DNA of 38,026 bases from Cytophagaceae bacterium (lineage in GTDB: Bacteria > Bacteroidota > Bacteroidia > Cytophagales > Spirosomataceae), in NCBI GenBank assembly GCA_026785975.1, contig JAJAZB010000454.1:1-38026 (forward strand), in the 5' to 3' direction. Position 1 is the first letter of the stretch. Each line of letters opens with the position of its first letter. The position numbers and the translations under genes were made by a program. Under the pieces are notes generated by a model. It made no database searches and was not told the DNA's origin. It saw nothing but the letters and a program-made list of their open reading frames with translations. Positions 1 to 38,026 of this stretch are shown in pieces.

Positions 1-37
1 AAAAAATTGCGCCCCCGGGGGCAATTTTTTTTTTTCT
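1..37 (+). terminator. Rho-independent-terminator-like hairpin with T-tract
   Basis: attgcgcccccgggggcaat followed by a run of T; upstream gene is outside the window. Confidence 0.6.
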
Positions 38-270
38 AATTTTTTTAATTTTTTGGTGTGGGGGCGTTTTTTTCTCCCCCACCCCCCAAACCCACGGCTC
101 ACGGCTCGCCTGCGCAACATCAGCTGAAGTTGCCCAAACTCGATAATTCGGTGGTTTTCACTTATTGGCACGTTTATTTACTTCAACTTTCCGTAGCCCC
201 GGCTACGCTGACCGAACCGTTTTGTTTTACCTTTTCCGATTGGGAAACGTCTTGATTTACCACAGTTTCA

Positions 271-1086
271 ATGGATTCAAAGAGTACTAAATCGGATCGT
301 ACCGAATCCGTAAAACCTGTTGTTTCTAAGCGGCTGGACCGCACTCTTCTGGAACTGCATCAGGTGGCGATTTTTGTCGGTCGTTTTTTTCAACAGGTTT
401 TTCTACCCCCTTACGAATTCAAAGAGGTGCTTCGGCAGTGTTACGAAGTGGGCGTAAAATCGCTACCCCTGATCTCACTGACCGGGTTTATCACGGGCAT
501 TGTATTTACCAACCAGTCGCGCCCTTCACTGGCGGAATTTGGTGCTACTTCCTGGTTGCCCGCCCTGATTTCCATCGCCATCGTTCGGGCCCTGGCCCCG
601 CTCATTACGGCCTTGATCGCCGCCGGGAAAGTGGGTTCAAGTATTGGTGCCGAGTTGGGGTCGATGCGCGTCACCGAGCAAATTGATGCGATGGAAGTTT
701 CCGCCACCAATCCGTTCAAGTTTCTGGTCGTGACGCGGGTACTGGCCACGACCTTCATGATTCCCATCCTGATGATGTACACAATTTTTCTGGCGCTAAT
801 GGGGGGATTTATCAATGTGCAGCAACACGAAGCGACTAGTTTTACGGCCTATTTTTTACAGGTGTTCAACGCCATTTCGTTTCTCGATATTTTCTCTTCC
901 ACGATCAAGTCGTTCGTTTTCGGTTTTACGATTGGGATGGTGGGGTGCTACAAAGGCTACAATTCCTCCAAAGGTACGGAGGGTGTGGGCCGGGCCGCCA
1001 ATGCCTCGGTGGTCACGTCGATGTTCCTGGTTTTTATCGAAGAATTGCTGGCGCTACAAATTGTTGCCGCCCTGCGGCCCGGTTAA
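271..1086 (+). CDS. mlaE: MlaE family ABC transporter permease
   Basis: ORF with MlaE-like hydrophobic segments and motif LAPLITALIAAGKVGSSIGAELGSMRVTEQIDAMEV; followed by ATPase and MlaD-type genes. Confidence 0.9.
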   Translation: MDSKSTKSDRTESVKPVVSKRLDRTLLELHQVAIFVGRFFQQVFLPPYEFKEVLRQCYEVGVKSLPLISLTGFITGIVFTNQSRPSLAEFGATSWLPALISIAIVRALAPLITALIAAGKVGSSIGAELGSMRVTEQIDAMEVSATNPFKFLVVTRVLATTFMIPILMMYTIFLALMGGFINVQQHEATSFTAYFLQVFNAISFLDIFSSTIKSFVFGFTIGMVGCYKGYNSSKGTEGVGRAANASVVTSMFLVFIEELLALQIVAALRPG

Positions 1087-1093
1087 TCAGTTT

Positions 1094-1867
1094 ATGAAGG
1101 ACAACGTTAAAATCGATACCAAAAACACCGTCATCGCCATCCGGGGATTGAAGATTTCCTTCGGCGATTTACACGTGCTGCGGGGCGCTGATCTTGATTT
1201 ACATCAAGGCGAAAACCTCGTGGTGTTGGGGCGTTCAGGAACGGGCAAATCCGTTTTAATTAAAATTATTATCGGGTTGTTGAAGCAAGACGCCGGTTCA
1301 ATTCAGGTTTTAGGTAAGGACCTCGAAAAGCTGTCGCCCCGGGAACTGGACGAACTCCGACTGAAAATCGGATTTTCTTTTCAAAACAGCGCGCTGTACG
1401 ACAGCATGACCGTGCGCGAAAACCTGGAGTTTCCGCTCGTCAGGAATGTCCGAGACCTGAAGCAGAGTGAAATCGACCAGGCGGTCGAAGAGGCACTGGA
1501 AGACGTGGGGCTGTCGCAAACCATCGATTATATGCCGTCGGAACTTTCGGGTGGTCAGCGCAAGCGTATCGGCATCGCCCGGACGCTGATTTTGAAGCCT
1601 GAAATTATGCTCTACGACGAACCAACGGCGGGTCTCGATCCGATTACGTGCATCGACATCAACAACCTCATTAACGAAGTGCAGGCCAAACACAACACCT
1701 CGGCCATTATTATTACCCACGATCTGACCTGCGCCAAAACTACCGGCGACCGCATCGCGATGCTGCTCGATGGGCAGTTTAAGCGACAGGGTACGTTTGA
1801 GGAGGTTTTTGAAACCGACGAGGAGCAGGTTAAACAGTTTCACGATTACAACTTTATAAACCAATGA
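1094..1867 (+). CDS. mlaF: ABC transporter ATP-binding protein, MlaF-like
   Basis: Walker A GRSGTGKS, signature LSGGQRKRIGIAR, Walker B IMLYDEPTAGLDP. Start taken as ATG 1094 (MKDNVKIDTKN), not the ORF-track 815. Confidence 0.9.
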   Translation: MKDNVKIDTKNTVIAIRGLKISFGDLHVLRGADLDLHQGENLVVLGRSGTGKSVLIKIIIGLLKQDAGSIQVLGKDLEKLSPRELDELRLKIGFSFQNSALYDSMTVRENLEFPLVRNVRDLKQSEIDQAVEEALEDVGLSQTIDYMPSELSGGQRKRIGIARTLILKPEIMLYDEPTAGLDPITCIDINNLINEVQAKHNTSAIIITHDLTCAKTTGDRIAMLLDGQFKRQGTFEEVFETDEEQVKQFHDYNFINQ

Positions 1868-2886
1868 AAGCAGCTGAAAACAAACGTTCCGTGGTCATCG
1901 GCATCTTCGTTCTTCTGGGGGTGATTATCTTCGTAACGGGCATCCTCGTCCTGGGTGGGCAGGAGAGCAAATTCGTCAAACACATTCGATTGACGACCGT
2001 CTTCAACAACGTATCCGGTTTACAAGTCGGGAATAACATCTGGTTTTCCGGGGTGAAAATCGGCACGGTTCGGGCCATCAATTTTGTGGGTGCCTCGCAG
2101 GTGGAGGTGACCATGAACATCGAGAAAGAGGCCCAGAAGTACATTCGTAGGAATTCCATGGCTTCCCTGGGTTCGGATGGGCTGATTGGCAACCGGCTCG
2201 TGGTGATTTCGGGTGGAAGCCCGCCGGAAGTCAACGTCGAAACCGGCGATCGCCTCCAGAGTAGCACCGCGCTGAGTTCGGAAGAAATCATGGAAACGTT
2301 GCAGGAAAACAACAAGAATCTGCTCAAAGTCACGAGCGACGTGAAGGGAATTGTGGCGAAAATTGTCAAGGGTGAAGGCGTGGCGGGGGCTGTTCTGACG
2401 GATCCGGTACTGGCCAACAAGTTTAAAAACGTCGTGACCGACCTCCAAACGGCGTCGAGCCGGGCGGCTAAAGTATCTAATTCTCTGGCCGATTTTTCCG
2501 CCAAACTCAACAACAAAGGTTCTTTGGCCAACGAACTCGTGACGGACACATCGGTTTTCAGAAGCTTAAAAACGTCGATGGCCCGGCTCAACCAGGCGAG
2601 TGCCTCAGCAGCCGAAACCGCCAACAACGTCAAACAAACCACCGAACGCCTGGAAGCGAAACTCAACGCCAGAAATACGCCGGTCGGGATGCTACTCAAC
2701 GACGAAGAAACGGCAACGCGCCTGAAAAACACCCTCCGAAACCTGGAAGGCAGCACCGTAACCCTGGAGGAGGATCTTCAAGCCGTGCAGAGTAATTTCC
2801 TGTTCCGGGGGTATTTTAAGAAAAAAGCGAAGGCCAACGCGAAGGAAAAAGAAGAGACCCAAAAACAGGTTTCGCCGCAACCGTAA
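1864..2886 (+). CDS. MlaD/MCE family protein
   Basis: N-terminal TM, then MCE-like domain (TTVFNNVSGLQVGNNIWFSGVKIGTVRAI); overlaps the end of mlaF by 4 nt. Confidence 0.88.
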   Translation: MKAAENKRSVVIGIFVLLGVIIFVTGILVLGGQESKFVKHIRLTTVFNNVSGLQVGNNIWFSGVKIGTVRAINFVGASQVEVTMNIEKEAQKYIRRNSMASLGSDGLIGNRLVVISGGSPPEVNVETGDRLQSSTALSSEEIMETLQENNKNLLKVTSDVKGIVAKIVKGEGVAGAVLTDPVLANKFKNVVTDLQTASSRAAKVSNSLADFSAKLNNKGSLANELVTDTSVFRSLKTSMARLNQASASAAETANNVKQTTERLEAKLNARNTPVGMLLNDEETATRLKNTLRNLEGSTVTLEEDLQAVQSNFLFRGYFKKKAKANAKEKEETQKQVSPQP

Positions 2887-2890
2887 ACCG

Positions 2891-4051
2891 TTACAACGCG
2901 CTCATCACAGCTTCGTCGCCCTGCAGCGCGTTGGCCGGGCGGGGATGTTGGGCGTTAAAAACGCGGAGTGAAGCCGCATCCAGCGGCCGAACGGCCCGTT
3001 CGTCGAGAGTACCATCAGGCCGGAAAACGCGGGTTGAATCCAGCCGGAAATGCCTGGCGATGAAGCGGTACATCGCCGCCCGCTTGGATAGGCCGTAGTC
3101 GTGTTTTTCCTCCGTAAAATGGGCGAATTCTACGTTTTTACCCGTTCCAAAAAGTTGATAAATGCGTTGAATGTGGGGGAATTCCACGGTGGGCGTATTT
3201 TTCGTCCAATCGTCTCCGTCCGAAATTAGTAGCATCGGGCGCGGTGCGGCGAGCGCGGCAATCTCGACGTTGTTGGTTTGGAAATCGCCTTTTTTGTGAA
3301 CGGGCATCCCGCTTTCACACACGCATCCCCCGAAAAAATGCGCAGAAACCATGACGCAGGGTACGGCCAATTTTACCCGTGGATCGAGGGCGGTCAGAAA
3401 AAACGTCTGCGTCCCGCCACCCGATTCGCCGGTCACGGCCACCCGGGCCGAATCCACTTCCGGCAACGACAGCAGAAAGTCAAGGCTACGAATGCTGTTG
3501 ATGGTTTGTAACTTAAACCCCTTCTGAATCTTGTGCGCCGCCTGTTTGGAATCCCCGTGCCCAACCATGTCGTAGGTAAAAACCACCGCTCCCATCCGGG
3601 CCAGCGAACCACAGCGTTTTTGAGTCTGTTCCTGAAACCGCCCGTCCGGGTTGCTCCAATGCCCATGCGGACTCAGTACGCCCGGTACCCGCCCCGTCGC
3701 GTTGAGGGGGCGGTACAAATTGCCCGTCACGTAAAATCCCGGCAGGCTTTCAAACGCCACATTTTCAACCGTGTAGCCGTCCATGACCCTCCGGCTGTGG
3801 ATAATCGGGACGGAGGTGGGTCGCGGCGGCAAGATTTGCAGTTCGGCCCCTTCGATGATTTGCTCTCGAATTTGGGCGGCCCGAGCCTGCCAGTCCGCCT
3901 GAGTTGAATACCGTGCCGCCAACTCAGTGAGCAAGGCTTTCCCCTCGGCTTGGGTAAAATAATCTCCCTGGCAAAGTTCAGCCGGAGGCGTTTGGGCCAG
4001 TGCGGCGCAGCTGAACGACAGGGTCAAAAGCAGGGAGTAAAGTGGTTTCAT
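2891..4051 (-). CDS. secreted alpha/beta hydrolase, acetylxylan-esterase-like
   Basis: signal peptide; GESGGGTQTF nucleophile elbow; DMVGHGDS; catalytic Asp/His regions (ISDGDDW, EKHDYG). Confidence 0.75.
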   Translation of the reverse strand: MKPLYSLLLTLSFSCAALAQTPPAELCQGDYFTQAEGKALLTELAARYSTQADWQARAAQIREQIIEGAELQILPPRPTSVPIIHSRRVMDGYTVENVAFESLPGFYVTGNLYRPLNATGRVPGVLSPHGHWSNPDGRFQEQTQKRCGSLARMGAVVFTYDMVGHGDSKQAAHKIQKGFKLQTINSIRSLDFLLSLPEVDSARVAVTGESGGGTQTFFLTALDPRVKLAVPCVMVSAHFFGGCVCESGMPVHKKGDFQTNNVEIAALAAPRPMLLISDGDDWTKNTPTVEFPHIQRIYQLFGTGKNVEFAHFTEEKHDYGLSKRAAMYRFIARHFRLDSTRVFRPDGTLDERAVRPLDAASLRVFNAQHPRPANALQGDEAVMSAL

Positions 4052-4141
4052 GGAGTTGTTGTTTAGTAGGATCCATTTTTAGCGTTAATTGGGGAACTTA
4101 CTCCAGTTTCGGGTCCGACGTTCCGTCTGACCATTACCCTG

Positions 4142-5074
4142 TCATTCGTTCACAAACTCCACATTCCGTTTCAAACCCTCAAACTTTGTTCGCTTCAAAG
4201 CGGAATTTTTGAAAACCGTTTGGAAAACGTCGGCGGTCATTTCCACCCAATCCTGCCGGGTAAGGCCCTGCAAATCAGCCGACGGCACAAAGGCGGGTTC
4301 GCGGTGCGGGCGCGAAAACCGGTTCCAGGGGCATACGTCCTGGCAAATATCACACCCGAAAATCCAGTCGTCAAACTGCCCCCGAACGCTGGCCGGAATT
4401 TCCTCTTTCAGTTCAATCGTAAAATAACTGATGCAGCGGCTGCCATCGACCACGTAGGGTTCCACGATGGCCCCCGTTGGGCAGGCGTCGAGGCAACGGG
4501 TGCAGGTGCCGCAGTAATCCGCGATGGGGCCGTCGGGTTCGAGTTCAACGTCGAGAATTAGTTCGGCGATAAAAAAGAAGCTGCCCATTTGCCGGTTGAG
4601 CAGGTTGCTGTGTTTGCCCACCCAGCCCAACCCGGCGCGGGCCGCCCAGGCTTTGTCCATCACCGGCGCAGAATCCACGAATACCCGCCCGCCCACGTCG
4701 CCGATGCTCGCCTGAATGGCTTCCAGCAAGGTTTTTAGTTTTTCTTTGATGACCAGGTGGTAATCCGTCCCGTAGGCATACTTCGAGATTTTAAACGAAT
4801 CTTCGGTACTCAGTTCCCGCTCGGGATAATAATTGTACAGCAACGAAACCACCGATTTGGCCCCGTCGACCAGCTTGCGCGGATCGAGACGCTTGTCGAA
4901 ATGATTGGCCATGTAGCCCATTTTTCCGTGCCGGTTCTGCGTCAACCAGGCTTCGAGGCGCGGGGCTTCTGCTTCGAGAAAATCGGCTTTGGCAATCCCG
5001 CAAAAATCAAAGCCCAGTTCAGTGGCTTTCGTTTTGACAAACTGAGTGTACCGCTCTCGGGTCGAACTGTTCAT
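4142..5074 (-). CDS. queG: epoxyqueuosine reductase
   Basis: two 4Fe-4S motifs ([26 protein letters not shown]); QueG-like N-terminus [19 protein letters not shown]. Confidence 0.93.
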
Positions 5075-5230
5075 GGTCTGGGGTAGCGCAATCCGTAAAG
5101 CGGGCTATTTTTTTAGTTTCTTTGCATGATTAAAGCCCATTCAGTTTGAAGGCTGACAAGTTGACAGCATCCATTTCGCTGGCAAGCCCTTTTTGCTCTA
5201 TGCATCAACGAATAAAAGTACGAAAAGACG

Positions 5231-5779
5231 ATGACGAACCCTGAAGAAATGAATCACCAAGAGCCGGAAATTACCCCAGAAACTGCCATTGAGTCCGAAA
5301 ATGACGCGTTCGAGGCCGTTGAGGAGCACAACGAAACGGATAAAGTGCAGGCCGAGTTGGCCGAACTCAAAGATAAATACCTGCGTTTGTACAGCGACTT
5401 TGAAAACTTTCGCCGCCGCACCGCAAAAGAAAAAATAGAGTTAATCAGAAATGCTTCTGAGGAAGTGGTCCAATCACTGCTGCCCGTGCTCGACGACGTG
5501 GAGCGGGCGCAGGCCATTTTTGCCCAGATTGAGGACGGAAAAGTAGAGCGTGAGGGCATCGAATTGATTTTTCAGAAATTCCAGAATACCCTCAACAGCA
5601 CCGGTTTGAAACCGATGGAGGCCAAAGGTGAGGCTTTTGATGCCGATCTGCACGAGAGCATCGCTCAGTTTCCGGCTCCATCCACCGACCTGAAGGGTAA
5701 AATAATTGATGTTGTCGAAAAGGGCTATTACCTCAACGACAAAGTCATCCGCTTCGCGAAGGTGGTGGTGGGTGCCTAG
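5231..5779 (+). CDS. grpE: nucleotide exchange factor GrpE
   Basis: acidic N-terminus, coiled coil, DFENFRRRTAKEK and KGYYLNDKVIRFAKVVV motifs; followed by dnaJ. Confidence 0.95.
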   Translation: MTNPEEMNHQEPEITPETAIESENDAFEAVEEHNETDKVQAELAELKDKYLRLYSDFENFRRRTAKEKIELIRNASEEVVQSLLPVLDDVERAQAIFAQIEDGKVEREGIELIFQKFQNTLNSTGLKPMEAKGEAFDADLHESIAQFPAPSTDLKGKIIDVVEKGYYLNDKVIRFAKVVVGA

Positions 5780-5871
5780 TGAAAAATTAAAAGTATAAAA
5801 TGAAAAGTGGTTCGTGCCGAGTGAAGTAGTTATTCAACAACTTTTCACTTTTCACTCCTCACTTTTCACTA
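5780..5871. repeat. imperfect intergenic inverted repeat of ~7-nt units (gaaaagt-type)
   Basis: left arm tagtgaaaaattaaaagtataaaatgaaaag, right arm cttttcacttttcactcctcacttttcacta; between grpE and dnaJ. Confidence 0.7.
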
Positions 5872-5877
5872 CGAAAC

Positions 5878-7035
5878 ATGGCTCAAAAACGAGATTATTA
5901 CGACGTGTTGGGGGTGGATAAAAGCGCCTCGGCGGAGGACCTCAAGAAGGCTTACCGCAAGATGGCGATTAAACACCACCCCGATAAAAACCCCAATGAC
6001 CCTTCGGCGGAGGATAAATTTAAGGAGGCCGCCGAAGCCTACGAGGTGTTGAGCGACGACACCAAGCGGAAACGCTACGACCAGTTTGGGCACCAGGGCG
6101 TGGGTGGTGGGGGGGGCAATGGCCAACCACCGAACATGGATGATATCTTCTCGCAGTTCGGCGATATTTTTGGCGAATCGAGTCCTTTCGGCAGCTTCTT
6201 CGGGGGCAGCACGACTGGCAACGGGCGTCGGGTGCGTAAAGGCTCCGACCTGCGGATCAAGCTAAAACTCGATTTGGAGGAGGTCGCCAATGGCGTTGAA
6301 AAAAAGATTAAAGTCAAACACCACGTCACGTGTACCACCTGTAGCGGCAATGGTTCGAAAAACGGCGCGGCGTTGAAAACCTGTTCGACCTGTAACGGCA
6401 ACGGGCAAGTGCGCAAAGTTACCCAGACGATGCTGGGCCAGATGGTTTCGGCGTCGACCTGCCCAACCTGCAACGGCGAGGGTAAAATCGTGGAAACCCG
6501 TTGTGAAGTGTGCTTTGGCGAAGGCCGGGTTTTGGCCGATGAAGTGTTGAATATCAAAGTTCCGGCGGGGGTAGCCGATGGGATGCAACTTTCGATGGGT
6601 GGCAAAGGCAACGTGCCGCCCCGCCCCGCATCGGGTGGTGTCGCGGGTGATTTGCTCATCGTCATCGAAGAAGAGGAGCACGAATTCCTCAAGCGCGATG
6701 GCACCAACGTCGTTTTTGATCTGTACATCAACTTCGCCGATGCCGCGCTGGGCACCTCAGTCGAAGTACCCACCATCGACGGGAAGGCCCGCATTACGCT
6801 CGATCCGGGCACCCAGAGCGGTAAGATTCTGCGCCTGAAAGGAAAAGGCATCAAGGAACTCAACGGCTACGGCAAGGGCGACCAGCTTATCCACGTTAAC
6901 GTTTGGACGCCCAAACAAGTCAACGCCGACGAACGGGAATTGCTCGAAAAACTGCGCCAGTCGGCTAATTTTCAGCCCAAGCCCGGAAAGAGTGAGCGAG
7001 GCTTTTTCGAGAAAATGAAAGACTTTTTTGATTAA
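5878..7035 (+). CDS. dnaJ: molecular chaperone DnaJ
   Basis: J domain with HPD, four CxxCxGxG zinc motifs, C-terminal substrate-binding domain. Confidence 0.97.
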
Positions 7036-7086
7036 AAAACCAGCCACTCCAAAGGGGTAGCCGGTTCGATGCTCACAATCTAATCA

Positions 7087-7125
7087 AAACGCTCAGCCGG
7101 TATCTATTCCGGCTGAGCGTTTTTT
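7087..7125. terminator. intrinsic terminator between convergent genes
   Basis: aaaacgctcagccgg-tatctatt-ccggctgagcgtttttt. Confidence 0.85.
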
Positions 7126-7126
7126 C

Positions 7127-7504
7127 TTACCGGACGCTAACCAATTTTTCCGGTACAATTGGCTCCGCCTGGTGGGTGGTCACATTGATTTCGCGCACCA
7201 CGGTTTCCTGTCCGTTGCTCACCTGAAGTTGGTAGATGCCATCAGGCAACTGGCCCAAGTCGAGTTTGCGCCAGTATTTGGCCGTTTTGCGACTGACCGT
7301 TTCCTGGTACATTATCTCATTTTTAGGATTGATCAGGCGCAGGTTCAGGCGCTTTTGCTCGTGATTCTCGACCATGACATTGAGCTTGGCCGTGTGGTGT
7401 TTCGGGTACACGCCCACTTCAAAAGGCGGTTGTGAATCAGAAGTTGGTAGGTGCAACAGGCCCGCCAGCAAGGGGGCAACGAGGGAGGTGAGGAACGGAT
7501 TCAT
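7127..7504 (-). CDS. small exported protein, T9SS C-terminal-domain-like beta fold (hypothetical)
   Basis: N-terminal hydrophobic segment; LGQLPDGIYQLQVSNGQETVVREI resembles secretion/sorting-type C-terminal domains. Confidence 0.55.
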   Translation of the reverse strand: MNPFLTSLVAPLLAGLLHLPTSDSQPPFEVGVYPKHHTAKLNVMVENHEQKRLNLRLINPKNEIMYQETVSRKTAKYWRKLDLGQLPDGIYQLQVSNGQETVVREINVTTHQAEPIVPEKLVSVR

Positions 7505-7762
7505 AAAAAGAGAGTTGGATTGATTGATAATTTTATGATTGATAAATTCAGCGTTTTGTCCAGCTATTCGATCCGGTTTTTACGTCGGTGTACCTGGTCT
7601 GTTTCACTGTTTTCGATAAAAAGATGCAATCGCATTAACGCAGCGCAGCCATTCTGGACGAACGGAAAATCCGAAAGGACGAATGGCCCTTCGGCCCGAA
7701 AAAAGGGCAGCGAACGGGCCGGATGGCGTCTTTTTTGTATCTTTTAGGCTAAAACCCAATCT

Positions 7763-9394
7763 ATGCGCACTCCTTCCCTGACGATTTCCCTCCTACTTTT
7801 TGCCGGTATTCTTCGTGCCCAGCAACCTGCCGACCTAGTCGTTCATCATGGTTTGGTGTACACGGTCAACGCCCGTTTTGACGTAGCCGAAGCCTTCGCC
7901 GTGAAAGATGGGCGGATTCTGGCGGTGGGCAAAAACACCGACATCCTACGAAACTACCGCGCCAAAACGATTCTGGACGCGGGCGGCAAAACGATCTATC
8001 CCGGTTTCATCGATGCCCACGCGCATTTTTACCGCTACGGTCTGAGCTTGCAACGGGTCAATCTGATGGGTACCAAAAGTTGGGACGAAATCCTGAAGCG
8101 GGTGCGGACGTTCGCCGCCGCTAATCCCGCTGGTTGGCTAACGGGCCGGGGTTGGGATCAGAACGACTGGGCCGTGCAGGAATTCCCCGACAAACAGGAT
8201 CTGGACCAACTTTTCCCCGACCGTCCCGTAATTCTGACGCGGGTGGATGGTCACGCCGCCATTGCCAATCAGACTGCACTTGACCAGGCTGGCGTCAAAC
8301 CCGGTCAGACGTTGACGGGTGGCAGTGTGGAAACCAAGAATGGGGTGCTGACGGGTATTTTGATCGACAACGCGATTGAGTTGGTGAGCCGGGTAATTCC
8401 GAATCCCAGCCGGGAACAGAGCGAAAAGGCACTCCTCGGTGCCGCGCAAAATTGCTTCGCCGTGGGCCTGACCACGGTGGACGATTGCGGATTGATGGCC
8501 AATGAAGTCGATATCATCGACAGCCTGCAACGCAAAAACCAGTTACGAATGCGCCTCTACGTGATGCTGAGTGATGATTCGCTGAACTACGCCCGGTTTC
8601 TGCCCCGGGGTATTTACAAAACCGATCGGCTCAACGTGCGGAGTTTTAAGGTGTACGGCGATGGCGCATTGGGTTCGCGGGGGGCGTGTATGCTGGCGGC
8701 CTACGCCGACCGCCCCGACTGGCGGGGGTTTTTGCTCAGCACACCGGGACATTTTCAGGACGTCGCCCAACGCCTGGCCCCGACGGATTTCCAGATGTGT
8801 ACCCACGCCATTGGCGACTCGGCCAACCGCACGATGCTGCGCATTTACGCCGCCGCGTTGCGGGGCAAAAACGACAAGCGTTGGCGCATCGAGCACGCCC
8901 AGGTCATCAATCAGGCTGATTTCAGGTATTTCGGTGAAAACAACATCGTGCCTTCCGTGCAGCCTACCCATGCCACTTCCGATATGTACTGGGCGCTGGC
9001 GCGGCTGGGAGCGACCCGCCTGAAAGGCGCGTATGCCTTCAAACAACTGTTGAATCAAAACCAGTGGATCCCGTTGGGCACCGATTTTCCGGTGGAAGAT
9101 ATCAGCCCGTTTGCTACCTTTTTTTCAGCGGTGTATCGGCGCGACGCCAAGGGTTTCCCGAAGGGTGGTTTTGGCCCCGAAAATGCACTAAGCCGGGTTG
9201 AAGCCCTGCGGGGGATGACGATCTGGGCGGCTAAATCGAATTTTGAAGAAGCCGAAAAAGGCAGCATCGAACCGGGTAAATTCGCCGATTTTATCCTGCT
9301 CAATCAGGATTTGATGAAGGCAGATTCTGGAAAAATTCTAGACACACTTGTGGAGGCGACGTATTTGAATGGTGAAGTCGTTTTTAAACGTTAG
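7763..9394 (+). CDS. exported amidohydrolase family protein (YtcJ-like)
   Basis: signal peptide; YPGFIDAHAHFYRYG metal-binding motif; WRIEHAQV; GTDFPVEDISPF. Confidence 0.88.
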   Translation: MRTPSLTISLLLFAGILRAQQPADLVVHHGLVYTVNARFDVAEAFAVKDGRILAVGKNTDILRNYRAKTILDAGGKTIYPGFIDAHAHFYRYGLSLQRVNLMGTKSWDEILKRVRTFAAANPAGWLTGRGWDQNDWAVQEFPDKQDLDQLFPDRPVILTRVDGHAAIANQTALDQAGVKPGQTLTGGSVETKNGVLTGILIDNAIELVSRVIPNPSREQSEKALLGAAQNCFAVGLTTVDDCGLMANEVDIIDSLQRKNQLRMRLYVMLSDDSLNYARFLPRGIYKTDRLNVRSFKVYGDGALGSRGACMLAAYADRPDWRGFLLSTPGHFQDVAQRLAPTDFQMCTHAIGDSANRTMLRIYAAALRGKNDKRWRIEHAQVINQADFRYFGENNIVPSVQPTHATSDMYWALARLGATRLKGAYAFKQLLNQNQWIPLGTDFPVEDISPFATFFSAVYRRDAKGFPKGGFGPENALSRVEALRGMTIWAAKSNFEEAEKGSIEPGKFADFILLNQDLMKADSGKILDTLVEATYLNGEVVFKR

Positions 9395-9424
9395 CTCCGT
9401 AGCGTAGGGACTACGCTACGGAGC
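9394..9424. terminator. perfect hairpin (14-bp stem) abutting the amidohydrolase stop
   Basis: gctccgtagcgtag-gga-ctacgctacggagc. Confidence 0.6.
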
Positions 9425-9455
9425 AATTTTACCGCCCTTGATCGCCAATCAGGTA

Positions 9456-9503
9456 AACGAAAACAGGCCCGTCCCGAGATCTCGGGACGGGCCTGTTTTC
9501 GTT
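9456..9503. terminator. 48-bp perfect palindrome, likely bidirectional terminator
   Basis: aacgaaaacaggcccgtcccgaga/tctcgggacgggcctgttttcgtt, between convergent genes. Confidence 0.75.
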
Positions 9504-9511
9504 AAACTCTT

Positions 9512-12505
9512 TCAATTATTCCCACCGACTTTGGCGTAGTACTTTTCAAAAATCGGCTTGTATTTCGCGGCCAAATCATTGATCTTCGCTTCTTCCAACT
9601 GGCTCACCGTCAGATTCATTTCGTACAAACTCCGGCTGATTTCTTTGTTGTAAACGGCCGGTTGCTGTGTGTAGTAAGCCAGATTCTGGTCGTTGCGCGT
9701 CATGACTTTCTGGGCAATGTCGATGGCTTTTTGGCGCTCCCCGACTTCACTCAGCAAGGCGATAAAACTCACCGATACCTGGTCATAGGGAATGGATTTA
9801 TCCGGCAACACTTGCAGGCAACGATTGACTACCTCGCGGGCTTTGTCGCGTTTTCCCTCGCGCAACAACTGATCAGCCAGTCGCAGGAACGCAATCCTCG
9901 ACGAAAATACCGGCGTATCGTACGTAGCATCGTAGTAGCTGTTGGGGTTGTCCAACTCGCGCCAGGCCGTTTTTTTCATCATATTTTCGTACATGATATC
10001 CGAGTTGACGTAGCCATCGCGGGCACCGGGCACTTTGTACGGCATGAGTCGGTAGGCGAAGCCCTCCAGTTGCATATACTCCTTCAGGTTCAGATAACTT
10101 TCCTGCCCAATCGTGGCCGAGAAGTAAATGGGTCGCTGCCAGTTGTTGGTCGCAATGATGTCCAGTTGGATGAGTTCGGGCTTGAAAATGTCCTTCTTCC
10201 CATACGTCCACGAAATCGTATCGCTCAACAGAGGTTCCATTTGGGCGGGAACGAGACCCATTTGCTTGACTTTGCTGACATCGACCGGCAAGAAAAACGT
10301 GGACGAAGGCAGGATGTTAATCATCGAGCCGTCCATCGTCTGCACTTTAATGGCCGGATTGTCTTCTTTCACCAATCTCAGGTAGTCTTTCAGGTTGATT
10401 CCGTTTTTGACGTTGGGATTTTCGACGAAGGGAATATCGTCGTTGATTCCTTCCAGAAACTGGTCTTTGTTGAGCGAAATCGGCAACGGCTCCGACAGAT
10501 AGGTTTTGCGCTTCATCTGGTCGATGTACCAGCCCGTACCCAGCAACGAAAGGTTGCACACGCGCACGTCGGTGCGGAAGCCCTCAACCTCCTGCACGTA
10601 CCAAAGCGGAAAGGTGTCGTTGTCGCCGCCGGTGAACAGAATCGCATTGGGCGCGCAGGAACTGAGGATATTTTTGGCAAAATCAACCGAGTGGTACCGG
10701 TGGTTGCGGTCGTGGTTGTCCCAGCTTTTAGTGACCATGATACCCGGCACCACGGCGCACAATGCCGTTGCCACCACGGCGCGGGGTATGGCACTTTTCA
10801 CGATTTTCTGTAGCCAATCGGCCACCTGCATGACTCCGAGGCCGATCCAGATGGCAAACGCGTAAAACGACCCGACGTAAATGTAATCGCGCTCGCGGGG
10901 TTCGACGGGCGGCGAGTTGATGAAAACCACCAACGCCAGACCCGTCATCAGGAAGATGAGCGTGACCACCAGAAAATCCTTTTCCTCGCGCCGGTACTGG
11001 ATTAAAAAGCCCAGCAAACCCAGTAGCAGGGGCAGAAAGTAAAAATTATCGTGGGCTTTATTTTGTTGAATGGGTTCGGGAAACGCCCCACCTTTCAACT
11101 TTGGCAGCGATCCGGCCCCTTCCGCGTCACTTTCACGCCCGGCAAAATTCCAGAGGAAATAACGCATATACATGTGCCCCATTTGATGGCTGAACATGAA
11201 GCGCAGGTTGTCGCCGAAGGTCGGCTTCCGGTATTTCTCCCGGCGAGGGTCGTCCGGGTCGGGAATTTTAGGAATTCCAAGCATCTGCGCGTACAACTCG
11301 GCATGACCCGGATCGTGGCTGTGGATCCGGGGTAGCAACATCTGCTGGTCGGCTTCCCAAACGTACTCCGGGCGATGGTCGTAAACCTTGTAGTTGGTAC
11401 CCTCTTTTTTGTACATCGGGGCACCATTTTTCTGGTCGATTGCCCGGGCCGTAAACACCGGGCCGTACATCAGCGGACGGCTGCCGTACTGCTCGCGCTT
11501 GAGGTAATACGTAAATCCAATGGCGTCTTTGGGGTCGTTTTCGTTAATGGGGGGATTAAAGTTGGCTTTAACCAGCACCAGCGTGTACGAGGCATACCCA
11601 ATCAGTACAAAAGCCAATGCGAGGAGTGCGGTGTTGAGACCCGGACGTTCTTTCAAAACGGAATAGCGAACGCCCCAAACCAACGCGGCCACCAAAAGCA
11701 GGAAGAAGAACAACGCGCCCGTGTTGAAAGGCAAACCCAACACATTGACGAACAACAATTCAAACTGGAAGGCGACCGAGGGCAGACCCGGAATGATGGC
11801 GGCGTTGATAAAACCCAGAATAATAAACCCAACTAAGACGGCCAGAATACCACCCCGAAGGTTGGGCTTTTGGTATTTTTTGAAATAATAAATTAGCGCC
11901 AACGCGGGTAAAGTCACCAGGTTGAGCAAGTGGACCCCGATAGAAAGACCAACCAAATAGGCGATAAACAGCAACCAACGATTGGCGGCGGCTTCGTCGT
12001 TGATGAGTTCCCACTTGTAAGCCGCCCAAATGACGATGGCGGTAAAAAACGACGACAGCCCGTAGACTTCGGCCTCGACCGCCGAAAACCAGAATGAATC
12101 CGACCAGGTGTAGGCCAGAGCACCCACGGCCCCCGCGCCCATCAGCAATACCGTTTGTCCGACGCTGAGTTCGGCGGCGGTTTTGGCCAGAATTTTCCGG
12201 CCCAGCATCGTGATCGTCCAGAACAAAAACAGAATCGTGAAGGCACTCGACAGCACCGACAGCATATTGATCCAGTAAGCCACCCGCGTGACATCGCTCC
12301 CCGCCAGCATACTAAAAAGCCGCCCCAGCAGCAGAAAAAAGGGCGCTCCCGGCGGGTGCGGCACCATGAGTTTGTACGAAACGGCAATAAATTCACCGCA
12401 ATCCCAAAAGCTGGCGGTACGCTCCACCGTTGAAACGTAAGTAAAAAGGGCCACGGCAAACACCAACCAGCCGGTCAGATTGTTGATGCGTCGGAAGTTA
12501 TTCAT
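9512..12505 (-). CDS. DUF2723 family multi-pass membrane protein (glycosyltransferase-like)
   Basis: N-terminus LTGWLVFAVALFTYVSTVERTASFWDCGEFIAVSYKLMVPHPPGAPFFLLLGR is characteristic of DUF2723; long C-terminal soluble region. Confidence 0.88.
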   Translation of the reverse strand: MNNFRRINNLTGWLVFAVALFTYVSTVERTASFWDCGEFIAVSYKLMVPHPPGAPFFLLLGRLFSMLAGSDVTRVAYWINMLSVLSSAFTILFLFWTITMLGRKILAKTAAELSVGQTVLLMGAGAVGALAYTWSDSFWFSAVEAEVYGLSSFFTAIVIWAAYKWELINDEAAANRWLLFIAYLVGLSIGVHLLNLVTLPALALIYYFKKYQKPNLRGGILAVLVGFIILGFINAAIIPGLPSVAFQFELLFVNVLGLPFNTGALFFFLLLVAALVWGVRYSVLKERPGLNTALLALAFVLIGYASYTLVLVKANFNPPINENDPKDAIGFTYYLKREQYGSRPLMYGPVFTARAIDQKNGAPMYKKEGTNYKVYDHRPEYVWEADQQMLLPRIHSHDPGHAELYAQMLGIPKIPDPDDPRREKYRKPTFGDNLRFMFSHQMGHMYMRYFLWNFAGRESDAEGAGSLPKLKGGAFPEPIQQNKAHDNFYFLPLLLGLLGFLIQYRREEKDFLVVTLIFLMTGLALVVFINSPPVEPRERDYIYVGSFYAFAIWIGLGVMQVADWLQKIVKSAIPRAVVATALCAVVPGIMVTKSWDNHDRNHRYHSVDFAKNILSSCAPNAILFTGGDNDTFPLWYVQEVEGFRTDVRVCNLSLLGTGWYIDQMKRKTYLSEPLPISLNKDQFLEGINDDIPFVENPNVKNGINLKDYLRLVKEDNPAIKVQTMDGSMINILPSSTFFLPVDVSKVKQMGLVPAQMEPLLSDTISWTYGKKDIFKPELIQLDIIATNNWQRPIYFSATIGQESYLNLKEYMQLEGFAYRLMPYKVPGARDGYVNSDIMYENMMKKTAWRELDNPNSYYDATYDTPVFSSRIAFLRLADQLLREGKRDKAREVVNRCLQVLPDKSIPYDQVSVSFIALLSEVGERQKAIDIAQKVMTRNDQNLAYYTQQPAVYNKEISRSLYEMNLTVSQLEEAKINDLAAKYKPIFEKYYAKVGGNN

Positions 12506-12572
12506 AAAGTCAAATCAGGGTGAAAAAGAAGGAATTCGGGTGGGGTGTTTGCAAAAAAACGTCTAAAAATAG

Positions 12573-12597
12573 GAAAAACCCCGCGAGCGGCGGGGTT
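12573..12597 (-). terminator. intrinsic terminator for the minus-strand ABC permease
   Basis: minus strand aaccccgccgctcgcggggttttt. Confidence 0.75.
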
Positions 12598-12615
12598 CCC
12601 GGTGTTAAAAGTAGT

Positions 12616-12718
12616 TAAAAAGAAGGAGTGAGTAGTGAGGAGGCAGGAGAGAAGCGTGTGAATCGGGGCACCTACACTACTCTCACGCTTCGTTCCTCAC
12701 TACTCACTCCTTCTTTTA
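12616..12718. repeat. intergenic inverted repeat of ~7-nt units (ggagtga/gtagtga)
   Basis: aaaagaaggagtgagtagtgagga ... gaagcgtg paired with cacgcttcgttcctcactactcactccttctttt. Confidence 0.85.
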
Positions 12719-14038
12719 CGCCTTGTAAAATACCCACTTCGATAATTCGCGCAGGGTGGCTTTTTTGCCGTACATCAAAATGCCCACGCGGTAAATCCGC
12801 GCCGCCAGCCAGGTTGTCGACAGGAATCCAACGATCATCAAACTCATCGAAAGCAGCAACTCCCAGGTTTCGACGCCGAAAGGCAACCGGGCCATCATGT
12901 CGACGGGTGCCGTAAATGGAATAATTGACGCCCAGAATGCCACTTTGCTGTCGGGTTCGTTGATGACGTAGGTCATCAGAATAATGCTCAGAATCAGCGG
13001 AATGGTAACCGGGAAAAGCAATTGCTGCGCCTCCGAGGGGTTCTCAACCGCCGAGCCAACCGCCGCAAACAGCGAACTGTAGAGCAGGAACCCGGTGATG
13101 TAGTAAAAAATAAAACAGAGCAACAATTTACCGAGGGGCAAATTAGCCAGTGCCTCGTTGACCTTGGCCATCGGGTTTTGGGCCTGCAACTGCGCTTGTA
13201 CCTGTTTGGCTTGTTCGGGTGATGCGCTCACACTGACTTCCTTGCGCACTTTTTCTTCGAGTTTATTTTTCAACAAGCCCGTTACCGCCGAGCTAATCAG
13301 GGCAGTGAGCAGAATCCAGAGCATGAATTGGGTCAAACCCACCAGGCCCACCCCGATGATTTTACCCAGTAAAAGCTGCATGGGTTTTACCGAAGAAATG
13401 ACGATTTCGATGATGCGGTTCGATTTTTCTTCAATTACGCCATTCATCACCTGCGACCCGCTCAGAAATACCGACATATACAAAATCAGCGCAATGGCGT
13501 AGCCGATGCCCGTGGCTACGCCCGAATTACTGCTTTTTTCACCCTCTTCGTTGAGGCTATACGTTTGGGCGTCCACGTTGACGCGATTGTCTTCGACTAC
13601 TTTCACGTCGATGCCCGCGTTGGCTAAGCGTTGATTGCGCACCTCACTCTGCACGACGTTTTCGATGCGGCGCTGCAAGCCCATGCTGACGGTTTTTTCG
13701 GCAAAAATCTGCAAGCCGCCGGGTTTTTCAACAATGTCTTTTGGAATCAACACCAGCGCGGTTGCGTCACTGTTTCTGAGTTTCTGCTTGGCGGTTTCCA
13801 GGGAACCCTTGATAAACGTAAAAATGTAATCCTCGTCGTTTTTCAGTTTCCCGCGAAATGTGTTCGATTCGTCCAGAATCTGGATGGTTTTCGCTTCGTC
13901 GGAGGCAAAAAACAGCAAGGCGGGTACGGCGTACAGCGCCGTAATCAGCAAGGGCGTCAGCAGGGTTACGATCAGGAAAGAGCGCTTTTTGACCCGAACC
14001 AGGTATTCGCGCTGAATAATCAGGAGAGTTTTGTTCAT
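12716..14038 (-). CDS. ABC transporter permease (NatB-like, ABC-2 type)
   Basis: N-terminal TM, large extracytoplasmic region, C-terminal TM bundle with VMNGVIEEKSNRIIEIVISSVKPMQLLLGKI. Confidence 0.87.
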   Translation of the reverse strand: MNKTLLIIQREYLVRVKKRSFLIVTLLTPLLITALYAVPALLFFASDEAKTIQILDESNTFRGKLKNDEDYIFTFIKGSLETAKQKLRNSDATALVLIPKDIVEKPGGLQIFAEKTVSMGLQRRIENVVQSEVRNQRLANAGIDVKVVEDNRVNVDAQTYSLNEEGEKSSNSGVATGIGYAIALILYMSVFLSGSQVMNGVIEEKSNRIIEIVISSVKPMQLLLGKIIGVGLVGLTQFMLWILLTALISSAVTGLLKNKLEEKVRKEVSVSASPEQAKQVQAQLQAQNPMAKVNEALANLPLGKLLLCFIFYYITGFLLYSSLFAAVGSAVENPSEAQQLLFPVTIPLILSIILMTYVINEPDSKVAFWASIIPFTAPVDMMARLPFGVETWELLLSMSLMIVGFLSTTWLAARIYRVGILMYGKKATLRELSKWVFYKA

Positions 14039-14099
14039 GAGTTATGGCCCCCAAACCCCCGAAGGGGGCTTTAAAGACAATTAAAGGTTGGCGTTGAGA

Positions 14100-15026
14100 T
14101 TACACCTCGCTGACCGGAATGTTGGCGTTACCGACGGTTTTGATAAAAATTTCGTTGAACGAAGGAATGTTTTCCTGAAATGAATGTAGCTCGACCTGCC
14201 CCAACAGACTACCAATCAGACCATTGACACTGCCGCCTTCGCCAATGCGCACGTGAGTCCGCGTAACACCCGGCTCAATTTCAGCACTGTTGACTTCCTC
14301 ATAACCACCGGGCAAAACAGGCTTCGCTCCGCTGTATTCGAGAGTGAAACTATTGTCTTTAAACTGATTTTTGATGGCCCGCTTCTCGCCCTCCAGCACC
14401 ACTTTCGAGCGGTTGATGAGCGCGATGTGATCGCACAACTCTTCGACCGATTCCATGCGGTGGGTCGAAAAGATGATCGTGCTGCCTTTGGCTTTCAGTT
14501 CGAGGATTTCATCTTTCAGCAAATTGGCGTTGATCGGGTCGAAGCCCGAGAAGGGTTCATCGAGAATAATCAGTTCGGGTTCGTGAACAATCGTGGCGAT
14601 GAACTGGCACTTCTGCTGCATTCCTTTCGAGAGGTCTTCGACGTTTTTGCCCCACCAATCCTTGAGGTCAAATTTGATGGCCCAACGTTTGAGCCGTTCG
14701 GTGGCTTCGCTGGCGGGCAAGCCTTTCAGCCGGGCCAGGTAGAGCAGTTGTTCGCCCACTTTCATTTTTTTATACAGCCCGCGCTCTTCGGGCAGGTAGC
14801 CAATGCGCTCAATGTGATGGGGTTGCAGGGGCTGGCCGTCAAACAACACCACGCCTTCGTCGGGCGCCGTAATCTGATTGATGATGCGAATAAATGAAGT
14901 TTTTCCGGCCCCGTTGGGACCAAGCAGCCCGAAGATGCTGCCTTTGGGAATGGATAGATTCACATCGCTCAGGGCGGTGTGACTGGCGTAGCGTTTATAC
15001 ACGCCACGGGCTTCAAGTAGTGCCAA
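14100..15026 (-). CDS. ABC transporter ATP-binding protein (NatA-like)
   Basis: Walker A GPNGAGKTS, LSKGMQQKCQF signature, ELIILDEPFSGFDP Walker B; adjacent to the permease. Confidence 0.9.
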   Translation of the reverse strand: MALLEARGVYKRYASHTALSDVNLSIPKGSIFGLLGPNGAGKTSFIRIINQITAPDEGVVLFDGQPLQPHHIERIGYLPEERGLYKKMKVGEQLLYLARLKGLPASEATERLKRWAIKFDLKDWWGKNVEDLSKGMQQKCQFIATIVHEPELIILDEPFSGFDPINANLLKDEILELKAKGSTIIFSTHRMESVEELCDHIALINRSKVVLEGEKRAIKNQFKDNSFTLEYSGAKPVLPGGYEEVNSAEIEPGVTRTHVRIGEGGSVNGLIGSLLGQVELHSFQENIPSFNEIFIKTVGNANIPVSEV

Positions 15027-15129
15027 AGCGTTTGGGTTTGGTTAAGGGTTTCCCAAATTTAACCCAATGCACTGTGCCTACCAACTTCTTGTGATAAACC
15101 GCCGTTCTGACGGGGTAAACGGCGTTCGA

Positions 15130-15180
15130 CATGACACAAAAAAAACCACCAGAATTCCTGGCGGTTTTTTTTGTGTCATG
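15130..15180 (-). terminator. intrinsic terminator
   Basis: catgacacaaaaaaaaccaccag-aattc-ctggcggttttttttgtgtcatg just downstream of the minus-strand CDS ending at 15189. Confidence 0.75.
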
Positions 15181-15188
15181 GGTGTTTC

Positions 15189-15638
15189 TCAGCTATACTT
15201 TTCGCGAATCTGAAAGAGAATCCAGAATTGAATAAAAAAGCCAATGGCCGTGCCAATGAGCGCACCGAAACCATACGGCATCGCCAACACTGACGTAATG
15301 ATGCCACCGACAGCAGAAATCAGACCGGCGTAATACAACAGGTTCCAGCCCCGGCGCTGACGCTTCTGCAACGGGGAAAAAGCCATGATTTCCAAAACGA
15401 CAACGACCAGACTTATCAACAGGCTAATTATACCCACGACCGAACCCGTCGCAAAGACGGATATTCCCGCCGTGAGTCCCAGTAAAGCCAATAGGGAAAC
15501 TACGGCAATAAGCGCCAGCACCAACACGACATACGGCCCGTACTTGGCGATTCCTTCTTTCAGTTCGGGAGGAAAAGCGGGTAATTTTTCGAGAAACAAG
15601 GGGGCCATTTCTTTTTCGAGGGGCAAAGATTCATTCAT
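15189..15638 (-). CDS. conserved hypothetical four-TM membrane protein
   Basis: hydrophobic segments; no recognised catalytic motif. Confidence 0.65.
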   Translation of the reverse strand: MNESLPLEKEMAPLFLEKLPAFPPELKEGIAKYGPYVVLVLALIAVVSLLALLGLTAGISVFATGSVVGIISLLISLVVVVLEIMAFSPLQKRQRRGWNLLYYAGLISAVGGIITSVLAMPYGFGALIGTAIGFFIQFWILFQIREKYS

Positions 15639-15773
15639 GGTGGAAAGGAGGTTTATGGATTAGGGTAATTTCTAAAAAGCGGGCGTAAAATGCTGGTTTT
15701 CTCTGGGATTCACAACCTCCTCCCCCAGCAATCCGATTATTTTTGGTCGAAAGCCGTTTGACCGGTCACAACC

Positions 15774-17015
15774 TTACCCGTCGGCTTCTACCACCGCCTG
15801 CGGTTTCAGTTGCAATTCCCCTTCCAGTTTTGAGATCACGCACGTCGCTACGGCATTCCCGGCGACACTGGTGGCACTACGGCCCATGTCCAAGACCTGG
15901 TCGATACCCAGCAACAACGCCAGGCCTTCGATGGGCAGGTTGAACGTCGCCAGCGTACCGGCGATGATCACCAGTGAAGCCCTCGGTACACCCGCGATCC
16001 CTTTGGACGTAATCATCAGCGTGAGCATCATCACGATTTGCTGATTGATACTCAAGGGAATGCCGTAGGCCTGGGCAATGAAAGCGGTGGCAAACGTCAT
16101 GTACAGCATCGAGCCGTCGAGGTTGAACGAGTACCCCAGCGGTAGCACGAACGAGACAATCCGCTCCGAACACCCAAATTTTTTGAGTGCTTCAATCGTC
16201 TGCGGAAACGAGGCTTCCGAACTGGCCGTACTAAACGATAAAATGATCGCGTCTTTCACGTGCGCCAACAAACGCAGATACGGAATCCGCATCACCAAAC
16301 AGATGCCCCAGAGCACGACGAACAGGAAAAAGAGTAGTCCGCCGAAGAAGCATAAAATCAGGTACGCGTAGCCCGCCAGAATGCCCAAACCCTGCGTGGC
16401 AACGACCGCCGCAATGGCCCCCAACACGCCAAAAGGCGCAAATTCCATGACGTAGCCCGTCACTTTGAACATCACGTGCGAGAGCGAATCGAGGGCTTTA
16501 ATCATGATTTTGCCTTTCTCGCCGATACTCCCAACGGCGATGCCAAAAAAGATACTGAACACCACGATTTGGAGCACTTCGTTGGTCGCCATAGCCTCGA
16601 CAAAACTGGCCGGGAACACGTGCGTGAGGAAATTTTCGAAGTTCATTTTCTGCGCTTCAATGCCCATATCCGTGCCCTTGGGCGGCAGCGGCAGTTGCAT
16701 CACCTCGCCGGGTTTCATCACGTTGACCACCAGCAAGCCAACCACGAGCGACAGGATGGTCGCGAAATAAAAATACGCCAGGGTTTTTAGTCCAATTCGG
16801 CCTACTATCTTAAAATCGCCCAGTTTGGCGATGCCCACCACCAGGGTCGCAAAGACCAGTGGGCCAATGATCATTTTGATGAGCCGCAGGAAAATTTTAG
16901 AGAGAATAGCGAGGTCGTCGCCGGAGAATCCGGTACTGCTGGCCGGAAATAGCCAACCAATCAGAATCCCAAGCACCATCCCGATGAAGATGCGCGTCGT
17001 AATGTTAATTTTCAT
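15774..17015 (-). CDS. dicarboxylate/amino acid:cation symporter (DAACS family)
   Basis: SxSSxxFPQT (STASSEASFPQT), LPLGYSFNLDGSMLYMTFATAFIAQAYG, SKGIAGVPRASLVII. Confidence 0.92.
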   Translation of the reverse strand: MKINITTRIFIGMVLGILIGWLFPASSTGFSGDDLAILSKIFLRLIKMIIGPLVFATLVVGIAKLGDFKIVGRIGLKTLAYFYFATILSLVVGLLVVNVMKPGEVMQLPLPPKGTDMGIEAQKMNFENFLTHVFPASFVEAMATNEVLQIVVFSIFFGIAVGSIGEKGKIMIKALDSLSHVMFKVTGYVMEFAPFGVLGAIAAVVATQGLGILAGYAYLILCFFGGLLFFLFVVLWGICLVMRIPYLRLLAHVKDAIILSFSTASSEASFPQTIEALKKFGCSERIVSFVLPLGYSFNLDGSMLYMTFATAFIAQAYGIPLSINQQIVMMLTLMITSKGIAGVPRASLVIIAGTLATFNLPIEGLALLLGIDQVLDMGRSATSVAGNAVATCVISKLEGELQLKPQAVVEADG

Positions 17016-17051
17016 GAAGGAAGGTTAAAAGTTTAAGGGGTTTGAAGGTTG

Positions 17052-17174
17052 AGGTTTTTGTCATCCTGAGGTAGGAAGGATCTGGTTAGAGTCTGCCCGT
17101 AAAACCAGCGTTTCTGGTACCCCCAGCCAGATCCCGCGCGGCGTCCGCTTCGTACCTCAGGATGACAAAAACCT
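17052..17174. repeat. intergenic inverted repeat of gtcatcctgagg type
   Basis: aggtttttgtcatcctgaggta ... tacctcaggatgacaaaaacct plus inner ggatctgg/ccagatcc. Confidence 0.85.
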
Positions 17175-17182
17175 TAAACCCT

Positions 17183-17620
17183 CTACGCGCCGAACACCCG
17201 GCGATAAATCGGCTTTCGATAGAGAAATTGCCCGTACAAAATAGGGTAAAAAAGCCAGTCCGTCAAAGTTGACGGGGTTCTGAATTCGATTTCCTCGATG
17301 ATGCAGCTACCCGATCCGCGTTTAACAATGCGGTGTTTGTGCCGCCAGTAGCGCAGGAAAAAGGGCAGTTTAACCCCCTGATCCACAAAGTAAATTTCGT
17401 CGGGAGATTGGCGCTGCTCGGTGATCTGGCTAATCCAGATTTGCTTGAAAAGCAGCAGGTTCAACTCGATGTGAACTTCATCGCCGGGCATACATCCGTC
17501 GAATCGCAGGAGGCGCGCGGGCGGAAAGGGGGGAGATAATTTTCGGAAAAGCGTTTCGTCAAAATTTGCCCAAACGACCCCCATGGGCTGTTGAACGTCA
17601 GTGGGGATGGTGATGCGCAC
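17183..17620 (-). CDS. SRPBCC-like ligand-binding/cyclase-type protein (conserved hypothetical)
   Basis: PPARLLRFDGCMPGDEVHIELNLLLFKQIW...YFVDQGVKLPFF; track start at 17683 lies inside a hairpin, so a GTG near 17620 is more plausible. Confidence 0.65.
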   Translation of the reverse strand: MRITIPTDVQQPMGVVWANFDETLFRKLSPPFPPARLLRFDGCMPGDEVHIELNLLLFKQIWISQITEQRQSPDEIYFVDQGVKLPFFLRYWRHKHRIVKRGSGSCIIEEIEFRTPSTLTDWLFYPILYGQFLYRKPIYRRVFGA

Positions 17621-17626
17621 GAATGG

Positions 17627-17705
17627 AATGCTGAATGCTGAGTTATGAATGCTGAATAAAAAGACATCTCTCTTATTCAGCATTCATAACTCAGCATTCA
17701 GCATT
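17627..17705. repeat. perfect 33-bp inverted repeat of ~7-nt units (atgctga), 13-nt loop
   Basis: aatgctgaatgctgagttatgaatgctgaataa / ttattcagcattcataactcagcattcagcatt. Confidence 0.95.
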
Positions 17706-17716
17706 TAGTTAAAGTT

Positions 17717-18019
17717 TCAGCCTCTCTGATTTAGTTTCTTGGCCATGTCGCCCGAGAGCGTCGAGGCGTACGTACCAAAGGCGTTGACCATCACGCCTTT
17801 CACGCCGTCTTTCGATTCAATGGCGTAGGCGACCGACATATCGCCGGGATCAGATTCGCCTTCGAAGCGGTGCGTTTCGACAATTTCAAAATCCTCCGGG
17901 TTGAAACGCAAATTCAGTTTACTGCTGGTGAGTTGGTTACCTTCCAACGTAAAATTTTCGGTATATCCACGGGCTGCCAAATCGTTGACGGCCTGGGAGA
18001 GGGTGTCGTAGTTGTGCAT
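17717..18019 (-). CDS. conserved hypothetical ~100-aa protein
   Basis: intact ORF MHNYDTLSQAVNDLAARGYTENF...; small family seen in Bacteroidota. Confidence 0.7.
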   Translation of the reverse strand: MHNYDTLSQAVNDLAARGYTENFTLEGNQLTSSKLNLRFNPEDFEIVETHRFEGESDPGDMSVAYAIESKDGVKGVMVNAFGTYASTLSGDMAKKLNQRG

Positions 18020-18026
18020 TTTTTAA

Positions 18027-18127
18027 AATGGTTTGAGGGTTCGAGTAGGTTTGAGGGTTTGAAAAGACAGAAAAGCCTTGATAGGATATTTTCAAACCCT
18101 CAAACCTTTCAAACCTTCAAACCTTTT
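18027..18127. repeat. intergenic inverted repeat of ~7-nt units (ggtttga)
   Basis: aatggtttgagggttcgagtaggtttgagggtttgaaaa / ttttcaaaccctcaaacctttcaaaccttcaaacctttt. Confidence 0.9.
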
Positions 18128-18133
18128 TGAAAC

Positions 18134-18607
18134 CTATTCCAAATACGCCCGCAACATCCAGGCGCGCTTTTCGTGATAGCGCACGATATCGACCAAGAAA
18201 TCGGCGGTAGTTGCCATGTCAAACTCCTCGGCTTTGGCGACATCCTGCTTGGATTGCTTGATGATGGTTTCGTGGTCGTCCTTTAATTCTTCAATCATTT
18301 TCAGTGGGTCTTTACTCGTGTGCTGCTTCGATTCCAGCAACCGCGCCAATTCCAGAAAATCCTTCATACTCCCTACCGAGAAGTGCCCGAGAGTACGGAC
18401 TTCTTCGGCGATTTCATCAATTTTCTCGGCCAGTTCGGTGTAGAGTTGCTCGAAAAACTCGTGGTATTCAAAAAAACTTTTACCCGTTACGTTCCAGTGG
18501 AAGTTGCGGGTTTTCACGTAAAGCACGTGTTCGTCGGCCAGTAATACGTTCAGGCGGGTGGCCATTTCCTGAAGTCGGTTTTGGGGGGTGCCAAGGTCAG
18601 CTTTCAT
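18134..18607 (-). CDS. dps: DNA starvation/stationary phase protection protein Dps
   Basis: ferritin-like signature KTRNFHWNVTGKSFFEYHEFFEQLYTELAEKIDEIAEEVRTLG. Confidence 0.95.
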   Translation of the reverse strand: MKADLGTPQNRLQEMATRLNVLLADEHVLYVKTRNFHWNVTGKSFFEYHEFFEQLYTELAEKIDEIAEEVRTLGHFSVGSMKDFLELARLLESKQHTSKDPLKMIEELKDDHETIIKQSKQDVAKAEEFDMATTADFLVDIVRYHEKRAWMLRAYLE

Positions 18608-18728
18608 AAAAAAATAGAGATTATTGAAACGCTACCCCGAGTGCTCGGGGCCATTGGATGATTGGATGTTTGGGATTCTACGCTAAAAATCCCGTGCCTG
18701 AACGGTTGATGGGCAAACTGCCGCAACA

Positions 18729-18768
18729 AAAAAAAAGTGTTCCGGCGTGATGCCGGGACGCTTTTTAC
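18729..18768 (-). terminator. intrinsic terminator downstream of glyS
   Basis: minus strand agcgtcccggc-atcac-gccggaacacttttttttt. Confidence 0.75.
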
Positions 18769-18783
18769 CAAAATCTCCGGGTA

Positions 18784-20280
18784 CTACAATTGCTCAAACA
18801 CCCGCTCCATCGAAACGGCGTGGCCAATCCTTGCTCTGAGTTCGCTGATGGGTACGCGCTCCTGAAGGGTGGTGTCGCGGTCGCGAATCGTCACGGTGTT
18901 GTCGGTCAGCGTCTGGTGGTCGACGGCAATGCAGAACGGCGTCCCGATCAAATCCTGCCGGGTGTAGCGCTTGCCAATGCTGTCGCGTTCTTCGTAAAAT
19001 ACGTTGAAATCGAACTTCAATAAGTTTTGAATTTCGCGGGCTTTTTCGGGCAAACCATCTTTTTTAACCAGGGGTAAAATCGCCGCCTTCACGGGTGCCA
19101 CCGCCGGGTGAAATTTCAGGTACGTCCGCGATTTTCGCTCCTCTCCTTCGCCGTTTGTTTCCTCCGTGTAGGCATTGCAGAGGACGGCCAGAAAGAGGCG
19201 ATCGGCCCCCACGGAGGTTTCCACCACGTAGGGAATGTAGTTGCCGAAGGGCTTGCCCGTCCCGTCGAGGTCGTTGTCGAAATACTGCTGTTTCTTTTTG
19301 GAAAGCTCCTGATGGTTTTTCAAATCAAAGTCCGTCCGCGAGTGAATCCCTTCGATTTCTTTGAAACCAAACGGAAATTCGTACTCGATGTCCACGGCGG
19401 CGTTGGCGTAGTGGGCGAGTTTGTCGTGGATGTGGAATTTGAGTTTCTCGGCGGGTAGCCCAACCGCCTTGTGAAAACGCAACCGGGTTTCTTTCCAGCG
19501 TTCGTACCAATCCATTTCGGTGCCGGGGCGCACGAAAAACTGCATCTCCATTTGTTCAAATTCCCGCATCCGAAAGATGAAGTTTCGCGCCACAATTTCA
19601 TTCCGAAACGCCTTCCCAATCTGGGCAATGCCAAACGGAATCTTCATCCGGCCCGATTTCTGAACGTTTAGGAAATTGACAAAAATGCCCTGTGCCGTCT
19701 CTGGGCGCAGATAAATCGTACTCGCATCGTCGGACACGGCCCCCACCTGCGTACTGAACATGAGGTTGAATTGCCGCACTTCGGTCCAGTTGGTCGTACC
19801 AGACAGGGGGCAGGCGATGTTCTCCGAAATAATCAATTCGCGTACCCCGGCCAAAGCGCCTGCGTCGAGCAAGCGGCCCATTTGCTGCAAGAGCGCGTGA
19901 CCGCGCTCGGCATCGCCCTCAACGGCGTACATTTCGGCTTTGGCTTCCAGCAATTGGTCGGCGCGGTAGCGTTTTTGGCTGTCGCGGTTGTCGATCATCG
20001 GGTCGTTAAACGAGTCGATGTGGCCCGAGGCTTTCCAGGTGAGCGGGTGCATAAAAATGGCCGCGTCGATGCCCACCACATTATCGTTGAGCATCGTCAT
20101 GGCCTTCCACCAGAGCGATTTGAGGTTATTTTTTAGCTCGACGCCGTTCTGACCGTAGTCGTACACGGCTTGTAATCCGTCGTAAATTTCGGAAGAGGGG
20201 AACACGAATCCATATTCTTTGGCGTGGCCAATGATGTCTTTGAGGGTACTCGCCGTGTCAGATAATTTGGGTTCAGCCAT
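18784..20280 (-). CDS. glyS: glycine--tRNA ligase (single-chain class II)
   Basis: GlyRS motifs YGFVFPSSEIYDGLQAVYDYGQNGVELKNNLK, LRPETAQGIFVNF, GKAFRNEI. Confidence 0.95.
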   Translation of the reverse strand: MAEPKLSDTASTLKDIIGHAKEYGFVFPSSEIYDGLQAVYDYGQNGVELKNNLKSLWWKAMTMLNDNVVGIDAAIFMHPLTWKASGHIDSFNDPMIDNRDSQKRYRADQLLEAKAEMYAVEGDAERGHALLQQMGRLLDAGALAGVRELIISENIACPLSGTTNWTEVRQFNLMFSTQVGAVSDDASTIYLRPETAQGIFVNFLNVQKSGRMKIPFGIAQIGKAFRNEIVARNFIFRMREFEQMEMQFFVRPGTEMDWYERWKETRLRFHKAVGLPAEKLKFHIHDKLAHYANAAVDIEYEFPFGFKEIEGIHSRTDFDLKNHQELSKKKQQYFDNDLDGTGKPFGNYIPYVVETSVGADRLFLAVLCNAYTEETNGEGEERKSRTYLKFHPAVAPVKAAILPLVKKDGLPEKAREIQNLLKFDFNVFYEERDSIGKRYTRQDLIGTPFCIAVDHQTLTDNTVTIRDRDTTLQERVPISELRARIGHAVSMERVFEQL

Positions 20281-20327
20281 TGGGATTTTTGTCGGTAACG
20301 TCGTCGGATGGATTCAATTTGAGCGGG

Positions 20328-20335
20328 CAAAGATA
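20328..20335 (-). promoter_or_regulatory. -7 element (TATCTTTG, TAnnTTTG) for glyS
   Basis: minus strand TATCTTTG about 48 nt upstream of the glyS start; no clear -33 element. Confidence 0.5.
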
Positions 20336-20362
20336 CGGTTTCGGGTGAAACTACGCCGGAAC

Positions 20363-20392
20363 TTGCGGCGGATCGGGGTTTTTCTACCTTTG
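20363..20392 (+). promoter_or_regulatory. Bacteroidota-type promoter for the HhH protein (TTG-N19-TACCTTTG)
   Basis: -33-like TTG at 20363 and TAnnTTTG at 20385-20392, 19-nt spacing. Confidence 0.6.
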
Positions 20393-20428
20393 CGTCGACC
20401 CCCTTCCGACGCTTCAAACCCCCACGCC

Positions 20429-21409
20429 ATGCTTCGCCGAATTCGCCGCGCCATCCAGGACTATTTCGGCTTCAACCCCACCGAAACCAGGGCTTTCCTG
20501 CTCCTCATGCTGGTGGTCGTAGTGGCGTTGCTGTTGCCGTTTGCGTTCGACTACTGGCCTTCGTCCCTCCCCGATACGACCAAAGCCGACCAGCAAAAAC
20601 TCGATAGCCTCGTGGCCGGACTGCAAATCCGACAAAAAGAAGCCCGCCCAAATCGCTACGCCCGCCGGGGTGCTGACCGCGACAGCGAGCCGGAAGCCGA
20701 TGCGCCGCCTGCGCGGTTGTTTGCGTTCGATCCCAACCAAATTTCTGCCCAACAGTGGCAACAACTCGGTCTGCCGCGCTGGCTGGGGGAGCGCATCGTG
20801 AAGTACCGAACCAAAGGGGGGCAGTTTCGTAAAAAAGAGGATTTGAAGAAAATATACGACTTCCCGGCGGAGACCTACGAGCGATTGGAGCCGTACATTC
20901 AACTACCGGGTACAACAACGTCGGTTGGAAAGTTCAACGAATCCGATGTTACGGCCCCGACCATCGAGTTACCCAAACCCGCTCCCTCGGAACCGAAATT
21001 CGCCGCCAAAGTCCCCTTCACCTTCGACCTCAACGCCGGTGACACGACCGAATTCAAGCGCATTTACGGCATCGGTTCCAAGCTGTCCGTGCGCATCATC
21101 AAGTACCGGGAAAGTTTGGGTGGTTTTTACGCCGAAAATCAGATTCGGGACGTTTGGGGCCTCGACTCGTCGGTGGTCGACGAGTTGTTCAAACACGCCA
21201 CTTTACGCAGCCCGCAGGTGCGCAAATTGAACGTTAACGCCGCCAGCCTGGAGCAGTTGAAGCACCCCTACCTCAAACCCTACGTGGCCAAAGCGATCAT
21301 CGCCTACCGCCAGCAGCACGGCCCGTATGGGTCGGCCACCGAGTTGAGTAATGTAAAAGTCCTGGATGGAAAGACGTTGGAAAAGCTGACGCCGTATCTT
21401 GAATTTTAA
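20429..21409 (+). CDS. helix-hairpin-helix (ComEA-like) DNA-binding protein
   Basis: N-terminal TM; three HhH-like repeats (LPRWLGERIVKYRTKGGQFRKKEDLKKIYDF; IYGIGSKLSVRIIKYRESLGGFYAENQIRDVWGL; LKPYVAKAIIAYRQQHGPYGSATELSNV). Start taken as ATG 20429. Confidence 0.82.
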   Translation: MLRRIRRAIQDYFGFNPTETRAFLLLMLVVVVALLLPFAFDYWPSSLPDTTKADQQKLDSLVAGLQIRQKEARPNRYARRGADRDSEPEADAPPARLFAFDPNQISAQQWQQLGLPRWLGERIVKYRTKGGQFRKKEDLKKIYDFPAETYERLEPYIQLPGTTTSVGKFNESDVTAPTIELPKPAPSEPKFAAKVPFTFDLNAGDTTEFKRIYGIGSKLSVRIIKYRESLGGFYAENQIRDVWGLDSSVVDELFKHATLRSPQVRKLNVNAASLEQLKHPYLKPYVAKAIIAYRQQHGPYGSATELSNVKVLDGKTLEKLTPYLEF

Positions 21410-21450
21410 GACCGTTTCCTGGAATTAAAGTCCACGCTGGTAGTTCGCGC

Positions 21451-21864
21451 CTACTTATCGGAGAGGAAATTTGTAATTGTCAGGATAATAGTCTCGCCGC
21501 ATTTTTGTAGGTTGAGCAAATCTTTATCGCCCGTGATCAGATGAGTAGCCCTTCCATCAATAGCGAGTGATAAAAGGAAATTATCTTTTGGGTCCCGACA
21601 AGTAGTAATTTCGCTGGTAACCATCACAAAATCAGCGCGTAGGCTAAGTTGCTGCAACAAATCCTGGAGGTCAGTAAGCGAAAAATACTTTTTGAACTTT
21701 GGTCACCTGGCAACCTCTAAAAATTCATCGGGAAGTTCCTGGCTAAAGAGCAAGATGAGAGCGTCGTCTGCAAGTATCTTGTCAAGTCTGGAAAAGTCTT
21801 TTGTCAGCAGAAAGCTAATCCAAAGGTTAGTGTCGATGATAACTCTATCCTTTGTTTCTGGCAT
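21451..21864 (-). pseudogene. PIN-domain toxin interrupted by an in-frame TGA (21705-21703)
   Basis: MPETKDRVIIDTNLWISFLLTKDFSRLDKILADDALILLFSQELPDEFLEVAR*PKFKKYFSLTDLQDLLQQLSLRADFVMVTSEITTCRDPKDNFLLSLAIDGRATHLITGDKDLLNLQKCGETIILTITNFLSDK, same frame on both sides of the stop. Confidence 0.85.
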
Positions 21865-22069
21865 ATCGTTTTACTCTTACTAATTCCACTTCTTTCGTGA
21901 TGTCTTCTGAAGATGGCAGATTCGTTGCCGCTTTTGTACGCAGTTTTGAAACGAATTTCAAGAAGCTATCTTCTGGAGTTTGTCTGATCGCTATCAACTC
22001 AAGATCAGCAAGGTCTTGCAAAAGTTTGCTGGCTTTAGGGTTCAATATATCCACTTGATACGTCGTCAT
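21845..22069 (-). CDS. putative antitoxin of a PIN-type toxin-antitoxin pair
   Basis: 74-aa ORF immediately upstream of and overlapping the PIN toxin start by 20 nt; N-terminus typical of small PIN-partner antitoxins. Confidence 0.72.
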   Translation of the reverse strand: MTTYQVDILNPKASKLLQDLADLELIAIRQTPEDSFLKFVSKLRTKAATNLPSSEDITKEVELVRVKRYARNKG

Positions 22070-22073
22070 AGTT

Positions 22074-22103
22074 CAAATATAGAAAATTCAAGCCGCGTTG
22101 CAA
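22074..22103 (-). promoter_or_regulatory. promoter of the toxin-antitoxin locus (TTG-N19-TATATTTG)
   Basis: minus strand TTG at 22103-22101 and TATATTTG at 22081-22074. Confidence 0.6.
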
Positions 22104-22174
22104 TGTCGCTTAATAAACGCACCAGCAAAGTAATTACGAGCTTACCTTTGTTGTCAGAGCAATCGGGCACCCGT

Positions 22175-23074
22175 TCAAAAATTCGGCTTGAGCAGGTATT
22201 TCGAGTAAAAGTCGTTGATAGCTTTGACCGCTTCGTCGGCGGTATCCACGATGCTGACCAGGTTGAGGTCGCCGGGGTTAATGTTGTGTTCCTCGTGGAG
22301 CATCGTCGTTTCCAGCCAGGCAAATAAGCCCGCCCAGAAGGATCGGCCAACCAACACAATGGGGAATCGCGCGATTTTACCCGTCTGAATTAAGGTTATG
22401 GCTTCAAACAATTCATCGAGGGTACCAAAACCGCCCGGCAACACGATGAAGCCCTGCGCATACTTGACGAACATGACTTTTCGCACGAAGAAAAAGTCAA
22501 AATTGATGCTCTTGTCATAGTCGATGTATTCGTTGGGATACTGCTCATGGGGAAGTTTGATGTTGAGGCCCACGGACTTACCCTTCTGCGCCTGCGCCCC
22601 CTTGTTGGCCGCTTCCATGATGCCCGGTCCGCCCCCGGTGATGACGCCGTAGCCATACTCGACGAGTTCGGCGGCGATTTCTTCCGCGATTTTGTAGTAT
22701 TTATTATCCGCTGTTGTCCGCGCCGAACCGAAAATCGAGACACAGGGGCCAATCTTGGCAAGGCGGTCGAAGCCTTCCACAAATTCGGCCATGACTTTGA
22801 AAACGACCCACGAATCGTTGCTTTTAATTTCGTTCCAGTTGCGGTCCTGAAAGGCCTCCCTGATTTTAGCTTCATCCGCCGGAACCGCCGGGTTCATCAG
22901 CGAAACGTCGGTCAGTATATTTTCGGGTAGACCTTCCTGATTGTATTGGGGTAGCTTGGGGTTTTGATTCGTAGCCGCGCTGTCTATTCTAGGCAATCCG
23001 TTGGTAATTACTTGATTAGAATCCATACTTGCTGTACTTATTTTAAAATTCAGGACGAGTGAAAAGTAACTCAC
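22175..23074 (-). CDS. LOG family / TIGR00730 Rossmann-fold protein
   Basis: PGGFGTLDE and GGGPGIMEAANKGA motifs; likely true start near 23026 (MDSNQVITNG). Confidence 0.9.
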   Translation of the reverse strand: MSYFSLVLNFKISTASMDSNQVITNGLPRIDSAATNQNPKLPQYNQEGLPENILTDVSLMNPAVPADEAKIREAFQDRNWNEIKSNDSWVVFKVMAEFVEGFDRLAKIGPCVSIFGSARTTADNKYYKIAEEIAAELVEYGYGVITGGGPGIMEAANKGAQAQKGKSVGLNIKLPHEQYPNEYIDYDKSINFDFFFVRKVMFVKYAQGFIVLPGGFGTLDELFEAITLIQTGKIARFPIVLVGRSFWAGLFAWLETTMLHEEHNINPGDLNLVSIVDTADEAVKAINDFYSKYLLKPNF

Positions 23075-23182
23075 CGCCTAAATGGGAATCACTAACTTTA
23101 CCACGGGTGCATTTAGCGCCGGGCGGATTTTACTAACGCCAATCCATCCAAAATTGTTACAAAAAGCATTCCTCCCTTTTCA

Positions 23183-23617
23183 ATGTCTCTTCGCATTGCC
23201 GTTGGCGCAGACCACGCCGGGTTTTCCCTCAAAAAAGCCATTGCCGACCACTTGAGTTTGCAGGGCCACCAGGTCACTGATTTTGGAACGTATTCGACGG
23301 AATCCGCCGACTACCCCGATTTTGCGCATTTGGTCGCCTACGCCGTCGAGCGCGGTGAATCGGCGTGGGGCATCCTCGTTTGCGGCAGCGCCAACGGGGT
23401 AGCCATCACCGCCAACAAACACCAGGGAATTCGGGCCGGGCTGGCCTGGAACCCGGAAGTGGCCGCCCTCGTGCGCCAGCACAACGACGCCAATGTGCTC
23501 TGCCTGCCGTCGCGGTTTATCACTCTCGAACAAGCGTTGGAGTGCGTTGATATTTTCCTGAAAACTACCTTTGAAGGCGGGCGGCATCAACGGCGGGTCG
23601 CCAAAATCGGTTGTTAA
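23183..23617 (+). CDS. rpiB: ribose 5-phosphate isomerase B
   Basis: RIAVGADHAGFSLKKAIADHL; CGSANGVAITANKHQGIRAGLAW. Confidence 0.95.
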   Translation: MSLRIAVGADHAGFSLKKAIADHLSLQGHQVTDFGTYSTESADYPDFAHLVAYAVERGESAWGILVCGSANGVAITANKHQGIRAGLAWNPEVAALVRQHNDANVLCLPSRFITLEQALECVDIFLKTTFEGGRHQRRVAKIGC

Positions 23618-23677
23618 GTTATTGGTTATTAAGCTATTGGAAATTGAACCAGTAACCCAATAACTCAATAACCAACA
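23609..23677. repeat. imperfect intergenic inverted repeat of ~7-nt units (gttattg)
   Basis: tgttaagttattggttattaagctattgg / ccagtaacccaataactcaataaccaaca. Confidence 0.75.
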
Positions 23678-25081
23678 TCAAACTCGCCGGTAAATGCCTT
23701 CCCCCACTTTCCGATACCGCCGTTGCAGGGCCGGAATGCGCTGGAAAAGTTTCGGCACCAACGCTTGCCGGTCGATGATGTACTCCGGCGGATCCTGCTC
23801 GAAGTTGCGCAGAATGTTGATGACGTTGTCGTAATTATCGAGGTGTTCGAGGTCGTAGCGGGCCAACTTCCAGTTGAGGTAGGGCGTGGCGGGAAAATTG
23901 TCGCGGTATTCGCTCAGGGCGTCGCCCAGCACGATGATGCGCTTGCCCCGAATGTCGGGGGGCAGGTTGGGGGGTTGCAACCGCAGTGCCGCCAGTTGAC
24001 CAGTCACGGTGTTGCCAAAAATCGGGTACACGGTCTGGTAGCAAATCAGCAACACGCCCCCGAAAAAAAACAAAAAAATAAGTTCGGGCACCCACTGCCG
24101 CCGGAACGAGGTGAAAAAATGCACACAGAAGAAGGTCACGCAGGGCGCAAACACGATAAATTGCATGGGGGCCAGGAAGGGCATCAGCGCCACCGATAAA
24201 ACGGACGTAACGGCCCAGAATACCATGATTTGTTGGGCACGCGTCTGAAAGTTGGTGTAGCGCCCGTAGTTGAGGATTCGGAAAAACCCGAGTACCGCCA
24301 CCGTTAGCGGCAACACCACCGCCAGCAGCAAACTTTGAAAATCGTTGAGATTGTACTGCCTGATTTGAAAAACAGACGCCAGAAAAATCCGGCTAAATGC
24401 CTCATAATTTCCATCCAGGTAGTAAAATAACGCCGTCAGTAGGAAAGGAAACAGAAAGCCAAAGAGATTCAGGAAATGTTGCCGAAAACTCGCCCCGCTG
24501 TACAACACCAACGAAACAACGGCCCAGATAATAAATAGCCCTGCTGGTGGGTAAAATAGCCCCGCAGTACTGATGTAAAAGCCAATTTCAAAGACTTCAT
24601 CGGTCGCACCCGCGCGATTCAGTTGTTTGAGCAGGGTGCCCAATGCCAGGAGTAAAAACAGTGAAGCCAGCAGGGCGGGCGAAAGCGTAAAACAGTCCAC
24701 GGAGCCACTCAGCACGACCAAATAGAGCAATCCGGGAATGAAATTTCGTTCGGGAAACACGCCCCGCCGGTGCATGATTTCGTTGAAATACACGACCTGA
24801 ATGGCCGAGCACAGCAGCGCCGCCACCTCATAAGCCGCCTGCGACCGCCCGAAAACCGCATCCAGGCCCGCGTACACCAATGCCGCCAGCGGGGCCGTGC
24901 TATCCCACACGTCGACGTATAGCATGAAGCCCTTGTTGAGTTGTTCCCCCAGCAACATCCATTGCAATTCGGGCACCAACAGCGGTAGCCCGGTCACGTA
25001 CACCGGCAGCCGCACCAGCACGAGCAGTACCAGCAAACTGAAAACTTGAAAAACGGCGTTTGAACGGAAGAAACTTAACAC
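23678..25081 (-). CDS. multi-pass membrane protein (conserved hypothetical)
   Basis: about ten hydrophobic segments; C-terminal soluble tail. Confidence 0.7.
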   Translation of the reverse strand: MLSFFRSNAVFQVFSLLVLLVLVRLPVYVTGLPLLVPELQWMLLGEQLNKGFMLYVDVWDSTAPLAALVYAGLDAVFGRSQAAYEVAALLCSAIQVVYFNEIMHRRGVFPERNFIPGLLYLVVLSGSVDCFTLSPALLASLFLLLALGTLLKQLNRAGATDEVFEIGFYISTAGLFYPPAGLFIIWAVVSLVLYSGASFRQHFLNLFGFLFPFLLTALFYYLDGNYEAFSRIFLASVFQIRQYNLNDFQSLLLAVVLPLTVAVLGFFRILNYGRYTNFQTRAQQIMVFWAVTSVLSVALMPFLAPMQFIVFAPCVTFFCVHFFTSFRRQWVPELIFLFFFGGVLLICYQTVYPIFGNTVTGQLAALRLQPPNLPPDIRGKRIIVLGDALSEYRDNFPATPYLNWKLARYDLEHLDNYDNVINILRNFEQDPPEYIIDRQALVPKLFQRIPALQRRYRKVGEGIYRRV

Positions 25082-25352
25082 GTGCGGAGGGCAAAAAGTG
25101 GGGTGGGTCGTTGGGCCTGTCAGGCGGCTTCAGTTGACAAAGTACGCCACTTTTCCCGTTAAACTTTTCAAGCCCCTCCCCAAAATCCCCGGAATTGCGG
25201 ATATTTGTAGTAAAGTCGTCCAGCCTTCTTCGCTCGTCAATGTCGACGAAAGGCACGACTATTTACCGCCGCTTCCGTACTTTTTATTCGCCGGTTTCAG
25301 GTCGTGGATTTACGCAATTTTGACCTGTAAACTGCCTTTTGTGACTTAAACC

Positions 25353-25724
25353 ATGGATTCCAAACGACAGCAAAAATTCGCCCGGCAGATTCAGAAAGAC
25401 CTGGGCGAAATTTTTCAACGCGACGCCCGCAGCCATTTTGAAGGGGCATTTATTACCGTGACCGACGTGAAAGTAACCCCCGACATGGGCATTGCGCGGG
25501 TTTACCTGAGCTTTCTGCTGGTCAAAGACCGCGAGGGGACACTTGAGTTGATTCGGGGGAAAACGAAGACCGTCCGGCAGATTCTCGCCAACCGGATCCG
25601 CCACCAGGTGCGCGTCATTCCGGAGTTGCAGTTTTTCCTCGACGATACCGCCGAATACGCCGCCAAAATGGATGCGCTGTTTGCCGATTTAGTCATTCCC
25701 CCGGCCCCGGCTGAGGAGGAGTGA
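25353..25724 (+). CDS. rbfA: ribosome-binding factor A
   Basis: KFARQIQKDLGEIFQRD...VTDVKVTPDMGIARVYLSF...IRHQVRVIPELQFFLDDTAEYAAKMD. Confidence 0.93.
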   Translation: MDSKRQQKFARQIQKDLGEIFQRDARSHFEGAFITVTDVKVTPDMGIARVYLSFLLVKDREGTLELIRGKTKTVRQILANRIRHQVRVIPELQFFLDDTAEYAAKMDALFADLVIPPAPAEEE

Positions 25725-25812
25725 GTGCTTGGTGCTTAGTGCATCGTCGCAGTGCAGAGTTTCACTTTACAACCAAGCACCGCGCACGATGCACCGGGCA
25801 CTAAGTACCAAA
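25722..25812. repeat. imperfect intergenic inverted repeat of ~7-nt units (gtgcttg/gtgctta)
   Basis: ggtgcttagtgcatcgtcgcagtgc / gcaccgcgcacgatgcaccgggcactaagtacc. Confidence 0.75.
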
Positions 25813-25821
25813 TTCAAAATT

Positions 25822-27045
25822 ATGTTCCTCGCCATCCGCATTGCCCGACGGTATTTTTTCTCGAAAAAAAAGAAAACGTTTATCAGCCTGATCGCCAACA
25901 TTTCGATGTTGGGCGTGGGCGTGGGCGCGATGGCGCTGGTGATTGTGTTGTCGGTGTTCAACGGCCTGGAAGATTTCAACCGACAGTTGTTTCGGACTTT
26001 CGATGCCGATCTGAAAATTAGTCCACGGCAGGGGAAAACGTTCAGTCTCAACGGCGAGGTTTTTCAGCAAGTCCGGCGGGTTCCGGGGGTGCTGACCGTG
26101 GCGCAGGTTTTGGAAGAAAATGCCCTGTTGCAGTACCGGGGCCGCCGCGACGTGGTGACGATCCGGGGCGTTGACGATAATTTTGCTACCCGCCCGCAAA
26201 TGGATACGGCGCTCGTGGAGGGTTCGCTCACCTTGCAGGCGGGAACCGAACCGTTTGCCGTGCTGGGTTACGGCGTCGCCCAGAGCCTGGGCGTAATTGT
26301 GGAGGATGACCTCGCGCCGCTCGAAGTCTGGTATCCGCGCCGCGATGCCAACCTGACCCTGCCCACCGACGATGCCTTCGTCCGCGAAGCGATCCGGCCG
26401 GGGGGCGTTTTCAGTATCGAGCAGCAGTACGACGACAATTACGTAATTGTGCCGCTGTCGTTTGCCCAACGGTTGTTTGAAGCGGGCAACCGCCGCACTG
26501 CGCTCGACGTTCGCCTGAAACCAGAAGCTGACCCGCAAACGGTGAAAGCAGATTTGATGGCAATTATGGGTACAAACTTTCAGGTTCAAACGCCCGATGA
26601 GCAGCACATTACGTTATTGCGGGCCATTCAGATCGAGAAGTTCATCGTGTTTGTCACCCTGACGTTGATTATTGCGATGGCCTCGGTCAACATCTATTTT
26701 TCGTTGAGTATGCTCGCCCTCGACAAACAGGACGACGTCCGGGTGCTCTACGCCATGGGCGGAACCCCCGCGCTGGTGCGGGCGATTTTTCTGACGGAGG
26801 GCGCGCTGGTGGCGTTTACCGGGGCCATCGTTGGTTTGGCGCTGGGCGTACTGGTTTGCTGGTTACAACAAGAATTTGGTCTGGTTAAAATGGGCCTGGT
26901 TACCTCGCTGGTCGATGCCTACCCGGTCAAAATGCAAGCCGCCGATTTTGTGTTGACGGGTCTGGCCCTGATTGGCATTACGTTGCTGGCCTCGTACGGC
27001 CCGGCGGTGCAGGCCGCCCGGCGGGGTATCGATCGCAGAAACTGA
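25822..27045 (+). CDS. ABC transporter permease, FtsX/LolC-E family
   Basis: IARRYFFSKKKKTFISLIANISMLGVGVGAMALVIVLSVFNGLEDFNRQLF. Start placed at ATG 25822 rather than 25729. Confidence 0.88.
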   Translation: MFLAIRIARRYFFSKKKKTFISLIANISMLGVGVGAMALVIVLSVFNGLEDFNRQLFRTFDADLKISPRQGKTFSLNGEVFQQVRRVPGVLTVAQVLEENALLQYRGRRDVVTIRGVDDNFATRPQMDTALVEGSLTLQAGTEPFAVLGYGVAQSLGVIVEDDLAPLEVWYPRRDANLTLPTDDAFVREAIRPGGVFSIEQQYDDNYVIVPLSFAQRLFEAGNRRTALDVRLKPEADPQTVKADLMAIMGTNFQVQTPDEQHITLLRAIQIEKFIVFVTLTLIIAMASVNIYFSLSMLALDKQDDVRVLYAMGGTPALVRAIFLTEGALVAFTGAIVGLALGVLVCWLQQEFGLVKMGLVTSLVDAYPVKMQAADFVLTGLALIGITLLASYGPAVQAARRGIDRRN

Positions 27046-27124
27046 TTGGTTATGAAATTTGCCGGTCCGGTATCTTTAAATGAGATAAGATTTCGTTTAT
27101 CGAAACGTGTGGCCTTTTCCCACT

Positions 27125-29935
27125 ATGAAAAACACCTACTGCTTGTTCCATAAAATTCTGGTGTTGAGCTTGCTGGTACTAACTACCCGCGTACAGGCTC
27201 AGGTATCGCCAACGTCTCCGCCCCCGCAGCCCAATATTCCGGTGTTGGTCGATTCCGCCGAACGCGCGAAATCGCTACGCCCGATTATCGAAGAAGTGGC
27301 CCCCGCTCCGGCACCCGTCAACCCCTCGGCGGCTTCCCGAAAGGTGCCCGTCTGGGCCGCTAAAAAAGCCCGGTACAACGCCGCCCGGCCCCGCCTCCAC
27401 GATCTATTGCACACCCGTCTGGACTTGCGGCCCGACTGGCAAAAACAGCATCTGCACGGTACGGCTACGCTGACGTTGCGCCCCCATTTTTATCCGCAAA
27501 ACACCCTTGAACTGGATGCCAAAGGAATGACGATTCAGTCTGTGATGCGCCTGGACACGCTACCCGCCGCCGCCGAATTACGCGCCCGACTCCAGGTCCG
27601 CGATTCCCTCCTGGCCCGTTTGCAGACCGATACGACCGGCCTGTTACGCCGCGATTCAGTGCTGGCGGCTACGTTGCTGGCCCGGAGCCGGAGCCGGCGG
27701 GATACGCTGCTCACACCGGACGGCATCATCGTGGCCACTGATTCGCTGACGTTTCGATACAATGCCAAAACCCTGACGGTTGAACTGGGCAAATCCTTTA
27801 CCCGCCAGCAACGCTACACCCTGCGCATCGGGTACGTGGCGAAGCCCAATGATCTGCCGGTTGGCGGCAGTGAAGCCATCAAAAGCGACCGGGGTTTGTA
27901 TTTCATCAACCCGCTCGGGGCCGATACCACCAAGCCGCGCCAACTCTGGACTCAGGGCGAAACCGAAGCCAACTCGGTCTGGTTTCCAACCCTCGACGCG
28001 CCCAACGTCAAGATGACGCAGGACATCTTTCTGACCGTTGAAGCCCGATTGAAGACCCTTTCAAACGGTACGTTGATCGACTCCGTTTTCAACCCCGACA
28101 GCAGCCGCACCGACCACTGGCGACAGACGCAACCCCACGCCCCGTACCTGACGATGATCGCCGTGGGCAACTACGCCATCATCACCGATTCCACGGTCAA
28201 TAAAGTGCCCATCAGTTACTACGTTGAACCCGCGTACGCGCCCTACGCGAAGGCGATTTTTGGCCGGACGCCGGAAATGATGCGGTTTTTTAACGAGAAA
28301 TTCGGCCTTGATTATCCCTGGGACAAGTACGCGCAGATCGTGGTGCGCGATTACGTGAGCGGGGCGATGGAAAACACGACGGCGACCGTTCACGGGGAAT
28401 CGGTGCAAAAAACGCCCAAACAACTCGTGGATGGGAACGCCGACGGCACCATCGCCCACGAACTTTCGCACCACTGGTTTGGCGATTACGTCACGGGTGA
28501 ATCCTGGGCAAATTTACCCCTCAACGAGTCGTTTGCTACCTACGCCGAGTACCTCTGGGCCGAACACAAGCACGGCAAAGACGCCGCCGACTACGAAGCC
28601 CAGTCCCAACTCAACGAATATTTGGCCGAAAGTGAACAAAAGCAGGAACCGCTGGTGCGCTTCAACTACTCCGACCAGGAGCAAATGTTTGATGCGCACT
28701 CCTACCAAAAAGGTGCCCGGGTGTTGCATCAGTTGCGTAAACTCACGGGTGACGACGCATTTTTCGCCGCCCTCAACCTCTACCTGAAACGTCACGCCTT
28801 CGGTACCGCCGAGATTCACGACCTGCGTCTGGCGGTTGAAGAAATTACTGGTCAGGACTGGAATTGGTTTTTCAACCAGTGGTTTTTTCAACCGGGCCAT
28901 CCCGAAATTAGGGTGGAGCAGAATTTCGACGTGGGCCGGTTTACGGTCACCCTCACGCAGACTCAGGATACGCTCTACACGCCCATTTTCCGGCTACCCA
29001 CCACCCTCGACGTGTGGGTTTTGGGCAAACGCACTACCTACGACATCACGCTCGACAAGCCCCGTCAGGTACTCGAATTTCCGCTCTCGCGCCGGCCGGA
29101 CCTGGTGGTGCTCGACGCCGAACGCGTGATCCCGGGGACCATCGAACACACCAAACCCTTGAAAGACTGGGTGTTTCAGTACCGGAACGCTGAGCATTAC
29201 GCCTCGCGCTACGAGGCCATAACCCGCCTGGAAAACAACATGACCGACTCAGTGGCCCGCTCGATCATGATGCTGGCGCTGACCGATAAATTCTGGAAAA
29301 TCCGGCAGGTTGCGGCGGGTAATCTGACCGACTACGACGGGCCACAGTTTGTGGAAATTGAGTTGATGTTGCAAAAACTCATTAAATCCGACCCTGCGCC
29401 CATGGTGCGCTCGGAAGCATTGATTGCCCTTTCCTCGTTCAACGACGACGAAAACGTGCCCCTCTACCGCCAGGCTTTACAGGATACCTCCGATTTGGTG
29501 GCCTCTCAGGCACTCGAAGCCTACCTGATCACGAGGCCCGAAGACGCGGGCAGCATCGCGATCCGGTTCGAAAATTCCGACAATCCGGAGGTCGTCGTGG
29601 CGGTGGGCAACTACCTCGCCAATCAGGGCGAAGCCGCCCGCTACGACTGGTTTCAAAAGCAGGTGGAGCGGCTGAATGCGAGCGGCGTTTATCAGTTTTT
29701 ACCCGTGTTTGGCAAGTACCTCGTCAAGTCGACCGACGTGGTGAAGCGGCGCAGTATTCCTGTTCTGGAGCGCATTGCCCGCAACAACCCGACGTATTTT
29801 GTGCGATTGGCCGCCTACCAGGTCTTGGGTCTGCTCACCGACGTGGAAAGCGTCAAGGGCCTCCGCCGCGACATCAAAGCCAACGAAAAAGACCCCAAGC
29901 TGGCGGATCTGTACAAGCAGATGATTGAGTTTTGA
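27125..29935 (+). CDS. exported M1 family (gluzincin) metallopeptidase with C-terminal HEAT-like repeats
   Basis: signal peptide; GAMENTTATV; HELSHHWFGDYVTGESWANLPLNESFATYAEYLW. Confidence 0.93.
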   Translation: MKNTYCLFHKILVLSLLVLTTRVQAQVSPTSPPPQPNIPVLVDSAERAKSLRPIIEEVAPAPAPVNPSAASRKVPVWAAKKARYNAARPRLHDLLHTRLDLRPDWQKQHLHGTATLTLRPHFYPQNTLELDAKGMTIQSVMRLDTLPAAAELRARLQVRDSLLARLQTDTTGLLRRDSVLAATLLARSRSRRDTLLTPDGIIVATDSLTFRYNAKTLTVELGKSFTRQQRYTLRIGYVAKPNDLPVGGSEAIKSDRGLYFINPLGADTTKPRQLWTQGETEANSVWFPTLDAPNVKMTQDIFLTVEARLKTLSNGTLIDSVFNPDSSRTDHWRQTQPHAPYLTMIAVGNYAIITDSTVNKVPISYYVEPAYAPYAKAIFGRTPEMMRFFNEKFGLDYPWDKYAQIVVRDYVSGAMENTTATVHGESVQKTPKQLVDGNADGTIAHELSHHWFGDYVTGESWANLPLNESFATYAEYLWAEHKHGKDAADYEAQSQLNEYLAESEQKQEPLVRFNYSDQEQMFDAHSYQKGARVLHQLRKLTGDDAFFAALNLYLKRHAFGTAEIHDLRLAVEEITGQDWNWFFNQWFFQPGHPEIRVEQNFDVGRFTVTLTQTQDTLYTPIFRLPTTLDVWVLGKRTTYDITLDKPRQVLEFPLSRRPDLVVLDAERVIPGTIEHTKPLKDWVFQYRNAEHYASRYEAITRLENNMTDSVARSIMMLALTDKFWKIRQVAAGNLTDYDGPQFVEIELMLQKLIKSDPAPMVRSEALIALSSFNDDENVPLYRQALQDTSDLVASQALEAYLITRPEDAGSIAIRFENSDNPEVVVAVGNYLANQGEAARYDWFQKQVERLNASGVYQFLPVFGKYLVKSTDVVKRRSIPVLERIARNNPTYFVRLAAYQVLGLLTDVESVKGLRRDIKANEKDPKLADLYKQMIEF

Positions 29936-29937
29936 AG

Positions 29938-30450
29938 CTACTCAAAGGTTTGTTCATTGTCGTCGTAAAGGATCACACCCAGGATAGCGAATCGCAACAC
30001 CGCAGCCGCATCCTGGCTGGCCAATTTGGGGCGAGGGCTTAACCTGCCAACGCACAAATGGGCTTCTACACTTTTTTCGCTGAAATCGATTTTAGTTTGA
30101 AACCACTGGATGGTTTCCAGAAGCTGTTCTTTAGCCCGTTGACGATGTTTAGCGCGTTGTTGAGGGCGATTCGTTTCTTTAATTTCTACAAAGCAAAAAG
30201 TTACCTCATCGAAAAGGGCAAAGTCGCAACGTTGCGGGTCTGAACTTGAAGCGAGACAATGGTCTATTGCGAGAAAATGGATTTGCTTAGCAGAGGGATT
30301 CAGAACCTTGAAATGGGCGGTTTCATCTGGGCTTGTTGAGACAAAGCATTTTTTGTTTCCCAGCGGATCAATCACGCCAAAACAGGTATCATTATGCGTC
30401 TCCAGGCACGGAAAGGCTACAGGAAAAGCCTCCTCAATTAACCTCTTCAT
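29938..30450 (-). CDS. putative PD-(D/E)XK-superfamily nuclease, second gene of ATPase cassette
   Basis: RCDFALFDEVTFCFVEIKETN (D-x(n)-ExK) followed by helix RAKEQLLETIQWF; start overlaps the ATPase 3' end by 17 nt. Confidence 0.65.
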   Translation of the reverse strand: MKRLIEEAFPVAFPCLETHNDTCFGVIDPLGNKKCFVSTSPDETAHFKVLNPSAKQIHFLAIDHCLASSSDPQRCDFALFDEVTFCFVEIKETNRPQQRAKHRQRAKEQLLETIQWFQTKIDFSEKSVEAHLCVGRLSPRPKLASQDAAAVLRFAILGVILYDDNEQTFE

Positions 30451-31513
30451 TTACTTTAGATTTGCTACGATAAATCTTCATCAACAAATCGAGATCGCCT
30501 GCATTATCTTCCGAAACTCCATCCAATTCATTGTCGCTAATTAACATCGTTTCAGGGTCAGTAATCGAGCGAACCGTTCCATCGGCTACGTAGTACGCCG
30601 CGAATTCTTCAGGGTTCAGCCAGCTTTCTCTGGGCACGATGGCAGCAATATCGGCTTCGCGTTCGGGGTGTTTCTGCCAGACGCTATAAGCCAAAAGTAG
30701 CATATTTAGTGAAGTGAGCACGTAGGGGCTGTGCGTGGTCATCAGCAACTTATTTTGATTTTGTGTGCAGCGGTCAGCAAGGTAATAGATAAGACGTTTT
30801 TGGGTTGTAGGATAAAGATTCAACTCAGGTTCTTCAATAGTGAATAAAGTGGCCTGCTGAGTTTTATACCGAACTAATTCGCTCTCTACTACCATTTGTA
30901 AAGGGATTAATGCTTGGTGACCACTTGAAGTCGCTGATAAACTAATTTCCTGACCATTTTCCAATCTTATCATTGATTTTCGTTCAGTGCCACGAAAGTA
31001 TTGCACATTCAGTAAAGTATCAAATTGCGGGAAAATCTCTGTAGCGAATTCAAATCTTGAACCAAAAACGGTTAGAGTTTTTGGTAAAAAAATTCTGCTC
31101 GACATGAGGCCGTAAAGAGAATTTGATATACTCGAAATAAAAACTCTTTCAGCGGGAATATACAAATCTTCCCGAGCAGTAAATTTTTCAGAATTTTCAG
31201 AATTTTCAATTACGTCAATACCGAAAGAAATGTCGTATGAAAATTGTGTGGCTCCAGTTAAAAAATTCAGTATTGTTTCTTCTTTTAAATAGTCTAACAA
31301 GCCATAATCATGAAATTCTATTCCAATGCTGGGGCGATTATTAGGGGACTGTTTACTGATTTGATCGTACTCATTATTAACAAACACTGCCACCAACTTC
31401 GCCAGCGTACTCTTCCCGCTCCCCTGCGGCCCGATCAGCACGGTAGTTTTCTTCAACTCCAACTCGGCATCCCGAATTGGGCCAAAATTTTTGACGATGA
31501 GTTTCTCGTTCAT
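30434..31513 (-). CDS. AAA ATPase (SMC/ABC/OLD-like, AAA_15/AAA_21-type)
   Basis: Walker A GPQGSGKST; signature-like LSATSSGHQALIPL; Walker B LFTIEEPELNLYP; H-loop LLMTTHSPYVL. Start ATG 31513 (MNEKLIVKNFGPI). Confidence 0.88.
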   Translation of the reverse strand: MNEKLIVKNFGPIRDAELELKKTTVLIGPQGSGKSTLAKLVAVFVNNEYDQISKQSPNNRPSIGIEFHDYGLLDYLKEETILNFLTGATQFSYDISFGIDVIENSENSEKFTAREDLYIPAERVFISSISNSLYGLMSSRIFLPKTLTVFGSRFEFATEIFPQFDTLLNVQYFRGTERKSMIRLENGQEISLSATSSGHQALIPLQMVVESELVRYKTQQATLFTIEEPELNLYPTTQKRLIYYLADRCTQNQNKLLMTTHSPYVLTSLNMLLLAYSVWQKHPEREADIAAIVPRESWLNPEEFAAYYVADGTVRSITDPETMLISDNELDGVSEDNAGDLDLLMKIYRSKSKVNEEVN

Positions 31514-31531
31514 GGCCTTCTGCGTTTTGGG

Positions 31532-31564
31532 CAAAGCTAATGGCTACTGATTTTAAATCACAAA
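31532..31564 (-). promoter_or_regulatory. Bacteroidota-type promoter for the ATPase cassette (TTTG-N21-TAGCTTTG)
   Basis: minus strand TTTG at 31564-31561, 21-nt spacer, TAGCTTTG at 31539-31532; -33 lies inside the birA coding end. Confidence 0.7.
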
Positions 31565-32347
31565 CTCCACTTCCTTTATCCCAAAATACCGCAGGCCCCC
31601 GGTCGTTTCCAGCGCCAGGCAGCCCGTTTCGTCGACGCCGAGGAGTTGCGCGTTGAAAAGCCGTCCGTTGCTACGGTACGGATGCCATTCCTGGTACCGA
31701 AACAGCCGGGCCAGGTAGCGGGCCTTTTGCGCTTGTTGGCCCCCCTGCCGCAGCCGCAGGTACTCGGCTTCGAGGCATTCGAGCAGCCGGGCCAGGAGCC
31801 GCTCAAGGTCATAACTGAACGGCTGACCCGTGATCCGGCGCAAGGACGTGGCCTGGGGCACCGGGAAAATTAATTGGTTGATATTCAACCCAATACCCAC
31901 AATCGCCGTGCTGACCTGGTAGCCTTGCAGGGTATTTTCAATCAGTAATCCGCCCAATTTCTGATTGCCTTCGGCAGGGTGCAAGTGGTAAAGATCATTG
32001 GGCCATTTGATGCGCAACTGATTTTCGTCGAGGTGTTCGCCCAGTGCTTCGTACACCCCCAGGGCTATGGCAATACTCAGGTCGAACTGGGCCGATGCCT
32101 GTAGAAACGTGGGCTTTAGGAGTAACGAAAACGTTAGGTTTTGTCCGGGTTCCGCTTCCCAACGATTGCCCCGTTGCCCGCGTCCGGCGGTCTGCTGGTC
32201 GGTCACGACAACCGTGCCCTCAAGGGTTGAATCGCCTCCGGTTTCAGGAATCATTTTCACCAATTCATCGTTGGTCGAATGACAACTTGGCAGGAAAATG
32301 ATTTTTTTGCCAATAAATAAGGTGCTGGGCTTAAAATTGTACGGCAC
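31553..32347 (-). CDS. birA: biotin--[acetyl-CoA-carboxylase] ligase
   Basis: TDQQTAGRGQRGNRWEAEPGQNLTFSLLL; IKWPNDLY; KLGGLLIEN; VGIGLNIN. Confidence 0.95.
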   Translation of the reverse strand: MPYNFKPSTLFIGKKIIFLPSCHSTNDELVKMIPETGGDSTLEGTVVVTDQQTAGRGQRGNRWEAEPGQNLTFSLLLKPTFLQASAQFDLSIAIALGVYEALGEHLDENQLRIKWPNDLYHLHPAEGNQKLGGLLIENTLQGYQVSTAIVGIGLNINQLIFPVPQATSLRRITGQPFSYDLERLLARLLECLEAEYLRLRQGGQQAQKARYLARLFRYQEWHPYRSNGRLFNAQLLGVDETGCLALETTGGLRYFGIKEVEFVI

Positions 32348-32449
32348 TATTTAGTAGTTTTAAACAGAAAAAATTTTCGGGGAAGACCGACGTACTGGCA
32401 TCTGGCTCTTCAACGCCCCGAAATACGATCAGACCCTTAACACATCCGA

Positions 32450-32836
32450 ATGGTTAGAATTAAGCAACACGATATATCCTCTGAGCAACTTTGCCAACTT
32501 ATCGTCAACGGGATGCTCGAAAAAAAAGCCCTCGACGTCGTGGTAATGGATTTGAGGAACGTAAAAAACGCGATTACCGACTTCTTTGTGCTTTGCTCAG
32601 GAAACTCCGATACCCAACTTGACGCTATCGCCGACTCGGTCGATGAGCAGGTTTACAAAACCACCCAGCAACATCCCTGGCACCGCGAGGGCAAAGAAGC
32701 CCGCGAGTGGATTTTGATCGACTACGTGGATGTTGTGGCGCACGTTTTCAAAAAAGATCGCCGCGATTACTACAAACTTGAGGATTTATGGGGCGACGCC
32801 GAAATTACCCGTCCCGAAGAAACTGCCGTAGCTTGA
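32450..32836 (+). CDS. rsfS: ribosome silencing factor RsfS
   Basis: KKALDVVVMDLRNVKNAITDFFVLCSGNSDTQLDAIADSV; EWILIDYVDVVAHVF. Confidence 0.94.
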   Translation: MVRIKQHDISSEQLCQLIVNGMLEKKALDVVVMDLRNVKNAITDFFVLCSGNSDTQLDAIADSVDEQVYKTTQQHPWHREGKEAREWILIDYVDVVAHVFKKDRRDYYKLEDLWGDAEITRPEETAVA

Positions 32837-32944
32837 CGGTAAAACGTAATCTTTCAATCCTCCTTTTTCTACCCAAAACATCTGATCGGACCTATTCGTT
32901 AAGTAGAAGGTGTTCCGTCCAGACCCAATGAACTTTAGACTATC

Positions 32945-34975
32945 ATGGCAGAAGATACGCAAAAAAACCGCAATAATTTACCCAAAATCCCCCAGCGGCC
33001 CGGTTTTCAGGGCTGGTTGATCGTGAGCCTCATCATGGCCGTTCTGCTGATTATGTTTTTTGGTCAGCGGAGCAACGTTCGTGATATCCGGCAAAAGCAG
33101 TTTGTCGAGATGGTCAAAAGCCGTGAAGTGGAAAAGGTCGCTCTGGTCAACGACCGCACGGTGGAGATTACCCTCACCAACGAAGCCCTACGCAGTGAAA
33201 AGTACAAAAATCTGTTTGAGGAGCGCTCGTACTTATCGACTTCCCAGGGACCACACTTTAGTTTCCCGGTGATCTCGCCGGCCTCGTTCAAAGACGATGT
33301 CGACAAACTCAACGCCCAACTGGCCGAAGCGGATCGGATCGAAATCCAGCCCGAGAATAAAACGGGTTTCTACGAATTTTTCACCGGCTGGGGATTCCTC
33401 ATTCTGATCGTGCTCACCATGTATTTCATGATGAGCCGCATGGCGGGTGGGGGCGGACCCGGTGGGCAGATTTTCAACATTGGCAAGTCCCGGGCGGCCC
33501 TTTTTGATGCCGACAGCAAAGTAAAAATTACCTTCAACGACGTAGCCGGGCTGGACGAGGCGAAGGAGGAAATCAAGGAAATCGTTGAATTCCTCAAGAC
33601 TCCCAAGAAATTCACCGACCTGGGTGGTAAAATTCCTAAAGGTGCTCTGCTGGTTGGCCCTCCGGGTACGGGTAAAACCTTGCTGGCCAAGGCTGTAGCG
33701 GGCGAAGCCAACGTACCTTTCTTCTCGCTGTCGGGTTCCGACTTCGTTGAAATGTTCGTCGGGGTGGGTGCGGCCCGGGTTCGTGACTTGTTTAAGCAAG
33801 CCAAAGAGAAAGCCCCCTGCATCATTTTTATCGATGAAATCGACGCCGTGGGCCGTTCGCGGGGTCGCGGGTCGATGCCCGGTGCCAACGACGAACGCGA
33901 AAATACGCTCAACTCGCTGCTCGTCGAAATGGACGGTTTTGCGACCGATTCGGGGATTATCATTCTGGCGGCCACCAACCGTCCCGACGTACTGGATCCC
34001 GCCCTGATGCGTCCGGGTCGTTTTGACCGTCAAATTTCCATCGACAAACCCGATTTGATCGGCCGGGAAGCGATTTTCAAAGTACACTTGAAGCCGGTTA
34101 AAATAGCCCCTGACGTGAACCCGAAAGAACTGGCCGCGCAAACGCCGGGATTTGCCGGAGCCGAAATTGCTAACGTTTGTAACGAAGCGGCTCTGATTGC
34201 CGCCCGCCGCAACAAAAAGGCCGTGGATATGCACGACTTTCAGGAGGCAATGGACCGGGTGATTGGTGGTTTGGAGAAGAAAAATAAACTGATTTCGCCG
34301 GAAGAAAAGAAAATAGTTGCTTTCCACGAAGCTGGTCACGCCATCACGGGTTGGTTTTTTGAACACGCCAATCCGCTCGTCAAAGTGACGATTGTCCCGC
34401 GTGGCATTGCGGCGCTGGGTTACGCGCAGTACCTGCCGAAAGAGCAGTTTCTGTACCGTACCGAGCAATTGATCGATGAAATGTGCGTGACGTTGGGTGG
34501 CCGGGCGGCTGAAGACATCGTGTTTGATAAAATCTCGACCGGGGCCTCCAATGACCTGGAGCGCGTCACCAAACTGGCCTACAGCATGGTGACGGTGTAC
34601 GGGATGAATGAAAAAATCGGCAACATTTCATTCTACGATTCCAAGCAACCGGAGTATTCGTTCAACAAACCGTACTCCGAAGAAACGGCCCGCGAAATCG
34701 ATGAGGAAGTGCGCAAACTGGTCAACAGCGCCTACCAACGCACCCGGCAGATGCTCCTCGACAAGCGCGAGAAACTGGAAATCATCGCCCAGGAATTGCT
34801 GAAGAAAGAAATTCTGTTTCAAAACGACCTCGAACGCCTCATTGGGAAACGGCCCTTCGATACGCCGACGACGTACCAGGCGTTTACCAACGGGCAGGAC
34901 AAACCCGAAAGTTACCCCGAACCCACCCCCGACCCGAACGAGGCCGAACCGGTGACGACGGAGAAGGTATCGTAG
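32945..34975 (+). CDS. ftsH: ATP-dependent zinc metalloprotease FtsH
   Basis: [21 protein letters not shown] region, HEAGH zinc motif. Confidence 0.98.
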
Positions 34976-34986
34976 TTGGTTCTGCC

Positions 34987-35032
34987 AAAAAAAGCTGCCC
35001 CTCCCGAGTACTCGGGTGGGGCAGCTTTTTTT
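34987..35032 (+). terminator. intrinsic terminator downstream of ftsH
   Basis: aaaaaaagctgcccctcccgagtactcgggtggggcagcttttttt. Confidence 0.85.
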
Positions 35033-35158
35033 ATGCCCCTACTCCTTAGGCAAATCCTGTTTTTTAGTTGAACGAATGTAAAAATTGGAATGGTATTTGA
35101 TTCTTTCTATGAAACAATTTCCCCTAATGTTTTTACACGGCCCGGAGTTTATGGCATC

Positions 35159-35332
35159 GAAACTGTTTAGGATTTTGAAGAAGTATCTGAAGTAGTCCGA
35201 CATTCTGCCGGACTACTTCAGGACGATGGTCAGACGGCCACCGTGGAACAAAACGTCTGACCTGAAATCCCAGCCAAGAGGAGTAGTTGGTTTGGGCCAG
35301 ACCGTCCTTACCGGGAAATCCTAAACAGCCTC
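35159..35332. mobile_element. MITE-like element or structured RNA bounded by inverted repeats
   Basis: ends gaaactgtttaggattt / aaatcctaaacagcctc (13-nt perfect core), flanking ATC at 35156-35158 and 35333-35335, two perfect internal hairpins. Confidence 0.5.
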
Positions 35333-35422
35333 ATCATTTAGCTAACTGCTTTCAACTGGTTGGGGTGAAACTGGATCATTACTTTTCTCGAAACTAATTA
35401 TCCGCTTCATTGAAAACTACTT

Positions 35423-36832
35423 ATGCTCAGAATTTTACGGTCTTTGCTCGTTGTTGGCGTTTTAACACTAACGGGGTCAGCGGTTTTCTCGACCGGTACT
35501 CCTGCGCGAAGCACTTCAGCATCAACGGCCCGTTCACCGCGACCCGTTCAGAAAGAGGCAATGCAGGCAGTAGAGCCAGGTGATCGGCGCATTTTCGATC
35601 AAAAAACTGCTTTAGACTATTGCCAGCCTGCCTACTTCGAGGGCTGCGCATCGGCGATGGGACTCAATACCTTCGCCATCGAGGGGACTTCATTGAATAA
35701 TTCTGGTTCGGGCTGCTCGTCCAACGGGTTTGCCAACTACACGACTCAGGGCAACAACCTCACCGCTACTTTGGCCGGTGGTCAGACCTATACGTTTCAG
35801 GCCCGGTCGATTCACGCCGACAACGGTAGCGCCTACAACGACCAGCAGCACCTGAGTATCTGGATTGACGTCAATCACGACGGCAACTTCACGCCCGACG
35901 AACGCGTGTATTCGAGTACCAACAGCGGCTCCAGCATGAGCGCCGTGCTGCGGGCGCAGTTTGTGATTCCGGCCAATGCCCAAACCGGTCCGACCCGGAT
36001 GCGCGTCCGAACCCGGGATCTTTTTGAAGAAAAAGACGATCCTTGCTGGCAATATTTTTACGGCGAAACCGAGGACTACACCGTCAATATCAACGGCAAT
36101 GCAACGCCCCCGCCACCCACCGGGATTTGTCTGGATCTGAGGATTTTGCTCGAAGGACCTTTCCAGGAAGGCAGCAACACCATGCAGACGATGCTTAACG
36201 ATCGGGGCTTGTTGCCCGGGCAAACACCAAAAGGCCAGTTTGGGGTAGCCACGCCACCCGGACAACCCTACAACACGGCCCCCTGGAATTACAACGGGCC
36301 GGAAAGTACAAGAAATTATGACGCCGACGTGGTCGACTGGGTTCTGGTTTCCCTCCGCACCGATGGGGGCAACGTGGGTAGCGTGGTGTATCGCAGTGCG
36401 GGATTACTCCGCAGCGACGGGCGGATCACCATGCCGGGCAACTGCCCAACTCTGGCCACGGACAAAGCCTATCACATCGTCGTTGAACACCGAAATCACC
36501 TGGGTGTCATGTCGGCGGCGGGCGTTCGGATCGACAACGGTAAACTAACCTACGATTTCACGTCACGGCAATCGTTTGCCACCACCGATCCGCCCAGTTC
36601 CGGGCAACTGCAACTTGGTTCAAGGTTCGTGCTTTTCTCTGCGGACGGGCAGAAAGACCCTTCCGTGCAAAATTTCGACATCAATTTTAATGACGCAGAC
36701 GTGTTGAAAACCGAGAGCGGCCTGTTTGATCGCTACCTGCGTGGCGATTATAATCTCGACGCCGACGTCAACTTCAATGACCAGATTTTCTGGAAACGAA
36801 ATAGCGGCCGCTACTCCACGGTCGCGCACTAA
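35423..36832 (+). CDS. secreted surface protein with GEVED domain and dockerin-like C-terminus
   Basis: signal peptide; QHLSIWIDVNHDGNFTPDERVYSS...TRMRVRTRD...GETEDYTVNI; C-terminal GDYNLDADVNFNDQIFWKRNSG. Confidence 0.8.
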   Translation: MLRILRSLLVVGVLTLTGSAVFSTGTPARSTSASTARSPRPVQKEAMQAVEPGDRRIFDQKTALDYCQPAYFEGCASAMGLNTFAIEGTSLNNSGSGCSSNGFANYTTQGNNLTATLAGGQTYTFQARSIHADNGSAYNDQQHLSIWIDVNHDGNFTPDERVYSSTNSGSSMSAVLRAQFVIPANAQTGPTRMRVRTRDLFEEKDDPCWQYFYGETEDYTVNINGNATPPPPTGICLDLRILLEGPFQEGSNTMQTMLNDRGLLPGQTPKGQFGVATPPGQPYNTAPWNYNGPESTRNYDADVVDWVLVSLRTDGGNVGSVVYRSAGLLRSDGRITMPGNCPTLATDKAYHIVVEHRNHLGVMSAAGVRIDNGKLTYDFTSRQSFATTDPPSSGQLQLGSRFVLFSADGQKDPSVQNFDINFNDADVLKTESGLFDRYLRGDYNLDADVNFNDQIFWKRNSGRYSTVAH

Positions 36833-36901
36833 ATCGGGCGGTTCGGGAAAATTGGCACGTTATGTGTGGTTGGTGTGTCGATCACGGTTCCCCTATCAAT
36901 T

Positions 36902-38026
36902 ATGGTACTCTCTCTACGTATCAATCCAGTATTTTCCTTCGGCGTTTTATGGTGCCTGCTGCTGGCTGGCCTCCCGGCGTTGGCCCAAAATGGACGCTTC
37001 AACGTACGCTTTGTGCAAAAATCCATCAACTGTACGGATAAAAAATTACAGGTCCAGGTGCAGGTAAAAGCGCACTCAACCGGTGAAACCTTTCGGATGG
37101 GAAACGCCAATTTTCGTTTTGATTACGACCCGAGACAAATAAAAAATCCGGTTTTAAAAACGGAGGATGCCTTCTCGAATAGCGATCCGGCCAAGGATAC
37201 CAACTACGATGCTCAAACTTTAGGGAAGCAGGAAGGGACCACACTCGCAACGGCTTCGTTAAATATTTTTTACTCGGGAAGCGGCAAAGACGCCCGCCTG
37301 GTCGGGACCGATTGGCTCTCGATTGCCAGCCTTGAGTTTGATATTGTTGCAGCAAATAGCTGCATTGCCCTCATCTGGCACACGGACCAAATGTTTCCGG
37401 TCACGGGCCTGAGTCAGGTACTAATTAGTTCGACCAATCCCTTCACTTATTCAACGAAGTCGGTTGCCGCAGGAGGGATTTTTGGAAACCAATGCATTTT
37501 AGTTGCTCCCAATGCTACCCTGACGGGCGGCGGCAGCATCAGTTTAGGCCAGAGTGCGACGCTCAGCGTGGCCTTCACCGGCAACGGGCCGTTCAGCTTC
37601 AGTCTCTCCGACGGCACTAACGTCAGCAATACGTCGGATAATCCTAAAACGATTTCGCTCAGTCCCGGCCAGACGACGACTTACTCCCTGAGTAGCGTCA
37701 GCAACGCCTGCGGCAACGGCACGGCCAGCGGCACGGCCACCATCACCCTGGCGGGCACTACCCCCAGTGAGCCAACCCCGCCACCCCCACCAACCAGTCC
37801 CCCGCCCCCGCCACCCTCGGCCCTGAGCATCAGCATTGCCGATTTCGATCCCGGCCTGCTCTGCGCGGGCGACAGCGTCACGGTGGCTTTCAGTCCCACG
37901 GGCAACTTCGGGGCGGGCAACGTGTTTTCCCTGCAACTCTCCGACGCCAGCGGCACCAATTTTACCGGCCTGTCCGGCATCCGCCGACTCGGCCCGACCA
38001 AAGTGCGCGTAGCCATTCCCCCCGCC
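36902..38026 (+). CDS. secreted adhesin-like protein, truncated by the window end
   Basis: hand translation from ATG 36902: MVLSLRINPVFSFGVLWCLLLAGLPALAQNGRFNVRF...TPSEPTPPPPPTSPPPPPPSALSISIADFDPG..., open to the window end; absent from the ORF track because it has no stop in the window. Confidence 0.8.
   Translation, partial: MVLSLRINPVFSFGVLWCLLLAGLPALAQNGRFNVRFVQKSINCTDKKLQVQVQVKAHSTGETFRMGNANFRFDYDPRQIKNPVLKTEDAFSNSDPAKDTNYDAQTLGKQEGTTLATASLNIFYSGSGKDARLVGTDWLSIASLEFDIVAANSCIALIWHTDQMFPVTGLSQVLISSTNPFTYSTKSVAAGGIFGNQCILVAPNATLTGGGSISLGQSATLSVAFTGNGPFSFSLSDGTNVSNTSDNPKTISLSPGQTTTYSLSSVSNACGNGTASGTATITLAGTTPSEPTPPPPPTSPPPPPPSALSISIADFDPGLLCAGDSVTVAFSPTGNFGAGNVFSLQLSDASGTNFTGLSGIRRLGPTKVRVAIPPA

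Follow-up and report, generated by a model that had tools for sequence, protein, structure and literature searches.

A divergent PDC-M29 pair, an OLD/ABC-type ATPase with a putative PD-(D/E)XK nuclease, as a probable anti-phage module in a Cytophagaceae genome

We analyzed a 38,026-nucleotide stretch of DNA (the window) from a Cytophagaceae bacterium (contig JAJAZB010000454.1 of assembly GCA_026785975.1). An original prediction had placed two minus-strand genes with a 17-nt overlap between an M1 peptidase gene and birA. Its coordinates and strands are correct. We refer to the upstream gene as A and to the downstream gene as B. The locus is laid out as follows:

27107-29935, plus strand: M1 peptidase gene, convergent with gene B
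29936-29937: gap of 2 nt between the stop codons of these convergent genes
29938-30450, minus strand: gene B, PD-(D/E)XK-like protein of 170 aa, putative nuclease effector (ATG at 30450)
30178-30186, minus strand: E89-I90-K91 motif of B (placed by counting from the ATG at 30450)
30434-30450, minus strand: overlap of 17 nt between the end of A and the start of B
30434-31513, minus strand: gene A, OLD/ABC-type AAA ATPase of 359 aa (likelier start, ATG at 31513)
30830-30835, minus strand: E227 and E228, the Walker B glutamates of A (placed by counting from the ATG at 31513)
31406-31432, minus strand: residues 28-36 of A, the Walker A motif GPQGSGKST (placed by counting from the ATG at 31513)
31514-31552, minus strand: gap of 39 nt between the birA stop codon and the ATG of A, on the same strand
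31553-32347, minus strand: birA

The overlap points to translational coupling of A and B. Co-transcription of A with birA is possible, as the two genes share a strand and are separated by only 39 nt. (An alternative start for A, the TTG at 31534, would give a protein of 366 aa.) Both reading frames are open, and all of the catalytic residues discussed below are kept.

The pair stands out from its surroundings in base composition. GC content is 40.5% in A and 46.4% in B, as compared to 52.6% for the window and a mean of 52.9% (sd 3.6) for the remaining genes. Similarly, GC3 is 0.41 in A and averages 0.64 (sd 0.07) in the other genes. Bases 31141-31200, inside A, had been reported as about 35% GC and clearly below the neighboring genes; the value is exactly 35%. 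The base composition of both genes, along with the patchy distribution described below, supports the proposal that the pair is of foreign character. As a separate observation, the lowest GC content in the window (40%) is that of a small gene of 74 aa at 21845-22069 on the minus strand, which is part of a local AT-rich region (21201-22400). To the eye, its sequence resembles that of an antitoxin, and it has no match in PADLOC.

Gene A contains every motif that had been ascribed to it: a Walker A (GPQGSGKST), a signature (LSATSSGHQ), a Walker B with IEEPE, and TTHSPY at the H-loop. In an alignment of 17 homologues, G33, K34, S35, R123, S197, G198, E227, E228, and H261 are invariant. In Pfam, A best matches AAA_15 (1.2e-26) and AAA_21 (3.6e-16). 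In PADLOC, the best match among 134 families is PDC-M29A (1.8e-49), the second-best is AriA (4.5e-30), and PD-T4-4_A is also matched (7.4e-20). When we compared the profile of A to the sequences in PDB, we found structures of OLD, PtuA, AriA, and ABC ATPases. Scans with Pfam, NCBIfam, and PADLOC found no TOPRIM domain in A, including in the roughly 90 residues past the H-loop, which agrees with the prediction that A lacks a TOPRIM C-terminus. Judging from these motifs and matches, A is an OLD/ABC-type ATPase. It had been described as "SMC/OLD-like," and the OLD part of that description holds. The SMC part does not: A has only 359 aa, and its match to SMC_N scores 25 bits, below the cut-off of 40.

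Gene B is not covered by any curated family in our profile scans. In PADLOC it matches PDC-M29B (6.5e-19) and, with a second B model, 1.2e-6. Among 23 homologues, N51, D76, E89, K91, Q109, and T113 are invariant and D63 is nearly so. The D-x(n)-EIK motif followed by a helix, as originally noted, is indeed present; the stretch after the motif is helix-like and carries QL..TI. These residues are fixed among proteins that are just 21-46% identical to B, and the conservation of the motif and of the pair is far beyond chance. The PD-(D/E)XK superfamily has an aspartate, then ExK, and then a glutamine-bearing helix. The order of D76, E89-x-K91, and Q109 in B therefore matches the layout of this superfamily.

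Profile matches of the B family are weak singly and point the same way, to PD-(D/E)XK. Four members of the family match HSDR_N_2 (0.011 at best), and single members match Cas4_II (7.9e-5), PDDEXK_9 (0.0024), SfsA (0.0058), or NERD (0.021). Using hhalign, we aligned B to an HsdR_N_2 profile that was built from 28 small HsdR_N_2 proteins of relatives. This gave a probability of 60% over 141 columns, with D76 and the ExK motif aligned and D63 opposite a conserved glutamate of the HsdR domain. Controls with RsfS, BirA, reversed, and shuffled profiles did not exceed 0.4%. A search of PDB sequences with B returned nothing meaningful, and AlphaFold runs on two-sequence alignments gave mean pLDDT values of 39 (39.3, for B) and 44, too low for the models to inform on the fold. 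From the motif and the profiles, we infer that B carries a PD-(D/E)XK fold, and we are highly confident that it is a nuclease. The invariance of the motifs, the weak profile matches, and the hhalign result thus bear out the proposed pairing of an OLD-type ATPase with a PD-(D/E)XK-like effector.

A side observation concerns another HsdR_N_2-like protein. Nearly all of the relatives that we examined encode a small stand-alone protein of this kind (L069-L098; about 150 aa, with KR(T/S)D...VECK), and it resembles a core gene.

We then asked how consistently A and B occur together, as the original prediction required. A lies directly upstream of B at all 27 of the B loci that we found. (Two of these, L002 and L028, apparently lie on the same contig, so there are 26 distinct loci.) Conversely, at 14 of 14 loci of A homologues, the gene directly downstream has an E-x-K motif, which we judged by eye in 4 of these cases. 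Thirteen of these 14 loci were not reached with B as the query, and some of the A scores are as low as about 107-150 bits. Many of the downstream partners are of the KCDYLLL...FIELKG type, and several are beyond what the B profile can detect. Most of the homologous pairs overlap, by a few nucleotides upwards, depending on the start codon that is chosen. The distance matrices of A and B are correlated across 17 taxa (r = 0.74, Mantel p = 0.0002), as expected from joint inheritance, with shared species history accounting for part of the correlation. All 17 aligned homologues of A and all 23 of B match the PDC-M29 families in PADLOC. Overall, these results support PDC-M29 as a real, obligate two-gene unit.

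The distribution of the pair is patchy. Homologues of B are present in 12 of 99 relatives and in 19 of 396 genomes sampled from the phylum. (The two sets share a few genomes, and both include the window's own.) At all 20 loci that we measured, the GC content of the pair is below that of its flanks. Two related loci are apparently decaying copies: both L068 (9655-11399) and L004 (262-1839) have A divided between two frames, and a TAA lies inside the B match of L004.

Relatives of the pair were not found in three scans of viral contigs. With tblastn against plasmids and phages, B gave no matches and A gave a few distant ones. Microcystis phage Mic1 (MN013189.1; L104, 2986-4224) has a near full-length PDC-M29A ATPase (PADLOC, 1.8e-187). 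This gene has an RNA ligase gene on one side and a DNA adenine methylase gene on the other, and it lacks a recognizable B partner. Whether it acts as a decoy or in counter-defense is worth testing. Distant homologues of A are also present on plasmids of Bacteroides finegoldii (L105, 3356-4919) and of a Muribaculaceae member (L101). Both have short ExK-bearing partners (KCDKLIL...FVELKG); one of these pairs is inside a glycosyltransferase cluster, and the other is beside a resolvase-like gene.

What surrounds the pair differs among genomes. In the window, its neighbors are the M1 peptidase gene, birA, rsfS, and ftsH. We did not recognize a mobile element at this locus or a defense gene beside the pair; running PADLOC on eight other proteins of the window gave one weak match. 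In one distant genus (g121), the pair is inside a type I restriction-modification operon at 4 of 9 loci (L045, L047, L063, and L064). Pfam identifies HsdM, HsdS, and HsdR in L047; in L063 it identifies HsdR. (Some of these embedded copies are also accompanied by Fic, RhuM, or KilA-N genes.) At another locus from this genus (L048), a repeat array lies at a distance of about 0.4 kb from the pair. It has 37 repeats at a spacing of about 66 nt and, by its form, is a CRISPR array. In L067, the pair is about 6 kb from a similar array with 34 repeats. Elsewhere, the pair is flanked by ordinary genes. Some of these sites are stable: the pair is adjacent to lysS in three g75 genomes (L040, L041, and L043) and to accA in three members of the family, where these neighbors were named by eye from their sequences. 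The lysS sites suggest that the pair persisted vertically at one position for a long time.

In the relatives that we examined, birA-rsfS-ftsH and rbfA-ABC permease-M1 peptidase are two separate conserved blocks that are not adjacent, and the pair was not seen next to either of them. Because the two blocks are not adjacent in relatives, the pair in the window lies at a synteny breakpoint. The AT-richness, the varied neighborhoods, the stable sites, and the broken copies all fit a defense module that was acquired and has partly persisted.

To interpret the pair, we turned to the nearest system that has been tested. WonAB is an operon of the Vibrio cholerae WASA-1 prophage that encodes an OLD-type ABC ATPase and a PD-(D/E)xK nuclease (PMC12137116). 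Defense requires both genes and is lost in mutants of the ATPase site and of K71 (PMC12137116). WonAB aborts infection by halting translation; rRNA or tRNA is the proposed target (PMC12137116).

The best explanation is that A and B are an acquired anti-phage module, an OLD-ABC ATPase with a PD-(D/E)XK nuclease that works much as WonAB does (probability about 0.72). The broader claim, that the pair serves in defense at all, is very probable. This explanation starts from the gene families, the intact motifs, the obligate pairing, the AT-richness, and the defense neighborhoods of some relatives. In the mechanism that we propose, A would dimerize via its ABC motifs, would bind and hydrolyze ATP, and would hold B ready in a complex. 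A phage-induced change would switch this complex on. The D76/E89/K91 site of B would then cut nucleic acid, most likely RNA that is needed for translation, and the infected cell would stop before phage particles form. We infer the complex, the activation by A, the RNA target, and the abortive outcome by analogy with WonAB. Abortive infection seems probable as the outcome, rather than direct restriction, and for RNA as the target of B we see an even chance. Two observations are less typical of a defense system. First, the fixed sites at lysS and accA are steadier than is usual for defense genes. Second, we noticed no defense gene beside the pair in the window.

The strongest alternative is direct restriction, in which A would recognize an odd structure or modification on phage DNA, B would cut that DNA, and the cell would survive. 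The nearest profile relatives of B are DNA nucleases (the N-terminus of HsdR, and Cas4), and the pairs embedded in type I restriction-modification operons would suit this role as well. However, phage DNA still replicates in the presence of WonAB, and the chromosome stays intact (PMC12137116); we consider direct restriction unlikely.

Alternatively, A and B could be a toxin-antitoxin or DNA-maintenance pair that is kept for stability or repair and has no role in defense. That some lineages keep the pair at a stable position beside lysS or accA would be in keeping with this, as would the lack of a recognizable mobile element at the locus in the window. But the pair is patchily present, is AT-rich at every locus measured, and has restriction-modification and CRISPR neighbors. 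Furthermore, WonB is toxic only together with active WonA, so simple sequestration was ruled out for WonAB (PMC12137116). A toxin-antitoxin or maintenance role looks improbable to us.

Another idea is that the pair guards restriction: it would sense anti-restriction proteins or the inactivation of HsdR and then abort the infection, in the manner of PARIS and PrrC. The embedding in type I operons in one genus is suggestive, as is AriA being the second-best PADLOC match of A. On the other hand, restriction-modification genes are not nearby at most loci, including the window, and in the host's own genome we found only two partial HSDR_N matches. A guarding role is quite improbable. Slightly more doubtful is the specific version in which PDC-M29 detects anti-restriction and aborts by RNA cleavage, with the stand-alone copies having been freed from an Hsd partner. 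If true, it would be a strategy like that of PARIS or PrrC, built on a PD-(D/E)XK RNase. Finally, a decayed or silent remnant is very improbable: two related loci do look broken, but the copy in the window has two open frames, with every catalytic residue kept.

The pair gives evidence, from the genome of an environmental, Bacteroidota-type bacterium, that a catalogued candidate is a genuine and obligate unit. It also ties PDC-M29 to the WonAB type, in which translation is the probable point of attack of the nuclease. The conserved residues (K34, R123, E228, and H261 in A; D63, D76, E89, K91, and Q109 in B) and the copies within restriction-modification operons make both the trigger and the target testable.

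How does the pair compare to known systems? According to the original prediction, the pair broadly resembles Septu, PARIS, and Gabija but has a different effector, and the domain content agrees. Septu and Gabija each combine an ABC/OLD-type ATPase with a second gene, as in the window, and A matches AriA of PARIS. Membership in any of the three is ruled out by domain content. The partner in Septu, PtuB, is an HNH protein, whereas B matches neither HNH nor PtuB. In Gabija, GajA has a C-terminal TOPRIM and GajB is a UvrD-like helicase, whereas A ends at 359 aa with no TOPRIM match and B (170 aa) has no helicase match. The effector of PARIS, AriB, is a TOPRIM nuclease (PMC12409363), and neither A nor B matches AriB or TOPRIM. 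PD-T4-4 has a similar operon and its first component matches A, but B does not match PD-T4-4_B.

The cassette does match a named system at the level of families, PDC-M29 (PADLOC-DB 2.0.0; PDC-M29A and PDC-M29B), although this name is itself a prediction. PDCs are putative candidates that were identified via guilt-by-embedding, mostly without validation (PMC12988326), and we found no experiment on the PDC-M29 family in the literature. Both genes in the window match it; they are adjacent and share its gene order. A is shorter than its model (359 aa versus 410), and the match of B spans residues 15-133 only. By these matches, the pair is a divergent member of PDC-M29.

The authors of the WonAB study place it among the "OLD-ABC ATPase + novel REase" operons, which they find in 0.96% of bacterial genomes (PMC12137116). 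As that paper presents these operons (Krishnan et al. 2020, cited in PMC12137116), all of the WonAB homologues that were detected fall within them, and the pair in the window fits their general description. Since the genes match PDC-M29 and since this type of operon was described in silico, with the WonAB subset tested (PMC12137116), the claim that the module is "uncharacterised" is not supported. It is a good example of a kind that is already catalogued and partly tested, not a new one.

Like the pair in the window, WonAB has an ATPase gene followed by a PD-(D/E)xK gene, with OLD-type ABC motifs and no TOPRIM. By published positions only, K34, E300, and H333 of WonA agree in position or spacing with K34, E228, and H261 of A, with a distance of 33 from the glutamate to the histidine in both proteins. 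(The pairing of R182 in WonA with R123 in A is guessed from their order.) The catalytic lysine is at 71 in WonB and at 91 in B, and the two probably belong to different subtypes of nuclease. Also, WonAB is carried by a prophage, while the pair in the window is chromosomal. We file the pair under PDC-M29, and its likeness to WonAB, as suggested by residue positions and gene layout, would lie in its mode of working.
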